The notes beneath the pieces were generated by a model. It did no database searches. It saw nothing but the letters and a program-made list of their open reading frames with translations, and had not been told where the DNA came from. From Parolsenella massiliensis (lineage in GTDB: Bacteria; Actinomycetota; Coriobacteriia; Coriobacteriales; Atopobiaceae): a stretch of 64,000 nucleotides of DNA. The stretch covers positions 905,111-969,110 of the forward strand of contig NZ_LT671675.1 of the NCBI RefSeq assembly GCF_900143685.1. The letters are read 5' to 3'. Below, piece by piece: positions 1-64,000 of the stretch. The translations under genes and the position numbers were made by a program. The first letter of the stretch is position 1. Each line of letters starts with the position of its first letter.

Positions 1-1020
1 TTCTCCGAGCTTGTGGGCGCTCGAGTTGTCAGCGAGCCCCTCATCGAGGTCGTTCACGAGGAAGCCACATCTGTTCCCGAGGGGCGGAGCGTCATCGCTG
101 CGGGCCCTCTGTGCTCGTACGCCCTTGCCAGCTGTCTCTCGCAACTCGTGGGCAGCGAGTCCCTCTCCTTCTTCGATGCCGCCGCGCCCATCGTGGACGC
201 GGAGACGATCGATCGCTCCATCGTTTTCTCGCAGTCTCGCTACGAGGAGCAGGGGGCCGGCGACTATCTCAACTGCCCCATGAACAAGGATGAGTACGAG
301 GCATTTATGGAGGCGCTGCTTGGGGCCGAGCGCGTCGTGGCCCGTGACTTCGAGCAGAGGGACCTCTTCTGTGCCTGCCAGCCCGTCGAGGAAGTTGCTC
401 GCACGGGTATCGACGCCGCGCGCTACGGCGCCATGAAGCCCGTGGGGCTCACCGACCCCCGAACGGGGCGTCGCCCGTGGGCCGTGGTGCAGCTCAGGCC
501 CGAGAACGCGGACCGCACGTCCTACAACCTCGTGGGCTTCCAGACGAACCTCACGTGGCCCGAGCAGAAGCGCGTCTTCCGTCTCATCCCCGGGCTCGAG
601 AACGCCGAGTTCTTCCGCTATGGCGTCATGCACAGGAACTCGTTCGTCGACGCGCCCCGCGTGCTTGACGACACGTTTGCCATCCCGGGGACCAAGACGA
701 GGCTTGCGGGACAGATCTGCGGAACCGAGGGCTACACCGAGGCCATCGCCTCGGGTCTGCTTGCGGCGCTCAACACCTTTGCCGACGTCTCCGGCCTGGA
801 GCACGTCCGTCTCCCGCGAACGGGCGCGCTTGGCTCGCTCGTGTCCTATGCCACGAATCCCGCCACGTCTCCCTACCAGCCCATGCACGTCAACTTCGGC
901 ATCGTGCCGCCCCTGGAGGGTCCAAGGCTCAAGAAGCGCGAGCGCTACGCCCGCTATGCGGACCGCGCCATCACCGACCTTTCCGCCTACGTTGCCGAGC
1001 GCAATGACCTGTTCTCCTAG
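1..1020 (+). CDS. trmFO: TrmFO, folate-dependent tRNA (uracil-54-C5)-methyltransferase, 3' part
   Basis: The frame is open from base 1, so the start lies outside the window. The 339 visible residues cover roughly the last three quarters of a family that is usually about 440 residues long. TrmFO is a flavoprotein that makes ribothymidine at position 54 of the tRNA T-loop, using methylenetetrahydrofolate. The stretch LNCPMNKDEYEAF, the segment KPVGLTDPRTGRRPWAVVQL and the C-terminal HVNFGIVPPL region are typical of the family and separate it from the larger MnmG. The N-terminal FAD-binding GxGxxG motif is off the window. The gene overlaps the following recombinase by 17 bases, which suggests co-transcription. 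A trmFO-xerC-rpsB order is also familiar from Firmicutes. Confidence 0.93.
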   Translation, partial: FSELVGARVVSEPLIEVVHEEATSVPEGRSVIAAGPLCSYALASCLSQLVGSESLSFFDAAAPIVDAETIDRSIVFSQSRYEEQGAGDYLNCPMNKDEYEAFMEALLGAERVVARDFEQRDLFCACQPVEEVARTGIDAARYGAMKPVGLTDPRTGRRPWAVVQLRPENADRTSYNLVGFQTNLTWPEQKRVFRLIPGLENAEFFRYGVMHRNSFVDAPRVLDDTFAIPGTKTRLAGQICGTEGYTEAIASGLLAALNTFADVSGLEHVRLPRTGALGSLVSYATNPATSPYQPMHVNFGIVPPLEGPRLKKRERYARYADRAITDLSAYVAERNDLFS

Positions 1021-1942
1021 CGGGCGGCTCGAGCGCTCCCAAGACGAGTTCGAGCGCCGGGCGGGGGAGTTCTGCACCTATCTTCGAGACGTGCGCAACC
1101 TGTCTCCCAACACCATACGTGCGTACGAGACCGACCTTCAGGCACTCGTCGAATGGGCGAGGCGCGAGGGCGTCGACCCGTTCCACGTGTCCCACGGGCA
1201 GATCAGGGAATGGCTCGCCGAGCTTAGGGGCGCCGGGTATGCCACGACCACCCAGAACCGTCATCTTTCCGCGGTCCGCTCTCTCTACAAGTGGCTCGTG
1301 AGTCGCGACATCACGGACGAGGATGCGGCGGCTGCCGTCGCGAGCCCCAAGCTCTCCAAGCGCCTGCCCAGCACGCTCTCGGACTCAGACGTGGGGCGCC
1401 TGCTCTCGGCCTGTTCCGATGACCCGGAGGGCTTACGGGATCGGGCGCTCATTGAGCTGCTCTACGCGAGCGGCGCCCGAATCTCTGAGGCCTCGGCCCT
1501 CGACGTCCGCGACGTCGACGTGCGCCAGCGACAGGTGAGGCTTTTTGGCAAGGGTTCGAAGGAGCGCGTCGTTCCCTTGTACCCTCGAGCGGTCGAGGCG
1601 GTGCAGGCATACGTCAGGGACGCGCGGCCAAGCCTTGCCTGCTGCTCCGGCCGGGCAACCAACGCCCTGTTTCTCTCCAGCCGTGGTAACCGGATGAGCG
1701 CCGCGGCCCTTCGTGAGCGTTTCGAGCGCCTCGTGAAGCTCGCTGGGCTCGACCCGTCAATCACGCCGCACGCCATGCGCCACACCTTTGCGACGCAGCT
1801 CCTTGACGGCGGAGCCGACCTCAGAAGCGTTCAGGAGCTTCTCGGCCACGAGAGCCTCTCCACCACGCAGATATACACGCATCTTTCCGTGGAGCGGCTC
1901 AAGGCGGCGGCCCTGCAGGCGCATCCCAGGTCGGGCGAGTAG
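1004..1942 (+). CDS. xerC: XerC/XerD-type tyrosine recombinase
   Basis: A 312-residue protein, the normal length for XerC/XerD. These enzymes resolve chromosome dimers at dif, together with FtsK at the septum. The N-terminal SAM-like core-binding domain spans about residues 15-105 and the catalytic domain about 120-305. The catalytic set is visible: R159 in GARISE, K183 in FGKGSKER, H256 and R259 in HAMRH, H282 in GHESLS, and the nucleophile Y291 in IYTH. The ATG at 1004 is chosen because it gives a standard-length N-terminus. It sits inside the end of trmFO with a weak Shine-Dalgarno sequence, consistent with translational coupling. The symbol follows the trmFO-xerC neighbourhood; sequence alone does not separate XerC from XerD with certainty. 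No integrase-specific extension or att site is seen, so a mobile element is unlikely. Confidence 0.9.
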   Translation: MTCSPSGRLERSQDEFERRAGEFCTYLRDVRNLSPNTIRAYETDLQALVEWARREGVDPFHVSHGQIREWLAELRGAGYATTTQNRHLSAVRSLYKWLVSRDITDEDAAAAVASPKLSKRLPSTLSDSDVGRLLSACSDDPEGLRDRALIELLYASGARISEASALDVRDVDVRQRQVRLFGKGSKERVVPLYPRAVEAVQAYVRDARPSLACCSGRATNALFLSSRGNRMSAAALRERFERLVKLAGLDPSITPHAMRHTFATQLLDGGADLRSVQELLGHESLSTTQIYTHLSVERLKAAALQAHPRSGE

Positions 1943-1993
1943 GGTGGAGACGCACCTCTTGTGTGCTGCGCTTGAAGAGGCTCAACGCACGTC

Positions 1994-2022
1994 TTGCGCC
2001 ATGGATGCCGCGCTGCTAAACT
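1994..2022 (+). promoter_or_regulatory. Probable sigma-70 promoter of rpsB
   Basis: TTGCGC (1994-1999) and TAAACT (2017-2022) are separated by exactly 17 bases. Transcription would start near 2029, leaving an untranslated leader of about 120 bases before rpsB. That leader contains a CCCAC-ACAC-GTGGG hairpin near 2087-2103 and could host S2-type feedback control, but this is inference. Confidence 0.6.
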
Positions 2023-2147
2023 AACCAACCGCTGTGCAATCGCCAGCACCAACACACACGCGTCGCGACCTGACGGCCACGGTGCCCACACACGTGGGTG
2101 GCCCAATGGGATGACCGGCGCGGAGGCCAACCAAGAAAGGTAGCACC

Positions 2148-2903
2148 ATGGCAGTCAAGATTAACCTTAACACCCTGCTCGAGGCCGGTTGCCACTACGG
2201 CCACCAGACCCGCCGCTGGAACCCCAAGATGAAGCCCTACATCTTCGGCGAGCGCAACGGCATCTACATCCTCGACCTCAAGCAGACGATTCTCGACGCT
2301 GACCGCGCCTACACGTTCCTCAAGGAGACGGCCGCCAAGGGTGGTAAGATTCTGTTCGTTGGCACCAAGAAGCAGGCCCAGGAGCCGGTCGCCACGCAGG
2401 CCACCCGCTGCGGCATGCCCTACATCAACCAGCGCTGGCTCGGCGGCGTGCTCACCAACTTCGTGACCATGCGCTCCCGCATCGACCGCATGGAGGAGCT
2501 CGAGGCCATGGTAGAGGACGGTCGCATGGCTGCCCGTGGCAAGAAGGAGCAGGCTGTGCTCACCAAGGAGCTCGAGAAGCTCCAGCGCAACCTCGGTGGC
2601 GTCCGTGACATGCGTCAGCTTCCCGCCGCCCTCTTCGTCATCGACTCCAAGCGTGAGGAGCTCGCCATCCGCGAGGCCAACCGCCTGCACATCCCGGTCG
2701 TCGCCCTGCTCGACACCAACTCCGACCCCGACGTCGTTGACTACGGTATCCCCGCGAACGACGATGCCATTCGCTCCGTCGCCCTCATGACCGAGCTCGT
2801 CGCCGACGCCGTCCTGGCCGGCACTGGCAAGGAGCAGATCACGGCCGAGGAGATGGCCGCTGGCGAGACCACCCCTGCCGTCGAGGCGCCCGCTGCCGAG
2901 TAG
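2148..2903 (+). CDS. rpsB: 30S ribosomal protein S2
   Basis: 251 residues, a normal bacterial S2. Diagnostic stretches are [17 protein letters not shown] near the start, [12 protein letters not shown], and [12 protein letters not shown] in the middle. S2 joins the 30S subunit late and is needed for S1 and mRNA binding. The ATG at 2148 follows an AAAGG Shine-Dalgarno and is where S2 similarity begins. The C-terminal 25 residues are an acidic, Ala/Glu/Pro-rich tail, as in many actinobacterial S2 proteins. The gene pairs with tsf downstream, the almost universal rpsB-tsf order. The 117-base gap to tsf contains hairpins that may tune the ratio of the two products. Confidence 0.98.
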
Positions 2904-2938
2904 CCGCTAGGCCGCGTCGCAGCAAAATCAGGACTCTT

Positions 2939-2999
2939 GGGCGCCGTCCTTCTCTGGGCGGCGCCCGCATGTAAAGCGAAAGCGTGCGTATCTACGCAC
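2939..2999 (+). other. Two hairpins in the rpsB-tsf spacer
   Basis: The first hairpin has 8-base arms GGGCGCCG/CGGCGCCC (2939-2946 and 2959-2966). The second is GTGCGT-ATCT-ACGCAC (2984-2999), ending about 20 bases before the tsf start. Neither is followed by a T tract, so simple termination is unlikely. Partial attenuation, RNA processing or transcript stabilisation are possible. Confidence 0.45.
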
Positions 3000-3020
3000 A
3001 GACACGAGAGAGAGGCACTC

Positions 3021-3893
3021 ATGGCTCAGATCACCGCCGCGCTCGTCAAGCAGCTCCGCGAGATGACCGACTCCCCGATGATGGAGTGCAAGAAGGCGCT
3101 CGTCGAGGCTGACGGCGACATCGAGAAGGCCGTTGACGTCCTTCGCAAGATGGGCATGGCCAAGGCCGTCAAGAAGGCCGGCCGCGAGACCAACGAGGGC
3201 ACCGTCGCCGCCTACGTCTCCGAGTGCGGCAAGGTCGCCGCGCTCGTCGAGGTCACCTGCGAGACCGACTTCGTCGGTGGCAACCCCAAGTTCACCGGCT
3301 TCGCCAAGAACGTCGCTGCCGTCGTCGCCAAGGCCGACCCGGCTGACGTCGAGGCCCTCAAGGCCGCCGAGTTCTCCACGAACGAGACGGTCGACGCCGC
3401 CCTCACCGAGATGATCCACACCATGGGCGAGAACATGAAGATCGCCCGCTTCGCCCGTCGCAAGGTCGAGAACGGCGCCTTCGGCTCCTACGTTCACGCC
3501 AACGGCAAGCTCGGCACCATCGTTGAGTTCACGTTCTCCAAGCCCGAGACCGCCCAGGCCGAGGCCTTCAAGACCTTCGCTCACGACGTCGCCATGCAGG
3601 CTGCCGCCGCCGGCGCCATCTCCGCCCGTCGCGAGGACGTCCCGGCCGAGATCGTCGAGCACGAGATGAGCATCTACAAGGCTCAGGCCGCCGAGTCCGG
3701 CAAGCCCGAGGCCATCCAGGTCAAGATCGCCGAGGGTCGCCTCAACAAGTTCTTCGGTGAGTCCGTCCTCTCCGAGCAGGCCTTCATCAAGGATGGCGAC
3801 ATCACCATCCGCCAGTACGCCGAGAAGGTCGGCAAGGAGCTCGGTGACACCATCGAGGTCGTTGCCTTCGATCGCTTCACCTTCGGCGAGTAG
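3021..3893 (+). CDS. tsf: Elongation factor Ts
   Basis: 290 residues. EF-Ts is the guanine-nucleotide exchange factor for EF-Tu. The N-terminal UBA-like domain (MAQITAALVKQLREMT) is followed by MMECKKALVEADGDIEKAVDVLR, and the core carries the family hallmark CETDFVGGNPKF, which corresponds to the usual TDFVARN. A C-terminal dimerisation-like repeat is present. The ATG at 3021 is chosen because the conserved MAQIT start and a GAGAGAGG Shine-Dalgarno precede it; a longer reading frame upstream has no homologous sequence. It lies downstream of rpsB and upstream of a strong terminator, so rpsB-tsf is a two-gene unit. Confidence 0.98.
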   Translation: MAQITAALVKQLREMTDSPMMECKKALVEADGDIEKAVDVLRKMGMAKAVKKAGRETNEGTVAAYVSECGKVAALVEVTCETDFVGGNPKFTGFAKNVAAVVAKADPADVEALKAAEFSTNETVDAALTEMIHTMGENMKIARFARRKVENGAFGSYVHANGKLGTIVEFTFSKPETAQAEAFKTFAHDVAMQAAAAGAISARREDVPAEIVEHEMSIYKAQAAESGKPEAIQVKIAEGRLNKFFGESVLSEQAFIKDGDITIRQYAEKVGKELGDTIEVVAFDRFTFGE

Positions 3894-3916
3894 CCTTATC
3901 TAGGCACAAGAGCCTC

Positions 3917-3955
3917 AGAGGCCCGGCATCCCATGGGTGCCGGGCCTCTTCTTAT
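3917..3955 (+). terminator. Terminator after tsf
   Basis: A perfect 12-base stem AGAGGCCCGGCA/TGCCGGGCCTCT, extended by TCCCA/TGGG in the loop, is followed by the pyrimidine-rich CTTCTTATG. It closes the rpsB-tsf unit 24 bases after the tsf stop. Confidence 0.75.
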
Positions 3956-4041
3956 GCGCGTACCGTTCAAATCGACGTCAACGGCCCTGGCTCTGCTAGT
4001 ATCTTTACGAATAGGCTAACCAAGAGGAAGGGAAGTATCCC

Positions 4042-4770
4042 TTGACGGACTATATGTACAAGCGAGTGCTCCTTAAGCTTTCCGGCGAAGCCCTCATGGG
4101 CGAGGCGGGCTATGGCATCGACCCCAAGGTCGTTGACCACCTCGCCAAGGAGATCAAGCTCATCCATGACGACGGTGTCCAGGTTGGCGTCGTCGTGGGC
4201 GGCGGCAACATCTTCCGCGGCGTCGCCGGTGCCGCCGGTGGCATGGACCGCGCCCAGGCAGACTACATGGGCATGCTCGCCACCGTCATGAACGCGCTGG
4301 CCCTCCAGGACGGCTTCGAGCGCAACGGCATGACCGCTCGCGTCATGAGCGCCATCAAGATGGACGAGGTTGCCGAGCCCTACATTCGCCGTCGAGCCAT
4401 CAAGCACCTCGAGAAGGGCTACATCGCCATCTTCGCCGCCGGCTCTGGCAACCCCTACTTCACCACTGACACCGCCGCGGCGCTCCGCGCCTGCGAGATC
4501 GATGCCGACTGCCTCATGAAGGCCACGAAGGTCGACGGCATCTACGACTCCGATCCCATGAAGAACCCGGATGCCAAGCGCTTCGACACTATCACGTACC
4601 GCGAGGTCCTCACGCGTGACCTCAAGGTCATGGACGCCACGGCCACGGCGCTTTGCTCCGACAACAACATGTCCATGATCGTGTTCAACATCGACCAGCC
4701 GCACGTCTTCGCAGACGCTCTCAAGGGACTGCCGGTTGGCACCACCGTCGTTGGGGAGGAGACCCACTAA
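4042..4770 (+). CDS. pyrH: Uridylate kinase (UMP kinase)
   Basis: 242 residues of the bacterial hexameric UMP kinase family (amino-acid-kinase fold). It phosphorylates UMP to UDP and is feedback-controlled by UTP and GTP. Visible hallmarks are [13 protein letters not shown] near the N-terminus, [11 protein letters not shown], the segment [17 protein letters not shown], and [20 protein letters not shown]. The TTG at 4042 is preferred because GGAAGGGAAG lies about six bases upstream; the in-frame ATG at 4054 would put it 18 bases away. A TAGTAT element at 3997-4002 could be the -10 of its promoter, but no good -35 is seen. The stop overlaps the frr start by one base. Confidence 0.96.
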
Positions 4771-5315
4771 TGAGCGAGATCACCGATACCGCCCGTGACC
4801 GCATGGAGAAGTGCCTCGAGGCGCTCAAGACCAACTTTGGCAAGGTCCGCACGGGGCGCGCCAACCCGCACGTCCTCGACTCCATCATGGTCGACTACTA
4901 CGGCCAGTCCACGCCCGTGACCCAGCTTGCCGGCGTCAAGGTTCCCGAGGCCAGCATGCTCGTGGTCGAGCCGTGGGACAAGACGAGCCTCAACGCCATC
5001 GAGAAGGCCATCTCCCAGTCCGACCTTGGCATCACCCCGTCCAACGACGGTCAGGTCATTCGCCTTCCGTTCCCCAAGCCCACCGGAGAGCGCCGCAAGG
5101 AGCTTGCCAAGGAGTGCCGCACGCTCGCCGAGGAGGCCCGTGTGGCCGTCCGCAACGTTCGTCGCGAGGCAAACGGCAAGCTCGAGCGCGACGAGGAGCT
5201 CTCCGAGGACGACGTGCGCCGCGAGCAGGCCAAGGTCCAGAAGCTCACGGACGACTTCGTGAAGAAGATTGACGAGGCGACCAAGGCCAAAGAGGCCGAG
5301 GTCATGGAGATCTAG
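4770..5315 (+). CDS. frr: Ribosome recycling factor
   Basis: 181 residues, close to the usual 185. RRF splits post-termination ribosomes with EF-G. Characteristic runs are KVRTGRANPHVLD, YYGQSTPVTQLA, WDKTSLNAIEKAI, RLPFPKPTGERRKEL and the final helix TDDFVKKIDEATKAKE. The ATG at 4770 shares its first base with the pyrH stop and has GGGGAGGAG upstream, giving translational coupling. pyrH-frr is a nearly universal bacterial pair. Confidence 0.98.
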   Translation: MSEITDTARDRMEKCLEALKTNFGKVRTGRANPHVLDSIMVDYYGQSTPVTQLAGVKVPEASMLVVEPWDKTSLNAIEKAISQSDLGITPSNDGQVIRLPFPKPTGERRKELAKECRTLAEEARVAVRNVRREANGKLERDEELSEDDVRREQAKVQKLTDDFVKKIDEATKAKEAEVMEI

Positions 5316-5323
5316 AACAGCGG

Positions 5324-6118
5324 GTGTATCGCGTGCAGCGTGACGATCAAGAGCTGATCAACTACTTCTCGGAGCCTCCCGCCGACGTCTGCCTCGACGA
5401 CGTCGACCTCGGGAGGCTCCCGAGCCATATCTCCGTCATCATGGACGGCAACGGCCGCTGGGCCACGCGCCAGGGCATGGAGCGCGGCCAAGGCCACATC
5501 GCCGGCATCTCGAGCCTGCGTGAGACCATCACCGCCTGTGTCCGCCTCGGCATCGACGTCCTGAGCGCCTATGCGTTCTCGACGGAGAACTGGAAGCGTC
5601 CGCAGAAGGAGGTGGACCTTCTCATGCATCTCTTCGCAACCACCCTCGTGAAGGAGCTGCCGCTGTTCCACCAGGAGAACGTCCGCCTCGAGTTCCTGGG
5701 TGACATCGAGTCGCTTCCCGAGAAGACGCGGAAGGTCTTTGAGCAGGGCCTGAGCGAGACGGCCGACCACACGGGTATGACGCTCGCCCTTGCCGTGAAC
5801 TATGGCGCGCGCGCCGAGCTCGCCCGTGCCGCTCGACTCATCTCCCAGGAAGTGGCCGAGGGCACGCTTGCCGTAGAGGACATCGACCAAAAATGTGTGG
5901 CCGACCACCTCTACACGGCCGACCTCCCGGACCCGGAGCTGCTCATCCGCACCTCCGGCGAGCTCAGGCTCTCCAACTACCTGCTATGGCAGCTCGCCTA
6001 CAGCGAGTTCTACGTCACCGATACCCTGTGGCCCGACTTCGACCGCTGGGAGCTCCTCCGCGCCATTCGCGCCTTTCAGGGCCGCGACCGTCGCTTTGGC
6101 GGGGTGAGCGCCAAGTGA
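5324..6118 (+). CDS. uppS: Isoprenyl transferase (undecaprenyl diphosphate synthase)
   Basis: 264 residues of the cis-prenyltransferase family. It condenses isopentenyl diphosphates into the C55 carrier used for peptidoglycan and wall polymers. The signature IMDGNGRWATRQGMERGQGH carries the catalytic Asp, and the C-terminal signature SNYLLWQLAYSEFYV is complete. The GTG at 5324 lies 8 bases after frr; a second in-frame GTG at 5333 is an equally weak alternative, as neither has a strong Shine-Dalgarno. The stop overlaps the cdsA start (GTGA). It belongs to a lipid-carrier block with cdsA and dxr. Confidence 0.95.
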   Translation: MYRVQRDDQELINYFSEPPADVCLDDVDLGRLPSHISVIMDGNGRWATRQGMERGQGHIAGISSLRETITACVRLGIDVLSAYAFSTENWKRPQKEVDLLMHLFATTLVKELPLFHQENVRLEFLGDIESLPEKTRKVFEQGLSETADHTGMTLALAVNYGARAELARAARLISQEVAEGTLAVEDIDQKCVADHLYTADLPDPELLIRTSGELRLSNYLLWQLAYSEFYVTDTLWPDFDRWELLRAIRAFQGRDRRFGGVSAK

Positions 6119-7068
6119 GCCAGACCGAGCGTGGGGGAGCGAGCACCCGCACCAACGCGCCCAAGACCCTCGACTCCGCCTCCGAGTCGCTCGAGCGTCG
6201 CCGCAAGGCCCATGAGGGCGAGCGCGTCGTGGGTGGCCTCAAGAGCCAGAAGGCGCGCAGCTGGACCGAGAAGCTGCTCACCCGCACCACGTCTGGCCTC
6301 GTCTATGCGCTGTGCATCTTCGCTTGCCTGTTCTGGGGACGCATTCCCACGGCGGTGCTCGTTGGCGCCATGGCTTGGCTCTGTGGCTCGGAGTTCTATC
6401 GCATGGCCAGGCTCGCCGGTCGCATGCCCAACGAGTTCGTTGGGCTGTGTGCCGTCGTCCTCTATCCCTTGGCGGCGCTCGCCAGGCCCGAGGCCGAGAC
6501 GGGCATCACGCTGCTGCTCATGCTCGCCTGCGGAACCTGGTACGTGCTCACGCCTCGGGCGAGCATCTCTGACGCCTCCATCACGGTCTTCGGCGCCGCC
6601 TACACGGGGCTTCTCTTCTCCTCGGTCGTCACGATTCGCTCGTGTGACGCCGGCTTTGACGGTGCCCTGCTCACGTTTGGCGTCATGGGCTCCGTGTGGG
6701 TCAACGACGCGTTCGCCTACCTCGTGGGCTCCAAGCTCGGACGCCACAAGCTGGCACCGCGCATCTCTCCCAACAAGAGCTGGGAGGGACTGGTCGGCGG
6801 TCTTGTGGGCTCGTGTATCGTGTGGGTCATCGTCTGGGCCCTCGGCGTTCGATCTATCAACCTGGGACTAGCGCTGCTCGCAGGCGTCCTGTGCGGATGC
6901 GCGGGCGTCGTCGGCGACCTGTTCGAGAGCCGTCTCAAGCGAAGCGTGGGCGTCAAGGACTCCGGCAACTTCATGCCCGGTCACGGCGGCCTTCTCGACC
7001 GCTCGGACTCCATGCTGTTCGCCTGTATGACGGCTTACTTCGTGCTCCACTACGGAGGAATACTTTGA
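6115..7068 (+). CDS. cdsA: Phosphatidate cytidylyltransferase (CDP-diglyceride synthase)
   Basis: 317 residues, integral membrane. It makes CDP-diacylglycerol from phosphatidate and CTP, feeding the two CDP-alcohol phosphatidyltransferases elsewhere in this window. The C-terminal family signature is visible as KRSVGVKDSGNFMPGHGGLLDRSDSMLF, broken here as KRSVGVKDSGNFMPG and HGGLLDRSDSMLF. PRISPNKSWEG-like sequence (RISPNKSWEGLVGG) is also present, and about eight hydrophobic segments follow a hydrophilic N-terminal 65 residues. The GTG at 6115 is chosen because it overlaps the uppS stop; the extra N-terminal residues are Ser/Thr/Lys/Arg-rich and presumably cytoplasmic. Confidence 0.95.
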   Translation: MSQTERGGASTRTNAPKTLDSASESLERRRKAHEGERVVGGLKSQKARSWTEKLLTRTTSGLVYALCIFACLFWGRIPTAVLVGAMAWLCGSEFYRMARLAGRMPNEFVGLCAVVLYPLAALARPEAETGITLLLMLACGTWYVLTPRASISDASITVFGAAYTGLLFSSVVTIRSCDAGFDGALLTFGVMGSVWVNDAFAYLVGSKLGRHKLAPRISPNKSWEGLVGGLVGSCIVWVIVWALGVRSINLGLALLAGVLCGCAGVVGDLFESRLKRSVGVKDSGNFMPGHGGLLDRSDSMLFACMTAYFVLHYGGIL

Positions 7069-8261
7069 GCATCTTCGAGGACATCTCAAGCACCATCACC
7101 AGGGAGCGCCCGCTACGCGTGGCGCTCCTTGGCTGCTCGGGCTCCATCGGCAAGCAGACGCTAGACGTCGTCCGCATGCATCCAGACAAGCTGAGGCTCA
7201 CTGCCCTCGCCGTGAACTCATCGTGCGAGGGGCTCGTAAGGGCCGCCCGTGAGTTCGATGTGAGCCACGTGGCCATCGCCGACGAGACCCGTAGGAACGA
7301 CCCGGCCCTCGCAGAGCTTCCCAAGGACTGTGAGCTCGGGTTTGGCCAGGACAGCGTCACTCGGCTCGCAAGCCTTCCCGACGTCGACAGCGTGCTCGTC
7401 GCCGTCGTGGGCGAGGCCGGCATCTGGGCGAGCCATGAGGCGCTAAGGGCCGGCAAGATCTGGGCGCCGGCCAATAAGGAGGCGCTCGTCATCGGCGGTG
7501 ACCTGCTCATGCCCATGGCCAAGCCGGGCCGAGTCCTTCCTGTTGACTCCGAGCACAACGCCATCTACCAGTGCCTCGTTGGCGAGCGTCGCCATGACGT
7601 GAAGAAAATCTGGCTCACGTGCTCTGGTGGTCCGTTCTTTGGCCGCACGAGGGAGCAGCTCGCGAGCGTCACGGCGGCCGACGCCCTCGCTCACCCCACG
7701 TGGAAGATGGGCGCAAAGATCACGATTGACTGCGCCACGCTCATGAACAAGGGCCTCGAGGTCATCGAGGCGCACCACCTGTTCGATGTGCCTATCGACG
7801 ACGTCAACGTGCTCGTGCATCGCCAGAGCAAGATTCACAGTGCGGTCGAGTTCGCGGATGGCTCCGTAAAAGCGCAGCTTGGCCCCTCTGACATGCGTGT
7901 GGCCATCCAATATGCGCTTAGCTATCCCGAGCGCTGGGAGTCGCCCGCCGCCCACGTTGACTGGCGCTGCTCCGAGCCGCTCACCTTTGCCGCCCCGGAC
8001 ACGGAGGCGTTCCGTTGCCTTGACCTTGCGCTCAGTGCCGGCAAGACCGGCGGCACGCTGCCCTGCGCGATGAACGCGGCGAACGAGGTCGCAAACGAGG
8101 CCTTCCGCGAGGGGCGATGCGGTTTCACCGACATCGATGCCATCGTCGAGGGCGTCATGGACGCCACTCACGTGGAGCCGCTCTCCTCGCTTGAGCAGAT
8201 CGCCGAGGTTGACGCTCTGGCCCGCACGCGTGCCCGCGACCTTCTTATGAGGCGTGCATGA
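7065..8261 (+). CDS. dxr: 1-deoxy-D-xylulose 5-phosphate reductoisomerase
   Basis: 398 residues. Dxr is the first committed enzyme of the MEP isoprenoid pathway; it uses NADPH and a divalent metal. The N-terminal NADPH-binding loop is LLGCSGSIGKQTLDV. The substrate and metal region reads VLPVDSEHNAIYQCL, with LTCSGGPFFG following, and KMGAKITIDCATLMNKGLEVIEAH is typical of the family. The TTG at 7065 is chosen because GGAGGA lies six bases upstream and the codon overlaps the cdsA stop. Together with ispG and ispH in this window it shows that the organism uses the MEP route. Confidence 0.96.
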   Translation: MSIFEDISSTITRERPLRVALLGCSGSIGKQTLDVVRMHPDKLRLTALAVNSSCEGLVRAAREFDVSHVAIADETRRNDPALAELPKDCELGFGQDSVTRLASLPDVDSVLVAVVGEAGIWASHEALRAGKIWAPANKEALVIGGDLLMPMAKPGRVLPVDSEHNAIYQCLVGERRHDVKKIWLTCSGGPFFGRTREQLASVTAADALAHPTWKMGAKITIDCATLMNKGLEVIEAHHLFDVPIDDVNVLVHRQSKIHSAVEFADGSVKAQLGPSDMRVAIQYALSYPERWESPAAHVDWRCSEPLTFAAPDTEAFRCLDLALSAGKTGGTLPCAMNAANEVANEAFREGRCGFTDIDAIVEGVMDATHVEPLSSLEQIAEVDALARTRARDLLMRRA

Positions 8262-9649
8262 GTGCGCTCACCAGCACCGCGTCGGCCATCTTCTGGGGTG
8301 TCATTCTCCTCTCCTCGCTCGTGTTCGTTCATGAGGCGGGACACTTCCTGGCGGCTCGCGCCTTCGGGATGCGCGTCACTGAGTTCTTCCTGGGCATGCC
8401 GTGTCGCTGGCGCATCTCCCAGAAGAGCGCGGACCACGGCACTGAGGTGGGCGTGACCCCCATCCTGCTCGGCGGCTACAACCGCATCTGCGGCATGGAG
8501 GGGCAGGCGGGAAATCTTGCCGCGCCCATCCTCGAGCTCGTTGCCAAGGCGGGGCGTATCGAGATCTCCGAGCTCGCGAGCTCGCTCGCAGCCAGCGAGG
8601 ATGAGGTCTGCGAGCAGCTTTCCGTCCTCGTTGACTGGGCAGCGCTCGAGCCCTACTACGACGAGGAGGCAGGGGAGAGCCCCAGCCAGAAGATGTGGCC
8701 CCGTAGCGTGCAGACCGTTCAAAGAGACGCCAACCTTCTCACGGCCTTCGACTCGGGCCATGACTTCTCGCTTGAGGGGTCCACGGCGGCAGGGGAGCCC
8801 CACGCGCTTCCGCAGGGAGGTGCCGCCGAGCTTCTCGACCAAGAGCGCTCGCACACCTATCAGGGCAAGGGATTCGTTGCCCGCGTGGTCACGCTTGTGG
8901 CCGGTCCCCTCATCAACGTGATTCTGGGCATGGCACTTATCTCCGGTGTCCTCGGCATCTGCGGGGTCAGCGTTCCGAGCTCCTCGACGGTCATCGGAGC
9001 CGTCGAGGACGCCTCGCTTGCTCAGGCTGCGGGTATCCAGGCGGGAGATCACATTGAGTCCGTCGCGGGAACCCATGTCGAGAGCTGGACGGAGATGGGC
9101 CAGCTCCTGCGCTCCAGCATTGCCACCGGTCAGCCCTTCGACGTCACGTACGAGCGAGACGGGAGCCGCCTGAGCGCGAGCGTGGACTCTGCTTCCGTGA
9201 ACAATGACGGTAAGTTTGGAATCACGGCGTCGGCCGAGGTGTATCGGCCCACGTTCCTGGAGTCCATAAGCATGGGATGGCACTACTTCACCTCCACGGT
9301 TGGTTACGTGGCGCAGCTCTTCCAGCCAGCGCACACCGCAGAGGTGGTTTCGCAGTCCACCTCCATTGTGGGTATCTCGGTCATGGCCTCACAAGCGGCC
9401 CAAACTGGCGTCGAGAGCTTTCTGCTCCTCATGGCGGCCATTTCGCTGTCCCTGGGCATCATGAACCTCATTCCCATTCCGCCCCTCGACGGTGGCAAGC
9501 TCCTCATCGAGCTCGTTCAGCTCGTGATTAGAAGGGACATCTCCCCGCGTGTGCAGGGATACCTCTCCTACCTTGGCCTCGCACTCGCGCTCGTGCTGTT
9601 CTTTGCGGTGCTTCGCCAGGACATCCTCAGATTCGTCATCGGAGGCTAG
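8258..9649 (+). CDS. rseP: RseP-family site-2 metalloprotease with PDZ domain and an inserted domain
   Basis: 463 residues. It is a zinc intramembrane protease of family M50 that cuts membrane proteins such as anti-sigma factors. HEAGH (residues 25-29) and the C-terminal NLIPIPPLDGGK (near 413) form the active site. K-x4-R-x-VTLVAGPLINV (204-221) begins the second membrane region, and a PDZ domain spans about 235-310. Between GGYNRICGME (72-81) and that second region lie about 120 extra residues. Residues 88-135 have the pattern of a winged helix: ILELVAKAGRIEISELASSL, then ASEDEVCEQLSVLVDWAALE. Most RseP proteins have only a short link here. ATGA overlap with dxr; ispG starts 3 bases after the stop. 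Confidence 0.9.
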   Translation: MSALTSTASAIFWGVILLSSLVFVHEAGHFLAARAFGMRVTEFFLGMPCRWRISQKSADHGTEVGVTPILLGGYNRICGMEGQAGNLAAPILELVAKAGRIEISELASSLAASEDEVCEQLSVLVDWAALEPYYDEEAGESPSQKMWPRSVQTVQRDANLLTAFDSGHDFSLEGSTAAGEPHALPQGGAAELLDQERSHTYQGKGFVARVVTLVAGPLINVILGMALISGVLGICGVSVPSSSTVIGAVEDASLAQAAGIQAGDHIESVAGTHVESWTEMGQLLRSSIATGQPFDVTYERDGSRLSASVDSASVNNDGKFGITASAEVYRPTFLESISMGWHYFTSTVGYVAQLFQPAHTAEVVSQSTSIVGISVMASQAAQTGVESFLLLMAAISLSLGIMNLIPIPPLDGGKLLIELVQLVIRRDISPRVQGYLSYLGLALALVLFFAVLRQDILRFVIGG

Positions 9650-9652
9650 CCC

Positions 9653-10750
9653 ATGATTGACCTCAGAAGCAGCGGCGCAGGCACGCCGCTCCCGCGAGAG
9701 CTCACCCACCAGGTGCATGTCGGCAACGTTGCCGTGGGTGGCGGCGCACCCGTGTCCGTGCAGTCCATGTGTACCACCAAGACCACCGATCCGGCCTCCA
9801 CGCTCGCACAGATTGGCGAGCTCGCAGACCTTGGGTGCGAGATCGTCCGCGTCGCCATCCCGCACGCGGACGCCCTCGATGGCTTCCAGGAGATCTGCGC
9901 CGAGTCCCCGCTTCCCGTGGTGGCAGACATCCACTTCGACCACACGCTTGCCATCGAGGCGGCGCGCAGGGGCGCCTCCGGCCTTCGCATCAACCCTGGC
10001 AACGTGGGCTCGTTCGACCGCGTGGATGCCGTCATCGACGCGGCGGGCGAGGCCGGCATCCCCATCCGCATCGGCGTGAACGCGGGGTCTCTGGACAAGA
10101 GCATCGACGCACGCGATGACCTCACGCAGCCCGAGAAACTCGTGCAGAGCGCCGTCTCCTTCGTGCACCACTTCGAGGAGCGCGGCTTTGCCGACATCGT
10201 GCTGTCCGCCAAGGTCCATGACGTCGCGGCGACCATTCTCACGAACCGCGAGCTCTCGCGTCTGTTGCCGCACGTTCCGCTTCACCTGGGCGTCACCGAG
10301 GCCGGCACCGTTCGCCAGGGGACGGTCAAGAACGTGAGCGCGCTGTCGGTGCTGCTCACCGAGGGCATCGGCGACACGATGCGCCTCTCGCTCACCGCGC
10401 CGCCCAGCGAGGAGGTTCCCGTTGCTTGGGAGCTCCTCCAGGTGCTCGGCATGCGCCGCAGGACCCCAGAGCTCGTGAGTTGTCCCACGTGTGGCCGTTG
10501 CCAGGTGAACCTCATCGAGATTGCCGGCGAGGTGGAGCGTAGACTCCAGTCGGTCCGCGCCCCCATCTCCGTTGCCGTCATGGGCTGCGTCGTCAATGGT
10601 CCCGGCGAGGCACGAGGGGCAGACATCGGCGTCGCCTACGGCAAGGGGACGGGCCTGCTCATTGCCGGTGGCGAGACGCTGCGCAAGGTCCCCGAGGATC
10701 TCATCGTCGACGAGCTGTTCCACGAGATTCACGAGCGCTTCGAGCAGTGA
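9653..10750 (+). CDS. ispG: 4-hydroxy-3-methylbut-2-enyl-diphosphate synthase
   Basis: 365 residues. IspG is the [4Fe-4S] enzyme that converts MEcPP to HMBPP, the penultimate MEP-pathway step. The N-terminal TIM barrel begins HVGNVAVGGGAPVSVQSMCTTKT. The cluster-binding C-terminal domain carries SCPTCGRCQVNL and VMGCVVNGPGEARGADIGVA, supplying the conserved cysteines and the Glu after NGPGE. GGAGG three to eight bases before the ATG at 9653 supports this start. The rseP-ispG adjacency matches the order found in many Firmicutes and actinobacteria, where proS follows. Confidence 0.96.
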   Translation: MIDLRSSGAGTPLPRELTHQVHVGNVAVGGGAPVSVQSMCTTKTTDPASTLAQIGELADLGCEIVRVAIPHADALDGFQEICAESPLPVVADIHFDHTLAIEAARRGASGLRINPGNVGSFDRVDAVIDAAGEAGIPIRIGVNAGSLDKSIDARDDLTQPEKLVQSAVSFVHHFEERGFADIVLSAKVHDVAATILTNRELSRLLPHVPLHLGVTEAGTVRQGTVKNVSALSVLLTEGIGDTMRLSLTAPPSEEVPVAWELLQVLGMRRRTPELVSCPTCGRCQVNLIEIAGEVERRLQSVRAPISVAVMGCVVNGPGEARGADIGVAYGKGTGLLIAGGETLRKVPEDLIVDELFHEIHERFEQ

Positions 10751-10761
10751 CGCGCCTGCTT

Positions 10762-10790
10762 GCGCCGGCTCCGATGGGGTCGGCGCTTTC
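10762..10790 (+). terminator. Weak terminator-like hairpin between ispG and proS
   Basis: GCGCCGGCTCC-GAT-GGGGTCGGCGC can fold with one or two G-T pairs and is followed by a short TTTC. It may separate the long pyrH-ispG unit from proS. A TAGAAT element at 10795-10800 could serve as a -10 for proS, but no -35 is obvious. Confidence 0.4.
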
Positions 10791-10855
10791 GCGCTAGAAT
10801 GACACGGTTGCAACTGATGTGGCGGGTCTCCGCCGCTTGAAATGGAAGGAACCCC

Positions 10856-12571
10856 ATGAAGCCCATGAAGATGAGCCGCCTGTACGCGCCCACGCTCAAG
10901 GAGGACCCCACCGAGGCCGAGCTTGCGAGCCACCGCCTGCTGCTTCGCGCCGGCATGATCCGCAAGGAGGCCGCGGGCCTCTACACCTACCTGCCTCTCG
11001 CCTGGCGCTCCATCAAGAAAATCGAGAACATCGTCCGCGACGAGATGGACAACGCCGGCGCCCAGGAGCTCATGATGCCCATCATGGTCGATGCCGACCT
11101 CTGGCGCCAGAGCGGCCGCATCGACGCCTATGGCAAGGAGCTCATCCGCTTCAAGGATCGCCACGAGCGCGAGTTCGTGCTTGGCCCCACCCACGAGGAG
11201 ACGATCACGGCCCTCGTGCGCAACGAGCTGCGCAGCTACAAGCAGCTGCCGGTGAACCTGTACCACATCCAGGACAAGTTCCGCGACGAGTTCCGTCCCC
11301 GCTACGGCCTCATGCGCGGCCGCGAGTTCATCATGAAGGACGCCTACAGCTTCTCCGCCACGCAGGAGAGCCTGCAGGAGGAGTACGACAAGATGAAGGA
11401 GGCCTACGCGAACATCTGCGTGCGCTGTGGCCTCAAGGCGTTGCCCGTCGTCGCTGACTCCGGCGAGATCGGCGGCGACACCTCCGTGGAGTACATGGCA
11501 CTCGCGGACGCCGGCGAGGCGAGCCTGGTCTACTGCGATGACTGCGGCTTTGCCGCGGACGACGAGGCGGCCACGACCAAGGTTGCCGTCCTCGACGGTC
11601 CCGGCGACGGCACGCTTACCAAGGTCGAGACCCCGAACTGCGGCACCATCGCCGATGTCGCCAGGTTCTTTGGCGTCCCCGAGAACGCCACCGTCAAGTC
11701 GCTGTGCCTCATTGACGGCGAGGGCACGCCCACGCTGTGCCTCGTCCCGGGCGACCACGAGCTCAACGACTGCAAGGCTGAGCACACCTTTGGTGACTAC
11801 CACCTTATGACCGAGGAGGAGCTCGTCGCGAACGGCCTGCACAAGGGCTTCATCGGGCCGGTGAACCTCCCCGAGGGCATTCGTGTCGTCTGTGACGAGA
11901 GCCTTCGCGACGCCACCAACTGGGCATGCGGCGCAAACGAGCCGGGCTTCCACTTCACGGGCATCCAGGAGGGCCGCGACTTCACGGCCGACGCCTGGGC
12001 CGACCTCGTCACCGTCATCGCCGGCGACCCCTGCCCCCACTGCGGCAAGCCCCTCTCCGCGGCCCGTGGCATCGAGGTCTCGCAGGTGTTCCAGCTGGGC
12101 ACGAAGTACTCCGAGGCCATGGGCGCCACGTTCATGGACGAGGACGGCAAAGAGAAGCCGCTCATCATGGGCTGCTACGGCGTGGGCGTCTCCCGCGCGC
12201 TCGCGGCCGTTGTCGAGCAGCACAACGATGAGAACGGCATCGTGTGGCCCGTCTCGGTGGCGCCTTACGAGGTCGCCATCGTCCCGCTTGACGTGAACGA
12301 CGACCTTGTCTGGCCGGCCGGCCAGAAGGTCGCCGACGAGCTGGCCGCTGCGGGCATCGAGGTCGTCATCGACGACCGCAAGGAGCGCCCCGGCGTCAAG
12401 TTTGCCGACAACGACCTCATGGGCTTCCCGTACCAGCTCGTCTTTGGCAAGCGCGCCGTCAAGAACGGCAACTGCGAGCTCAAGGACCGTGCCACCGGCG
12501 AGCGCGTCGACGTGTCGCTTAACGAGGTGGCCGAGAAGGTCGCGGGCCTCGTCCGCGCCGCCCGCGCCTAA
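10856..12571 (+). CDS. proS: Prolyl-tRNA synthetase (bacterial type with editing domain)
   Basis: 571 residues, the length of bacterial-type ProRS. The class II catalytic core is split by an INS editing domain (about residues 225-400) that hydrolyses mischarged Ala-tRNA(Pro). Motif 2 lies in FKDRHEREFVLGPTHEETIT and in QDKFRDEFRPRYGLMRGREFIMKDAYSF (shown here in two parts). Motif 3 is GCYGVGVSRALAA, and the C-terminal anticodon-binding domain starts near VAIVPLDVN. AAGGAA precedes the ATG at 10856; the ATG at 10862 is an in-frame alternative. Cognate tRNA-Pro(GGG) is in this window at 36548. Confidence 0.97.
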   Translation: MKPMKMSRLYAPTLKEDPTEAELASHRLLLRAGMIRKEAAGLYTYLPLAWRSIKKIENIVRDEMDNAGAQELMMPIMVDADLWRQSGRIDAYGKELIRFKDRHEREFVLGPTHEETITALVRNELRSYKQLPVNLYHIQDKFRDEFRPRYGLMRGREFIMKDAYSFSATQESLQEEYDKMKEAYANICVRCGLKALPVVADSGEIGGDTSVEYMALADAGEASLVYCDDCGFAADDEAATTKVAVLDGPGDGTLTKVETPNCGTIADVARFFGVPENATVKSLCLIDGEGTPTLCLVPGDHELNDCKAEHTFGDYHLMTEEELVANGLHKGFIGPVNLPEGIRVVCDESLRDATNWACGANEPGFHFTGIQEGRDFTADAWADLVTVIAGDPCPHCGKPLSAARGIEVSQVFQLGTKYSEAMGATFMDEDGKEKPLIMGCYGVGVSRALAAVVEQHNDENGIVWPVSVAPYEVAIVPLDVNDDLVWPAGQKVADELAAAGIEVVIDDRKERPGVKFADNDLMGFPYQLVFGKRAVKNGNCELKDRATGERVDVSLNEVAEKVAGLVRAARA

Positions 12572-12582
12572 GGGAGCATGCC

Positions 12583-13725
12583 TTGGCACTTGAGACAAAC
12601 AAGGACTTGGCGGGTCTCGCCACGAGCGGGATCCGCCGGTTCACGGCCCTTGCCAATCAGACGCCGGGATGCGTGAAGCTCACGCTTGGCGAGCCGGAGT
12701 TCGACACGCCCGCGCCCATTTGTGCTGCCGTGAGCGGTTCGCTGGCGCGTGGGCTCACACACTATCCGCCCAACAATGGCAGGCCGGAGCTTCTCGAGGC
12801 CCTCTCTGCCTACATGGGGCGGCAGGGGCTCTCCTATGGGCCCGACGAGCTTATCGTCACGTGCGGAGCCACCGAGGCACTTGCGGCCTCGCTTATGGCG
12901 CTTATCAACCCAGGTGACGAGGTCATCGTTCCCACGCCGGCGTTCGGTCTCTACGAGTCGATCGTGCGGGCCGCCCATGGCGTCGTGGTGCCGCTCGACA
13001 CGAGTGCCAACGGGTTCCAGATTTCTGACGAGCTGCTCGAGGGCGTGGTGGGGGAGCGCACAAAGGCGATCGTCATCACGTCTCCCAACAACCCCACGGG
13101 TTGCGTCTACGACGCGCACACGCTCGATGCTGTTGCGCGGGCTCAGGAACGTTACGGCCTCTTTGTCATCTGTGACGACGTCTACAACAGGCTGGTGTAC
13201 TCGGAGGGCTACGAGCGCTATGCCGCCCGGCACTCGGAGGCACGTGAGCTCACCATTGTGGTGGATTCGTTCTCCAAGCCCTGGGCCATGACTGGCTGGA
13301 GGCTCGGCTGGCTTGCGGCGGCGCCTGCGCTCAAAGCCCAGGTCGAGAAGATGCACCAGTACCTGGTCTCGAGCGTGACTGCGTTTCTGCAGGATGCCGC
13401 CGTCGTGGCGCTGGGATGTGACGTTGAGCCCATGCGCGAGACCTACGAGCGCAGGAGGGACTACGTCTGCGAGCGCCTTGGCGGCATGGGCCTTTCTCTC
13501 GAGCACCCGGCGGGCGCCTTCTATGCGTTCCCGAGCATTGCGGGCCTGGGTCTTGGCTCCGAGGAGTTCTGCAGAAGGGCGATCAGCGAAGCCGGCGTCG
13601 CGCTGGTGCCGGGCACGTGCTTTGGCTCGGAGGGCTTTGTGCGTCTGAGCTACTGCGTGTCAGACGAGGACCTCAAGGTTGGCCTTGATCGCCTCGGGTC
13701 ATTTGTTGCCAGCCTCAAGAGCTAA
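12583..13725 (+). CDS. PLP-dependent class I/II aminotransferase
   Basis: 380 residues of the aspartate-aminotransferase fold. The pyridoxal-phosphate lysine is in VDSFSKPWAMTGWRLGW, and the upstream PLP-contacting motifs SPNNPTGCVYD and VICDDVYNRLVY are complete. ATEALAASLMALINPGDEV marks the cofactor phosphate region. The family transaminates aspartate, aromatic or branched amino acids; the substrate cannot be set from sequence alone. The TTG at 12583 has AGGGAG six bases upstream and starts 12 bases after proS, so it is probably co-transcribed. There is no clear terminator before the tRNA region. Confidence 0.9.
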   Translation: MALETNKDLAGLATSGIRRFTALANQTPGCVKLTLGEPEFDTPAPICAAVSGSLARGLTHYPPNNGRPELLEALSAYMGRQGLSYGPDELIVTCGATEALAASLMALINPGDEVIVPTPAFGLYESIVRAAHGVVVPLDTSANGFQISDELLEGVVGERTKAIVITSPNNPTGCVYDAHTLDAVARAQERYGLFVICDDVYNRLVYSEGYERYAARHSEARELTIVVDSFSKPWAMTGWRLGWLAAAPALKAQVEKMHQYLVSSVTAFLQDAAVVALGCDVEPMRETYERRRDYVCERLGGMGLSLEHPAGAFYAFPSIAGLGLGSEEFCRRAISEAGVALVPGTCFGSEGFVRLSYCVSDEDLKVGLDRLGSFVASLKS

Positions 13726-13806
13726 CGGTTTGGCGGATTGCTCAAACAATTTTTGATTTTCACGCTGCTTTGGCGGAATTTTTGGTACTATACGATTCGT
13801 TGATTC

Positions 13807-13882
13807 GGGGATATAGCTCAGTTGGGAGAGCGCGTGACTGGCAGTCACGAGGTCAGGGGTTCGAACCCCCTTATCTCCACCA
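13807..13882 (+). tRNA. tRNA-Ala(GGC), copy 1
   Basis: A 76-base cloverleaf with encoded CCA. The anticodon loop is CTGGCAG, so the anticodon is GGC, reading GCC/GCU. The acceptor stem has the G3-U70 wobble that specifies alanine. It is identical base for base to the copies at 14003 and 15726. Confidence 0.95.
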
Positions 13883-13892
13883 GATATGATGG

Positions 13893-13916
13893 CGGCGGCT
13901 TCGGTCGCCGTTTTTT
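13893..13916 (+). terminator. Terminator after tRNA-Ala copy 1
   Basis: CGGCGGC-TTCG-GTCGCCG is a 7-base stem with a stable UUCG tetraloop, followed directly by TTTTTT. Confidence 0.85.
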
Positions 13917-13955
13917 GTTAGCTTTGCTCGGACAGAATTATTTCTTGATTGGGAC

Positions 13956-13983
13956 TTGCAAACCATCGGGATATCCGTATAGT
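13956..13983 (+). promoter_or_regulatory. Probable promoter of tRNA-Ala copy 2 and the CAT tRNA
   Basis: TTGCAA (13956-13961) and TATAGT (13978-13983) are separated by 16 bases. The predicted start near 13990 is about 13 bases before the mature tRNA. Confidence 0.6.
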
Positions 13984-14002
13984 TACTAATGCACTTGCGC
14001 AC

Positions 14003-14078
14003 GGGGATATAGCTCAGTTGGGAGAGCGCGTGACTGGCAGTCACGAGGTCAGGGGTTCGAACCCCCTTATCTCCACCA
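14003..14078 (+). tRNA. tRNA-Ala(GGC), copy 2
   Basis: Same 76-base sequence as copy 1, with anticodon GGC, G3-U70 and encoded CCA. A terminator follows, then a CAT tRNA 47 bases downstream. Confidence 0.95.
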
Positions 14079-14086
14079 CATATGAC

Positions 14087-14116
14087 AAGGCGGAGACATT
14101 TGCCTCCGCCTTTTTT
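14087..14116 (+). terminator. Terminator after tRNA-Ala copy 2
   Basis: AAGGCGGAGACA/TGCCTCCGCCTT forms a stem of about ten pairs with a TT loop, followed by a six-T run. The same hairpin ends ten bases before the next tRNA, so the CAT tRNA either depends on read-through or has its own promoter. Confidence 0.8.
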
Positions 14117-14125
14117 CATATCCTG

Positions 14126-14201
14126 GGGCCTATGGCGCAACGGTTAGCGCAGGGGACTCATAATCCCTGGGTTGTAGGTTCGAATCCTACTGGGCCCACC
14201 A
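14126..14201 (+). tRNA. tRNA with CAT anticodon, probably tRNA-Ile2
   Basis: A 76-base cloverleaf with encoded CCA and anticodon loop CTCATAA. The anticodon CAT could be elongator Met, or Ile2 whose C34 is changed to lysidine by TilS. The acceptor pairs C4-G69 and C5-G68, and the short D-loop with GCGC stem, match tRNA-Ile2 better than elongator Met. This assignment is inference from known TilS identity elements. It is not the initiator: it has a normally paired 1-72 end and lacks the three G-C pairs of initiator anticodon stems. Confidence 0.8.
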
Positions 14202-14209
14202 ACAAACCA

Positions 14210-14242
14210 GCAGCTCAGGGGGCTAGTTGCTCTCTGAGCTGC
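14210..14242 (+). terminator. Hairpin after the CAT tRNA
   Basis: Perfect 9-base arms GCAGCTCAG/CTGAGCTGC with a 15-base loop, followed by ATTGCTATTC. This is a weak but plausible terminator. Confidence 0.5.
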
Positions 14243-14321
14243 ATTGCTATTCGAACTCGGTGAATCCGTTCGATACAATGTGGGAACGATAGCTTGGACG
14301 GTATTTCGAGAGGGGAGAGCC

Positions 14322-15278
14322 ATGGCGGACGAGAAGCACGATGCGCCTCGCAGCATCAAGCCGCTTGCCATTGGCTATCTCGTCTGGCACTGCGTCTCCA
14401 GCCTTGCCATTCTCGTAATCCTCACGTTCACCACGCTTGCGTATGCGGGTGTCTACTCGGTCCAGGGAGTTCTGCCCCAGACGGTCACGCTTATGGGCTG
14501 GCCCATTTCCGCATGGCTCTTCATCGTGGGTTCCTGGATCGCGATGGGACTCGTTCTTGTCGCCGGCATCTCGTTTGCGGTGTTTGCGCTGACTGCACAG
14601 AACATGCCCGAGAGATTCGGCCGTGCCATCGTTCTCGGACGCGTTATGTTCTGCCTCTGCGCCCTTGACCTCGTGTTCTGCATCATTCAGGGCGACCCCG
14701 TCTCTCTCGTGGCCACCATCATTTCCGCCAGCCTCACGGCGGCACTCGCCCTAGAGGTCCGCGCTCTCAGTAAAGCCGCCGCCCAGAGTGTGCCCAAGAA
14801 GAGCTTCGTGGCTGAGTCGATCGATGAGGAACCCGTCAGGGAGGAGCTCCTTGAGGGTCACGTGCGCTCACTGTTTAAAGCAACGACAGGCTATTGCACG
14901 ATCATGCTCGCATGGGGCGTGCTTCGAGTTGTCTACGGCCTTTCCAGCCTCATAGCACTTCCCCTGGCCCTCGGCGGCAGGGGAGCGACTTTCGGGCTTG
15001 TCTCCTCCCTCGTCATCATGGCCATCGGCGTCTACCTCATACTGTCCGGAAGATCCGGCAAGACGGCGCTCAGCGGCTCGGGCAGCCTTTCCAGGTTCCT
15101 TCTCATGTGCAAGGTTGGCGTCATCGTCTCCGGCGGTGCGCTAGCCCTCTTCGTGGTCCTGCTCCTTCTTGGCATGGCACCGACCTCGGGCGAGGTGTTC
15201 TGCGCCGTCGTGGACCTTGCCCTCTGTTTCGCGGGCCTATTCAACGGCTCCCGTCTTTGCGCAGAGCTCGGAGCGTAA
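14322..15278 (+). CDS. Multi-pass membrane protein of unknown function
   Basis: 318 residues; I do not recognise a family. About eight hydrophobic segments fall into two groups of four, separated by a hydrophilic loop around residues 160-195 that is rich in Glu, Lys and Ser. The two halves begin similarly (a helix, then a glycine-rich extracytoplasmic loop, then paired helices), so an internal duplication is possible. There is no signal peptide, catalytic motif or binding loop. The ATG at 14322 follows AGGGGAGAG, a clear Shine-Dalgarno; a longer frame upstream would run through the preceding terminator region. TACAAT at 14274-14279 may be its -10. It stands alone between tRNA genes, which fits either a lineage-specific insertion or a housekeeping membrane protein. 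Confidence 0.7.
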   Translation: MADEKHDAPRSIKPLAIGYLVWHCVSSLAILVILTFTTLAYAGVYSVQGVLPQTVTLMGWPISAWLFIVGSWIAMGLVLVAGISFAVFALTAQNMPERFGRAIVLGRVMFCLCALDLVFCIIQGDPVSLVATIISASLTAALALEVRALSKAAAQSVPKKSFVAESIDEEPVREELLEGHVRSLFKATTGYCTIMLAWGVLRVVYGLSSLIALPLALGGRGATFGLVSSLVIMAIGVYLILSGRSGKTALSGSGSLSRFLLMCKVGVIVSGGALALFVVLLLLGMAPTSGEVFCAVVDLALCFAGLFNGSRLCAELGA

Positions 15279-15288
15279 ACAGAGGACG

Positions 15289-15321
15289 CGTCTCAAAGGG
15301 GACGTAGCCCTTTGGGACGCT
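15289..15321 (+). repeat. REP-like inverted repeat
   Basis: Arms GCGTCTCAAAGGG (15289-15301) and CCCTTTGGGACGC (15309-15321) pair over 13 bases with a single G-T, around a 7-base loop. There is no T tract, so a terminator is unlikely. The form resembles extragenic palindromes. It lies just after the membrane-protein stop and just before decayed coding sequence. Confidence 0.6.
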
Positions 15322-15532
15322 CGGCTCATTACCCCTTGGCGAGTTAACGCCGACACCTACGACCTCGACCCCGAGGACGACTTCAGGGAGACCATCAAGG
15401 CGTTCGACCTCGAGATGGCCAAGACCAAGGGCGCGAGCGGTGAGTGGGACCAGACCGACGGGCAGTCGTGTCTCGACCGTGAACGCCGAGGCCACCTCGG
15501 GAGAGGCGATCTATGACGCGAGCACCGCGTGA
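15322..15532 (+). pseudogene. Decayed coding fragment, family unknown
   Basis: This gap between the membrane gene and tRNA-Val has no intact gene, but one frame reads protein-like and acidic: NADTYDLDPEDDFRET, then IKAFDLEMAKTKGASGEWDQ. Near 15466 the sense continues in the next frame as RVSTVNAEATSGEAIYDAST and ends at TGA 15530-15532. Codon use in both pieces is like real genes here, with G/C in third positions. No start codon or Shine-Dalgarno precedes it. I read it as the 3' remnant of a lost gene with one frameshift. The parent family is not recognised. Confidence 0.5.
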
Positions 15533-15559
15533 ACAGTGCTATGTCCCGCGTTCACGCGG
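15525..15559 (+). repeat. Inverted repeat upstream of tRNA-Val
   Basis: CCGCGTGAAC (15525-15534) and GTTCACGCGG (15550-15559) form a perfect 10-base stem with a 15-base loop. A pyrimidine-rich stretch follows. It could terminate the lost gene in front. Confidence 0.45.
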
Positions 15560-15584
15560 CTTCCAACTTCTTTCAAAATTCTTC

Positions 15585-15614
15585 TTGCGTCTGCTCGAAG
15601 GCCTGTGGTAAATT
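15585..15614 (+). promoter_or_regulatory. Probable promoter of tRNA-Val and tRNA-Ala copy 3
   Basis: TTGCGT (15585-15590), an 18-base spacer and TAAATT (15609-15614). The predicted start is about 25 bases before tRNA-Val. Confidence 0.5.
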
Positions 15615-15646
15615 ACTTCTTGCTGCGCACGACGGCAGCTCGAAGT

Positions 15647-15721
15647 GGGCGATTGGCTCAGGGGTAGAGCACATCCTTCACACGGATGGGGTCGCTGGTT
15701 CGAATCCAGCATCGCCCACCA
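15647..15721 (+). tRNA. tRNA-Val(CAC)
   Basis: A 75-base cloverleaf with encoded CCA. Anticodon loop TTCACAC gives anticodon CAC, reading GUG. The acceptor stem GGGCGAT/ATCGCCC is fully paired. tRNA-Ala copy 3 follows after 4 bases, so the two are one transcript. Confidence 0.95.
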
Positions 15722-15725
15722 CTTC

Positions 15726-15801
15726 GGGGATATAGCTCAGTTGGGAGAGCGCGTGACTGGCAGTCACGAGGTCAGGGGTTCGAACCCCCTTATCTCCACC
15801 A
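15726..15801 (+). tRNA. tRNA-Ala(GGC), copy 3
   Basis: Identical in all 76 bases to the copies at 13807 and 14003. It is co-transcribed with tRNA-Val just upstream. Confidence 0.95.
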
Positions 15802-15810
15802 TAATCGAGG

Positions 15811-15840
15811 AGGCCGGGACTTTTCGTTCCGGCCTTTTTT
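15811..15840 (+). terminator. Terminator after tRNA-Val/tRNA-Ala
   Basis: AGGCCGGGA/TTCCGGCCT, a stem of about nine pairs, followed by TTTTTT. Confidence 0.85.
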
Positions 15841-15872
15841 GTTACGTAGCGGCCTCAACCAAGGAGAGAGCC

Positions 15873-16247
15873 ATGAGCGAGCAGATCGAGAACCCCGTAA
15901 GCGCCTTTGGCCTACACGTCGCCCACGTGGGCATCAACGCCGGGAGCCCCGAGGAGGCCAGGGAGGTTGCCGAGCTCTTCCAGACGCTCATGGGCCTCGA
16001 GCCCAACGTCACTCCCGTCTCGGTCTTCGCCGACACGCTCGTCGAGGTCATGAGCGGCTGCGGCAGGGGAGAGAAGGGCCACATCGGTTTTGGCGTGAAC
16101 GACATCGTCGCCGCCGAGAAGTGGTTTGCCGCCCGAGGCTTCGAGATCAACGAGGACTCCCGCGCCCTCAACCCCGACGGCTCCACCAAGCTCGTCTACT
16201 TCAAGCGCCAGATCGCCGGATTCGCCATCCACCTCTGCCAGGACTAA
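15873..16247 (+). CDS. VOC-fold (glyoxalase-like) protein
   Basis: 124 residues. The pattern FGLHVAHVGINAGSPEEARE, then ELFQTLMGLEPN, then GHIGFGVNDIVAAEKWFAARGFE and FAIHLCQD is a single vicinal-oxygen-chelate unit of two beta-alpha-beta-beta-beta modules. The closest pattern I know is the extra C-terminal domain found on some clostridial KDPG aldolases, but no aldolase gene is next to it here. His at the strand 1 (HVGIN) and strand 5 (GHIGFG) positions could bind metal, though the set is incomplete. AAGGAGAG precedes the ATG at 15873. It lies between a tRNA terminator and an ABC-F gene 42 bases downstream. Substrate unknown. Confidence 0.7.
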   Translation: MSEQIENPVSAFGLHVAHVGINAGSPEEAREVAELFQTLMGLEPNVTPVSVFADTLVEVMSGCGRGEKGHIGFGVNDIVAAEKWFAARGFEINEDSRALNPDGSTKLVYFKRQIAGFAIHLCQD

Positions 16248-16289
16248 CACCTCCAAGCCCACGTCGTCTCAACCTTCCAAGGAGCACCC

Positions 16290-18293
16290 TTGATTCTTCT
16301 TGCCGACAAGGTCTCAAAGTCATTCGGCGGCCGCACGCTCTTCGAGGGCGCCACGCTGCAGCTCAATGCCGGCCAGCGCTGGGCCCTCGTGGGACCCAAC
16401 GGCGCCGGAAAGACCACGCTGCTCAAGATCATCATGGGCGTCGAGTCCCCGGACGAGGGAACCGTGAGCTTCCAGAAGGGCACCTCGGTGGGCTACCTGG
16501 AGCAGGAGGCCAAGCTTGCCGGCCATGCGAGCGCGCTTGAAGAGGTCAAGTCCTCGGCCACCGAGATCCGCCGCCTGGGCGAGCGCATCTCCGAGCTTGA
16601 GGCGGCAATCGCAAACACCCCCGAGGGTGACGAGCTCAACTCCCTTCTCGAGGAGTACGGCCACGCACAGGATCGCTTCGAGCGCCTGGGCGGCTACGAG
16701 CTCGACAGCCGCGCCCGCGCCATCCTGTGCGGCCTGGGCTTTCCCGTCGAGGACCTCGACAAACCCGCCGAGGACTTCTCCGGCGGCTGGCAGATGCGCA
16801 TTGCGCTCTCCAAGCTGCTGCTTCGTCACCCAGACCTGCTGCTGCTCGACGAGCCCACGAACCACCTCGACCTCGAGAGCGTCCAGTGGCTCGAGCAGTT
16901 CCTTGCCAGCTACGAAGGCGCCGTGCTTCTCGTGAGCCACGACCGATCCTTCATGGACGCGTGCGTCTCCCATGTCGCGGCGCTCGAGAACCGCCGCCTC
17001 ACCGCCTACACCGGCAACTACTCCGCCTACCTTCGCCAGCGCGAGGACAACCTCGAGCAGCTCCGCGCCAAGCGCGCCGCCCAGGAGCGCGAAATCGCCC
17101 ACATGCAGGTCTTCGTCGACAAGTTCCGCTACAAGCCCACCAAGGCCGCCCAGGCCCAGGAGCGCATGAAGCGCATCGAGCAGATCAAGAGCGAACTCGT
17201 GGTGCTCCCCGAGTCCTCGCGCAAGGTGAGCTTCTCGTTCCCCGAGCCGCCCCGCACCGGAGACATGGTGGTCTCGCTCGAGCACATCCGCAAGGCGTTT
17301 GGCGACAACCTCGTCTACGGCGACGCGAACGCCACGTTCTTCCGTGGCGACCACGTGGCGCTCGTGGGCCCCAACGGCGCCGGCAAGTCAACGCTCATGA
17401 AGCTTGCCCTCGGCTTCGAGAAGCCGGATGCGGGTCACGTGGAGCTTGGTCAGAACGTCACGAGCGCCTACTATGCCCAGCATCAGCTCGAGACCCTCAG
17501 CGAGTCAAACACCGTCATGGGCGAGATGGACGCGGCGGCCCCCGGCTGGACGAGCTCGGAGGAGCGCCGCCTTCTCGGAGCGTTCCTCTTCTCCGGAGAC
17601 GACGTTGACAAGCGTGTGGGCGTACTGTCAGGTGGCGAGCGTGCGCGCCTGGCGTTGGCAAAGATGCTCGTGGCCCCAGACCCGCTGCTGTGCCTCGACG
17701 AGCCCACGAACCACCTCGACATCGACTCGGTGGACGTGCTCGAGCGCGCGCTCGTCGACTTCAAGGGCACCATCCTGCTCATCAGCCACGACGAGCACCT
17801 CGTGCGCGCCGTGGCCAACAAGGTCGTTGACGTTCGCGACGGCCACGTGACCGTCTACGACGGCGACTACGACTACTACCTCTACAAGAGGGCCGAGCTC
17901 GAGGCTGCCGCGCAGGAGCAGCAGACCTCGGAGCCGGCCGTGAGGAACGCCCAGCAGCCCGCAAAGGCCAGCACCCAGACGCCCGAGACCGGTGGCCGCA
18001 ACGTCAAGACCAAGGAGCAGCGACGTGCCGAGGCCGAGGCCAGAAACGCCCTCAACAAGGCCCTGCGCTCCACCAAGAAGCGCCTGAAGGAGGTCGAGGA
18101 GGCCCTGGAGCCCGCTCACGCCCGCTACGACGAGCTCATGGAGCTCATGGCCTCCGAGGAGCTCTACGCAGACGCCAAGAAGTTCGACGAGGCCATGGCC
18201 GAGTACAACGCGCTCAAGAAGAAGATTCCTGCCCTCGAGGAGGAGTGGCTCGAGCTCTCCGAAAAGCTCGAGGAGGCCAAGCAGAATGCCTAG
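16290..18293 (+). CDS. ABC-F family ATPase (ribosome-associated type)
   Basis: 667 residues with two ABC cassettes and no membrane segment, the layout of ABC-F proteins that act at the ribosomal E-site. Cassette 1 has GPNGAGKTT, the signature DFSGGWQMR and [15 protein letters not shown]. Cassette 2 has [22 protein letters not shown] and [15 protein letters not shown]. The interdomain linker (about residues 240-315) is the usual charged helical arm. The C-terminal 90 residues form a coiled coil beginning [19 protein letters not shown]. The TTG at 16290 has AAGGAGCACCC just upstream. Whether it works as a translation factor or in antibiotic resistance cannot be told; the chromosomal housekeeping setting favours the former. 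Confidence 0.92.
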
Positions 18294-18579
18294 CGCATCG
18301 CGCGTCCTTGGCATCGCGAGAGTCTTTCTAGGCGCCCTAGCGGCCGCCCTCGTTGTCGCGGCAGTGTTTCTCCTCATCCCCGTGCCAGAGCTCAGGGCCG
18401 CCCAGATCGAGCTCTCGCTTGCCATCCAGGGGCTCGAGCCGTCCACGATGAGGGGCTTTCTCGTGATCGGAACCCAGGCGGGCACGGCACTTCGCGGCGA
18501 CTTTCTGCTCAGCGCGGGGGCGCTGCTTCTCTTAGACTGGGTACTTGGACGCGCCTCTCGCACAACGCAGGGGCTCTGA
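18286..18579 (+). CDS. Small membrane protein of unknown function
   Basis: 97 residues with two predicted membrane segments (about residues 10-31 and 72-87). They are joined by a loop of about 40 residues that carries [21 protein letters not shown] do not recognise a family. The ATG at 18286 overlaps the end of the ABC-F gene by 8 bases, and the next gene starts 17 bases after the stop, so it is sandwiched in an operon. Codon use is like its neighbours. The tight coupling on the left and the site-2 protease on the right argue that it is real, perhaps a membrane partner or substrate of that protease, but this is inference. Confidence 0.65.
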
Positions 18580-18595
18580 GCTGCCGGGAGGCGAC

Positions 18596-19294
18596 GTGTA
18601 CTCGCTTGAAAACATCGCGCGCATCGCGCTCACGGTGGCGCTTCTGCTACTCGCCGCCATCATCCATGAGGTGGCGCACGGCTTTGTGGCACATTTGTGC
18701 GGCGATGACACAGCCAAGGAGGCGGGGAGGCTCACGCTGAACCCCGCCAAACACCTCGACCCCTTTGGCTCGGTGGTGTTGCCGCTGCTCATGGCCATCG
18801 CTGGCGGCTTTGTCTTCTCCTACGCAAAGCCCGTGCCCTACAACCCCTATCGCCTCAAGAGGCGCAGGCGCGACGAGGTGCTCGTGGCGCTCGCCGGCCC
18901 CGCCTCCAACATCCTGCAGGCCCTGATCGGCGCCGCGTGCTTCAACGGGGTCTGGGCCCTCGTCGAGACAAACAGCGAGCTCTACTTTACAGGCTCAGAG
19001 GTGCTGGGCATGACGGGCATGCAGTGGCTGCTCACGGCGCTGTCCACCTACGTGTGGGTGAACCTCATGCTCGCCTTCTTCAACCTCGTCCCACTGCCGC
19101 CGCTCGACGGATCCAAGGTAGTCTGCTACTTCCTCAAGGGCGAGGCGCTTCAGCGTTACTACCAGGTCCAGCGCTATTCCATGCCCATCCTCATCGCGGT
19201 GCTCTACCTGCTTCCGCGCCTGGGCCTCGACCCCCTTGGCGCCTACCTGGACTTCTTTGCGGGCAACCTCTACGACCTGCTGCTGGGGATGTGA
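18596..19294 (+). CDS. Site-2 protease family protein (M50B, short form without PDZ)
   Basis: 232 residues with about six membrane segments. HEVAHGFVAH supplies the zinc histidines and glutamate, and NLVPLPPLDGSKV gives the third zinc ligand in the second conserved motif. There is no PDZ or CBS domain, so it belongs to the compact prokaryotic group often found next to scpA. The GTG at 18596 is chosen because GGGAGG lies four to five bases upstream; a TTG at 18545 inside the previous gene has no ribosome site. scpA follows after 4 bases. A site-2 protease-scpA-scpB-rluB order is common in Firmicutes and actinobacteria. Substrate unknown. Confidence 0.88.
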   Translation: MYSLENIARIALTVALLLLAAIIHEVAHGFVAHLCGDDTAKEAGRLTLNPAKHLDPFGSVVLPLLMAIAGGFVFSYAKPVPYNPYRLKRRRRDEVLVALAGPASNILQALIGAACFNGVWALVETNSELYFTGSEVLGMTGMQWLLTALSTYVWVNLMLAFFNLVPLPPLDGSKVVCYFLKGEALQRYYQVQRYSMPILIAVLYLLPRLGLDPLGAYLDFFAGNLYDLLLGM

Positions 19295-19298
19295 TCTG

Positions 19299-20105
19299 GT
19301 GAGCTACCGCGTACAGACGCAGACCTTCTCGGGGCCGTTCGACCTGCTGCTCCAGCTCGTGAGCCGCCAGCGTGTCGACATCGGAGCCATCTTCATCTCG
19401 GAGGTGGCAGACCAGTACCTGGCCGAGGTAGAGCGTATGGGCGAGCTCGACCTGGACGTGGCGAGCGACTTCGTGCTCGTGGCCTCCACGCTGCTTGACA
19501 TCAAGGCTGCCTCTCTCGTCCCCGAGGACGCCCCCGTGCGCTCCGACGATGAGGACGAGGACAACCTTGCCGACCTCTCGGCCGACGAGGCGCGCGAGGT
19601 GCTCATCGCAAGGCTCATCGCCTACAAGCAGTTCAGGAATACCGCCGCGGCCCTTGGCAGCCGTATGGAGGCCCAGGCCCGCATGCACCCCAGGACCGCC
19701 GGCCCAGACCCGGAGTTTCTCAACACCATGCCCGACTACCTCGAGGGCATCACGCTGCGCGGCCTTGCCGTCATCTGCGCAGACCTCGACAGCAGGCGAG
19801 AGGGCTTCCTGCTCGAGGCCGAGCACATCGCCCCCAAGCGCCTTCCGGTGGCCCTCACGGTGGCCTCCGTGGACCGCGTCACGAGGGCGCACCCCCACAC
19901 TACCTTCGACGAGCTGCTTGATGGCGACTCCACGCCCGAGCAGGTCGTCGTGACCTTTCTCGCGATCCTGCAGCTCTACAAGCTGGGAAGCGTGAGGCTC
20001 ACGCAAAACGACAACTTCGAGACGATCGACATCGACCGCGTGGAGGGGGCGCCGGCCTACGAGGTGGACGCAACGACGCTGGCCGAGCTGGAGGGAGAGT
20101 ACTGA
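19299..20105 (+). CDS. scpA: Segregation and condensation protein A (kleisin)
   Basis: 268 residues. ScpA bridges the SMC heads in the chromosome condensin complex together with ScpB. The N-terminal SMC-neck binding helices begin YRVQTQTFSGPFDLLLQLVS and continue with RVDIGAIFISEVADQYLAEV. A short acidic patch (SDDEDEDNLADL) leads into the middle helical part, and the C-terminal winged helix ends VVVTFLAILQLYKLGSVRL. The GTG at 19299 directly follows the protease gene. The stop overlaps the scpB start, the usual coupling of the two subunits. Confidence 0.95.
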   Translation: MSYRVQTQTFSGPFDLLLQLVSRQRVDIGAIFISEVADQYLAEVERMGELDLDVASDFVLVASTLLDIKAASLVPEDAPVRSDDEDEDNLADLSADEAREVLIARLIAYKQFRNTAAALGSRMEAQARMHPRTAGPDPEFLNTMPDYLEGITLRGLAVICADLDSRREGFLLEAEHIAPKRLPVALTVASVDRVTRAHPHTTFDELLDGDSTPEQVVVTFLAILQLYKLGSVRLTQNDNFETIDIDRVEGAPAYEVDATTLAELEGEY

Positions 20106-20773
20106 TGCAAGAGCTCGACAGGCTCGACGCCGGCTCCATGAAGGGCGCGCTCGAGGCAATGCTGCTCGCCTCGTCTGACCCGGTGAGCGCCACTGACCTC
20201 GCTGGTGTCCTGGGAGCGGCACCGGGCGAGGTGGCCTCTGCGCTCGCAGACCTTGCCGCCGAGTACTCGGACGCCAACCGCGGCTTCCAGCTGCGCGAGG
20301 TGGCAGGCGGCTGGAGACTGTTCACCCACCCGGCCTTCCACGACCAGGTGGAGGCGCTCGTCATGAGCTGGGACACCAGGAGGCTCTCGCAGGCGGCCCT
20401 CGAGACGCTCGCCGTGATCGCCTACCACCAGCCCGTGACGCGCGAGGGCGTGAAGGCCATCCGCGGCGTCAACTCCGATGGCGTCATCTCCTCGCTGGTG
20501 GACAAGGGCCTTGTGCGCGAGGCGGGCAGGGACCCTCAGCGTGCCCATGCCATCCGCTACGCCACGACGCAGGCGTTCCTCGAGCGCTTCGGTCTCAAGA
20601 GCCTTCGCGAGCTTCCGGACCTCGAGCAGTTCGCCCCCGACGAGGAGTCGCGCAAGTTCATCCGCGAGCGCCTGTCCGGGCGCTCCATCGAGTCGACGCT
20701 CGAGGAGGCCGCGGCAGACGTGGACGAGCAGCTCGAGCTGCTGGAACCCACGGACGAGGGTGCCGATGAGTAG
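20105..20773 (+). CDS. scpB: Segregation and condensation protein B
   Basis: 222 residues with two tandem winged-helix domains. The first contains GALEAMLLASSDPVSATDLA, and the second contains RLSQAALETLAVIAYHQPVT followed by REGVKAIRGVNSDGVISSL, the most conserved run of the family. ScpB dimers hold ScpA on SMC. The ATG overlaps the scpA stop (ATGA). The C-terminal tail is acidic and variable and overlaps the next gene by 8 bases. Confidence 0.96.
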   Translation: MQELDRLDAGSMKGALEAMLLASSDPVSATDLAGVLGAAPGEVASALADLAAEYSDANRGFQLREVAGGWRLFTHPAFHDQVEALVMSWDTRRLSQAALETLAVIAYHQPVTREGVKAIRGVNSDGVISSLVDKGLVREAGRDPQRAHAIRYATTQAFLERFGLKSLRELPDLEQFAPDEESRKFIRERLSGRSIESTLEEAAADVDEQLELLEPTDEGADE

Positions 20774-21566
20774 CGAGCCGAGCCAGCAAGAGCGCATCGT
20801 GCCCATGCGCGTCCAGAAGTTCCTCGCTCGCGCCGGCGTTGCCAGCAGACGAGGCTCCGAGAACCTCATGACCGCCGGCCGCGTGCGCGTCAACGGACAG
20901 GTCGTCACCGAGCTCGGCAGCAAGGTGGACCCGCTCGTGGATGTCGTCACGGTGGACGGGCGAGAGGTGAGGCTTGCGGACGGCTCGGTCTACCTCATGC
21001 TCAACAAGCCCGCTGGCTACGTCACGACGATGAGGGACCCTGGCGGCAGGCCCTGCGTGGCAAGCCTCGTCCCCACCTCAACCTATCCCGGGCTCTTTCC
21101 CGTGGGAAGGCTCGACCGCGACACAACCGGGCTTCTGCTCTTTACCACAGACGGCGAGGCGGCCCAGCGGCTGCTTCATCCCTCGTTCGAAAAGGACAAG
21201 CACTACGTGGCCCTCATCGAGGGCAGGCTCGGCGCAAGCGAGCGCCGGCAGCTCGAGCAAGGCATCACGCTCAACGACGGCCTCTGCGCACCCGCTCGCG
21301 TAGAGCTCATAGGGCCAGACGACCCTCGTGTCACCTCTGTGGCGAGGAGGGCCGCAGTTGGCACCTCAATCGTGGGACTCACGATTCACGAGGGGCGAAA
21401 GCACCAGGTCAAGCGAATGCTGTCCGCGGTGGGACATGAGGTGCTGACGCTGCATCGCGACACGTTCGGGCCGCTTCGTCTCAGTGGCGTGAGGCCGGGA
21501 GAGTGGCGTATGCTCACTGAAGCTGAGGGGAAGGCGCTGCTGGGCGCCACGAGGGGAGATAGGTAG
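20766..21566 (+). CDS. rluB: RluB/RsuA-family rRNA pseudouridine synthase
   Basis: 266 residues. An N-terminal S4 RNA-binding domain (MRVQKFLARAGVASRRGSEN) precedes the catalytic domain. Here GRLDRDTTGLLLFTTDG holds the catalytic Asp and LMLNKPAGYVTT is the conserved strand; EGRKHQVKRMLSAVGHEV completes the family pattern. Members modify helix 89 of 23S rRNA (RluB) or 16S U516 (RsuA). Position next to scpAB supports RluB, as in Bacillus. The ATG at 20766 overlaps scpB by 8 bases. Confidence 0.93.
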   Translation: MSSEPSQQERIVPMRVQKFLARAGVASRRGSENLMTAGRVRVNGQVVTELGSKVDPLVDVVTVDGREVRLADGSVYLMLNKPAGYVTTMRDPGGRPCVASLVPTSTYPGLFPVGRLDRDTTGLLLFTTDGEAAQRLLHPSFEKDKHYVALIEGRLGASERRQLEQGITLNDGLCAPARVELIGPDDPRVTSVARRAAVGTSIVGLTIHEGRKHQVKRMLSAVGHEVLTLHRDTFGPLRLSGVRPGEWRMLTEAEGKALLGATRGDR

Positions 21567-21568
21567 CG

Positions 21569-22258
21569 ATGGCAGAGTACGGACGCGTGCTGTTCATGCG
21601 GCATCCCAGGACTGTGTTCAACGACACGGGCCTGCTCTCCGGCCACATCGACGTCGAGCTCTCCGAGGAGGGAAGGGCGCAGGCACGCCGCGCCGCCGAT
21701 GCGTTGGCCGCCTGGCAGCCGGACCGCATCCTAAGCTCTCCGCTCGGTCGCTGCCGCGCCATTGCGGACGCCGCGGCGAGTGCGCTCGGCCAGCAGGTCA
21801 TCGTCGACGAGCGACTCATAGAGCTTGACTTCGGCCCGCTCGAAGGCGTCCCCAAGGCCGATCTTGAGCGTCAGGGGCTCTCGTTTCCCTGGGACATCGT
21901 AGGCGGCCGCTCCGTTGCCGCCCCCGGCGCCGAGACGTTCGAGCAGCTCATCGAACGCGCAGCGGGCTTCGTCGACTACGTTGCCACGCTGCGGGGAAAG
22001 ACGGCCTGCGTGACGCACGGCGGCTTCTCGAGGGCCGTGTTCGCCGCCGCCTACCACGAGCCGGTCGAGGTGTTCTGGGACCGCGTCATCCCCAACGTCT
22101 CGTCCCAGGTGTTCGTCTCGAACGGCAAAAGGCTCGCCCTCCAGACCGCTGGCCTCACGCCCGAGGAGCTCCACCGCAGGGCAGACGCGCACTTCGTGCC
22201 TCGAGATTCCGTGAGCTCGGCGTTCTCTGAGCCCGTGGACGACCTCTCGAACAACTAG
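21569..22258 (+). CDS. Histidine phosphatase (phosphoglycerate-mutase-like) family protein
   Basis: 229 residues. The N-terminal phosphohistidine loop reads FMRHPRTVFND, where the usual RHG is RHP. Arg in SSPLGRCR, the conserved Glu in ELDFGPLEG and the second His in VTHGGFSR are all present, so the catalytic pocket looks intact. The family ranges from phosphoglycerate mutase to broad phosphatases such as CobC and RNase H-linked types; the substrate is not predictable. The ATG at 21569 follows rluB after 2 bases with GGGGAGATAG upstream. cmk follows after 44 bases, so it may be in the same transcript. Confidence 0.85.
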   Translation: MAEYGRVLFMRHPRTVFNDTGLLSGHIDVELSEEGRAQARRAADALAAWQPDRILSSPLGRCRAIADAAASALGQQVIVDERLIELDFGPLEGVPKADLERQGLSFPWDIVGGRSVAAPGAETFEQLIERAAGFVDYVATLRGKTACVTHGGFSRAVFAAAYHEPVEVFWDRVIPNVSSQVFVSNGKRLALQTAGLTPEELHRRADAHFVPRDSVSSAFSEPVDDLSNN

Positions 22259-22302
22259 CGGCAAACGCGGCCGCCACGCGACCAAACAGGAAAGGAACGC
22301 AC

Positions 22303-22992
22303 ATGATCGTTGCCATTGACGGGCCCGCAGGCTCGGGAAAGTCCACCGTGGCCAGGGCCATGGCCACCCGCGAGGGCCTTACCTATCTCGACACGGGGGC
22401 GATGTATCGCGCCGTGACCGACGCGGCCCTTACGCGCGGCGTTGACGTGTCGGATGCAGCGGCCGTCTCCGAGCTCGCACGCACCATCGACATCGTCCTG
22501 GACAACGGCGAGGCCGGACCCACGGTCACCGTTGACGGGCAGGACCGCACCGCGGCCATTCGCACGCCGGAAGTGGACGCCAACGTCTCTGCCGTGGCCG
22601 CCGTCCCCGCGGTTCGCGAGGCCATGGTGGCGCTGCAGCGCAAGGCCGCCGAGAGCACCGACGTCGTGGCCGAGGGCCGTGACGTCGGCACCGTCGTCTT
22701 CCCCGCCGCCGAGGTCAAGGTCTTCCTCATCGCCGACCCGGCAGCCCGCGCCCGTCGCCGCGCCGTGCAGCGCCACGGAGGCGATACCGCAACCGACGCC
22801 AACGCCACGGCCAATGCCGAGGAGCAGGCCAAGATCGAGGCCGAGCTCATCGCCCGCGACAAGGCCGACTCCACGCGCAAGACCGCGCCTCTCAAGCCCG
22901 CAGAGGACGCCGTTCGCATCGACTCGACCAACCTCACGGTTGACGAGGTGTGCGACGCCATCAGCGAGCTCATCGCCAAGGTGCGCGCATGA
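22303..22992 (+). CDS. cmk: Cytidylate kinase
   Basis: 229 residues of the NMP-kinase fold. It phosphorylates CMP and dCMP. The P-loop is IDGPAGSGKSTVAR, followed by LTYLDTGAMYRAVT and the CMP-specific insert. VVAEGRDVGTVVFPAAEVKVFL is diagnostic, and ARARRRAVQR is the LID region. The ATG at 22303 has AGGAAAGG upstream. The stop overlaps the plsC start; cmk-plsC-ispH-der-plsY-gpsA order is widely conserved. Confidence 0.97.
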   Translation: MIVAIDGPAGSGKSTVARAMATREGLTYLDTGAMYRAVTDAALTRGVDVSDAAAVSELARTIDIVLDNGEAGPTVTVDGQDRTAAIRTPEVDANVSAVAAVPAVREAMVALQRKAAESTDVVAEGRDVGTVVFPAAEVKVFLIADPAARARRRAVQRHGGDTATDANATANAEEQAKIEAELIARDKADSTRKTAPLKPAEDAVRIDSTNLTVDEVCDAISELIAKVRA

Positions 22993-23732
22993 CGCAGGAA
23001 AAGCCCAGCTCAAAGAATGCATCCAGCCAGCGAGGTTATGACTTCGTCCGCAACGGCATAGATTCCTACCCGCTGGCCACGCGCATCGTCTACAACTTCG
23101 CCGCCTTCGTGGTGTGGGTCTTCTCGAGCATCGCATGGCCCACGAAGGTCGAGGGCATGGACGAGCTTGCCGGCCACGTACGGGAGCGCGGGTCGGTCAT
23201 CGTCATGAACCACACGTCGATGGTGGAGCCCGTCGTGTTCATCGTTGCCCTGTGGCGCCGCCACATCCGCGTGAGGCCCATCTACAAGGCTGAGTTCGAG
23301 AAGATCGGCGCCGCCAAGTGGTTGTTCCGTCGTATGGGCGGCATCCCCGTAGAAAGGGGATCCGCTGATCTTAAGGCGCTCAAGGCCGCACGCGACGCCC
23401 TGGGCCGTGGCGAATGCGTCTTGATCTTTCCCGAGGGAACGCGCATCAAGAATGACGACCAGCCCATTAAGATCCATGGCGGGTTTGCCATGATCGCCCA
23501 GATGGGCAAGAGCGACGTCACCCCAGCCGCCGTTGTTGGCGCCGCGGACCCGTACAAGACGCGCCCAACGCGTCGTCGCAAGCCAAAGATTCGCTTCGGG
23601 CAGCCCATCTCGTTTGACGAGCTGCCGGGCTCTTCTCGCAAGGAGAAGCTCGCCGAGATGGAGCGCGTGGCCATGGAGCGGGTCTACGCCCTTCGAGACG
23701 CCCTTCGCGCCGAGAACCCCGGACTCTGGTAG
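22989..23732 (+). CDS. plsC: 1-acyl-sn-glycerol-3-phosphate acyltransferase
   Basis: 247 residues with one membrane segment near residues 32-50. It adds the second acyl chain to make phosphatidate. The first acyltransferase block is VMNHTSMVEP. The catalytic HX4D is here HX4E (His-Thr-Ser-Met-Val-Glu), a conservative but unusual change. Later blocks are normal: GGIPVERGS and CVLIFPEGTRIKNDD. The ATG at 22989 overlaps the cmk stop. It works with plsY and gpsA downstream. Confidence 0.92.
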   Translation: MTQEKPSSKNASSQRGYDFVRNGIDSYPLATRIVYNFAAFVVWVFSSIAWPTKVEGMDELAGHVRERGSVIVMNHTSMVEPVVFIVALWRRHIRVRPIYKAEFEKIGAAKWLFRRMGGIPVERGSADLKALKAARDALGRGECVLIFPEGTRIKNDDQPIKIHGGFAMIAQMGKSDVTPAAVVGAADPYKTRPTRRRKPKIRFGQPISFDELPGSSRKEKLAEMERVAMERVYALRDALRAENPGLW

Positions 23733-23761
23733 CCACCACAATGCCTGATTGGAGGGCACCA

Positions 23762-24610
23762 ATGCCGAAGATCACCGTAGCCGAGCACGCCGGCGCCTGC
23801 TATGGCGTCCAGCGCGCTCTTGACCTCGTACAGAAGGTGGCCCGCGAGGCCACCGGCCCCATCCACACGCTGGGCCCGCTCATCCACAACCCCCAGGTCG
23901 TCGAGGGCCTGGCCGCCGAGGGCGTCACCGTCGTCTCCGACGTGCCCGCAGAACCCGGCTCGACGCTCGTGCTGCGCACCCATGGCGTCGTCCCACAGGT
24001 CGAGAAGACCGCGCGCGAGCGGGGGCTTCACGTCGTGGACGCCACCTGCCCCTATGTGAAGCGCGTGCACCATGCGGCCGAGCGCCTTCAGAGCGAGGGC
24101 TATCAGGTCCTCGTCGTGGGGGAGGCGGGCCACCCGGAGGTCGAGGCGATTCTCGGACACGCTCCGGGCGCCGGGGCCGTGTCGTGCGTGGACGAGCTTG
24201 ACGAAATCGAGCTCGGCAGGCGCGTAGGCGTGGTCGTGCAGACCACCCAGGCCAAGCCCACGCTCGATGCGGTCGTGAGCGAGCTCATGGCGAGGACGAG
24301 CGAGGTCTGCGTCATCAACACCATCTGCGAGGCCACGAGCGAGCGCCAGAAGGCCGCTCGCGAGCTTGCGGCAAGCTCCGACGTCATGGTGGTCATCGGC
24401 GGCAGGAACTCGGCGAACACGACGCGACTCGCCACGATCTGCTCGGCCTCGTGCGAGCGCACCCATCACATCGAGACCTGCGACGAGCTCGAGGTGTCTT
24501 GGTTCGTCGGCGCCAAGTGCGTGGGCGTCACCGCCGGCGCCAGCACCCCCACCGCGCAGATCGACGAGCTCGTCGCCAGCATAGAGAGCCTCTGTGCATC
24601 CCTCGCATAA
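23762..24610 (+). CDS. ispH: 4-hydroxy-3-methylbut-2-enyl diphosphate reductase
   Basis: 282 residues. IspH is the [4Fe-4S] enzyme that yields IPP and DMAPP at the end of the MEP pathway. The three cluster cysteines are in AGACYGVQRALDL, DATCPYVKRVH and NTICEATSERQ. The histidine and TxN substrate loops (LIHNPQVV, GHPEVEAILG) are in place. The ATG at 23762 is chosen over the one at 23741 because GGAGGG lies five bases upstream and similarity starts there. A plain single-domain form; no S1 fusion. Confidence 0.96.
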   Translation: MPKITVAEHAGACYGVQRALDLVQKVAREATGPIHTLGPLIHNPQVVEGLAAEGVTVVSDVPAEPGSTLVLRTHGVVPQVEKTARERGLHVVDATCPYVKRVHHAAERLQSEGYQVLVVGEAGHPEVEAILGHAPGAGAVSCVDELDEIELGRRVGVVVQTTQAKPTLDAVVSELMARTSEVCVINTICEATSERQKAARELAASSDVMVVIGGRNSANTTRLATICSASCERTHHIETCDELEVSWFVGAKCVGVTAGASTPTAQIDELVASIESLCASLA

Positions 24611-24685
24611 CGCCCACGCGCACATTCGCTCGGCCAATCGCATGCTAAGATTTTGCGCTTAGGTACAACAGAGCAAGGAGCAAGC

Positions 24686-26008
24686 ATGTCCAAGCCCATC
24701 GTCGCCATCGTCGGACGCCCCAACGTCGGCAAGTCCACGCTGGTGAATCGCATAGCGCAGAAGAAGGAAGCCATCGTCCACGAGAGCCGCGGCGTCACGC
24801 GTGACCGCAGCTACCACGACGCGGACTGGAACGGCGTGGAGTTCACGCTCGTGGACACGGGCGGCATCGAGACGGGCAAGTCCGACGACGCGTTCTCCGG
24901 CCGCATCCGCGAGCAGGCAGAGGCCGCCTGTGTCGAGGCCGACGTCATCGTCTTCGTGGTTGACGCCACCACCGGCGTGACCGACGAGGACGAGACGGTC
25001 GCGCGCATCCTTCGCCGCGCCGGCAAGCCGGTCTTCCTCGTGGCAAACAAGCTCGACAACCCCTCAGACGAGAAGACGCTCTGGGACTTCTACTCCCTGG
25101 GCCTAGGCGAGCCTCGACCCATCTCCGCGACGCACGGCCACGGTACGGGAGACCTTCTCGATGAGGTCGTGGCGGCATTGCCCGAGCAGATCGAGGAGCC
25201 CGCGTATCCCGAGGACGCCCTTCGCGTCGCCATCATCGGCCGCCCGAACGTGGGCAAGTCCTCCATCACGAATCGCTTCGCCGGCAAGAACCGCTCCATC
25301 GTGAGCGACGTGGCCGGAACCACCCGAGACGCGCTCGACGTCGTGGTGGAGCGCGAGGGCAAGCGCTATCGCCTCGTCGACACGGCCGGCATGCGCAAGC
25401 GCAACCTCGTCCACGAGGACGTGGAGTACTACAGCCTCGTCCGCGGCCTTCGCGCCATCGACGAGGCCGATGTGTGCCTGCTCGTCGTGGACGCCTCAGA
25501 GGGCGTCACCGAGCAGGACCAGAAGGTCGCCGGCCTTGCCATCGAGCGCGGCTGCGCCCTGGTCATCCTGCTCAACAAGTGGGACCTCGTCCGCACCGAC
25601 GAGCAGCGCGAGGACGTTATGATGAGCGTGGCGCGCCGCATGACGTTCGCCCCCTGGGCCCCCGTCATTCGCGTGTCGGCCCTCACCGGTCGCTCGCTCG
25701 ACAAGGTCTGGGCCGTCGTTGACCGCGTGGGCGCTGCTCACGCCGGCAAGATCTCCACGAGCGCGCTCAACAACCTGCTGGCCCAGATGCGCGAGGGCGG
25801 CCACACCATCTCCAAGGGCGCCAAGCGCCTGCGCATCCAGTACGCAAACCAGACGGGCAACTGCCCGCCCGCGGTGACGTTCTTCTGCAACTTCCCCGAG
25901 CTCATCGACGACAACTTCAAGCGCTTCCTCGAGAACCGCCTGCGCGAGAACTTCAACCTCGAGGGTACGCCCATCCGCTTGCGCTTCCGCAAGAAGCAGC
26001 AGAGCTAG
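24686..26008 (+). CDS. der: Ribosome-assembly GTPase Der (EngA)
   Basis: 440 residues with two tandem G domains and a C-terminal KH-like domain. The first has GRPNVGKSTLVNR, DTGGI and NKLD; the second has GRPNVGKSSITNR, DTAGM and NKWD. The KH part (about 350-435) includes FFCNFPELIDDNFKRFLEN. Der is needed for 50S assembly. The ATG at 24686 follows AAGGAG by six bases; an upstream in-frame start at 24653 lacks one. Confidence 0.97.
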   Translation: MSKPIVAIVGRPNVGKSTLVNRIAQKKEAIVHESRGVTRDRSYHDADWNGVEFTLVDTGGIETGKSDDAFSGRIREQAEAACVEADVIVFVVDATTGVTDEDETVARILRRAGKPVFLVANKLDNPSDEKTLWDFYSLGLGEPRPISATHGHGTGDLLDEVVAALPEQIEEPAYPEDALRVAIIGRPNVGKSSITNRFAGKNRSIVSDVAGTTRDALDVVVEREGKRYRLVDTAGMRKRNLVHEDVEYYSLVRGLRAIDEADVCLLVVDASEGVTEQDQKVAGLAIERGCALVILLNKWDLVRTDEQREDVMMSVARRMTFAPWAPVIRVSALTGRSLDKVWAVVDRVGAAHAGKISTSALNNLLAQMREGGHTISKGAKRLRIQYANQTGNCPPAVTFFCNFPELIDDNFKRFLENRLRENFNLEGTPIRLRFRKKQQS

Positions 26009-26038
26009 GGAACGCGGGACCAAAGGGGCCTTCTTTCA

Positions 26039-26734
26039 ATGAACATCAACGTGGTTGCGCTCGTCGCCTACCTTGCCGCGACGTATTTGGTCTGCGGCAT
26101 TCCGTTCGGCAAGATCATCGCCCGCGCCAAGGGCGTCGACATCCAGAGTGTGGGCTCGGGCAACATCGGCACGACGAACGTCGCGAGAGAGATTGGCAAG
26201 GGGGCTGCCGCGGCAACGCTTCTGCTCGATGCCGGCAAGGGCGCCCTCGCAACCGGCCTTGCGGGTGTCATCTTTCCCCTGTGGGTGACCGGTGGTGCCC
26301 CCGTTGACCCGCAGGCACCGGCAGCGGGACTCGTAGGGCTGGTCATGCTCGCCGCCGTCTGCGGTCACATCTTCTCGCCATTCCTTGGCTTCCACGGAGG
26401 CAAGGGGATTGCCGTGGGCGTGGGCTCGCTGCTGGGGTTCGCTTGGCCCGTGGGGCTCATCGAGCTTGGCATCTTCTTCGTCATCGCGTTTGCCACCAAG
26501 CGCGTGTCGGCGGGCTCTGTGACGGTCGCCGGAATCGTCGGGATCGTTCTCGCCCTCTTCTATGGCCCCAACCTGGGACAGGATCTCATCGTTGAGGCGG
26601 CAGGGCTCGTGGTCGTGTGGGCGCACCGCTCCAACATCAAGAAGCTGATCCATGGCCAGGAGAAGGCGTTCTCTTTCCACAAGGCAGGGGACGCGCCCGC
26701 ACCGGACGACCCTGGCGTGGGTGGCGCCAAGTGA
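26039..26734 (+). CDS. plsY: Glycerol-3-phosphate acyltransferase PlsY
   Basis: 231 residues, five or more membrane segments. PlsY transfers an acyl group from acyl phosphate to glycerol 3-phosphate, the first step of phospholipid synthesis. The three motifs are present: SVGSGNIGTTNVAREIGKGA, GHIFSPFLGFHGGKGIAVGVG, and a C-terminal VVWAHRSNIKKLIHGQEK. The C-terminal tail of about 20 residues is hydrophilic and somewhat longer than usual. Its stop overlaps the gpsA start (GTGA). Confidence 0.95.
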   Translation: MNINVVALVAYLAATYLVCGIPFGKIIARAKGVDIQSVGSGNIGTTNVAREIGKGAAAATLLLDAGKGALATGLAGVIFPLWVTGGAPVDPQAPAAGLVGLVMLAAVCGHIFSPFLGFHGGKGIAVGVGSLLGFAWPVGLIELGIFFVIAFATKRVSAGSVTVAGIVGIVLALFYGPNLGQDLIVEAAGLVVVWAHRSNIKKLIHGQEKAFSFHKAGDAPAPDDPGVGGAK

Positions 26735-27756
26735 GTCGCGTCGCCGTCATAGGTGCCGGCTCGTGGGGCACGGCCGTGAGCTGCCTCGTTGCGCAAAACG
26801 CCGACGAGGTCGTTCTATGGAGCCACGGGCAGGGGAGCGCCGACGCGATCAACCAGACGCACCACAACCCTCGCTACCTCGTGGACGTCGAGCTCCCAGC
26901 CAACGTCCACGCCACAAGCGATCTCGCAGGCGCCGCGCTCGGGTGCTCCGCCGTCGTGCTCGCGGCCCCCTCGACACACCTGCGGAACATGAGCCGCGAT
27001 CTTGCCGCATCCCTAGGTCCCGACGTTGCTGTGCTCGTCCTCACGAAGGGGATCGAGGCGGGCACCGGACTACTTATGAGCGAGGTCGCTGCCGCCGAGC
27101 TGGGCGGAGAGCAGCGCGTGGCCGCGCTGAGCGGCCCCAACCATGCCGAGGAGGTCAGCCTCAAGATGTTCTCGGCGGCCGTGCTCGCCTCGCCGTCCGA
27201 GGAGATCGGCGAGCAGCTCCGCGACTACGTGGCCACGCCCACCTTCCGCGTCTACCTCTCCGACGACCTCCGTGGCGTGGAGACCTGCGGCGCCGTCAAG
27301 AATGTCATCGCCATCGCCTGCGGCGTCTGCGCGGGGCTCGGCCTTGGTGACAACACGCTTGCCGCCGTCATGACGCGTGGCATCGCCGAGATCGGCCGCA
27401 TCGTCTCGGCCACCGGTGGCAAGCCCATGACCTGCATGGGGCTCGCCGGCATGGGCGACCTCGTTGCCACCTGCACCTCCGAGCACTCGAGGAACCGCCG
27501 CTTTGGCGAGACGTTCGTCCGCGGAACCACGCTCGAGGATTTCGAGCGCGAGACGCACATGGTCGTCGAGGGAGCCCGCGCGGCCACGAGCGTTCGTGAG
27601 CTCGCCCATTCGCGGGGTGTGGAGATGCCCATCGTGGAGGGCGTCTGGAATCTCATCAACGGAAACGCCTCGCTCGACGCCGTCATCGACTCGTTGAGTG
27701 GCCGAGCACCCAACACTGAGTTTTACGGCATGGGCGCGGGCCCTGCCTCTAAATAA
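26731..27756 (+). CDS. gpsA: Glycerol-3-phosphate dehydrogenase (NAD(P)+)
   Basis: 341 residues. It supplies glycerol 3-phosphate to PlsY from dihydroxyacetone phosphate. The Rossmann loop is VIGAGSWGTAVSCL. The substrate-binding catalytic region is ETCGAVKNVIAIACGVCAGL with the essential Lys, followed by GLAGMGDLVATCTSEHSRNR. The GTG at 26731 overlaps the plsY stop. plsY-gpsA coupling fits shared use of one substrate. Confidence 0.97.
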   Translation: MSRVAVIGAGSWGTAVSCLVAQNADEVVLWSHGQGSADAINQTHHNPRYLVDVELPANVHATSDLAGAALGCSAVVLAAPSTHLRNMSRDLAASLGPDVAVLVLTKGIEAGTGLLMSEVAAAELGGEQRVAALSGPNHAEEVSLKMFSAAVLASPSEEIGEQLRDYVATPTFRVYLSDDLRGVETCGAVKNVIAIACGVCAGLGLGDNTLAAVMTRGIAEIGRIVSATGGKPMTCMGLAGMGDLVATCTSEHSRNRRFGETFVRGTTLEDFERETHMVVEGARAATSVRELAHSRGVEMPIVEGVWNLINGNASLDAVIDSLSGRAPNTEFYGMGAGPASK

Positions 27757-27803
27757 CACTCACCTACTTGCCCATACGTCCTACCCAGAAAGAAAGGGAT
27801 CAC

Positions 27804-28481
27804 ATGCTCGAAGACGTCATGATCGCCCCGTCCATCCTCTCGGCCGACATCGCCAATCTCGCCGCCGACCTCGACGCCATCTCCACGGCCGACTACGTCC
27901 ACGTCGACGTCATGGACGGCCATTTCGTTCCCAACCTCACGTTTGGCGTCAACGTCGTCAAGGCCGTCAAGGACAACACGAGCGTCCCCGCCGACGTCCA
28001 CCTCATGATCTCCAACCCCGACGAGATGGCCGTCGAGTACGCTCGCGCCGGTGCCGACATCGTGAGCTTCCACGCCGAGGCCGCCACGCACGCCAACCGC
28101 ATCGTCGCCGCCATCCACGAGGCGGGCGCCAAGGCCGGCATCGTTATCAACCCGGCCACTCCGGTGAGCGCCCTCGAGGCGATCATCGAGGACGTCGACC
28201 TCGTGCTCGTGATGTCGGTGAACCCCGGCTTTGGCGGCCAGAAGTTCATCCCCAACTCCCTGCGCAAGGTCTCCCAGGTCCGCGCCCTGGCCTCTGAGCA
28301 CGGCGTGAGCCCCATCATCGAGGTCGACGGTGGCTGCTCTGCCGCCAACGCCGCCGAGCTTGCCGAGGCCGGCGCCACGATGCTCGTCGCCGGCAGCGCC
28401 GTGTACGGCAAGTCCGACCGTGCCGCCGCCATCGCCGAGATTCGCGAGGCCGCCCGCGCCGGCATCGCTAAGAGGGCGTAG
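27804..28481 (+). CDS. rpe: Ribulose-phosphate 3-epimerase
   Basis: 225 residues, a complete TIM barrel. It interconverts ribulose 5-phosphate and xylulose 5-phosphate. Metal and catalytic residues lie in IAPSILSADIANL, HVDVMDGHFVPNLTFG, DVHLMISNPD and VNPGFGGQKFIP, with Asp in IEVDGGCSA. The ATG at 27804 has AGAAAGGGA upstream. The cysteine desulfurase starts 4 bases after the stop. Confidence 0.97.
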   Translation: MLEDVMIAPSILSADIANLAADLDAISTADYVHVDVMDGHFVPNLTFGVNVVKAVKDNTSVPADVHLMISNPDEMAVEYARAGADIVSFHAEAATHANRIVAAIHEAGAKAGIVINPATPVSALEAIIEDVDLVLVMSVNPGFGGQKFIPNSLRKVSQVRALASEHGVSPIIEVDGGCSAANAAELAEAGATMLVAGSAVYGKSDRAAAIAEIREAARAGIAKRA

Positions 28482-28485
28482 GTAG

Positions 28486-29655
28486 ATGACCGACAAGAGC
28501 TACGTCTACCTCGACTACGCCGCGTCGGCACCTCTTAGGCCCTGCGCCATGGAGGCGTGGGTGGGATACCACAAGAGGCCCCACTCCGTAGCCAACCCCA
28601 ACTCGCTGCACACGCTCGGGCGCACGGCCGCCCGCGAGCTCGAGGGGGCGCATCGCGCCCTTGCGCGCTGCATCGGCTGCGGCTTCAGGCCCAACGAGGT
28701 CATCCTCACGAGCGGCGGAACCGAGTCGAACAACCTCGCCGTTCTCGGCATGGCCGAGGGCGCGCGCCGCAAGAGCGCCAACAAGCGCACGCGCGTCGTG
28801 CTCTCCGCCATTGAGCACGACTCGGTGCTGGATGTCGCGAGCATCCTAAGGTCGAGGGGCTTCGAGGTCGTCCTCGCACGTCCCGGCCGCGACGGCGTGG
28901 TAAGCGCCGAGGAGGTCGCGAGCCACGTGGACGAGGCCACGGCCCTCGTGAGCGTCATGGCCGCCAACAACGAGACGGGCGTCATCCAGCCCACGGCGGC
29001 CGTCATCAAGGCGGCCCACGCCGCGGGTGCGTTTGCGCACGTGGACGCCGTCCAGGCCTTTGGGCGCATCGACCTCGACTGCGCCGACGCAGACGCCGTC
29101 TCCGTGGCCGCACACAAGATCGGAGGTCCGCTCGGCGTAGGCGCCGTCGCCATGCGCACGCGCTGCCCCTTCGACGCGCAGTCGCTGGGTGGTGGCCAAG
29201 AGATGGGCAAGCGCCCGGGCACGCAGGACGTCGCCGGTGCCGTCGCCTTCGCCGCGGCGGCAGAGCAGGTCTGCCGTGAGCTTCCGTCCGTGAGGCCGCA
29301 GGTGGAGGCGCTCGCCAACCACGTCTACGAGCGAATCTGCGCGCCCGGCTCGGGCATCATCCCCACGACGGTGGCGCACGTGGACCAGACGAGGCTTCCC
29401 GGCATGGTCAGCGTCATGGTGCCGAGCATGGACTCAGAGTCGCTCGTGCTCAAGCTCGACGACGCGGGCTTCGAGGTGTCGGCGGGCTCTGCCTGCTCCT
29501 CGGGCTCGCTCGACCCAAGCCACGTCCTCTCGGCCATGGGCATCGCCCGTGACGAGGCGCTCGGCTCGCTTCGCGTGAGCTTCGATGAGCGCGCGACGCT
29601 CGAGGAGCTTGACGCCTTCTGCGAAGCCCTGCTCGCAATCGTCTCGAGCAACTAA
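28486..29655 (+). CDS. Cysteine desulfurase (IscS/NifS family)
   Basis: 389 residues, PLP-dependent. It removes sulfur from cysteine for iron-sulfur clusters, thiolated tRNA or other uses. YLDYAASAPLRP starts the fold, ILTSGGTESNNLA and AIEHDSV contact the cofactor, and VAAHKIGGPLGVGA has the PLP lysine. The persulfide cysteine is in SAGSACSSGSLDPSHVL, with the long loop of the IscS-like group. No iscU, sufU or mnmA gene is next to it, so its partner is not shown here. A perfect 12-base hairpin follows the stop directly. Confidence 0.93.
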   Translation: MTDKSYVYLDYAASAPLRPCAMEAWVGYHKRPHSVANPNSLHTLGRTAARELEGAHRALARCIGCGFRPNEVILTSGGTESNNLAVLGMAEGARRKSANKRTRVVLSAIEHDSVLDVASILRSRGFEVVLARPGRDGVVSAEEVASHVDEATALVSVMAANNETGVIQPTAAVIKAAHAAGAFAHVDAVQAFGRIDLDCADADAVSVAAHKIGGPLGVGAVAMRTRCPFDAQSLGGGQEMGKRPGTQDVAGAVAFAAAAEQVCRELPSVRPQVEALANHVYERICAPGSGIIPTTVAHVDQTRLPGMVSVMVPSMDSESLVLKLDDAGFEVSAGSACSSGSLDPSHVLSAMGIARDEALGSLRVSFDERATLEELDAFCEALLAIVSSN

Positions 29656-29688
29656 CTGGGAGCTCGCCTCAAATGTGCGAGCTCCCAG
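29656..29688 (+). terminator. Perfect hairpin directly after the desulfurase stop
   Basis: CTGGGAGCTCGC (29656-29667) and GCGAGCTCCCAG (29677-29688) pair over 12 bases around a 9-base loop. It starts at the base after the TAA. Only TCGCAATTATCG follows, so it is a factor-dependent terminator or a 3'-end stabiliser more than a classical intrinsic terminator. Confidence 0.55.
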
Positions 29689-29715
29689 TCGCAATTATCG
29701 CAAGGAGAAGAAAAC

Positions 29716-30510
29716 GTGCTGGTAGGCGATCTTGAGGCGCTTATGTTCGAGCGCTTTCCACGAGAGCGGGCAGAAGCGTGGGACAGGCCCGGCCTCACCG
29801 TGGGCGATCCGCGCGCCGAGGTCGTGGCCGTGGCCTGCGCGCTCGATCCTACGCCCACAAACGTGAGAGCCTCCGCGGCACTTGGGGCGAACGTACTGCT
29901 CACGCACCATCCCGCGTTCCTGGATCCTCCGGCCCTGCTCACGCCAGAGCCTGCGACGAGCTCCCAGGCCGGCGCCGCCGCCTTCGAGGCCGCGAGGCTC
30001 GGCGTGTCGCTTGTCGCCATGCACACGAACCTCGACAAGAGCGAGGAGGCGCTTGGCCTCGCCGCCTCGCTCCTCAAGCTGTCCCGCACGGGAAGGCTCG
30101 TGGAGCCCGATGGCTACGGGGCTTTGCTCGACGCTCAGGGTCTTTCGCTGGGAGAGCTTGCCGACCGAGCCGCAGCGGCCTTCTCGTGCACGCCCGTCGT
30201 GTGGGGGAGCGAGAGCCGCAGGCTTGGACGCGTCGCGTTCTGCTCTGGTTCGCTGGGCTCCCTTGGCTCTTTCGCCGTCTCCCAAGGCGTCGATTGCGTG
30301 ATTGCTGGGGAGGCCGGTTATCACCGGACGTTGGAGCTGTCGGAGCAGGGCGTTGCCGCTATACTCGTAGGGCACGACGCGTCAGAGCTGCCGTACGTGG
30401 GCCTTCTCGCCCAGGTGGTTCGTGACGCCAGACCTGATACGCGCATACACATCTTGGACGAGGGCCTGCGCTGGCACGCGCATGTCACAGAGGGAGGATC
30501 ACATGTCTGA
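29716..30510 (+). CDS. Nif3-like dinuclear metal-centre protein
   Basis: 264 residues of the Nif3/YqfO (GTP cyclohydrolase I type 2) family. NVLLTHHPAFLDPPAL and VAMHTNLDKSE supply N-terminal metal ligands. VIAGEAGYHRTLELSEQG and LVGHDASE supply the C-terminal ones. The long YqfO insert found in Bacillus is absent. The biochemical role of the family is not settled. The GTG at 29716 follows CAAGGAG. It overlaps the zinc-ribbon gene by 8 bases; Nif3 next to a coiled-coil zinc-ribbon protein is a conserved pair. Confidence 0.9.
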   Translation: MLVGDLEALMFERFPRERAEAWDRPGLTVGDPRAEVVAVACALDPTPTNVRASAALGANVLLTHHPAFLDPPALLTPEPATSSQAGAAAFEAARLGVSLVAMHTNLDKSEEALGLAASLLKLSRTGRLVEPDGYGALLDAQGLSLGELADRAAAAFSCTPVVWGSESRRLGRVAFCSGSLGSLGSFAVSQGVDCVIAGEAGYHRTLELSEQGVAAILVGHDASELPYVGLLAQVVRDARPDTRIHILDEGLRWHAHVTEGGSHV

Positions 30511-31219
30511 GGCATCCGAGCTGCTGAGGCTGCAGGAGATTGACCTAGAGCTCATGAGGACCAAGAAGACCGCAGAGGCGCTGCCGCAGCGCCAGAAGGT
30601 TGCCGCGGCCCGCGCCGCCGCCAAGAAGGTCGCCGGCGAGCTCACCAAGATCGTGGGGCAGCGCAAGGACCTGGAGATCGAGCTCGCAGACCTCGATGAC
30701 TCCAAGCGCTTCTTCTCCGAGAAGGTCACCGAGATCCAGGATGGCACCTACAACCAGGACTTCCGCTCCGCCCAGGACATGGAGTACAACCTGGCTACGC
30801 TGGCCAAGAAGATCGAGAAGTGCGACTACGACACCGAGCACCTGCTTCCCAGGCTCGAGACCGTCGAGCGTGCCGAGAAGAACGCTCGCGCGCTCGCCGA
30901 GAAGCTCGAGCGCGAGGAGGCCGCCCAGGTTGCCTCGTTCAAGCAGGCCATGGACAAGATCACCGAGCAGGTGAAGGCGCTCGCCTCCGAGCGCGAGCGA
31001 ATCGTGGCAGACCTCCCTGCCAGCATCGTCACGAGCTACGAGGCCGCGCGCAAGCGCTTTGGCGGCGTCGCTGTCGAGACGCTCGTGGGCAACCGTCCCT
31101 CCGCCTGCCGCGTGGCTCTTCAGCCCAGCTCCTTCACTGACATCCGTCGCAGCGGCGCAGAGGTCACGACGTGCCCGTACTGCAAGCGAATCCTCGTCGT
31201 CACCAACGAGGAGGCGTAA
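30503..31219 (+). CDS. Coiled-coil protein with degenerate C4-type zinc ribbon
   Basis: 238 residues. The first 170 are a long antiparallel coiled coil. The C-terminal end matches the family usually called C4-type zinc ribbon (COG1579): RPSACRVALQPSS followed by VTTCPYCKRILV. Normal members have two CxxC pairs; here the first pair keeps only one Cys (C-R-V-A), leaving three of four ligands. RNA or nucleic-acid binding is assumed for the family but not proven. The ATG at 30503 has GGGAGG upstream and overlaps nif3 by 8 bases. coaBC follows after 5 bases. Confidence 0.82.
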   Translation: MSEASELLRLQEIDLELMRTKKTAEALPQRQKVAAARAAAKKVAGELTKIVGQRKDLEIELADLDDSKRFFSEKVTEIQDGTYNQDFRSAQDMEYNLATLAKKIEKCDYDTEHLLPRLETVERAEKNARALAEKLEREEAAQVASFKQAMDKITEQVKALASERERIVADLPASIVTSYEAARKRFGGVAVETLVGNRPSACRVALQPSSFTDIRRSGAEVTTCPYCKRILVVTNEEA

Positions 31220-31224
31220 GGCCC

Positions 31225-32505
31225 ATGCCAGAGATGCTCGTTGACGGCCACCCCGCCCGCGTGGCCTTGTTTGTTTCTGGTGGAATCGCCGCCTACAAGG
31301 CCTGCGAGGTCCTTCGCGGGCTGCAGAAGCAGGGCTGCGAGGTCCGCGTCTGCATGACGCGCCACGCAACCGAGCTCGTGGGCCCCAAGACCTTCGAGGC
31401 CCTCTCAGGCCATCACGTGACGCTCGACCTGTTCTGCGACGAGTGCTCGCCCATTCCACACATCGAGCTCGCCGAGTGGGCCGACCTCGCACTCGTGTGC
31501 CCGGCCACGGCCAACGTCATCGCCAAGATGGCTCACGGCATCGCCGATGACGCCGTGAGCACCACCCTGCTTGCGTGCTCCTGCCCCGTCGTCGTGGCGC
31601 CCGCCATGAACGTGCACATGTGGGAGAACCTTGCCACGGTCGCGAACGTCGAGACGCTCAAGAACCGCAACTACCTCGTCGTAGGCCCCGAGAACGGAAG
31701 GCTTGCCTGCGGCGAGTCGGGCATCGGCAAGCTGGCCCCGGTGGACCAGATCGTCTCGGCCACGCTCTATCGCCTGCGTGCCCGCGGAGACCTCTCCGGC
31801 AAGCGCGTGGTCATCACGGCTGGCCCCACGCATGAGCCGGTGGACCCCGTGCGCTACCTCTCCAACGCCTCCTCGGGCAAGATGGGGTATGCCATCGCCG
31901 CGGCGGCAGCCGCGCACGGCGCGCACGTGACGCTCGTCTCCGGCCCCGTCTCGCTTCCCGAGCCAGCCGGCGTGGGCGTGGTCCACGTCACCACGGCAGC
32001 TCAGATGCTCGAGGCCACGCAGGACGCCTTCGCCACGGCAGACGCGGCGATTCTTGCGGCCGCGGTTTCCGACTACCGACCCGAGCAGGCCGCCGACCAC
32101 AAGCTCAAGAAGGCCGCCGAGCCCCTCGACAAGATCTCGCTCGCCGAGAACCCCGACATTCTCGCCACGCTCTCCCAGAGCAGGGGAGACCGCGTCGTCA
32201 TCGGCTTTGCCGCCGAGACGAACGACGTGCTCGAGAACGCCCGCAAGAAGCTCGCGAGCAAGGGTTGCGACCTCATCGTCGCAAACGACGTCTCCCGCGC
32301 AGACTCCACGTTTGGCTCCGACACCAACCGCGTGACGCTCGTGAGCCCCCATGACGAGGTCGAGCTCGACTGCCTTCCCAAGGAGGAGGTCGCCGAGGCA
32401 ATCATCGAGCGCCTCCACGAGATGCTCGAGCCCAGTGAGCCGGCCGGCGAGGTGGCCGAGGCGGACCAGACGCTGCTCATGCCGAGGACGGGTGCCGAGT
32501 GCTAG
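31225..32505 (+). CDS. coaBC: Bifunctional phosphopantothenoylcysteine decarboxylase / phosphopantothenate-cysteine ligase
   Basis: 426 residues. The N-terminal flavoprotein CoaC half (about 1-190) has LFVSGGIAAYKACEVLRGL, the PAMNVHMW motif and the flexible ENGRLACGESGIGKL flap. The CoaB half starts GKRVVITAGPTHEPVDPVR and includes NASSGKMG, AAAVSDY and the nucleotide-binding KxKK region (DHKLKKAAEP). Together they make phosphopantetheine on the way to coenzyme A. The ATG at 31225 follows GAGGAGG. It overlaps nfo by 7 bases. Confidence 0.96.
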   Translation: MPEMLVDGHPARVALFVSGGIAAYKACEVLRGLQKQGCEVRVCMTRHATELVGPKTFEALSGHHVTLDLFCDECSPIPHIELAEWADLALVCPATANVIAKMAHGIADDAVSTTLLACSCPVVVAPAMNVHMWENLATVANVETLKNRNYLVVGPENGRLACGESGIGKLAPVDQIVSATLYRLRARGDLSGKRVVITAGPTHEPVDPVRYLSNASSGKMGYAIAAAAAAHGAHVTLVSGPVSLPEPAGVGVVHVTTAAQMLEATQDAFATADAAILAAAVSDYRPEQAADHKLKKAAEPLDKISLAENPDILATLSQSRGDRVVIGFAAETNDVLENARKKLASKGCDLIVANDVSRADSTFGSDTNRVTLVSPHDEVELDCLPKEEVAEAIIERLHEMLEPSEPAGEVAEADQTLLMPRTGAEC

Positions 32506-33380
32506 CCATCGGATGTCACATCTCGAGCGCCGGCGGCTTTGAGGCCATGGGCAAGCGAGCCCTGTCCCTGGGCGCCACGACGTTTGCCTACTTCACGAGA
32601 AACCCGCGCGGCGGAAGTGCCAAGAAGGCAGATCCGGCAGACGCCAAGGCCCTCGTCGAGCTCATGGGGCAAAACGGCTTCGGGCGCCTCGTAGCCCATG
32701 CCCCCTACACGATGAACCTCTGCTCGGCCAAGCCCGACGTTCGAGACTTCGCGCGCCGCGCCATGACAGAGGATCTCCAGACCATGGAGCTCGTTGCCGG
32801 CACCTACTACAACTTCCATCCCGGGTCTCACGTGGGGCAAGGCGTGCAGGAGGGCATCCGCCTCATCGCAGACGGCCTCAACGCGTGCCTCGAGCCAGGG
32901 CAATCCACCTGCGTGCTGCTCGAGACCATGGCAGGCAAGGGCACCGAGGTGGGCCGCACCTTCGAGGAGCTCGCCCAGATCATCGAGCTCGTTGACCACG
33001 ACGAGTGCCTTGGCGTCTGCCTCGACACATGCCATGTGAGCGACGCCGGCTATGACATTTCGGCAAGTCTCGACGACGTGCTCTGCGAGTTCGACCGCGC
33101 GCTCGGGCTCACGCGGCTCAAGGCCCTGCACCTCAACGACTCCAAGAATCCCGTGGGCTCCCACAAGGACCGCCACGAGCGCCTGGGGCTCGGCCATCTC
33201 GGCCTCGATTGCTTTGCGGCCATCGTGCGAGACGAGCGCACGAAAAACCTCCCGATGATCCTCGAGACGCCCAACGAGCCGCAGGGCTACGCCGCAGAGA
33301 TCGCCGCCCTGCGAGCGCTCGCGGACGGGGCAGACACAACCATGACGATGGCTTCGCTCGCGACTGCGAGAGACGAGTAG
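32499..33380 (+). CDS. nfo: Endonuclease IV (AP endonuclease)
   Basis: 293 residues, TIM-barrel zinc enzyme that cuts DNA 5' to abasic sites. Metal ligands are in GCHISSAGGF, LVAHAPYTMNL, NFHPGSHVGQG, LLETMAG, CLDTCHVSDAGYD, LKALHLNDSKNPVGSHKDRH and MILETPNE. AFARCHISSAG-like start and the HxDRHE motif are as in E. coli Nfo. The GTG at 32499 overlaps the coaBC stop, so the repair gene is translationally coupled to a coenzyme A gene. No LexA-like box is seen nearby. Confidence 0.95.
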   Translation: MLAIGCHISSAGGFEAMGKRALSLGATTFAYFTRNPRGGSAKKADPADAKALVELMGQNGFGRLVAHAPYTMNLCSAKPDVRDFARRAMTEDLQTMELVAGTYYNFHPGSHVGQGVQEGIRLIADGLNACLEPGQSTCVLLETMAGKGTEVGRTFEELAQIIELVDHDECLGVCLDTCHVSDAGYDISASLDDVLCEFDRALGLTRLKALHLNDSKNPVGSHKDRHERLGLGHLGLDCFAAIVRDERTKNLPMILETPNEPQGYAAEIAALRALADGADTTMTMASLATARDE

Positions 33381-33398
33381 GACAAGGCAAGGAATCAC

Positions 33399-35231
33399 GT
33401 GGGTATTCTCATAGGATGCGAACACCTGGGCCACGAGTGGCCGGGCAAGCCCGTGCTGGACGACGTCACGATCGGCGTGAACGAAGGTGACCGCATCGGC
33501 ATCGTGGGCAAGAACGGCGACGGAAAGTCCACGCTGCTCCAGCTCATCGCACACACGCTCGAGCCAGACCGGGGATCGGTCACCTGGAGGGGCGGCATCT
33601 CGGTAGGCATGCTCGGCCAGTCGGACGACCTGGATAACGACCAGCCCGTGAGCCATGAGGTCGTGGGCGACATCCCCGAGTACGAGTGGGCCTCGAACCC
33701 CGAGACGCGCCGCAACATCGCCGAGCTCATCGGCGATGTTGACTGGAACGCTAAGGTGGGCACGCTCTCCGGCGGCCAGCGCCGTCGCGTGGACCTCACG
33801 AGGCTGCTCATTGGCACCTACGACGTGCTTCTGCTCGACGAGCCCACGAACCACCTCGACATGGGTGCCATCACCTGGCTCGCCGGTCACCTTCGCCACC
33901 GCTGGCAGAGGGGTGCCGGGGCCATGCTCGTCATCACACACGACCGATGGTTCCTCGACGAGACGTGCGAGAGTATGTGGGAGGTCCACGACCGCGTGGT
34001 CGAGCCGTTCGAGGGCGGCTACTCCGCCTACATCCAGCAGCGAGCTGAGCGCGAGCGCATGGCGCAGGCCACCGAGGAGCGCCGCCAGAACATCCTTCGC
34101 AAGGAGCTGGCCTGGCTCTCCCGCGGCGCCCAGGCGCGCTCGAGCAAGCCGAAGTTCCGCATCGAGGCGGCGCGAGCCCTCGTGGCAGACGTTCCGCCCA
34201 TGAGAAACCCGCTCGAGCTCAAGCGCCTGGCCGTGAGCAGGCTCGGCAAGCAGGTCTTCGAGCTCAAGGGAGCAACCGTGGCCTATGACGGTCGCCCGGT
34301 CCTCGGTCCCCTCGACTGGCTCATCGGCCCGGGCGACCGCTACGGCATCCTCGGCGAGAACGGCGCGGGCAAGACCACGTTGCTTCGCCTCCTCGACGGA
34401 AAGCTCGCCCCCACGAGCGGGCGCGTCAAGATCGGCAAGTCGGTGAAGCTCGGCATCCTGTCGCAGCACATCGACCTTCTCGCCGACAAGCTCGACTGGC
34501 GCGTGCGAGAGCTTCTCGGCACGTACAAGAGGAGCTACGTCATCGGCGGCAAGGAGTACACGCCCACGAAGCTGCTCGAGAGTCTCGGGTTCGACAAGAA
34601 CGAGCTCGACACGCCCATCGCCGACCTCTCCGGAGGCCAGTCGAGAAGGCTCGCCCTCATGTGCGTGCTGCTCGACGAGCCAAACGTCCTCATCCTCGAT
34701 GAGCCCGGCAACGACCTGGACACCGACATGCTCGCCGTCATGGAGGACCTGCTCGACACGTGGCCGGGAACGCTGCTGCTCGTCTCGCACGACCGCTACC
34801 TCATGGAGCGCGTGACCGATGACCAGTACGCGCTCATCGACGGCCACCTTCGCCACGTCCCCGGCGGCGTCGACGAGTACCTCGGGCTCATCGGCAACCG
34901 CCATGGCGACGGCAACGTCTCGGGCAAGGGCCCGGCTCCCAAGGCACCCGTCACCGGGTCTGCGCAAAGCGCACCAGCCTCGGCCCAGGCCTCCAAGTCT
35001 GGCCTCTCGAGCTCGGAGGAGTGGCGCCTGAAGAAGCAGGTCGCGAGCCTCGAGCGCAAGATGGAGACGCAGCGCGGCCGCATCGAGGAGCTCGAGCTTG
35101 CCATGACCAAGGTCGACCAGACAGACTACGTGGCGCTCGAGAAGGCCCAGGCAGACGTCGACGCCGCAAAGCAGGCACTCGATGAACTCGAGGCCGAGTG
35201 GCTTGAGCTCGAGGAGACCCTCGAGGGGTAA
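33399..35231 (+). CDS. ABC-F family ATPase, Uup-like
   Basis: 610 residues, two ABC cassettes and a C-terminal coiled coil. Cassette 1: [39 protein letters not shown]. Cassette 2: [37 protein letters not shown]. The N-D instead of N-H in the second Walker B is typical of Uup. Residues 505-610 begin with a Pro/Ala-rich spacer (about 508-535), then a coiled-coil hairpin, like the DNA-binding tail of Uup. Uup has been linked to ribosome function and transposon excision. The GTG at 33399 has AAGGAATC upstream. Distinct from the ABC-F protein at 16290. Confidence 0.9.
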   Translation: MGILIGCEHLGHEWPGKPVLDDVTIGVNEGDRIGIVGKNGDGKSTLLQLIAHTLEPDRGSVTWRGGISVGMLGQSDDLDNDQPVSHEVVGDIPEYEWASNPETRRNIAELIGDVDWNAKVGTLSGGQRRRVDLTRLLIGTYDVLLLDEPTNHLDMGAITWLAGHLRHRWQRGAGAMLVITHDRWFLDETCESMWEVHDRVVEPFEGGYSAYIQQRAERERMAQATEERRQNILRKELAWLSRGAQARSSKPKFRIEAARALVADVPPMRNPLELKRLAVSRLGKQVFELKGATVAYDGRPVLGPLDWLIGPGDRYGILGENGAGKTTLLRLLDGKLAPTSGRVKIGKSVKLGILSQHIDLLADKLDWRVRELLGTYKRSYVIGGKEYTPTKLLESLGFDKNELDTPIADLSGGQSRRLALMCVLLDEPNVLILDEPGNDLDTDMLAVMEDLLDTWPGTLLLVSHDRYLMERVTDDQYALIDGHLRHVPGGVDEYLGLIGNRHGDGNVSGKGPAPKAPVTGSAQSAPASAQASKSGLSSSEEWRLKKQVASLERKMETQRGRIEELELAMTKVDQTDYVALEKAQADVDAAKQALDELEAEWLELEETLEG

Positions 35232-35259
35232 GACAGAGAAGGAAAAGATCCACGAAGGC

Positions 35260-35429
35260 ATGAACTACCTCGTTCTTCTGGGCATCGCGATCGTGATTGT
35301 GGGCTTTGCCCTCAAGCTTGACTCGATCCTCATCATCACCGTGGCCTCATGCCCATGACCATCGGCGCCATCGAGGCCATCGTGGCCTGCAAGGAAGACA
35401 TCAAGGGTAACCTTGGCACCACGCACTAG
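35260..35429 (+). pseudogene. Remnant of a membrane protein gene, possibly DUF969-like
   Basis: An ATG at 35260 after AAGGAAAAGATC opens MNYLVLLGIAIVIVGFALKL, continuing DSILIITVAS before a stop at 35356. This hydrophobic run looks like the N-terminus of DUF969 permease subunits (5-oxoproline transporter type). In the next frame PMTIGAIEAIVACKEDIKGN runs to TAG at 35427-35429 and reads like a C-terminus. Both pieces use G/C-ending codons. The simplest reading is a transporter gene that lost its centre by deletion with a frameshift. The family match is from memory of the N-terminal pattern and is tentative. Confidence 0.5.
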
Positions 35430-35484
35430 AGAAGACGCAGGGCGGGTCGATGCCTCGGCTTGCCTTAAGAGAAAGGAGAGACCC

Positions 35485-36429
35485 ATGGGTGCAATCTGCA
35501 GGGTCATGGCGGACTCCACGTGTGACTTCACGCCAGAGATGGCGCGCGAGCTCGATGTGAAGATCCTTCCGTTTCACTACGTCGAGGCAGGCAAGCCCGA
35601 CGGCGGCCTGTCCGGGGACGACGACCTGTTCCAGTCCAGGTCTGCCCACGAGTTCTACGACGCCATTCGCCACGGTGCCATGCCCATGACGTCGCAGCCC
35701 TCCCAGCTTGAGTATGACGAGGCCTTCCAGCAGGCCTACGAGAGCGGCGTGCCCACGGTCCTGTTCTGCATCTCGAGCGGACTTTCCGGCGGCTACGAGG
35801 GAGCCTGCACGTCTCTGGAGCGCCTGAAGGAGGAGCACCCCGGCGAGGAGATCAGGATCTACGTCGTCGACGCGCTCGTGGCCTCAACGCCCCTCACGCT
35901 GCTCGTCCAGGAGGCTTGCCGCAAGAGGGACGAGGGCCTCAACGCCGAGCAGCTCGTTGCCTGGGCCGAGGAGGCGCGCTACAACCTGCACACGATCTTC
36001 ATGGTCGACAACCTCGACGCACTGCACCGTGGCGGCCGCCTGCCCAAGGGAGTTGCCGTCATCGGTGACGCCCTCGACGTGAAGGCGCTGCTGCACTTCA
36101 ACCTCGACGGAACCCTCGGCATTCGCGGCGTGGCGCGCGGTCGCAAGAAGGGCCTGCGTAAGATCGTCGACTTCTTCGAGAAGACGCGCGAGCTCGAGCC
36201 CTACGGGCATGTTGCCTGCGTGGGCGACGCAGACGCCCCCGAGGACGGCTATGCCATCGCCTCCGAGCTCCACGAGTTCGACCCCGAACTCGACATCACC
36301 AGGCCCACGATCGGTCCAACCATCGGCTCCCACGTGGGGCCCGGCATGGTCTCATGCTGCTTCTGGGGCAAGGACAGGCGCACCGACAAGCAGATCACCC
36401 GCGTGAAGGGCGTACGCTCGGCAAAGTAG
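35485..36429 (+). CDS. DegV family protein (fatty-acid binding)
   Basis: 314 residues. ICRVMADSTCDFTPEMAREL starts the DegV fold, MTSQPSQLEYDEAFQQAYE lines the lipid pocket, and CISSGLSGGYEGA plus VDNLDALHRGGRLPKG are hallmark strands. In Firmicutes the related FakB proteins hand fatty acids to the kinase FakA; no fakA-like gene is seen here. The ATG at 35485 has AAAGGAGAG upstream. A perfect inverted repeat lies 34 bases after the stop. Confidence 0.92.
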   Translation: MGAICRVMADSTCDFTPEMARELDVKILPFHYVEAGKPDGGLSGDDDLFQSRSAHEFYDAIRHGAMPMTSQPSQLEYDEAFQQAYESGVPTVLFCISSGLSGGYEGACTSLERLKEEHPGEEIRIYVVDALVASTPLTLLVQEACRKRDEGLNAEQLVAWAEEARYNLHTIFMVDNLDALHRGGRLPKGVAVIGDALDVKALLHFNLDGTLGIRGVARGRKKGLRKIVDFFEKTRELEPYGHVACVGDADAPEDGYAIASELHEFDPELDITRPTIGPTIGSHVGPGMVSCCFWGKDRRTDKQITRVKGVRSAK

Positions 36430-36462
36430 CCGCTGGTCCCAGGCGGGGCGGTGATCTAACCG

Positions 36463-36493
36463 GGACAAATTTCAAATTGATTGAAATTTGTCC
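36463..36493 (+). repeat. Perfect 13-base inverted repeat
   Basis: GGACAAATTTCAA (36463-36475) and TTGAAATTTGTCC (36481-36493) flank the loop ATTGA. It is A/T-rich in an otherwise GC-rich region and ends at the base before the -35 of the tRNA-Pro promoter. It has no T tract, so an operator or a rho-dependent 3' end of degV are the main options. Confidence 0.6.
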
Positions 36494-36522
36494 TTGCACA
36501 GCCTGGGACTAGCTGTTATTCT
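36494..36522 (+). promoter_or_regulatory. Promoter of tRNA-Pro
   Basis: TTGCAC (36494-36499), a 17-base spacer and TATTCT (36517-36522). The predicted start is near 36529, about 19 bases before the tRNA. Confidence 0.65.
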
Positions 36523-36547
36523 CTTTTCTGCTGCGAGTGAGCGGCAA

Positions 36548-36624
<77 letters not shown>

Positions 36625-36633
36625 GAACTTGAG

Positions 36634-36662
36634 GAGCCTGGGGTTTACCCCAGGCTCTTTTG
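36634..36662 (+). terminator. Terminator after tRNA-Pro
   Basis: GAGCCTGGGG-TTTA-CCCCAGGCTC, a perfect 10-base stem, followed by TTTT. Confidence 0.88.
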
Positions 36663-36692
36663 CTATCGAGCCAACGTGAGGAGAGGGCGCCG

Positions 36693-38414
36693 ATGCTCAG
36701 GCTCGCAAGGTACCTCAAGGGATATGGCAAGGAATGCGCCCTGGCCCCGTTGTTCAAGTGTCTCGAGGCGGCGTTTCAGATTCTCGTCCCGCTCGTCATG
36801 GCCAGCGTCGTTGACGACGGCATCGCAAACGCCAACAAGGCCCACATCGCGATTTGCGCGGCCATTCTCGTGGCCATGGGGGTCGTTGGCTGGGTCTGCG
36901 CCGCCACGGCCCAGTACTTCTCGGCCAAGCTCGGCGCGGGCTTTGGCACGGCCCTCAGGGATGACCTGTTTGCCCACGTCATGAGCCTCTCCCGCCAGGA
37001 CGTAGACGAGCTCGGCGCCTCAACGCTCATGACGAGGCTCACGAACGACACGAACCAGGTGCAGGACGGCGTGAACCTCTTCTTCAGGCTCGTTCTTCGC
37101 TGCCCCATCGCGATTCTCGGGTCCATTGGCGCGGCCTGGCTCGTCGATGGGGGAGAGGGCGTGCTGTTCGTCATCGTCTCGGCCATCGTCTTTCTGCTCG
37201 TCTGGCTCGTCATGCGCGTGGCGGTGAAAGGATATAGGGCCGTCCAGCACGGACTCGACGGCACCCTGCTCTCTACCAAGGAGCAGCTCGAGGGCGTCCG
37301 CGTGCTTCGCGCCTTTGGCCGCGAGCAGGACGAGCGTGACGAATTCAAAGGAAAGCTCGATGACCTGTGGGGTCGCCAGGTCCATGTGGGTGACGTCGCC
37401 GCATTCCTGAACCCGCTCACCTATGCCACCGTGAACCTTGGCCTCGTCGCCGTGCTCTATGCGGGAGGCGTGTCCATCGAGCTTGGCTCCATGACCCAGG
37501 GTGCGCTCGTGGCCATCGTGAACTACATGAGCCAGATGCTCGTGGAGCTTCTCAAGCTCGCAAACCTCGTGAACACCCTCTCCAAGGCCGAGGCGTGCGC
37601 CAAGCGCGTGAACGAGGTCTTCGACCGCACGCCCGCGATGGCAGACGGCACGCTTGACGCCCGGGGCCTGCCCGGCTCCATAGAGCTAAGGAACGTCACC
37701 TTTGCCTATCCCGGCGCCTCGGCACCCGCGCTCGCGGACGTGAGCCTGTCCGTGGCGCCTGGCGAGGTGCTGGGCGTCATCGGGGGAACGGGCTCGGGTA
37801 AGTCCACGCTCGCAAGCCTCCTCATGCGCTTCTACGACCCAACCGAGGGCATCGTGGCGCTCGGCGGCCACGACGTGCGCGAGCTTACCCTCACATCGCT
37901 CCATAGGCTCGTGGCACTCGTTGACCAAAGCTCCACGCTGTTCGCGGGCACGGTCGAGTCCAACCTGAGGCTCGCAAACGAGAATGCCCCCGCGGAGCAG
38001 CTGGCAAGCTGCATCGAGATCGCCCAGGCGCAGGACGTCGTTGCCGCAAAGGGAGGGCTCGAGGGAACCATCGAGCAGCTGGGCAGAAACCTCTCCGGCG
38101 GCCAGCGGCAGAGGCTCTCGATCGCTCGTACCCTCGCCAGGGCGCCTCGGATCCTCATCCTGGACGACGCGAGCTCGGCGCTTGACCTCGCGACGGATGC
38201 CCGGCTTCGCCACGCCCTTGCCACGAGGTGCCCGGGCGTCACGCAGGTGGTCATCTCCCAGCGCGTCTCGGCCATACGCCATGCAGACAAGATCGTCGTC
38301 CTCGAGGCCGGGCACGTCGCGGGAATCGGCACCCATGCAGAGCTCATGAGGACGTGCGCCGTGTACCAGGAGATCTGCGACTCCCAGCTCGAGAAGGAGG
38401 CCAGCCATGAGTAA
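36693..38414 (+). CDS. Heterodimeric ABC exporter subunit 1 (degenerate site)
   Basis: 573 residues: six membrane segments (1-300) and an ATPase domain. Walker A is GGTGSGKST and the signature LSGGQRQR is normal. Walker B is ILILDDASS with Asp in place of the catalytic Glu, and the H-loop is ISQRVS with Gln in place of His. These changes mark the subunit that carries the non-hydrolysing site in heterodimeric exporters of the TM287/288 type. Substrate unknown; drugs, peptides or lipids are possible. The ATG at 36693 follows GAGGAGAGG. It overlaps subunit 2 by 8 bases. Confidence 0.92.
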   Translation: MLRLARYLKGYGKECALAPLFKCLEAAFQILVPLVMASVVDDGIANANKAHIAICAAILVAMGVVGWVCAATAQYFSAKLGAGFGTALRDDLFAHVMSLSRQDVDELGASTLMTRLTNDTNQVQDGVNLFFRLVLRCPIAILGSIGAAWLVDGGEGVLFVIVSAIVFLLVWLVMRVAVKGYRAVQHGLDGTLLSTKEQLEGVRVLRAFGREQDERDEFKGKLDDLWGRQVHVGDVAAFLNPLTYATVNLGLVAVLYAGGVSIELGSMTQGALVAIVNYMSQMLVELLKLANLVNTLSKAEACAKRVNEVFDRTPAMADGTLDARGLPGSIELRNVTFAYPGASAPALADVSLSVAPGEVLGVIGGTGSGKSTLASLLMRFYDPTEGIVALGGHDVRELTLTSLHRLVALVDQSSTLFAGTVESNLRLANENAPAEQLASCIEIAQAQDVVAAKGGLEGTIEQLGRNLSGGQRQRLSIARTLARAPRILILDDASSALDLATDARLRHALATRCPGVTQVVISQRVSAIRHADKIVVLEAGHVAGIGTHAELMRTCAVYQEICDSQLEKEASHE

Positions 38415-40164
38415 GGCGGGAAACGTGGCCGCGGTCCCCACGGGCACGGTCTTAAGAACCATTCGCCAGCTCTCACCCCACGTACCTGCGCTTGTCGCGT
38501 CCCTGGCAATCGCCGCGGTCGTCGTGGTCTCAACGCTTCTCGTCCCGGTCTATTCGGGACAGGCGGTGGACTGCGCCCTCTCGGCGGGCCACGTCGACAC
38601 CTCAGGGCTCCTGAGGGCGCTGCGGTCACTCGCCGTGGCCATCCTGGCCACGGCTGTGTCCCAGTGGCTCCTCACGGCGCTCACGAACAGGATCGCGAAC
38701 AGCATCGTGCGGGAGATGCGCGCCCAGGCGTTCGACAAGCTGCAGGTCCTGCCCGTCTCCTACATCGACTCCCACCGTCACGGTGACATCGTGAACCGCG
38801 TCGTCACCGACATCGACCAGTTCTCCAACGGCCTCACGCTCACGTTCCAGCAGCTGTTCAGCGGCGTGCTCACGATCGTCCTCACGCTCGTCTTCATGTT
38901 CAGGCTCAACGCCGTCGTGACGCTCGTCGTGGTTCTCGTGACGCCCGTTTCCATCTTCGCGGCCAAGTTCATCGCCACGAGGGGCTTCACCTACTTCCAC
39001 GAGCAGTCGGTGCGCAGGGGAGAGCTCACCGGAATCGTGGAGGAGTACGTTGGCGGCATGGGCGTGCTCGAGGCCTTCGACGCGCAGCCACAGGCCATCG
39101 CCAGATTTCGCGAGGCGGACAAGAGCCTGGGAAACGCGAGCTTCAAAGCCGTGTTCTACTCGTCGCTCGTCAACCCCACCACGCGCTTCGTGAACGCCCT
39201 CGTCTATGCCGGAGTCGGGATCTTCGGGGCGCTCGCCGCCATCGACGGCACGCTCACGGTAGGCGGACTCACGGCGTTTCTCAGTTACGCAAACCAGTAC
39301 ACGAAGCCCTTCAACGACATCTCGGAGGTCGTCACCGAGCTCCAGAACTCGTTTGCCTGCGCAGCACGGCTCTTCGAGCTGCTCGACGAGCCCGAGCAGG
39401 AGCCCGACGCGCCCGATGCCGTCGAGCTGGCGTCCGTCTCGGGCGCGGTGACCCTCGACGACGTGTGCTTCTCGTACGTGAAGGATCATCCCCTCATCGA
39501 GCACTTCTCGCTTGACGTGAGGCCAGGCATGAGGGTGGCCATCGTGGGCCCCACGGGCTGCGGCAAGACGACCATCATCAACCTCCTCATGCGCTTCTAC
39601 GACGTAGACTCGGGATCCATCAAGGTGGACGGTCACGACATTCGAGCGGTCACGAGGAAGAGCCTTCGCCGGTCCTACGGCATGGTCCTTCAGGACACGT
39701 GGGTGAAAAGCGCCACCGTGCGCGAGAACCTCATGCTCGGGTGCCCAGACGCCACGGACGAGCAGGTACGAAATGCCGCGAAAGACGCGTTCGCAGACGA
39801 CTTCATCGAGCGGCTGCCCAAGGGCTATGACACGCGCCTGGGAGGGGAGGACGCCTCGATCTCTGCCGGGCAGCGGCAGCTGCTGTGCATTGCCCGCGCC
39901 ATGCTCGCAGACGCCCCCATGCTCATCCTCGACGAGGCCACCTCGAACATCGACACCAGAACCGAGGCCAAGGTACAGGCCGCGTTCGAGCGCCTCATGG
40001 AGGGGCGCACGAGCTTCGTCGTGGCGCACAGGCTCTCGACCATCGTGGGCGCCGACCTCATCGTTGCCATGAGGGACGGCCACATCGTTGAGACGGGCAC
40101 GCACGAGGAGCTGCTTGCCAAGGGCGGGTTCTATGCGAGCCTCTACGAGAGCCAGTTCAGCTAA
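38407..40164 (+). CDS. Heterodimeric ABC exporter subunit 2 (active site subunit)
   Basis: 585 residues with the same six-segment plus ATPase layout as its partner. Walker A is GPTGCGKTT, Walker B ILDEATSNID keeps the catalytic Glu, and the H-loop VAHRLST keeps His. The signature is ISAGQRQL instead of LSGGQ. The degenerate signature of this subunit pairs with the degenerate Walker B of subunit 1, exactly as expected for one active and one inactive composite site. The ATG overlaps the end of subunit 1, giving equal translation. Confidence 0.93.
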   Translation: MSKAGNVAAVPTGTVLRTIRQLSPHVPALVASLAIAAVVVVSTLLVPVYSGQAVDCALSAGHVDTSGLLRALRSLAVAILATAVSQWLLTALTNRIANSIVREMRAQAFDKLQVLPVSYIDSHRHGDIVNRVVTDIDQFSNGLTLTFQQLFSGVLTIVLTLVFMFRLNAVVTLVVVLVTPVSIFAAKFIATRGFTYFHEQSVRRGELTGIVEEYVGGMGVLEAFDAQPQAIARFREADKSLGNASFKAVFYSSLVNPTTRFVNALVYAGVGIFGALAAIDGTLTVGGLTAFLSYANQYTKPFNDISEVVTELQNSFACAARLFELLDEPEQEPDAPDAVELASVSGAVTLDDVCFSYVKDHPLIEHFSLDVRPGMRVAIVGPTGCGKTTIINLLMRFYDVDSGSIKVDGHDIRAVTRKSLRRSYGMVLQDTWVKSATVRENLMLGCPDATDEQVRNAAKDAFADDFIERLPKGYDTRLGGEDASISAGQRQLLCIARAMLADAPMLILDEATSNIDTRTEAKVQAAFERLMEGRTSFVVAHRLSTIVGADLIVAMRDGHIVETGTHEELLAKGGFYASLYESQFS

Positions 40165-40305
40165 CGATGGCACAGGGCCGCTTCCGAACGCTTTTGTAAC
40201 CCGTGCTCGACACTCGCAAGCCAAAGGTAGGGGAGGTCCCCCATTGGGGTATCATCCCTTAAGCACGTGCGCCGAGCCGGCGCCCACGCACACCGAGGAG
40301 CAGCA

Positions 40306-41004
40306 TTGACGTTCAACGAATGGCTAGAGAAAAAGGTAAGTCAAGGCTTTGAGCCCGACACGAGCGCACCCGTGGGAAGCTCGGACAACCCGTCGAGCAA
40401 GATCCTCACGGTCGCGAACGCCTTCACCGTCATGCGCATGCTCCTGACCTGCGTCTTTCTCGTGCTCTTCGTCATGGACGTGTACCGCCCGCTTGCCATC
40501 GCCACCTATGCCATCGCAGCCTGCACGGACTGGGCGGATGGCCAGATCGCTCGCCGCACGCAGACGGTCAGCTGGTTTGGCAAGCTCCTCGACCCCGTCT
40601 GCGACCGCTTCCTGCTGTTCACGGGCGTGCTCGGCCTTGTCATCGTGGGCGAGCTGCCCATATGGGTGGCCATCCTCGTCATTGCCAGGGACTGCTACCT
40701 CGCGGTTGGCGCGCTTATCGTGAGAAGGTATCGCGAGAGGCCCGTGGACGTCGTCTACATCGGAAAGATCACGACAGCATTGCTCATGTTCGGTTTCTGT
40801 GACCTGCTTCTGGGCCTTCCCGTCATCGATGGCCTGGGCATTTGTAACGTCTCCTGGCTCCCTGGCCTTAACTCCGTGGGTGGGCCTGTGGGCCTGCTGT
40901 TCGTCTACGCCGGCTGCGTGATGTCGGTCATCACGGCGATCGTGTACACCACGGAGGGCGCCGCCATCGTCAGGGAGTCCATCAGAAGGAGAAGTCGCGC
41001 CTAA
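40306..41004 (+). CDS. CDP-alcohol phosphatidyltransferase (PgsA-like)
   Basis: 232 residues, about five membrane segments after a hydrophilic N-terminus of 35 residues. The family motif D-x2-D-G-x2-A-R-x8-G-x3-D-x3-D is complete in DWADGQIARRTQTVSWFGKL followed by LDPVCDR. It joins CDP-diacylglycerol to an alcohol, probably glycerol phosphate, but cardiolipin or phosphatidylinositol-type products cannot be excluded. A second family member is fused to CinA at 59146. The TTG at 40306 has GAGGAG six bases upstream. The carboxypeptidase gene follows after 1 base. Confidence 0.88.
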   Translation: MTFNEWLEKKVSQGFEPDTSAPVGSSDNPSSKILTVANAFTVMRMLLTCVFLVLFVMDVYRPLAIATYAIAACTDWADGQIARRTQTVSWFGKLLDPVCDRFLLFTGVLGLVIVGELPIWVAILVIARDCYLAVGALIVRRYRERPVDVVYIGKITTALLMFGFCDLLLGLPVIDGLGICNVSWLPGLNSVGGPVGLLFVYAGCVMSVITAIVYTTEGAAIVRESIRRRSRA

Positions 41005-41005
41005 C

Positions 41006-42172
41006 ATGAGAGCTCGCAATTCACGGCTTTTCTGCCTCACGCTTGTCTTTCTTCTTGCCTTTTCCTTCTCGATAGTTGCGGCCAGCCCGCGAGCCCAGGC
41101 AAAGACCTCTGAACCCACGCTAAGCGAGGCGCAGGCCGCCATCGTCGTTGACTCAACGGGCAGCGTTCTGTACGAGAAGAACCCTGACGATGAGATCAAC
41201 ATGGCCTCGGTCACGAAGGTCATGACGGCTGTCGTCGCGCTCGAGAGCGGAACGCCGCTCGACAAGGTGTGCACGCTCTCCAAGCCCGAGCTTGCCGAGA
41301 ACGCCATGGTTGCGGGCTATGAGGCCGGGAGCACCTCGACCTTCGAGGACCTGCTCCACGTTATGCTCGTCTACTCCGCAAACGACGCCGCCTATGAGGT
41401 TGCCGTCGCCGTGGCGGGCTCTGAGGACTCCTTTGTCCAGATGATGAACGACAAGGCCGCCGAGCTGGGGATGGACCACACGCACTTCGAGAATCCCCAC
41501 GGCCTGGACGCGGACGGCCACCACTCAACCGTCCACGACCTCGCGATTCTGGCGCGTTACGCCATGACGACCCAGCCATTCATCGCCGACACCGTTCGCA
41601 TGACTTCCACGACGGTCAACGTCAACGGCGCCCAGGAGACGTTCCCAACGGTAGATCACTTGCTCGGCGAGTACGACGGGCTCATCGGCATTAAGACGGG
41701 AGCGGGAAACAACGTCACGGCGTTCATGGGCTGCGCACGTCGCCACGGGACCACGCTCTACACCGTGGTCCTGGGCTGCACGACGCGCGAGGGGCGCTTC
41801 ACCGACACCGAGTCCCTGCTTGACTGGGCGTTCGACACGTACGACTCCTACACGCTCGCGAGCCCCAAGACCGTTGTGGCAACGCGTCCCTTTGCCTATG
41901 ACCTGGCGCTGAGCTGTTCGGTCGCAGCCCAGGCCACCACGACGGGGCTCGTCTGGCCCGACGCCGGACCCACGACCTACGTGAGGACCATGTCCTTCGC
42001 GGGTCAGCTCTTGGCTCCCGGAGAGACCGCCGGCGTGTGCAGCTGGACTCAGGCGGGACGCAGGGTTGGTACCTGCACGTACGTCTCGACGGGTGACCTC
42101 GCCTTTGCCCGGAGCGGCTTTGGTCTCGTCGACGAGCTTGATCCCGTCCTCAAGTCGGCAGACGCAGCATAG
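41006..42172 (+). CDS. dacA: D-alanyl-D-alanine carboxypeptidase (PBP5-like)
   Basis: 388 residues. A signal peptide (about 1-32, hydrophobic core LFCLTLVFLLAFSFS and an AQA cleavage site) leads to the S11 peptidase domain. The active-site set is S68-V-T-K71, S124-A-N126 and K230-T-G232. A C-terminal beta-rich domain of about 110 residues follows, but no clear amphipathic membrane anchor is seen at the end, so the protein may be released or held differently from E. coli PBP5. It trims the fifth D-Ala from peptidoglycan stem peptides. It is coupled to the phosphatidyltransferase upstream. Confidence 0.92.
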   Translation: MRARNSRLFCLTLVFLLAFSFSIVAASPRAQAKTSEPTLSEAQAAIVVDSTGSVLYEKNPDDEINMASVTKVMTAVVALESGTPLDKVCTLSKPELAENAMVAGYEAGSTSTFEDLLHVMLVYSANDAAYEVAVAVAGSEDSFVQMMNDKAAELGMDHTHFENPHGLDADGHHSTVHDLAILARYAMTTQPFIADTVRMTSTTVNVNGAQETFPTVDHLLGEYDGLIGIKTGAGNNVTAFMGCARRHGTTLYTVVLGCTTREGRFTDTESLLDWAFDTYDSYTLASPKTVVATRPFAYDLALSCSVAAQATTTGLVWPDAGPTTYVRTMSFAGQLLAPGETAGVCSWTQAGRRVGTCTYVSTGDLAFARSGFGLVDELDPVLKSADAA

Positions 42173-42190
42173 CCAGCGAAAGGGATTCCC

Positions 42191-42565
42191 ATGTATGCCA
42201 TCTCAGCCAGCAAGGCCCCTCGCACGTCGCTTCCATTCTCGGAGGGCACGAGCGCGGCTCGCTATGTCTTCGTGTCGGCCCAGCCTCCCGTGGACGCAAG
42301 GACAGGCGGGCTCGTGGAGGGCTCGCTCGGGGACAAGGCGTCTTGCTGCATCGACAACATCGAGGCCATCCTCTCCGAGCTTGAGCTCACGCTCGCCGAG
42401 GTCACCAAGGTGAGCATCATGCTGGCAGGCACTTGTGACTTCTCGGCCGTCGACGCCGTATGCGAGCAAAGGTTCCCGAGCCCCATGCCCGCCTGCACGC
42501 GCATGCAGGTTGTCTCGCTGCCTCTTGGGGCGAGCGTCGCCATCGAGGCCATTGCCTGCCGTTAG
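42191..42565 (+). CDS. Rid family (YjgF/YER057c) protein with the catalytic Arg replaced
   Basis: 124 residues, the normal size for the trimeric Rid fold. RYVFVSAQPPVDARTGGLVEG and the C-terminal LPLGASVAIEAIA are typical. True RidA imine deaminases have Arg in the P-A-R-S strand (Arg105 in E. coli); here the strand is MPACTRMQV, with Cys102 at that place. It therefore probably belongs to one of the Rid subgroups without deaminase activity. The ATG at 42191 follows AAAGGG. It lies alone between dacA and the FHA gene. Confidence 0.85.
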   Translation: MYAISASKAPRTSLPFSEGTSAARYVFVSAQPPVDARTGGLVEGSLGDKASCCIDNIEAILSELELTLAEVTKVSIMLAGTCDFSAVDAVCEQRFPSPMPACTRMQVVSLPLGASVAIEAIACR

Positions 42566-42618
42566 CACCCAAGAGCGCTACAATTGAGGCTCAGACGGTC
42601 TACCAAGAGAGGGAACAC

Positions 42619-43038
42619 ATGCCCGACGAGAACATCAGCAACGCTGCGGACGCTACCGCGATTTTCTGCATGCCTTCCGCAGACGCCACCGTGCCCGACC
42701 TCATGGGCGCCAAGCGTCCGGGATACCCGACCCTCTCCATCCTCAAGGGCCCCCAGACGGGTGCCTCGTTTGTCCTGGACACGCCGGAGATCACGATTGG
42801 TCGCGACCCCTCGTCCTCGGTGTTCCTCAACGACATGACCGTGTCGCGGCGTCACGCCGTCCTTCGCATCTCTGACGGCTCCGCTCGCATCGAGGACCTC
42901 GGCTCCCTCAACGGGACATGGGTAGACGGCGCCATCGTAAAGAGCGCACCCATCGTTGACGGCTCGACGATTCAAGTGGGCACGTTCAGGATGGTCTATC
43001 ACACGTCGCGCCCCCAGAGAATCGCCACGGGCGAGTAG
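42619..43038 (+). CDS. FHA domain protein, GarA-like
   Basis: 139 residues. The FHA domain (about 40-130) has TIGRDPSSSVFLNDMTVSRR, followed by HAVLRI and LGSLNGTWVDG, with the phosphothreonine-binding R, S and N. The N-terminal 35 residues are flexible and contain DATAIF, similar in form to the ETTSVF phosphorylation site of GarA/OdhI. In actinobacteria this protein is a substrate of Ser/Thr kinases and controls the 2-oxoglutarate node. The gene next door is MerR/FtsR-like, the same pair as Rv1827-Rv1828 in Mycobacterium. TACAAT at 42579-42584 may be the -10. Function by analogy only. Confidence 0.85.
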   Translation: MPDENISNAADATAIFCMPSADATVPDLMGAKRPGYPTLSILKGPQTGASFVLDTPEITIGRDPSSSVFLNDMTVSRRHAVLRISDGSARIEDLGSLNGTWVDGAIVKSAPIVDGSTIQVGTFRMVYHTSRPQRIATGE

Positions 43039-43043
43039 CGAAC

Positions 43044-43748
43044 ATGGCCGACGCCGGCTATCTCACCATAGGCAAGGTTGTCCGCAGGCTGCAGGACCAG
43101 TATCCGGACCTTTCCATATCCAAGGTCCGCTACCTCGAGGACGAGGGGTTACTGAATCCCTCGCGAACCCCCGGGGGATATCGCCTGTACTCCTCAAAGG
43201 ACATCCAGCGCCTCGAGACCATTCTCTACCTGCAGAAGACCAAGTTCCTGCCCTTAAGCGTCATCAGAGACGAACTCGACGGCAAGCCACAGTCAGAGCC
43301 CGCCCATGAGCAGCAGCTGCAGGCAGAGCGCGAGCATGTCTCCCGGATCAGCCCAGAGCTAACAGGAGAGATGCACCCCATCGACCGCATTCCCGAGATA
43401 ATCGGTGTGAGCATGGGCGTCGTCAGGAAGATGGCCGACTGCGGGCTCATCCGCCTCGTTCGCTCTCCGGCAGGTCGTGACCTCGTTAGAGGCCAGGACC
43501 TCGAGCTCATCGCGACGTGTGCGGAGCTTACGCACTTTGGCATTGAGCCCAAGAACCTGAGGCAGTACGTCGCCGCCGCCAACAGGGAGATTCCCATGTT
43601 CGAGCAGGCACTTGCCTCGATTTCCCGGCACCAGGGGGAGAGCGAGGGTGAGCGCGCGCTGAGAAGAGAGATGACGCTCGACCGCATGCTTGAGCTCACG
43701 GGCTCCGTGCGGAGCTCGCTCATCAAGCGAGAGCTCCTCGAGAGCTAG
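43044..43748 (+). CDS. MerR-family regulator, FtsR-like
   Basis: 234 residues. An N-terminal MerR winged helix (YLTIGKVVRRLQDQYPDLSI, then SKVRYLEDEGLL and TPGGYRLYSS) is followed by a second winged-helix-like part from about residue 112 (IDRIPEIIGVSMGVVRKMAD). The double layout and the insert LQDQYPDLS in the first helix pair match Rv1828/FtsR, which activates ftsZ in Corynebacterium. There are no metal-binding cysteines at the C-terminus, so it is not a metal sensor. It starts 6 bases after the FHA gene. The role here is inferred from family and synteny. Confidence 0.85.
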   Translation: MADAGYLTIGKVVRRLQDQYPDLSISKVRYLEDEGLLNPSRTPGGYRLYSSKDIQRLETILYLQKTKFLPLSVIRDELDGKPQSEPAHEQQLQAEREHVSRISPELTGEMHPIDRIPEIIGVSMGVVRKMADCGLIRLVRSPAGRDLVRGQDLELIATCAELTHFGIEPKNLRQYVAAANREIPMFEQALASISRHQGESEGERALRREMTLDRMLELTGSVRSSLIKRELLES

Positions 43749-43836
43749 GGACCGTGCGATTCACGGTGCCGTTGGTTGGGAACATTGTGTTAAGAGCGTT
43801 TTAGACATCGATCTTGTGAGAAACAGGGGGCAGCAC

Positions 43837-44385
43837 ATGTCTGAGCAAATCGAAAGTCCCTTCCCGTACGAGAACCTCGTCGTGGACATCCCGGACTACC
43901 CGGAGCCCGGCGTCGTCTTCAAGGACATCACCCCGCTCATCGCAGACGAGCAGGGCTTCTCGGCCTGCGTGGACGCAATGACCGAGCACTTCCTTGGCAA
44001 GGGCGTCACCAAGGTGGTTGGATCCGAGGCTCGCGGCTTTCTCATCGGCACGCCCGTCGCCTACAGGCTGGGCGCCGGCTTTGTGCCCGCCCGCAAGCCT
44101 GGCAAGCTTCCCCGCGAGGTCTATAGCCAGAGCTACGCCCTCGAGTACGGCACGGACGAGCTCCAGATCCACAAGGACGCGCTCACGCCGGACGACCGCG
44201 TGATCATCGTGGACGACCTCGTTGCCACGGCGGGGACCGCGCTGGCCACGGCAAAGCTCGTCGAGCAGTCCGGCGCAAAGATCCTCGGCTTCTCCTTCAT
44301 CCTCGAGCTCGCCTTCCTCAACCCCCGCGAGGCCATTGGCAAGGAGTACCCGCAGGAGATCTACTCGCTTATTAAAGTCGACTAG
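43837..44385 (+). CDS. apt: Adenine phosphoribosyltransferase
   Basis: 182 residues. It salvages adenine to AMP with PRPP. The PRPP loop is VIIVDDLVATAGTALA, and VDIPDYPEPGVVFKDITPLI, GSEARGFLIG and ARKPGKLPREV are hallmark runs. The ATG at 43837 is preceded by AGGGGGC. A longer in-frame reading upstream overlaps the MerR gene and lacks homology. A strong terminator-like hairpin follows 44 bases after the stop. Confidence 0.95.
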   Translation: MSEQIESPFPYENLVVDIPDYPEPGVVFKDITPLIADEQGFSACVDAMTEHFLGKGVTKVVGSEARGFLIGTPVAYRLGAGFVPARKPGKLPREVYSQSYALEYGTDELQIHKDALTPDDRVIIVDDLVATAGTALATAKLVEQSGAKILGFSFILELAFLNPREAIGKEYPQEIYSLIKVD

Positions 44386-44428
44386 CGCCGAATTTACGGG
44401 CAAGCATCCCCAAGGCGTACAATCACAG

Positions 44429-44462
44429 CCGGTCGCGGCCACGTGCCTCGACCGGTTTTTCT
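44429..44462 (+). terminator. Intrinsic terminator after apt, abutting the next gene
   Basis: CCGGTCG (44429-44435) and CGACCGG (44449-44455) with a 13-base loop, followed by TTTTTCT. The U tract ends two bases before the possible ATG of the ClC gene at 44465. TACAAT at 44418-44423 could be a -10 whose transcript starts within this hairpin. Confidence 0.75.
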
Positions 44463-44464
44463 AA

Positions 44465-46090
44465 ATGACCTATCTCGAGGTGACAGACGTGCAACAGCGC
44501 AACAACCCCATACGCAGACGTCTTTCTCGCAGGTTCCAGGTGAGCCTTGTGTGGGAGGGAGCCCTCGTTGGCCTGTTTGCCGGAGCCCTCGTGACGCTGT
44601 ACCGTCTCGCACTCACCTGGGGCGAGAAGACGCTTCGCTCGGTCATAGCCTCGTTTGGGAGCAACCCGCTGAATGCCGCGCTATGGTTTTTGGCCCTTGT
44701 TGTGATGGCCTTCGTTGTGGCTGCCCTGGTTCGTTGGGAGCCGGCTACGTCTGGTTCGGGCATTCCACAGGTGGATGCCGAGGTCATGGGTGCCATGGAG
44801 GCACCTTGGCACCGCGTGATTGGAGCCAAGTTCATCGAGGGAACCCTTGGGGCCATAGGCGGCCTCTCGCTGGGACGCGAGGGGCCATCGGTGCAGCTGG
44901 GAGGCATGGCAGGCAAGGGCGTCTCTCGAATCCTCAAACGCGGAAGGGGAGAGGAGCGGCTCCTTGTCACCTGCGGCGCGGGCGCCGGCATGGCGGCGGC
45001 CTTCCATGCCCCGCTCACGGGCGTCATGTTTGCCCTCGAGGAGATCCACAAGACGTTCAACGCACCGCTCATCATCTCGGTCATGATGAGCGCCGTCATG
45101 AGCGACTACGTGACGAGCCAGGTGCTTGGACTTCAACCCGTCATCAGTTTCAAGCTGGCTGAGGTGATTCCGCACGAGGCATATGGCATACTCATCGTCT
45201 TTGGCCTTGTTATGGGCGTGATTGGCGCACTGCACAACGCCGGGATGTTCCAGATTCAGAATCTGCTCTCCAAGATCAGGTATCGCTCTGCATTCATGCG
45301 CTATCTCATCCCGTTTGTCATCGCGGGTCTCGTGGCCTTGACGGCTCCCGATCTCATGTGTGGCGGAGATGCCATTCTCGAGCTGCTCATGAGGCCCCAG
45401 GGAATGGGTCTCTTGGCGCTTACTGGCCTGCTCATAGGAAAGTACCTGTTCACGGGCGTATGCTTTGGCGCAGGAACGCCGGGAGGAACGCTGTTTCCGC
45501 TCGTGATCATGGGTGCGCTCACAGGCGCCATCTTTGGAACGGCAGCCACGAGATTTCTGGGCATGAGCCCAGACTTTGTGATGAACTTCATGGTGCTGGG
45601 AATAGCAGGCATGTTTGCCGGGGCCATCAGGGCTCCCGTTACGGCGGTGGTACTCGCGTTCGAGCTCACCGGAAGCCTCGAGCAGCTGCTCTCGCTTGCC
45701 ATCGTGAGCGTCATCGCCTATGTGACGGCCAACCTCATGCAGGTTGACGCCTACTACGAGCACCTTCTGGCTCGACAGCTTGGCACGACGCCCGAGGAGA
45801 CGCACGAGCGTTGGGGGAGCCACGGTCGTCAGCTTCACTCGTACGTGGTCGAGGCGGGATGCTCAGCCGCCGACAAGCTCATCTCTGAGATTAACTGGCC
45901 ACAGCGCACCCTCGTTGTCTCGGTGAGGCGCTGCGGAAGGGAGCTCGTGCCGAGTGGCAGCACGAGGTTACTCGAAGGCGACAGGATACTCGTGCTTCTC
46001 GACGAGCGCGAGGACGAAGACTCCGAGCGCTTCGTGCGGCGCCTCTGCCACGGTACGTTTGCCCCGGCAGAGACATCGGCACAGGAGTAG
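44465..46090 (+). CDS. ClC-family chloride/proton antiporter with TrkA-C-like tail
   Basis: 541 residues. The ClC core has GSGIPQVDAEV, GREGPSVQLGG with the gating glutamate, and GAGTPGGTLFPLV, the three chloride-binding regions. EEIHKTF retains a Glu at the internal proton site, so an exchanger is more likely than a channel. The C-terminal 110 residues (about 425-520) have the TrkA-C/RCK-C pattern, SAADKLISEINWPQRTLVVS and LLEGDRILVLLDERED, which may bind a ligand. The ATG at 44465 has no Shine-Dalgarno and touches the U tract of a terminator. The GTG at 44489, with GAGG nine bases upstream, may be the true start. Confidence 0.9.
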   Translation: MTYLEVTDVQQRNNPIRRRLSRRFQVSLVWEGALVGLFAGALVTLYRLALTWGEKTLRSVIASFGSNPLNAALWFLALVVMAFVVAALVRWEPATSGSGIPQVDAEVMGAMEAPWHRVIGAKFIEGTLGAIGGLSLGREGPSVQLGGMAGKGVSRILKRGRGEERLLVTCGAGAGMAAAFHAPLTGVMFALEEIHKTFNAPLIISVMMSAVMSDYVTSQVLGLQPVISFKLAEVIPHEAYGILIVFGLVMGVIGALHNAGMFQIQNLLSKIRYRSAFMRYLIPFVIAGLVALTAPDLMCGGDAILELLMRPQGMGLLALTGLLIGKYLFTGVCFGAGTPGGTLFPLVIMGALTGAIFGTAATRFLGMSPDFVMNFMVLGIAGMFAGAIRAPVTAVVLAFELTGSLEQLLSLAIVSVIAYVTANLMQVDAYYEHLLARQLGTTPEETHERWGSHGRQLHSYVVEAGCSAADKLISEINWPQRTLVVSVRRCGRELVPSGSTRLLEGDRILVLLDEREDEDSERFVRRLCHGTFAPAETSAQE

Positions 46091-46248
46091 CGAGAAAGCG
46101 CAAGCCTAAAGGGGAGCCCATTGGCAAAGTCATATTGGTCAGTATTGCTCTACTTTACATAAGATATATTATCGCGTTTTATGCTGAAATCCCAGCTAGT
46201 AGGAGAGCAACGAAGCGCCATCGAATTGAATCAAGATGAAGGCGTCGG

Positions 46249-47202
46249 CTACCCAAGAAACGACGCTGCGCTCATGGCGGCGATGGCGCCGTCCGACACG
46301 GCCGTTACCACCTGACGCAAAGGCTTGGCGCGAACGTCGCCCGCACAGAACAGACCTGGTGTAGATGTGGCCATAGAATCATCGGTCAAGACATAGCCAG
46401 TGTGATCAAGATGGACGAGGCTCTTAAGAAGTTGTGTACGCGGCTCCCGACCAACTGCAACGAAGACACCAAAGGAGCCAGGCGCAGCTTCCACTACTTC
46501 CTCGCGAGCGCTCGCGTCCATGCCAATGGAAAGCTTCAGCGTGCACGGAAGCGTACTTCCCGTTGAGTCATCTCCACTAAGCTCGACTAGTTTAGTTAGG
46601 TACCTAACTTCAATCCTATCTTCATGTTCGACCGAGCTTGCAAGTGATTGAACGGCTCGAAGATGGTCTCCTCGTACGAGAAGTACCACCTTGCTGGCGA
46701 GCTTAGAGAGATAGAGCGCCTCCTCGCAGGCCGTATTGCCTCCGCCGATGACATAGGCCTGCTTGCCTCGATAGAACATGCCATCGCAAGTGGCACAGTA
46801 GGAGACTCCCCTGCCGAGGAATTCCTGCTCTCCGGCAAAGCCGGCCCTCCTAGGAGCGGCCCCGGCGGCGTAGATAAGCGAGGAGCAATGAACTTCCTCT
46901 GAGCCCTGGAGAATGAACTTGCCCGTGTCACCAGCACGGACAATCGATTCCACGTCGTCATAGACAAACTGGGCACCCAGGTGCTCGGCATGGGAACGCA
47001 ATCTCTCGCCGAGCTCAGAGCCAGAGACGCCAACGAGACCGGGATAATTGTCCACCTCATCGGTAGAAACGATCTGGCCGCCAAATGACTCTCGCTCAAT
47101 TACGAGCGGGGTAATACCTGCGCGAGTGGCATAGATTGCCGCAGACAGGCCGGCCGGACCTCCGCCGAGAATCACCAAATCGTGTCTATGCTGAATGGAC
47201 AT
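46249..47202 (-). CDS. trxB: Thioredoxin reductase
   Basis: 317 residues. FAD-binding GGGPAG (13-18), the redox pair C136-A-T-C139 in GVSYCATCDGMFYRGK, the NADPH loop VIGGGNTACEEALYL and the C-terminal GLFCAGDVR are all in place. Third positions are less GC-rich than in the plus-strand block. It is the last gene of the minus-strand run nrdR-dut-trxB; 37 bases separate it from dut. The 158 bases beyond its end, up to the convergent ClC gene, are A/T-rich and hold no gene I can support. Confidence 0.94.
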   Translation of the reverse strand: MSIQHRHDLVILGGGPAGLSAAIYATRAGITPLVIERESFGGQIVSTDEVDNYPGLVGVSGSELGERLRSHAEHLGAQFVYDDVESIVRAGDTGKFILQGSEEVHCSSLIYAAGAAPRRAGFAGEQEFLGRGVSYCATCDGMFYRGKQAYVIGGGNTACEEALYLSKLASKVVLLVRGDHLRAVQSLASSVEHEDRIEVRYLTKLVELSGDDSTGSTLPCTLKLSIGMDASAREEVVEAAPGSFGVFVAVGREPRTQLLKSLVHLDHTGYVLTDDSMATSTPGLFCAGDVRAKPLRQVVTAVSDGAIAAMSAASFLG

Positions 47203-47239
47203 GAATGCTCCCTCCGCCGTAGGCTCAGAGGAGAATCAG

Positions 47240-47689
47240 CTAGTTGATACCACTTGAGCCAAATCCGCCAGAGCCCCTGTCAGTCTCATCAAGCTCGGAA
47301 ACCTCGCGAAGACAGACCGTGGGCACCTTCTGGATAACGAGCTGGGCGATGCGCTCGCCACGCTCGATGTGAACGGGCTTCTCAGCGTCAAGGTTTACGG
47401 CGCACACCTTGAGCTCACCGCGGTAGTGGGCATCAATGAGGCCCGGCGTATTCGCCATGGACAGCCCCTCGCGAAGGGCCAGGCCGCTTCTAGGCTGAAC
47501 AAAACCGGCGTGGCCATCTGGAATGGCAACGGCAAGACCTGTAGAAACAAGACGGCGCTCAAGCGGCGCGAGCGTAACATCCTCGTTGGAGCGCAGGTCA
47601 AGACCGGCGTCGCCCTCGTAGGCATAGCTCGGAAGCTCAACCGACGGGTCAAGCCTCTTGATGGGAAGGACGATGGGATCGCTACTCAC
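47240..47689 (-). CDS. dut: dUTP diphosphatase (dUTPase)
   Basis: 149 residues, trimeric dUTPase. All five motifs can be traced: [24 protein letters not shown] with the catalytic Asp, GERIAQLV, and the C-terminal arm [10 protein letters not shown]. It removes dUTP and supplies dUMP. It overlaps nrdR by 8 bases, linking nucleotide-pool sanitation with ribonucleotide-reductase control; thioredoxin reductase downstream serves the same pathway. Confidence 0.95.
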
Positions 47690-48134
47690 CGGAAAGCCTC
47701 CTTAGCTCGGCAGAGAACTCCTCGATGTCCTTGAAGTCGCGATAGACGGAGGCAAATCGAACGTAGGCCACCTTGTCGATGTCTGCCAGACGGTGGAGAA
47801 CCATCTCACCCAAGGCGCTGGAGTCCACCTCGGTGGTCCCGTGATCTCTCAGCTCGCTCTCGATGTCGCCAATAAGCTTGTCGAGCACATCGATGGGGAT
47901 GTCACGCTTGACGGTGGCGCGCACCAACCCCCGCATGAGCTTCTCGCGGTCAAACGGCTCCTTTGATCCGTCATGCTTGAGAACGACGAGTGGGAGTTCC
48001 TCTCGGCGTTCGTAGGTGGTGAAGCGAAAGCCGCATGAAACGCATTCGCGCCGACGTCTGATGGAGTCATTGTTCTCGGCAGGACGGGAATCTACGACCT
48101 TAGACTCCTCGCATCCGCATTTGGGACAGCGCAT
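47682..48134 (-). CDS. nrdR: Transcriptional repressor NrdR
   Basis: 150 residues. The zinc ribbon uses C3 and C6 ([11 protein letters not shown]) and C31 and C34 ([12 protein letters not shown]), followed by the ATP-cone with [20 protein letters not shown]. It represses ribonucleotide reductase genes according to ATP/dATP level. The ATG at 48134 is chosen because MRCPxC is the universal start and GGAGGAAGCC precedes it; a 12-residue longer frame has no support. No clear pair of NrdR boxes is seen in its own promoter. Confidence 0.96.
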
Positions 48135-48170
48135 GGCTTCCTCCGTATCACAGAAACACTTGCGATACAT

Positions 48171-48199
48171 ACCATACGCTGCGGCTATGGATTCGTCTA
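48171..48199 (-). promoter_or_regulatory. Possible promoter of nrdR-dut-trxB
   Basis: Read on the minus strand: TAGACG, a 17-base spacer and TATGGT. Four of six matches in each element; moderate support only. Confidence 0.4.
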
Positions 48200-48205
48200 G
48201 AAACA

Positions 48206-48220
48206 GGGGCTAAATGCCCC
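48206..48220 (-). terminator. Short hairpin after the lexA-divergent gene
   Basis: GGGGC-ATTTA-GCCCC on the minus strand, followed by TGTTTCT, 7 bases after the stop at 48228. A weak terminator. Confidence 0.4.
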
Positions 48221-48227
48221 AATTACC

Positions 48228-48524
48228 TCACAGCGAGATGGCCCACGTGAGGATGACGAGCGCAGCCACGAGCAGAAAGCCGAGCTCACCGGCAAGCTGC
48301 TGGCAATCGTTCAGAATGGGAGCCGCGCAAACGGAGCGTTGAGCGGACCTATTCCAGCGAGCGACATCCGAAACGAGGGTGCGAGCAGAATAGGAATCCC
48401 TGGAGCGAACGCTGCCGTTGTCACCAGTAGAGCCGCCGTCAATCACAACAAGATGAGACTGCTCCGGCTCGGGACAAAGCGCAGAAGTTCCGGCGGTGCG
48501 ATAGATGCGGTTAGAATTCCTCAC
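48228..48524 (-). CDS. Small tail-anchored membrane protein divergent from lexA (candidate SOS-induced)
   Basis: 98 residues; no family recognised. The first 76 residues are hydrophilic with five Cys/His-poor Ser/Arg-rich blocks (SVRSRDSYSARTLVSDVARW). The last 18-20 residues (LGFLLVAALVILTWAISL) are a single membrane segment at the very C-terminus. No LysM domain is visible, unlike YneA or ChiZ, the cell-division inhibitors that sit divergent from lexA in Bacillus and Mycobacterium. The GTG at 48524 is chosen for its AGAGAGGA Shine-Dalgarno; a TTG at 48608 would lie upstream of the predicted transcript start. A consensus promoter with two LexA-like boxes precedes it. A damage-induced role is inferred from that context. 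Confidence 0.6.
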   Translation of the reverse strand: MRNSNRIYRTAGTSALCPEPEQSHLVVIDGGSTGDNGSVRSRDSYSARTLVSDVARWNRSAQRSVCAAPILNDCQQLAGELGFLLVAALVILTWAISL

Positions 48525-48606
48525 GTTCTCATCCTCTCTCTTGCAATATCGACAGCTACAGTTATACGAACCATTGCGGACACTAATTGTGTTTGTGTTG
48601 AGCTTC

Positions 48607-48618
48607 AAACACTTGTTC
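48607..48618. promoter_or_regulatory. LexA-like box 1
   Basis: AAAC-ACTT-GTTC: seven of eight matches to GAAC-N4-GTTC. It lies just downstream of the -10 of the leftward promoter, over its predicted start. Confidence 0.6.
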
Positions 48619-48625
48619 TATACCT

Positions 48626-48653
48626 AGTATCTACGTACAGTTGTTCGTGTCAA
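48626..48653 (-). promoter_or_regulatory. Leftward promoter of the small membrane protein gene
   Basis: Minus strand: TTGACA (complement of 48648-48653), a 16-base spacer, GATACT (complement of 48626-48631). The -35 is a perfect consensus. LexA-like box 2 fills the spacer. The predicted start is near 48619, giving a leader of about 95 bases. Confidence 0.65.
48635..48646. promoter_or_regulatory. LexA-like box 2
   Basis: GTAC-AGTT-GTTC, seven of eight matches to GAAC-N4-GTTC, centred in the spacer of the leftward promoter. Confidence 0.6.
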
Positions 48654-48662
48654 GTGAAAATA

Positions 48663-48674
48663 GAACAAATGTTT
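48663..48674. promoter_or_regulatory. LexA-like box 3
   Basis: GAAC-AAAT-GTTT, seven of eight matches, overlapping the first bases of the lexA -35 element. Confidence 0.7.
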
Positions 48675-48701
48675 GAATACATAGGCGAACGCGTGTATGA
48701 T
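48673..48701 (+). promoter_or_regulatory. lexA promoter
   Basis: TTGAAT (48673-48678), a 17-base spacer and TATGAT (48696-48701). The predicted start near 48708 leaves a 20-base leader that contains AAGGAGAGAAGGAGG. Confidence 0.75.
48687..48698. promoter_or_regulatory. LexA-like box 4
   Basis: GAAC-GCGT-GTAT, six of eight matches, in the spacer and first half of the -10 of lexA. It is 24 bases from box 3. Confidence 0.6.
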
Positions 48702-48727
48702 AGTCACCAAGGAGAGAAGGAGGAACC

Positions 48728-49381
48728 ATGTCTGAGGTAAAGATTTCCGCACGTCAGCAGCAGGCCTATGACTTCATCTGCAGCTTCACGGCAACGCACG
48801 GCTATCCGCCCTCCGTTCGAGAGATCGGGGCGGCCATCGGCCTCTCCTCGCCCTCAACCGTCCACTCCCACCTCCATAAGCTTGAGAAGGCAGGCTACAT
48901 TCGTCGAGACCCAAACAAGCCAAGAACCATAGAGATCACGGGGCCTGGCAGCGAGGAACTGCAGCAGAACGCCTCGCTCGCAGAGGTCTCGCAAGACGTT
49001 GACAACGGAACCGTCACCCTCCCCGTGGTTGGAAGGGTGGCCGCCGGCACTCCGATCCTTGCCGAGCAGAACGTCGAGGAGGTCATGACGCTGCCCACCT
49101 CTCTCATCGGGGACTCAAGCTCGTTCATCCTCCGTGTTCGCGGTGAGTCCATGATCAACGCCGGCATCTTCGATGGCGACTACATCGTCGTCAAGGAGCA
49201 GCATGACGCCCACAACGGTGAGATCGTCGTTGCGCTCATTGATGACTCCGCCACCGTCAAGACCTTCTATCGCGAGAAGAACCGGATTCGTCTCCAGCCA
49301 GAGAACGACACGATGGAGCCCATCTACGCAGACAACCCAACGATTCTTGGCAGGGTGACGGGTCTGCTCAGGTCTCTCTAG
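48728..49381 (+). CDS. lexA: LexA repressor
   Basis: 217 residues. The N-terminal winged helix (about 5-65) includes GYPPSVREIGAAIGLSSPST and VHSHLHKLEKAGYI. The S24 domain has the self-cleavage bond A106-G107 in RVAAGTPI, nucleophile S141 in RGESM and base K178 in SATVKTF. It represses SOS genes until RecA filaments trigger self-cleavage. Boxes 3 and 4 over its own promoter indicate autoregulation. The acyltransferase gene starts 4 bases after the stop and is probably in the same transcript. Confidence 0.97.
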   Translation: MSEVKISARQQQAYDFICSFTATHGYPPSVREIGAAIGLSSPSTVHSHLHKLEKAGYIRRDPNKPRTIEITGPGSEELQQNASLAEVSQDVDNGTVTLPVVGRVAAGTPILAEQNVEEVMTLPTSLIGDSSSFILRVRGESMINAGIFDGDYIVVKEQHDAHNGEIVVALIDDSATVKTFYREKNRIRLQPENDTMEPIYADNPTILGRVTGLLRSL

Positions 49382-49385
49382 CGAA

Positions 49386-50171
49386 ATGTCAATCGATTCG
49401 GTCTCCGCTAAACACAGTTACCGCATACACGGCTACGACGTGATACGTGGGCTCTCGGTCATATCCATGGTCGGGTTCCATCTCTGCTATGACCTGGTGT
49501 ATCTCTATGGAACAGGCCCAGGCTGGTTTGCCCCTCCCCTACAGGATGTGTGGCGCTCCTCGATATCCTGGGTGTTTCTGCTCATGGCGGGCATCATGGC
49601 CACGTACTCGAGGAGCAATCTCAAGCGAGCGTGCAGGTATCTTGCCGCGGCTCTCGCAATCTTTGTCGCAACCTCCGTTGCCAGCGTGGATACGCCCATC
49701 AACTACGGCATCATCTATTGCATGGGATTTAGCACCCTGGTTGCATGGGTTGTGCAGAAGGTGACTCCCAAGGAACTGACCGTCCTTGGGAGAGTCATGG
49801 CGGCCGCCATATGCGCCATGGCATTCCTGCTCTGCCTCGGAATTCCAACAGGTACGTTTGGGCTCAAGCAGTTTGGCGGACCGTATGTGCGAGTCTCCCC
49901 CGCTCCCTATGCCAGCGGGCTCCTGAGTTGGCTTGGCTTCCCTGGACCTCGATTCACTTCGGGAGACTACTACCCGCCCATACCCTTCACGCTGCTGTAT
50001 CTCTCAGGCTATTTCCTGGGTGGGATCATACAGAAGAGCGGCCATGCAGCAGAGGCGCTGTCTAGGCTCAGATGCAGGCCGCTGGAGGTTGTTGGCAGGC
50101 ATGCGTTGGAAGTCTATGTTATCCACCAGCCCCTCATTCTGCTCGTCCTCACGCTCGCATTCGGACGCTAG
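49386..50171 (+). CDS. DUF1624 / heparan-alpha-glucosaminide acetyltransferase-like membrane protein
   Basis: 261 residues, about seven membrane segments. The N-terminal RIHGYDVIRGLSVISMVGFH is the DUF1624 (HGSNAT catalytic) signature, with R and H in the first membrane segment. A conserved FTLLYLSGYFLGG-like segment and the C-terminal VGRHALEVYVIHQPLI, typical of membrane acyltransferases, follow. It may acetylate a surface sugar or lipid; the substrate is unknown. The ATG at 49386 is 4 bases after lexA, with only a weak AGG upstream, suggesting coupling. The stop abuts the stop of convergent hflX with no spacer. Confidence 0.82.
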   Translation: MSIDSVSAKHSYRIHGYDVIRGLSVISMVGFHLCYDLVYLYGTGPGWFAPPLQDVWRSSISWVFLLMAGIMATYSRSNLKRACRYLAAALAIFVATSVASVDTPINYGIIYCMGFSTLVAWVVQKVTPKELTVLGRVMAAAICAMAFLLCLGIPTGTFGLKQFGGPYVRVSPAPYASGLLSWLGFPGPRFTSGDYYPPIPFTLLYLSGYFLGGIIQKSGHAAEALSRLRCRPLEVVGRHALEVYVIHQPLILLVLTLAFGR

Positions 50172-51446
50172 CTACTCCCCCACCTCAAACGAACGAAGCG
50201 TGGCAGCCATGCGCTCTCCCGCCTTGAGCGTCACGAGCAAACCGTTCTCCTGGTACTGCTCGCGAATGACCTGGCAACGCTCATGAACCATCTTGACAAG
50301 CATCCCCTTCTCATAGGGAACGAGAGCCGTGAGTGTGACGTCGCCCGCACTTGCCTCAGACGCAATCCTGTGAAGGAGTCCGGACAGACCGGTTCCCTTC
50401 TCGGCAGACACAAAGACAGCGGAGGGGTTCTGCGCTCTAAGACCAGAGAGCGACTCCTCATCGAGCAGGTCACACTTGTTGAACACGAGAACGCGCCGAA
50501 TGTCGCTAGCCCCAATCTGGGCAAGGATGTCCTCGACCGCGCGTACCTTTTGCTCCCAGTTGGCATCATGGACATCCACCACCTCAAGAACGAGGTCGGC
50601 GGCGCGCACCTCGGCAAGCGTGGACTTGAAGCTCTCCACAAGCGTCGTCGGTAGCTTTTGGATGAACCCGACCGTGTCCGTGAGGGTGATCTTGCGGCCC
50701 TCGGCAAGGTCGATGGAGCGCGTGGTCGGATCAAGCGTGGCAAACAGCTCATCCTTGGCATATACCTTGGAGTCCGTGAGCGCGTTGAGAAGCGTCGACT
50801 TGCCCGCGTTCGTATATCCGGCAAGCGCCACGCGGTAGATCCCGGAATCCCAGCGAGCCTTGCTCTGCGTGTTGCGACGCGTCTCGAGGCGAGCGAGCTC
50901 TCGCCTCAGTGAAGCGATGCGGTCGCGCACGAGCCTTCGGTCAACCTCGAGCTGGCTCTCGCCCTGGCCAAATCGGCTGCCAATGCCGCCGCGGGTCTGC
51001 TCGCCCATGAGATGGCTCCACATGCCCCTAAGCCGAGGAAGGACATACTGAAGCTGGGCGAGTTGCACCTGAAGGGCACCCTCTCGCGTCGTGGCGTGCC
51101 GCCCAAAGATGTCAAGGATGAGAGCCGTCCTGTCAATCACCTTGACCGGTTCGCCAAAGATTCGCTCGAGATTGGCCTGCTGAGATGGGGACAGCTGGTC
51201 GTCGAAGGCAACCACGTCCACATCCATGCGCCGCACGAGGTCAGCTAGCTCCTTGGCTTTTCCCGAGCCCACGAACGTCTTGGGGATGGGCGAGTCAAGC
51301 TTCTGGGTCTCGCGAGCAACGACGACACCTCCGGCAGTCTCGACAAGGCACTCGAGCTCGTCCAAGGACTCCTTCAACGGCCAGTCGGTCCTGCCGGTAT
51401 CAACTCCCACGACGACCGTTCGCTCTGGAACGGGAGCCGTGGACAT
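50172..51446 (-). CDS. hflX: GTPase HflX
   Basis: 424 residues. An N-terminal HflX-specific domain (VDTGRTDWPLKESLDELECL, ... DDQLSPSQQANLERIFGEPV) leads through a coiled coil (about 150-200) to the G domain. G1 is GYTNAGKSTLLNALT, G3 DTVGFIQKLP and G4 NKCD. HflX splits stalled 70S ribosomes after stress. It follows miaA on the minus strand after about 50 bases, an order shared with many bacteria. The ATG at 51446 lacks a strong Shine-Dalgarno. No terminator lies after the stop, since the convergent gene abuts it. Confidence 0.95.
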   Translation of the reverse strand: MSTAPVPERTVVVGVDTGRTDWPLKESLDELECLVETAGGVVVARETQKLDSPIPKTFVGSGKAKELADLVRRMDVDVVAFDDQLSPSQQANLERIFGEPVKVIDRTALILDIFGRHATTREGALQVQLAQLQYVLPRLRGMWSHLMGEQTRGGIGSRFGQGESQLEVDRRLVRDRIASLRRELARLETRRNTQSKARWDSGIYRVALAGYTNAGKSTLLNALTDSKVYAKDELFATLDPTTRSIDLAEGRKITLTDTVGFIQKLPTTLVESFKSTLAEVRAADLVLEVVDVHDANWEQKVRAVEDILAQIGASDIRRVLVFNKCDLLDEESLSGLRAQNPSAVFVSAEKGTGLSGLLHRIASEASAGDVTLTALVPYEKGMLVKMVHERCQVIREQYQENGLLVTLKAGERMAATLRSFEVGE

Positions 51447-51497
51447 CTGCTTGAATCGACCCGTAGAGCTCTCCCCCTCAACTATGCCGCTCGCCTC

Positions 51498-52451
51498 TTA
51501 CGAGCGGGTGGCGTCCTCATACGCACCGACAACAAGATCGGCAGCCTGGCTTGAATCGAGCTCGTCCATGTCAAGCCAACGAGCACGTCCGTCTCGTCTC
51601 AGCCAGGAAAGCTGGCGCTTGGCATACCTACGAGAGCGACGTTTGATGAGCTCCACGCACTCGTCAAGGGAACACTCCCCGTCAAAGTACGCCAAGACCT
51701 CCTTGTACCCAATGGCCTGGCGAGACGTGAGATCCTGGCCATATCCCGCCTCGACGAGTCCTCTAACCTCGTCAAGGAGCCCTTCGGACATCATGGCGTC
51801 AACACGAGCATCAATGCGTGCGTAGAGCCTCTCGCGCTTCATCGAGATGCCCCACATCTGAGTGGGATAGTAAGGCCGCCTCGACTTGAGCCCCGAAAGC
51901 TGCTCTGCGTAGCTCGTCCCCTCGTCGCTCATCTCAAGCGCCCGTACGACGCGACGCGAGTTGTTAGGGTGAATGGCCTCTGCGCTTGCGTGGTCCCGCG
52001 TCTCAAGAAGCCCCCAAAGTGCCTGGGGCCCGTGCTGCTCGAGATAGCACTCGTACCGAGAGCGACCTTCCCCGTGCGTAGTCCCCGAGGGGAACTCCAT
52101 GACGTCAATCACGCCGTCGAGGTACAGCCCCGTGCCTCCACACAGGATGGCAGCACGGCCGGCGCCTCTCCGCTCGTCCACGAGCCTTCGGGCGTCCGTC
52201 TGAAACATCGCGACGGAATAATCCTGCGACACGTCGGCAACATCGACCATCTGAAGCGGAACCAGGCGCTTGTTCGGGGGCGTCTTAGCCGTGCCTATAT
52301 CCATACCCCGATAGACCTGCATCGAGTCGACGGAGATGACGTCGCTGCCCAGGCGAAGGGCCACCTCGTCGGCAAGGGCGCTCTTGCCAGAGGCCGTAGG
52401 TCCCACGATGCAAATGACCGGAGAGCCGGGGCTCACGGGCTCAGCAGACAT
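51498..52451 (-). CDS. miaA: tRNA dimethylallyltransferase
   Basis: 317 residues. P-loop IVGPTASGKSALADEVA, the DMAPP/tRNA motif ISVDSMQVYRGMDIGTAK, and GGTGLYLDGVIDV are diagnostic. RQAIGYKEVLAYFDGECSL and KRQLSWLRRD complete the pattern. It prenylates A37 of tRNAs, the substrate that MiaB then methylthiolates. The ATG at 52451 is chosen because the miaB stop is 2 bases upstream; 14 extra residues upstream are miaB sequence in another frame. Confidence 0.96.
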   Translation of the reverse strand: MSAEPVSPGSPVICIVGPTASGKSALADEVALRLGSDVISVDSMQVYRGMDIGTAKTPPNKRLVPLQMVDVADVSQDYSVAMFQTDARRLVDERRGAGRAAILCGGTGLYLDGVIDVMEFPSGTTHGEGRSRYECYLEQHGPQALWGLLETRDHASAEAIHPNNSRRVVRALEMSDEGTSYAEQLSGLKSRRPYYPTQMWGISMKRERLYARIDARVDAMMSEGLLDEVRGLVEAGYGQDLTSRQAIGYKEVLAYFDGECSLDECVELIKRRSRRYAKRQLSWLRRDGRARWLDMDELDSSQAADLVVGAYEDATRS

Positions 52452-52453
52452 GA

Positions 52454-53821
52454 TCACCTGGGGTCGCCAACCATGGGGCCACGCAGATACCACGTGCGGG
52501 CCTCCTCGACCTTGACGTCAACGAACTTGCCCACAAGGTCCTCGGCTCGATGACCCTCGGGAACCTCAAAATGAACGGTCTTGTTCTTGGGGCTGTGGCC
52601 CACGAGGATGCGGTCATCCCTCTTGGACGGCCCCTCGACCAGCGCCTCGACCGTGTGACCAAGCTCGACCTGGTTGGCCTCGTGAGCCAGATCGGCAACG
52701 AGCCCGGCAAGCCTGTCAAAGCGCTCCTGGATGACCTCGCGCGGAGTGGGATCATCGATCTTGGCGGCCGGGGTTCCCGGGCGCTTGGAGTAGATGAACG
52801 TGAAGGCCGAGGAGAAGCCGACCTCCCTCACGAGGCTCATGGTCTGCTCGAAGTCCTCCTCGGTCTCGCCGGGGAAGCCCACGATGATGTCCGTGGAGAG
52901 GGCGATGCCGGGGTTGGCAGCCTTGATGCGCTCGGCGAGAGCGAGGTAGTCCTCGCGCGTGTAGTGGCGGTTCATCGCCTTGAGCACGCGGGTGGAGCCG
53001 CTCTGAACGGCAAGGTGGAGCTGCGGCATAACGGCGGGCGTCTCGGCCATGGCGGCAATCGTCTCGTCGGAGAGATCCTTGGGATGCGAGCTCGTGAAGC
53101 GAATGCGCTCAATGCCCGTCTCCCCCACCGCACGAAGGAGCTCGGCGAAGCGAGGAGAGCCGTAACGCTGACGACCGAAGGAGTTAACGTTCTGGCCGAG
53201 AAGGCACACCTCGCGAACGTCGTCCTCATGAAGCCTGCGAACCTCATCGACGACGTCCTCGAAGGCACGGTCGCGCTCGCGGCCACGCACGTAGGGCACG
53301 ATGCAGTAGCTGCAGAAGTTGTTGCAGCCCGTCATGATGGGGACCCATGCGTGCCAGGTGTCCTCGCGTCTGCTGGGAAGGTCCGAGGAGAAGCCAGGGT
53401 CGTCCTCGCTCGTATCGGCGAAGACGCTCTTCTTGGAACCGTTGAGCGCCTCGAGAATGAGCTCGGGAAGACTGGCGATGGCTCGAGTGCCAAACACCAC
53501 GTCGACGTTTCTCATGTGCTCTCGGATGTCGGAGCCGTCGCGCTGGGCAATGCAGCCACCGATGCAGACGACCCTGCGACCATGAGGGGGCTCGGGTGCG
53601 CTGACCATGGCGGAGACCTGGCCGTAGAGGTGGGTGTCTGCCTTCTCGCGCACGCAGCACGTCATGAAGACCACGATGTCGGCCTCATCAGGCGAGGCCA
53701 CCTCAAGGCAGCCGCAAGACCCAAGAAGGCCCGAGACGCGCTCGGAGTCATGAAGGTTCATCTGGCAGCCGAACGTCTTCACATGGTACGTGAGTCCGGC
53801 AAGGGACGTGATGTTGCTCAC
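52454..53821 (-). CDS. miaB: tRNA-2-methylthio-N6-dimethylallyladenosine synthase
   Basis: 455 residues of the radical-SAM methylthiotransferase family. The N-terminal MTTase domain carries cysteines in KTFGCQMNLHDSERV, FMTCCVREKA and CIGGCIAQR. The radical-SAM cluster motif is CNNFCSYCIVPYVRGRERD, and a C-terminal TRAM domain ends the protein. The GTG at 53821 uses the last base of the spoVS stop, giving translational coupling. The reading frame could be drawn longer, but that part overlaps spoVS in another frame. rimO at 60257 is the paralogue. Confidence 0.96.
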   Translation of the reverse strand: MSNITSLAGLTYHVKTFGCQMNLHDSERVSGLLGSCGCLEVASPDEADIVVFMTCCVREKADTHLYGQVSAMVSAPEPPHGRRVVCIGGCIAQRDGSDIREHMRNVDVVFGTRAIASLPELILEALNGSKKSVFADTSEDDPGFSSDLPSRREDTWHAWVPIMTGCNNFCSYCIVPYVRGRERDRAFEDVVDEVRRLHEDDVREVCLLGQNVNSFGRQRYGSPRFAELLRAVGETGIERIRFTSSHPKDLSDETIAAMAETPAVMPQLHLAVQSGSTRVLKAMNRHYTREDYLALAERIKAANPGIALSTDIIVGFPGETEEDFEQTMSLVREVGFSSAFTFIYSKRPGTPAAKIDDPTPREVIQERFDRLAGLVADLAHEANQVELGHTVEALVEGPSKRDDRILVGHSPKNKTVHFEVPEGHRAEDLVGKFVDVKVEEARTWYLRGPMVGDPR

Positions 53822-54138
53822 TAGATAGCCACCTTTCCAGCGCCCTGCTCGATGGTCGTAGCGTCTGACGGAGAAAGCCTGTGAACATAGATGGCGATGC
53901 GAATGGCCGTGCGACTCTGTCCGTCGATATCGATGTCTGAGAACGTGGGCGCGCACGAAATATCTACGCCCGTGGGGATGAGAAAGCCCCTCGCGATGGC
54001 AACGGCCTTGATGGCCTGGTTGACCGCACCGGCGCCCACCGACTGGATGTTGACAGGCACCCCATCCTTGACCATGCCAGCGATGGCGCCGGCAACTGAA
54101 GCAGGCGAGGACTTGCTCGAGACCTTCAGGTAGTCCAT
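53821..54138 (-). CDS. spoVS: Stage V sporulation protein S-like (SpoVS)
   Basis: 105 residues. MDYLKVSSKSSPASVAGAIA, then VNIQSVGAGAVNQAIKAVAI and ARGFLIPTGVDISCAPTFSD, are the SpoVS core. About 18 extra C-terminal residues extend beyond the 86-residue Bacillus protein. SpoVS is an Alba-like nucleic-acid-binding fold that also exists in non-sporulating lineages. The ATG at 54138 has AGGAG about ten bases upstream. The gene lies between the GHKL ATPase and miaB, and no other sporulation gene is in the window, so the role is probably RNA- or DNA-related and not sporulation. Confidence 0.92.
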   Translation of the reverse strand: MDYLKVSSKSSPASVAGAIAGMVKDGVPVNIQSVGAGAVNQAIKAVAIARGFLIPTGVDISCAPTFSDIDIDGQSRTAIRIAIYVHRLSPSDATTIEQGAGKVAI

Positions 54139-54151
54139 GTTGTGTTGCTCC

Positions 54152-54183
54152 TAGCTGCGTTTCTACTGCAAGTAGCTGCGTTT
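54152..54183. repeat. Two 11-base direct repeats upstream of spoVS
   Basis: TAGCTGCGTTT occurs at 54152-54162 and 54173-54183, a 21-base period or about two helical turns. It lies in the 85-base gap between spoVS and the GHKL ATPase gene, directly before the spoVS ribosome site. Confidence 0.45.
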
Positions 54184-54223
54184 TTGCGTGTTTTGTCCTA
54201 TGCGCCAGGCAAAGAGCCAAGCG

Positions 54224-55339
54224 TTAGTCTTCCTTCTCGAGGTCAAATGTAACGGTAATCTTGTCCTTCGTCACGTTGACCCTTGGCTCGCCGGAAAGTC
54301 CCACATAATAGCGCTCGGCAATGAGGTCGAAGGCCCGCTCCATGGTACGCGAGAACTCGTCAATATCGTCCTGCGCGATCTTAAGGCCGCGGCGGTCCTT
54401 GGCCAGGTCCACCTTTTGAGGTCCCGGCGTTCCCCCATGGTGGAGGAGCCGAGACGCCACAGGCCTCAAAGGCTTGATCTGGCCTGCCAGAATGCGATGG
54501 GCCGTACGCTCGGAGATGGGCAGGCCCATGTCGCGAGCAACATCCGCGAGCTCATGGGCGTCTCCCGCAACAGCGGGACGCTCAATGACGGAGACCTCCG
54601 AGGGATCATCCACGAACAAAAGGCGCGAGCGTTCGGGACTCTGCTCGGCAAGTGCTCGGGCCGTTGCCAAGACGTCGGCGGCAGAGCCGAGGTATACCTC
54701 ACAGTCGGGACGCTCCTCCAGGGCAAACTCGCAGCAGGTACGAATGATGTTGTGAGGACCCCTGAGCTGCGTCTGGCCCTCATCGCCCTTGCCAATCGTG
54801 GGCCAGGTGCTCTGGTCCTTGCGCTCGGGAAGGGCGGACGCATCTGCCTCGACCCGGATGGAGGAGCCAAGACCCTTTCCAGAGGCCATGACGCGAGCTG
54901 ATCGTGTGTTTTCCCTGATTGAGAACAACGCCATGCCTCGACCGTGCACGCCCCAGCGATCCATATGGACCGTGTCGAGCTTGGAGGTGACACGTGCGTC
55001 AAAGATGCGCTCCCGCATGGAGTCGGGGACACCAGAGCCATCGTCGACCATGACAAGCGAGCGAGCGTCGCCCTCTCGGGACGTGGCGACAAGGATGCGA
55101 TGGGCCCCGGCGTCCCTGGAGTTGCGCAGCATCTCGATGACGACGTCCTCAATGCAGCGGATGTCGTGCTTTGCCTGGCGCCGCTCGGCCTCGCCAACGC
55201 GGAGGCGAACAAAGCCGTCGCCCAGCGACTCCTCGACGCGGACCGCGGTATCTCCGGAGACGACTGCGACAAAGTCGACAAGCGAGGGCGCGGCGTTGGC
55301 CGTACCCTCGCTGGTATCGGTATGTGACGTGCTCGCCAT
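54224..55339 (-). CDS. GHKL-type ATPase of unknown function
   Basis: 371 residues. The Bergerat ATP-binding fold is clear: N-box E69-x3-N73-x2-D76 in IEMLRNSRDAGA, G1 motif DDGSGVP (99-105) and G2 lid GVHGRGMAL (130-138). Its form is closer to MutL/HSP90/topoisomerase VI than to histidine kinases, as no H-box or dimerisation helix precedes it. The middle (about 215-300) includes a possible helix-turn-helix, DVARDMGLPISERTAHRILA, and the C-terminal 60 residues are charged and end VTFDLEKED. It lies between rny and spoVS, where Bacillus has the phosphodiesterase gene ymdB. The stop-to-start gap from rny is 17 bases. Role unknown; link to RNase Y or SpoVS is inference. Confidence 0.75.
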   Translation of the reverse strand: MASTSHTDTSEGTANAAPSLVDFVAVVSGDTAVRVEESLGDGFVRLRVGEAERRQAKHDIRCIEDVVIEMLRNSRDAGAHRILVATSREGDARSLVMVDDGSGVPDSMRERIFDARVTSKLDTVHMDRWGVHGRGMALFSIRENTRSARVMASGKGLGSSIRVEADASALPERKDQSTWPTIGKGDEGQTQLRGPHNIIRTCCEFALEERPDCEVYLGSAADVLATARALAEQSPERSRLLFVDDPSEVSVIERPAVAGDAHELADVARDMGLPISERTAHRILAGQIKPLRPVASRLLHHGGTPGPQKVDLAKDRRGLKIAQDDIDEFSRTMERAFDLIAERYYVGLSGEPRVNVTKDKITVTFDLEKED

Positions 55340-55356
55340 GAGATCAGAAGGCGTCG

Positions 55357-56913
55357 CTACTTGGCGACGTCAACCGCGCGGGACTCGCGGATGACCACGA
55401 CGCGGACCTGGCCCGGGTACTCCATCTCGTCCTCGATCTGCTTGGCAATGTCATGCGCGAGAACCGTAGCCTGGACATCGGAGATCTTCTCGGGCTGAAC
55501 CATGACGTGAAGCTCGCGGCCAGCCTGCATGGCATAGGTGCGCTCGACGCCCTCGTGTGCGTTCGAGATCTCCTCGAGCTTCTGGAGGCGCTTGATGTAG
55601 GTCTCAGCACTCTCGCGACGGGCGCCCGGACGTGCGGCGGAAATGGCGTCGGCGGCCATGACGAGCTGGTCAAGAATCGTGTTGGGCTCGACGTCGGCGT
55701 GGTGAGCCTCAATGGCATGAACGATCTCGGGGCGCTCGCCATAGCGACGGGCAAGGTCGGCACCGATTACGGCGTGGGGACCCTCGACCGTGTGGTCGAT
55801 GGCCTTGCCGAGGTCATGGAGAAGGCCGGCACGCTTGGCGGCCGTAGGGTCAAGGCCAAGCTCGCAGGCCATGATCCCGCAGAGCTCGGAGACCTGCTTG
55901 GAGTGCTGAAGGACGTTCTGGCCAAACGAGGTGCGATAGCGAAGGGCACCGAGCGTCTTGATAATCTCAGGGTGAAGGTCGTGGATGCCGGCGTCGAAGG
56001 CGGCCTGCTCGCCAGCCTCCTGAACGCGCTGGTTCACGAGCGTCTCTGCCTTCTTGTACATCTCCTCGATGCGTGCGGGGTGAATGCGTCCGTCGGCGAT
56101 GAGGTTCTCAAGGGCGACGCGGGCCGTCTCGCGACGAACCGGCTCGAAGCTCGAGAGCAGGACCGTCTCGGGCGTGTCATCAATGACGAGGGAGACACCG
56201 GAGACCTGCTCGAACGTGCGGATGTTACGACCCTCACGGCCGATGATGCGGCCCTTGAGGTCGTCGGAGGGGATGTGCACGGACGTGACCGTGACCTCGC
56301 CGGCCTGGTCGGCGGCGCAGCGCTGGATGGCGGTCGTCACGATCTCGCGGGCCGTCTTGTCTGCCTGAGCACGGGTGCGCTGCTCACTCTCACGAAGAAT
56401 CTGGGCCTCCTCGCGAACCGTGTCCTTGCGGACGCGGTCGAGGAGCTCCTTGTGGGCCTCGTCCTGGGAAAGCGACGCGATGCGCTCGAGCTCGCTCGTC
56501 TGCTTCTTCACGAGGCCCTCGAGGTCGCTCTGGCGACGGTCGAGCTGACCGGCCTGGCTGGAGAGCTGGTGCTCGCGACGGTCAAGCGCGTCATTGCGGC
56601 GGTCAAGAGACTCCTCGCGCTGCATGATGCGGCTCTCAAGGGAGTGAAGCTCGCTCTTGCGCTGCTTCTCCTCGGCCTCTGCTGCCTGGCGCTGCTTGAG
56701 GATGTCCTCCTTGGCGGCGAGCACGGCCTCCTTCTTCGTGGTCTCGGCCTGGCGCTTGGCGTCAGCGCAGATCTGCTCGGCGCGCTGCTGAGCTTCGCTG
56801 AGCTGGCGATTGGCATCCTGGACCTTGGCCGAGTTCTGGCCGTTAACGATGGCGTGAGAGATGAAGAAACCCACAACAAGTGCGACGAGTGCCGCAATGA
56901 TGGCGAGTGGCAT
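55357..56913 (-). CDS. rny: Ribonuclease Y
   Basis: 518 residues, the normal length. An N-terminal membrane anchor (MPLAIIAALVALVVGFFISH) is followed by a coiled coil to about residue 200. A KH domain comes next (SDDLKGRIIGREGRNIRTFE), then an HD domain (KRAGLLHDLGKAIDHTVEGP). RNase Y starts mRNA decay at the membrane and scaffolds the degradosome-like network. The ATG at 56913 is chosen because AGGAG lies six bases upstream; a 23-residue longer frame adds a second hydrophobic run without a ribosome site. A good promoter lies 180 bases upstream. Confidence 0.96.
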   Translation of the reverse strand: MPLAIIAALVALVVGFFISHAIVNGQNSAKVQDANRQLSEAQQRAEQICADAKRQAETTKKEAVLAAKEDILKQRQAAEAEEKQRKSELHSLESRIMQREESLDRRNDALDRREHQLSSQAGQLDRRQSDLEGLVKKQTSELERIASLSQDEAHKELLDRVRKDTVREEAQILRESEQRTRAQADKTAREIVTTAIQRCAADQAGEVTVTSVHIPSDDLKGRIIGREGRNIRTFEQVSGVSLVIDDTPETVLLSSFEPVRRETARVALENLIADGRIHPARIEEMYKKAETLVNQRVQEAGEQAAFDAGIHDLHPEIIKTLGALRYRTSFGQNVLQHSKQVSELCGIMACELGLDPTAAKRAGLLHDLGKAIDHTVEGPHAVIGADLARRYGERPEIVHAIEAHHADVEPNTILDQLVMAADAISAARPGARRESAETYIKRLQKLEEISNAHEGVERTYAMQAGRELHVMVQPEKISDVQATVLAHDIAKQIEDEMEYPGQVRVVVIRESRAVDVAK

Positions 56914-57089
56914 ACCGACTCCTAGGATCACGAAACTACAAGAGATGTTCAGGAGACTGCCGACAAGGGCAGAACCCACCATCCGAGTGGCTCCCGGCGT
57001 CTATATGCGTCAAATCGCAGCTAAACGAACAAAAAGAACGCTCGCCATGTAACGTCACGGCGGACGAGAGATACCCAAATGGTTTCTAC

Positions 57090-57118
57090 ATTTTAGGTTT
57101 ACCAGCGCATTACGTCAA
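57090..57118 (-). promoter_or_regulatory. Promoter of rny
   Basis: Minus strand: TTGACG (complement of 57113-57118), a 17-base spacer, TAAAAT (complement of 57090-57095). The predicted start near 57083 leaves an untranslated leader of about 170 bases, unusually long for this window and a candidate for RNase Y autoregulation. Confidence 0.7.
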
Positions 57119-57156
57119 CGAGACGAACCCAGGACGGAAATACGGCACATACGCGA

Positions 57157-57756
57157 CTACTCCTGCCCCTCATCTGCGAGTCGCTCGCTCACCGCAGCCT
57201 TGGCGACAGAGATCGGATAGCCTCGCGAGACGAGAAACCTCACGAGCTTTGGATAGGCGTTTACGCTGGGAACGGCCTTGCGCTCGAGCAACTCCCGGGC
57301 CCGCTGCTCCGGTCCTTCGTCGCCAAAGAACTCCTCGGGCCAACCGACAACGTCTTGAGCCGACACTCCCCTACGCGACAGCTCACGCTCTATGCGCATG
57401 GGCCCCCAGCCCGCAGCGACCTTTGCTCGAACGAAGTACTCGGCGAACCTGGCATCATTGACGATTCTGGATGATACGGCACGCTCCACCACGCGCTGCG
57501 CGCACGCAGACGAGTAGCCCTCGCGGACGAGGCGCTCCGCGGCCTCCTGGGACGAGTAGTCCCTGCGAGAGACGAGGTCCACGAGCTTTGCCCAGGCGCA
57601 CTCGTCCGCTGCCACGCGCATGTTGTAGAGGAGCTCGGCTCGACTGGAAGGCATAGGAGCGTCAGAGGCCTCGAGCTTGCGAGCCACGGCCACGGGAAGA
57701 CGTATGGGCTCTGACCCCTCGATCACGATGGTGGCCTGCGGCTTTCTTGCCCCCAT
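57157..57756 (-). CDS. recX: RecA regulator RecX
   Basis: 199 residues of tandem three-helix repeats. YNMRVAADECAWAKLVDLVSRRDYSSQEAAERL, written here as two parts (AKLVDLVSRRDYSSQEAAER and LVREGYSSACAQRVVE), and NDARFAEYFVRAKVAAGWGP with RIERELSRRGVS are RecX hallmarks. RecX limits RecA filament growth. The start is uncertain. The ATG at 57756 is chosen because the longer frame to 57873 would translate the recA terminator hairpin; a GTG at 57786 is also possible. It follows recA directly, as in most bacteria. No other promoter is evident, so expression probably relies on read-through. Confidence 0.85.
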   Translation of the reverse strand: MGARKPQATIVIEGSEPIRLPVAVARKLEASDAPMPSSRAELLYNMRVAADECAWAKLVDLVSRRDYSSQEAAERLVREGYSSACAQRVVERAVSSRIVNDARFAEYFVRAKVAAGWGPMRIERELSRRGVSAQDVVGWPEEFFGDEGPEQRARELLERKAVPSVNAYPKLVRFLVSRGYPISVAKAAVSERLADEGQE

Positions 57757-57795
57757 GGGAGCCGCCGCTCGCTCCGGATAGCTCACCGTCCAGCT

Positions 57796-57832
57796 AAAGC
57801 CCGAGGGGCCCTCGTGTATGCGAGGACCCCTC
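57796..57832 (-). terminator. Terminator between recA and recX
   Basis: Minus strand: GAGGGGTCCTCG-CATACA-CGAGGGCCCCTC, 12-base arms with one G-T type mismatch, followed by GGGCTTTA. It starts 30 bases after the recA stop and would lower recX relative to recA. Confidence 0.65.
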
Positions 57833-57862
57833 GTCGAATTGCCTCGAGTGCCCCGTGAGGAC

Positions 57863-58954
57863 CTACTCGCCATCAAGATCCGCAGCCTCAGCAGACGCTG
57901 GCTCCACACCATCGAGCGGAGCGAGACCGGCCGCCTCGCGGACGCGCGACTCAATCTCGTCCCTGAGGTCGGGATTGGTACGCAGGAACTCCTTAGCCGC
58001 CTCCCTGCCCTGGCCGAGGCGCTCGCCCTCATAGGTGTACCAGGCACCGGACTTGTTCACAATCTCATCCTCGACGCCAAGGTCCAAGATCGAGCCCTCC
58101 TTGGAGATGCCGGTGCCATACATGATGTCGAACTCGGCGGTCTTGAAGGGAGGTGCGACCTTGTTCTTGACGACCTTGACGCGGACGCGGCTTCCCACGA
58201 TGTCGCCACTCTGCTTGATCGTGTCGATGCGGCGAATGTCCATGCGAACCGACGAGAAGAACTTGAGTGCGCGGCCGCCCGGCGTGGTCTCAGGATTGCC
58301 GAACATGATGCCGATCTTCTCACGCAGCTGGTTGATAAAGATGCAGGTGGTGTTGGACTTGGAGAGTGAGCCGGCGAGTTTGCGAAGGGCCTGGCTCATA
58401 AGACGGGCCTGCAGGCCCACCGTGGTATCGCCAATCTCACCCTCGATCTCCGCACGGGGAACGAGCGCCGCCACCGAGTCGACGACGACGACGTCAATGG
58501 CACCAGAGCGCACGAGCATGTCACAGATCTCAAGGGCCTGCTCACCGGTGTCTGGCTGGGAGATGAGAACCTCGTCGATGTCCACGCCAATGCGGGCGGC
58601 GTATCCTGGATCGAGCGCGTGCTCGGCGTCGATGAAGGCAACGACGCCACCCATGGCCTGGGCCTCCGCGAGAATTTCAAGCGAGAGGGTGGTCTTGCCG
58701 GAAGACTCGGGGCCATAGACCTCCACGATGCGGCCCCTGGGGACGCCGCCGATGCCAAGGGCAACGTCAAGCGCAAGGGAACCGGTGGGAATGGCCTCGA
58801 CGTGGAGGTCCGGACCGCCCTCGCCATACTTCATGATCGCACCCTTGCCGAACTTCTTCTCAATCTCGGCCGTCGTGGACTCGATCATCTTGGTGCGCTC
58901 TTCGCCCGTGGTTGGGGCGTGAATCTCTCGCGAAACCGCGTTGGACTTTGCCAT
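57863..58954 (-). CDS. recA: Recombinase RecA
   Basis: 363 residues. Walker A is [30 protein letters not shown] and [20 protein letters not shown] follow, with loop L2 region [20 protein letters not shown]. It forms filaments on single-stranded DNA for recombination and triggers LexA cleavage. The ATG at 58954 is preferred over the one at 58969: the predicted transcript starts near 58977, so the earlier ATG would have almost no leader, whereas GGAAGGGA lies five bases before the later one. A perfect LexA box lies in its promoter. Confidence 0.98.
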
Positions 58955-58983
58955 CTCGTTCCCTTCCATTGCTTCCTCCCGAC

Positions 58984-59012
58984 ATGATACGCGAACAATC
59001 GTTCGTGGTCAA
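58984..59012 (-). promoter_or_regulatory. recA promoter
   Basis: Minus strand: TTGACC (complement of 59007-59012), a 17-base spacer that contains the LexA box, TATCAT (complement of 58984-58989). Confidence 0.8.
58993..59004. promoter_or_regulatory. LexA box of recA
   Basis: GAAC-AATC-GTTC, a perfect match to GAAC-N4-GTTC, extended on both sides to CGAAC/GTTCG. It lies fully inside the -35/-10 spacer, where a bound repressor blocks RNA polymerase. Confidence 0.85.
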
Positions 59013-59045
59013 ACACTTGAGAGGAGCTTAGGACACGCAAGGCGC

Positions 59046-59097
59046 CAAAAACCTGACGGGCATCTAACTGAGGTCTAACACCGCAGCTAGATGCCCG
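59046..59097 (-). terminator. Terminator of the rimO-pgsA-cinA unit
   Basis: Minus strand: CGGGCATCTA and TAGATGCCCG, perfect 10-base arms with a 21-base loop, followed by TCAGGTTTTT. It separates the pgsA-cinA gene from the SOS-controlled recA promoter. Confidence 0.75.
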
Positions 59098-59145
59098 AAA
59101 ATTAAGAGAATTTGCCGCACGAACAATCCGCCGAGCGGCACCCGC

Positions 59146-60252
59146 CTAGCTGCGAGCGGCAGTTCCCGCGCACATACCCTTGAGAAGGCCGAGCGCATGC
59201 ATGACGGAGCGCAGCCTGACCTCGGAGCGGTCGCCGGGGAACACGACGGACTCCGTACGTGTCTCGGCACCATTGCTCACGCCAAACCAGACGAGGCCAA
59301 CGGGCTTGCCGGGAACCGCGCCGCCAGGACCCGCGATGCCCGTGACGCTCACGGAGACGTCGCATCCCAGGGCGGTGCGGGCGCCTTTGGCCATCTCGCT
59401 CGCGCACTCGTTGGAGACGGCACCGACGCGCTCGAGCGTCTCGTGGCTCACGCCCAGCAGCGCCTCCTTGACGGAGCACGCATAGGAGCCAACGGCGCCC
59501 ACGACCACGTCAGACGAGCCCGGCACGGCCGTGAGCGACGCCTCGACGAGGCCGCCCGTGCAGCTCTCGGCCGTCCCCACGCTCAAGCCACGCTCGCGGG
59601 CGTCCTCGAGCACCTCCGCAGCGAGGGCCACGGCGTCGTCCCACGCGGGAGCCTTCTCGTCGCCATCACCGGAGGGCTCGTCGTCCGCAAGTGCTCCCCA
59701 CGACTTCACGAAGTAGTCGGTCCCGCTCCAGATGGTGAGCACCACGGCAACCGCGAGCAGCACGTACGAGACGCACATGAGCTCGTAGCTGTCGAGCGCC
59801 TGCGCAAGGAGCGCTCCGCAGATCGACACCATCGTCGTGGCCGTCTTCCACTTGCCGAGGTTGCCGGCCGCGATGACGATGCCCTTCGTGGCCACGACCA
59901 TGCGAAGCCCGCTCACGAGAAACTCGCGGGACACGATCACGAGTAACGCCCACGTGACGGGAGCACCCGTCTCGAGCAGGTAGCACAGGGCCACGATGAC
60001 GACGAGCTTGTCGGCGATCGGGTCGAGGAACTTGCCAAACGTCGTCACCTCGTTTCGGCTGCGGGCGAGGTAGCCGTCGAGCTTGTCGGTGAGGGAAAGC
60101 AGGCAAAAGGCAACGAACACCGCGATGCCGCCGGTGCCTACGCCACCAAGCAGCTGGGCCATGAGAAGCCACACGGGCACGAACACCACGCGGATGCACG
60201 TGACGATGTTTGCCGGCGTCCACATGCCAGACGAGGTCTTCTTCTCGCTCAC
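59146..60252 (-). CDS. pgsA: Fusion of PgsA (phosphatidylglycerophosphate synthase) and CinA C-terminal (NMN amidase) domains
   Basis: 368 residues in one open frame. Residues 10-185 are a CDP-alcohol phosphatidyltransferase with about five membrane segments and the full motif in DKLDGYLARSRNEVTTFGKF, then LDPIADK. After a hydrophilic linker (186-203, DDEPSGDGDEKAPAW), residues 205-365 are the CinA-C/PncC domain, with GTAESCTGGLVEASL and VTGIAGPGGAVPGKPVG. PncC deamidates nicotinamide mononucleotide. Many bacteria have pgsA and cinA as neighbours in this place; here they are joined, and the CinA N-terminal domain is missing. The GTG at 60252 follows the rimO stop with GAGGAGG upstream; the ATG at 60270 is an alternative. 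Confidence 0.92.
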   Translation of the reverse strand: MSEKKTSSGMWTPANIVTCIRVVFVPVWLLMAQLLGGVGTGGIAVFVAFCLLSLTDKLDGYLARSRNEVTTFGKFLDPIADKLVVIVALCYLLETGAPVTWALLVIVSREFLVSGLRMVVATKGIVIAAGNLGKWKTATTMVSICGALLAQALDSYELMCVSYVLLAVAVVLTIWSGTDYFVKSWGALADDEPSGDGDEKAPAWDDAVALAAEVLEDARERGLSVGTAESCTGGLVEASLTAVPGSSDVVVGAVGSYACSVKEALLGVSHETLERVGAVSNECASEMAKGARTALGCDVSVSVTGIAGPGGAVPGKPVGLVWFGVSNGAETRTESVVFPGDRSEVRLRSVMHALGLLKGMCAGTAARS

Positions 60253-60256
60253 GGCC

Positions 60257-61642
60257 TTAGGCCTCCTCATCCTCGGGGCCCAGGATCTCTCCCTCGAGCT
60301 CGTAGCAGAACGACTCGGTGAGGCGCACGCGGACCACGTCACCAACGGACGCCTCGCCCTCTGCGATATGCACAGCACCGTCGCAGTCGGGGGCCTGGAA
60401 CCAGGTGTGGCCGATGAGCTCGGGGGCGTCGCCATCGGAGTCGATGCCGTCGATGATCACGTCGACGACCTCGCCCACGTGCTTGGCCGTGGCGGAGAAG
60501 CCAAGCTCCTCGGCAACGTCGATGAGTCCCTGGGCGCGCTCGAGCTTCACGTCGTCGCCAATCTGGCCGTCCATCTCGGCGCCACGCGTGCCCTCCTCGG
60601 GAGAGTAGGAGAAAACGCTCGTGTAGTCGAACTCCTCGGCCTGGATGAAGTCGAGAAGCTCCTCGTACTCCTCCTCGGTCTCGCCGGGAAAGCCCACGAG
60701 GCCCGTCGTGCGCAGCACCATGCCCGGAATCTCTGCGCGAAGGCGCGCGAAGAGCTCGGAGAACTCCTCGGCGCTGCCCGAGCGGTTCATGCTCTTGAGC
60801 ACGCGGGCGCTGCAGTGCTGGATGGGGATGTCGATGTAGGGAAGCACCTCGGGCGTGTCGCGAATGGCAGCGACGAGCTCGTCGGTCATGCCCTCGGGCT
60901 GCAGGTACAGCACGCGCAGCCATGCGCCGTAGGGGCGAACCACCTGCGCGAGCCTCGTGAGCAGGCTCGCAAGCGTGTCGCCCTCCCCCAGGTCACGGCC
61001 CCAGATGCCCGTGTCCTGGCCGATGAGCACGAACTCGCGGACGCCCTGCTCGGCAAGCGCGCGGACCTCGCCCTCGATCTCTGCGTAGGGGCGAGACGCA
61101 TAGCGGCCGCGAATGTAGGGGATGGCGCAGAACGAGCAGAATCGGTCGCAGCCGTCGGAGATCTTCACATAGGCGCTCGCGCCCTCAACCGTGCGCAGCG
61201 GCGCGGCGAGCGGTCCCGCCGCGGCGCCCTCGGCCGCAGGGACCACGGACTCGCGGCCCAGCACGCCGTCCATCACCGACACGATGCCGTCCTCGGCATC
61301 GGCTCGCACGAACGCGGCCACCTCGGGAAGCTCGGCGGGAAGGTCATCGCCGTAGCGGGAGGGAACGCAGCCGCACATCACGATGGGACGCTCGCGCACG
61401 CCCTCGGTGTTGGCCTCGGCAAGCTCGAGCGTGCGCTCGATGCTCTCGGACGTGGCGCTCGCGAGAAACGAGCACGTGTTGACGATGACGGCGTCTGCCG
61501 CGTCGGCATCAGCGGTCTCGGAATAGCCGGCGCGAAGCAGCAGGCTGCGCATGCGGTCGGTGTCAACCTCGTTCTTGGCGCAGCCAAGCGTAACGAACAG
61601 GATGGCCGGGGACTGCGAGGTCCCCTGTTGCTCGAGTGACAT
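60257..61642 (-). CDS. rimO: Ribosomal protein S12 methylthiotransferase
   Basis: 461 residues, radical-SAM methylthiotransferase. TLGCAKNEVDTDRMRSLLL, NTCSFLASATSESIE and CGCVPSRYGDDL give the three cysteines of the auxiliary cluster. CDRFCSFCAIPYIRGRYASR is the SAM cluster motif, and a TRAM domain ends it. GCxKNxVD-type start and the absence of the MiaB C-terminal pattern identify RimO. It modifies Asp of S12. It is followed after 4 bases by the pgsA-cinA fusion. The usual ATG at 61642 has a GAAAGG Shine-Dalgarno. Confidence 0.95.
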   Translation of the reverse strand: MSLEQQGTSQSPAILFVTLGCAKNEVDTDRMRSLLLRAGYSETADADAADAVIVNTCSFLASATSESIERTLELAEANTEGVRERPIVMCGCVPSRYGDDLPAELPEVAAFVRADAEDGIVSVMDGVLGRESVVPAAEGAAAGPLAAPLRTVEGASAYVKISDGCDRFCSFCAIPYIRGRYASRPYAEIEGEVRALAEQGVREFVLIGQDTGIWGRDLGEGDTLASLLTRLAQVVRPYGAWLRVLYLQPEGMTDELVAAIRDTPEVLPYIDIPIQHCSARVLKSMNRSGSAEEFSELFARLRAEIPGMVLRTTGLVGFPGETEEEYEELLDFIQAEEFDYTSVFSYSPEEGTRGAEMDGQIGDDVKLERAQGLIDVAEELGFSATAKHVGEVVDVIIDGIDSDGDAPELIGHTWFQAPDCDGAVHIAEGEASVGDVVRVRLTESFCYELEGEILGPEDEEA

Positions 61643-61681
61643 GGATTGCCTTTCTGGGGAGAGAGACGGTACATGGCAAGC

Positions 61682-61707
61682 CCCGGGACCCTATGGGGAC
61701 GCCCGGG
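61682..61707 (-). other. Hairpin between yajQ and rimO
   Basis: CCCGGG...CCC-CATA-GGG...CCCGGG folds with small bulges in the 75-base gap. There is no T tract. It is a possible attenuator or weak terminator after yajQ. Confidence 0.4.
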
Positions 61708-61717
61708 ACTTGAGGGG

Positions 61718-62215
61718 CTAGCGGTAGTTGTTGAACTGCAACGGGATGCCGTAGTCCTGGGAGCGAAGATGCGTGATGACCTGCTGAAGCGCATCCTTGG
61801 AAGGGCTCGTGACGCGGAGCTTGTCATCGTCTATCTGGGCCTTGACCTTGAGCTTAAGATCACGGATGTCCTTGGAGATCTTCTTGGCGCACTCCTTGTC
61901 GATGCCCTGGACCACATGGCCGACGACGCGCACGGAGTCGCCAGACGCGGAAACGGGCTTGTCCCAGCTCACGCTCTTGAGGTCAACCCCACGCTTGACG
62001 AGCCTGCCGTTAAGGATGTCAATGACCTGCTTTGAGACGAACTCGGCAGGCGCGGCAACCGTGATCGTGGCATCGGGCTTGGACAGTTCGACGCTCGAGC
62101 CAGAGCCCTTGAGGTCGTAACGCTGCGTGAGCTCGCGCGCGGTCTGCTGGACGGCGTTGTCTACCTCCTGCATGTCCACCGTGGAGACGACGTCAAAGCT
62201 CGAATCCTTGGCCAT
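61718..62215 (-). CDS. yajQ: YajQ family nucleotide-binding protein
   Basis: 165 residues, full length. SSFDVVSTVDMQEVDNAVQQ at the N-terminus and the repeat of the same fold from about residue 90, VRVVGHVVQGIDKECAKKIS, form the two RNP-like domains. SPSKDALQQVITHLRSQDYG and FNNYR end it. Some family members bind cyclic di-GMP, others RNA; which applies here is not shown. The ATG at 62215 has GAAAGGAA upstream. It lies between the RodZ-like gene and rimO. Confidence 0.93.
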   Translation of the reverse strand: MAKDSSFDVVSTVDMQEVDNAVQQTARELTQRYDLKGSGSSVELSKPDATITVAAPAEFVSKQVIDILNGRLVKRGVDLKSVSWDKPVSASGDSVRVVGHVVQGIDKECAKKISKDIRDLKLKVKAQIDDDKLRVTSPSKDALQQVITHLRSQDYGIPLQFNNYR

Positions 62216-62267
62216 GTCTGTTCCTTTCTCGGGCTTGCGCCCGTGAGCAAGTTCATGTGAACGCGGC

Positions 62268-63746
62268 CTACTCGCCGCTCGTGCCGCCCTTGGAGGAGTC
62301 TGACGAGCCGGAGTCCGAGGAGCTGGTGGTGCTGGCGGTGGTGGCCGCCGCGGGATCCGTACCCTCGATCGTGAGGGTCGAGGTGCCGGCGGACTTGCCC
62401 GAGAAGGTCTGGCGCTCGCCGTTCTTCTCGACAGTCACGACGCTTGGGTCGCCCACCCTAATCTCGAGCGACTTCTTGGGGCTGTACTCCTGCGACCACG
62501 AGCCCGTGATGGACTCGGCGACCTTCTGCTCGCCATCGCACGTGACCTCGACCCAGGTGGTGGCCCCGTCTGCGACGCTCACCGTGACCTTCGTCTCCTG
62601 CGTGGCGGCAGCGGCCGCGGAGGCGGCCTTCTTGGCGGCGGCCTCGGAGAGTGCATGCTGCTCGGCGGCGGAAGTCGTGGTGGCAGAGGTGGACGCAGCC
62701 TCGCTCGTCACGGCGGTCACGACGTTCACCTTGCTGTTGTCGACCTTCGACGAGGCGCAGGAGCGGATCGAGAACGTGAGGATAACGACGAGCAGCACCA
62801 CGAGCAGCGCCGAGAGCACCACGGCCGCGCGCCTCGGGTCAGACGCGATGGAGTCGATAATGCCGGCGATGCCGCTGCGCTGGGGCTCGTTGCGACGACC
62901 CCTGTTGCGCGGATCGCGGTTGCGGTCCCTGTTGGGGGCCTGGCGACGCACGTTGGGGCGGACGGGCGCGGAGATGTTGCGGCTCCCCTCTCGGCCAGCA
63001 CGCGTGGACGAGGGGCGATACGGACGCGCGTCTGAGCCAAAGCGCAGGTCGTCGCGATACTGTCCGGAGTCAACGCGACGGGTCTGGATGTCGTCCCCGT
63101 AGCGTGAGCCCGTGTGAGAAGATCTCGCGCGGGAAGTGCCGGAGCCCGCGCCGCGGCCGCGCTGGTAGTCGTCACCATAGGCATCGCGGGCACGACGGGC
63201 GCGACCCGCCTGCTGACGGCGGGCGCGATCATCATAGTCGTTAGGGTTTCTCGTGGTGTAGCGCCTATCGGCGGGAGAGCCGTAGGAGCTCGAGTAGCTC
63301 GAGCCATACGAGCCGCGCGGGTCGTAGGCGCCCTGCGCCGAGTAGCCAGACGGGGCACCGTAGCCCAATCCCGAGGTTCGAGCCAACGCGAGGCCCGTCG
63401 TGGTGGAGCGAGCCTGGCTCGCGGCCGAGGCGGGACCGTCATGACCCGGCTCGTCTGCCAGGCGGGCAAGGCCGGTGGGGGCCCTACCGGTGACGCCCGC
63501 CACGTACTCGGCGTGCTCCCTCTCGTAGAGCTCAGTGATGCGGCGAGGGTCAAGGCCAAGGTAGCGGGCATAGCTCGCTACCATACCCTGGGCATATCCA
63601 AGTGCGGGCAGGTGATCGAAGTCGCCAAGCTCAAACGCCTCAAGCACGCTCTCGCGCATCCTGAGCACGCGGGCCGCCTGAGGGATGGAGAGCCTCAGCT
63701 GATGGCGCCTGCTCGCCAGAAGCTCGGCAAACTGCGGACGCTGCAT
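62268..63746 (-). CDS. RodZ-like helix-turn-helix membrane protein with long basic linker
   Basis: 492 residues. Residues 1-75 are the RodZ-type helix-turn-helix (FAELLASRRHQLRLSIPQAA, then ALGYAQGMVASYARYLGLDP). A low-complexity linker of about 215 residues (85-300) is rich in Arg, Tyr, Ser, Gly and Asp. One membrane segment (about 307-328) and a C-terminal domain (380-460) with the DUF4115 pattern (TKVTVSVADGATTWVEVTCD) follow. The last 30 residues are Ser/Thr-rich. RodZ links MreB to the membrane; E. coli RodZ is 337 residues, so the linker is the unusual part. It starts 5 bases after ftsK. The link to cell shape is inferred from family. Confidence 0.82.
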   Translation of the reverse strand: MQRPQFAELLASRRHQLRLSIPQAARVLRMRESVLEAFELGDFDHLPALGYAQGMVASYARYLGLDPRRITELYEREHAEYVAGVTGRAPTGLARLADEPGHDGPASAASQARSTTTGLALARTSGLGYGAPSGYSAQGAYDPRGSYGSSYSSSYGSPADRRYTTRNPNDYDDRARRQQAGRARRARDAYGDDYQRGRGAGSGTSRARSSHTGSRYGDDIQTRRVDSGQYRDDLRFGSDARPYRPSSTRAGREGSRNISAPVRPNVRRQAPNRDRNRDPRNRGRRNEPQRSGIAGIIDSIASDPRRAAVVLSALLVVLLVVILTFSIRSCASSKVDNSKVNVVTAVTSEAASTSATTTSAAEQHALSEAAAKKAASAAAAATQETKVTVSVADGATTWVEVTCDGEQKVAESITGSWSQEYSPKKSLEIRVGDPSVVTVEKNGERQTFSGKSAGTSTLTIEGTDPAAATTASTTSSSDSGSSDSSKGGTSGE

Positions 63747-63751
63747 GTTGG

Positions 63752-64000
63752 CTACACCTCCCTAAACGCGGCCTCGGCCGCACGAAGCTCCTCGAGCCCG
63801 TCGGCGTCGAGCAGCACCTCTCTTGGCTTGGAGCCGTCGGGGGGTCCAACGACGCCCTTCCGCTCCAGGTTGTCCATGATTCTTCCTGCCCTAGCGTACC
63901 CCACCTTGAGCCGGCGCTGGAGTCCAGACGTCGAACCTAGCTGAGAGTCCACAACAACCTGCGCAGCCTCCCAGACGAGCGGGTCGTCCTCGTCCATGTC
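63752..64000 (-). CDS. ftsK: FtsK/SpoIIIE DNA translocase, C-terminal end
   Basis: The frame is open to the window edge, and only the last 82 residues are visible. They are the gamma winged-helix domain that reads KOPS sequences: LVWEAAQVVVDSQLGSTSGL, LQRRLKVGYARAGRIMDNLE and GVVGPPDGSKPREVLL. The motor domain is outside. It is the first gene of the minus-strand run that ends at hflX, and partner of the XerC-like recombinase at 1004. Confidence 0.93.
   Translation of the reverse strand, partial: DMDEDDPLVWEAAQVVVDSQLGSTSGLQRRLKVGYARAGRIMDNLERKGVVGPPDGSKPREVLLDADGLEELRAAEAAFREV

Follow-up and report, generated by a model that had tools for sequence, protein, structure and literature searches.

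YneA of B. subtilis is encoded divergently from lexA behind LexA boxes, and it has a single, N-terminal transmembrane (TM) helix and a LysM domain that is required for its function. The TM helix alone brings YneA to the divisome via TM7 of FtsW, while YneA without LysM arrives at the division site and does not block division (PMC13396833). ChiZ (Rv2719c) of mycobacteria is encoded beside lexA and contains a cytoplasmic N-terminal region, a TM helix and a LysM domain. According to a passage in PMC7355643, which cites Vadrevu et al. (2011), the disordered N-terminal region and the TM helix together suffice for filamentation, and a review of the Corynebacterineae holds that the LysM domain of ChiZ is apparently not needed (PMC3989709). 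SosA of S. aureus is divergent from lexA and has a single TM helix and no LysM; it is inactive without its outer part (PMC6851548). DivS, an SOS division suppressor of C. glutamicum, is also encoded next to lexA and lacks LysM (PMC6851548, PMC3989709). SidA and DidA of Caulobacter are small single-TM, damage-induced inhibitors with FtsW/I/N as targets (PMC4211646). LysM-free, lexA-adjacent inhibitors are thus a kind already known from SosA and DivS (PMC6851548), which was overlooked in the preliminary description of the present locus, where the known proteins were said to carry LysM.

The gene studied here, below called the window gene, is found in a 64,000-nucleotide stretch of the Parolsenella massiliensis genome (the window). 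It is flanked by lexA, from which it diverges, and nrdR, as in Coriobacteriia relatives. It shares with yneA the divergent position, the predicted LexA boxes and the single TM helix of its product, and its sister-genus orthologs match the curated YneA model NF010723. The window protein differs from YneA in having an 80-residue, probably cytoplasmic part with a G-[TS]-x-A-L motif, in ending with the TM helix and in lacking LysM, and NF010723 itself does not match it. As both LysM and a match to NF010723 were looked for and neither was found, the protein is by strict membership not a YneA, although we think that it works like an inhibitor of the YneA/ChiZ type. It resembles ChiZ in its N-terminal region plus TM helix and its place beside lexA, a likeness judged from layout, and lacks the LysM domain that ChiZ carries. 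With SosA it has in common the divergent position, the single TM helix and the absence of LysM. However, the SosA layout, a TM helix near the N-terminus and an extracellular C-terminal segment holding the activity, is not seen, since the TM segment of the window protein comprises residues 80-98 and nothing follows it. DivS, compared by description, is likewise a LysM-free, lexA-adjacent suppressor, but its C-terminus is predicted to be extracellular. SidA and DidA are similarly small and single-TM, and damage-induced as the window protein is presumed to be, but belong to another bacterial group and are not known as lexA-divergent orthologs.

The window gene and its control region

The features of the locus are given below by coordinates and strand (a dot where no strand applies).

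48228..48524 (-): window gene, 98-aa putative SOS-regulated membrane protein with N-terminal motif and C-terminal membrane anchor, without LysM (open frame; ortholog 47% identical; dN/dS 0.53 (0.26-0.92); N-terminal profile E 7e-10)
48429..48524 (-): N-terminal conserved motif region, residues 1-32 (...GTSAL.PEP...LVVIDGG; motif pattern; hhalign probability 96.5, E 9e-10, residues 3-35)
48231..48287 (-): C-terminal TM segment, residues 80-98, protein end (hydropathy 2.22 over 19 residues; AF2 helix 73-97)
48206..48220 (-): terminator-like hairpin directly past the stop codon (pattern scan)
47682..48170 (-): nrdR, next gene downstream, likely start 48134 (Pfam Zn_ribbon_NrdR, ATP-cone)
48606..48619 (.): LexA box 1 (CAAACACTTGTTCT), 1 mismatch to GAAC-N4-GTTC (starts 48607), 28 bp from box 2
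48626..48653 (-): leftward sigma-70-type promoter TTGACA-16-GATACT with LexA box 2 in its spacer (pattern scan; near-identical in the second species)
48634..48647 (.): LexA box 2 (CGTACAGTTGTTCG), 1 mismatch to GAAC-N4-GTTC (starts 48635)
48662..48675 (.): LexA box 3 (AGAACAAATGTTTG), touching the -35 element of the lexA promoter, 1 mismatch to GAAC-N4-GTTC (starts 48663)
48673..48701 (+): rightward lexA promoter TTGAAT-17-TATGAT (pattern scan)
48686..48699 (.): weaker LexA box 4 (CGAACGCGTGTATG), overlapping the lexA promoter spacer and -10, 2 mismatches to GAAC-N4-GTTC (starts 48687)
48728..49381 (+): lexA (Pfam LexA_DNA_bind 8e-22, Peptidase_S24 3e-34)
58992..59005 (.): exact LexA box upstream of recA (57863-58969, -) (pattern match)

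The 98-residue frame starts with GTG behind a GAGAGG Shine-Dalgarno sequence; the second genome of the genus that was examined (G001) has ATG at this position. The body of the protein is hydrophilic, and its single hydrophobic 19-mer (residues 80-98, mean Kyte-Doolittle value 2.22) ends on the final residue. AlphaFold agrees with one confident helix, residues 73-97, with pLDDT values of 96 and 88 across the last two blocks and mostly low confidence elsewhere. The start codon, Shine-Dalgarno site, hydrophilic body and C-terminal membrane segment reported earlier were all recovered, as was the leftward promoter (48653..48626). The two LexA-like boxes of that report are also present, but the number was too low: there are three boxes with one mismatch and one with two. 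An extension of the frame upstream to 126 aa, with a Cys-rich SYNCSCRYC stretch, looked conserved; as the changes there are mostly non-synonymous, it was taken as 5'-UTR. Conservation between the two species is not limited to the Shine-Dalgarno site and also covers a block of this 5'-UTR just before the start codon, at 48530-48575.

Predicted boxes 1-3 are spaced exactly 28 bp, the prevailing spacing in both the window genus and the tail-anchored clade described below, while spacings of 24-28 bp are found in the window's own family (f1). When the 14-base pattern CGAACNNNNGTTCG was searched with up to two mismatches over the whole window, 44 sites were found against 44 expected, which is the chance level. 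The significance of the boxes rests instead on their enrichment in the regulatory regions across genomes, where 266 sites with at most one mismatch to GAAC-N4-GTTC were found against 6.5 in shuffled sequences. The mean number of boxes upstream of lexA is 3.0 in the window genus (g1), 2.85 in f1, 2.85 in the tail-anchored clade and 3.5 in other LysM families, compared to about 0.05 after shuffling. In the whole genome GAACNNNNGTTC occurs seven times, against 116 times for the pattern reversed as a control. Of the seven sites, three precede recA (window 58992), uvrA (L213) and ruvC (L212), the two latter genes being named by eye from their sequences. At the sequence level, these exact matches within the same genome confirm the type of LexA box. 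A gene encoding an HGSNAT_cat-type acyltransferase membrane protein (PF07786, 3.6e-39; 49386-50171, +) starts 4 bp past the lexA stop, and it is possibly co-transcribed with lexA and hence SOS-induced.

While the LexA proteins of the two species are 96% identical, the divergent proteins share 47% identity (tblastn) at nearly equal length. The window gene evolves fast, with a dN of 0.53 compared to 0.037 for lexA. The dN/dS ratio is 0.53 (bootstrap 95% 0.26-0.92; 1% of the bootstraps at or above 1) at a dS of about 1, and by segment it is 0.52 for the N-terminal motif, 0.77 for the middle region, where the identity falls to 19%, and 0.32 for the juxtamembrane and TM part. The coding frame is open in both species, whereas the two other frames contain several stops, and the leftward promoter stretch is almost unchanged despite the high dS. 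Given the ortholog, a dN/dS below 1 and the stops in the alternative frames, the window gene is by these comparisons a real protein gene, fast-evolving yet maintained, and the frame conservation expected in the preliminary description is thereby found. A chance reading frame or a purely regulatory spacer between lexA and nrdR might account for a short, fast-evolving sequence outside any curated family; it is already contradicted by the conserved frame, the start codon with its Shine-Dalgarno site, the dN/dS below 1 and the profile homology presented below, and is hardly credible.

Orthologs with and without LysM

The lexA neighbourhoods were taken from 98 f1 genomes with lexA, and a TM protein is encoded divergently from lexA in 91 of them, so that the locus is a conserved one. 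In 89 of these 91 proteins 67-85 residues follow the TM helix; in the two species of the window genus the numbers are 0 and 2. The same number (89/91) match the NCBIfam model "cell division suppressor protein YneA", and Pfam LysM has a match in 85, while both proteins of the window genus match neither. Outside the window genus, the lexA-divergent gene encodes a YneA-type protein with one TM helix and a C-terminal LysM domain in all 87 distinct f1 sequences. The gene is absent in the sister genomes L196, L198, L201, L203 and L206, where nrdR lies 166-324 bp from lexA, so that it is dispensable. In L057, L142, L147 and L189, several of which belong to genus g27, most of the N-terminal part is gone and the TM helix and LysM are kept, so that these proteins resemble YneA of B. 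subtilis.

Searches of Pfam and NCBIfam with the window protein gave no match, in agreement with the earlier statement that no family is recognised. Its sequence was also described as unrelated to the LysM-bearing inhibitors, and this has to be revised. A family profile of the N-terminal region, built without the window genus, matches the window protein with an E-value of 7e-10, and none of 500 shuffled sequences scored as high. Alignment of residues 3-35 to the LysM-bearing family with hhalign gave a probability of 96.5 (E 9e-10), and N-terminal profiles of the LysM type and of the tail-anchored type both score the protein above all shuffles. The strict pattern G-[TS]-x-A-L is found in 44 of 49 tail-anchored proteins and in 63 of 89 LysM proteins of the family. 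Because of this N-terminal homology to the LysM proteins of YneA type encoded at this locus in the rest of the family, the window gene is, as judged from sequence, an ortholog of the YneA-type lexA-divergent gene that has been shorn of its LysM domain, and not an unrelated gene. The homology is strong for the N-terminal motif; for the TM helix, only position and hydrophobicity agree.

The reported absence of LysM was borne out for the protein, where the LysM profile scored no better than on shuffles, and extends to the whole genome: PF01476 had no match in the window genome (G000) or in G001. Translation of all three forward frames from the stop codon of the window gene to nrdR gave no recognisable LysM. 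Residues 51-75 (VARWNRS...NDCQQLA) look by eye like the second half of a LysM domain; this remnant was rejected since the family LysM profile did no better than on shuffles (the second-half profile was equalled by 466 and 508 of 1000) and hhalign gave a probability of 0.5%. Among the sister genomes 47 gave a LysM match, and in 46 of them it adjoins lexA. The lexA-divergent gene thus encodes practically the sole LysM protein of these genomes, which is unusual for Gram-positives.

At the order and class level three forms of the lexA-divergent protein were found. The first (f12 and f15-f20) has a short N-terminus, a TM helix and LysM, with one truncated exception in f17. The second has the N-terminal motif, a TM helix and LysM and is found in f1 and in the Collinsella-type family f10. 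The third has no LysM and consists of a body followed by an extreme C-terminal TM helix; it is found in f2, f4, f6, f8, f9 and one full-length f5 member, and most of its proteins have the motif. We take f2 to be the Eggerthellaceae, including a genome (G149) that appears to fit E. lenta DSM 2243. LysM is present in 87/87 distinct sequences in f1 outside the window genus compared to 0/42 in f2, and all 42 f2 sequences end at most five residues past the TM 19-mer. Homology between the N-termini of the two groups can be recognised, as they matched each other above the shuffled 99th percentile in 31/48 and 53/81 cases (hhalign 84%). In the motif, Leu follows in 84-92%, Gly and Ala being fixed by the search pattern itself. 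A second conserved stretch, [LF][RK]xG[ST]xxG, is found shortly before the anchor in 25 of 49 tail-anchored proteins and is absent from the window protein. The exception in f17 (L297, 734-967) is a 77-aa protein ending eight residues past the TM helix among LysM-bearing relatives; it may reflect yet another loss of LysM, in a distant order, or a fault of the assembly.

A tree of LexA+NrdR with 87 rows resolves the LysM-free group as one clade (100/92) and the LysM group f1+f10+f3+f7 as another (98/91). The window genus lies inside f1+f10 (100/99), and the outgroup carries LysM. As the genus is nested among LysM-bearing relatives, LysM has been lost there. The tree placement and the outgroup suggest as the simplest history an ancestral LysM domain and at least two separate losses, in the window genus and in the Eggerthellaceae clade, both keeping the N-terminal motif and the anchor. 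A recent loss peculiar to the window genus was also considered, and dropped because the same form is found throughout the Eggerthellaceae at order-level loci. Horizontal import from the Eggerthellaceae does not seem to be needed, as the second half of the motif is VIDGG as in the family and not IIxFP. The family-type profile scores 33.2 and the Eggerthellaceae-type profile 20.5 on the window protein; for G001 the family-type score is slightly lower (22.4 vs 25.0).

Tail-anchored proteins gave no match in Pfam, NCBIfam or PDB. Within the libraries searched, this form without an outer part and with a conserved cytoplasmic motif across a large clade would be new. A literature search gave nothing combining Coriobacteriia with LexA and SOS, and from titles and abstracts none of the Eggerthella literature appeared to study its SOS system.

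Possible role of the tail-anchored protein

The locus, the LexA operators and the membrane anchor support the window gene as a candidate SOS division inhibitor, as first suggested. We consider it probable (about 60%) that its product is an SOS-induced inhibitor of the YneA/ChiZ type acting via the TM helix and the cytoplasmic N-terminal motif, where induction, topology, partner and division arrest are all presumed. LexA on three to four boxes over both divergent promoters would keep lexA and the window gene off, and RecA-driven cleavage of LexA after DNA damage would switch them on together. The product would span the membrane with an internal N-terminus and practically no part exposed outside. 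For its relatives a grip on septal glycan by LysM is expected; the window protein does not have this domain. As LysM has been lost, any action would have to run through the two remaining parts: the TM helix, which probably docks on FtsW/FtsI like that of YneA, and the cytoplasmic part with G-[TS]-x-A-L. Septation would then be paused until repair is finished. This interpretation is favoured by the ChiZ fragment, in which the same N-terminal plus TM layout suffices for filamentation. The fast evolution of the gene and its absence from some sister genomes speak against it, and so do the precedents of B. subtilis YneA and SosA, inactive without LysM or the outer part.

Those precedents lead to the main rival explanation, that the gene is vestigial: having lost LysM, its product would not arrest division, and the gene would be decaying or near neutral, kept only because it lies in the region that regulates lexA. 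In favour of this, neither YneA-TM nor SosAd40 is active, the middle region has diverged to 19% identity at a dN/dS of 0.77, and some sister genomes manage entirely without the gene. A decaying gene would, however, hardly stay open in both species at a dS of about 1, when both alternative frames contain many stops, or combine a dN/dS below 1 with conservation of precisely the motif, the TM helix and the promoter. The LysM-free form is moreover stable over 42 Eggerthellaceae sequences, and we find decay unlikely. A changed role is less probable still. The TM helix, which in YneA is enough for FtsW docking, might still dock on the divisome with the protein serving as a modulator or placeholder instead of a stop signal, or the motif, which both the LysM-bearing and the LysM-free forms retain, might relay a signal to a cytoplasmic partner; retention of the ancestral role is simpler, and no such partner is known.

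For the inhibitor of the YneA/ChiZ type, a wider proposal can be put forward only tentatively, with the odds somewhat against it. A class of tail-anchored, LysM-free SOS inhibitors may have evolved from YneA-type ancestors in Coriobacteriia on two or more occasions and may block septation from the cytoplasmic or membrane side via the new G-[TS]-x-A-L motif, a mechanism unlike the septal glycan grip of YneA. Models of YneA assign the blocking to LysM, whereas in the mycobacterial data the N-terminus and TM helix are enough. The Coriobacteriia provide a natural experiment on this point, having dropped LysM at least twice and kept the motif, the anchor and the SOS operators, and which part stops division can be tested directly by a small series of swaps. 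For gut Eggerthellaceae, presumably including E. lenta, the locus adds a candidate damage checkpoint gene that is absent from Pfam, NCBIfam and PDB.

CtpA-type proteases clear SosA and YneA (PMC6851548). An S41/CtpA-type protease was not found in nearly all family genomes searched, the window genus included, and the checkpoint-clearing protease of B. subtilis and S. aureus thus seems to be missing in this family. The N-terminal motif could then be a cytoplasmic degron, a turnover signal replacing the clearance of an outer domain, rather than an inhibitory part. This is very improbable, as nothing links the motif to a protease and S41 proteases are present in several of the motif-bearing families.
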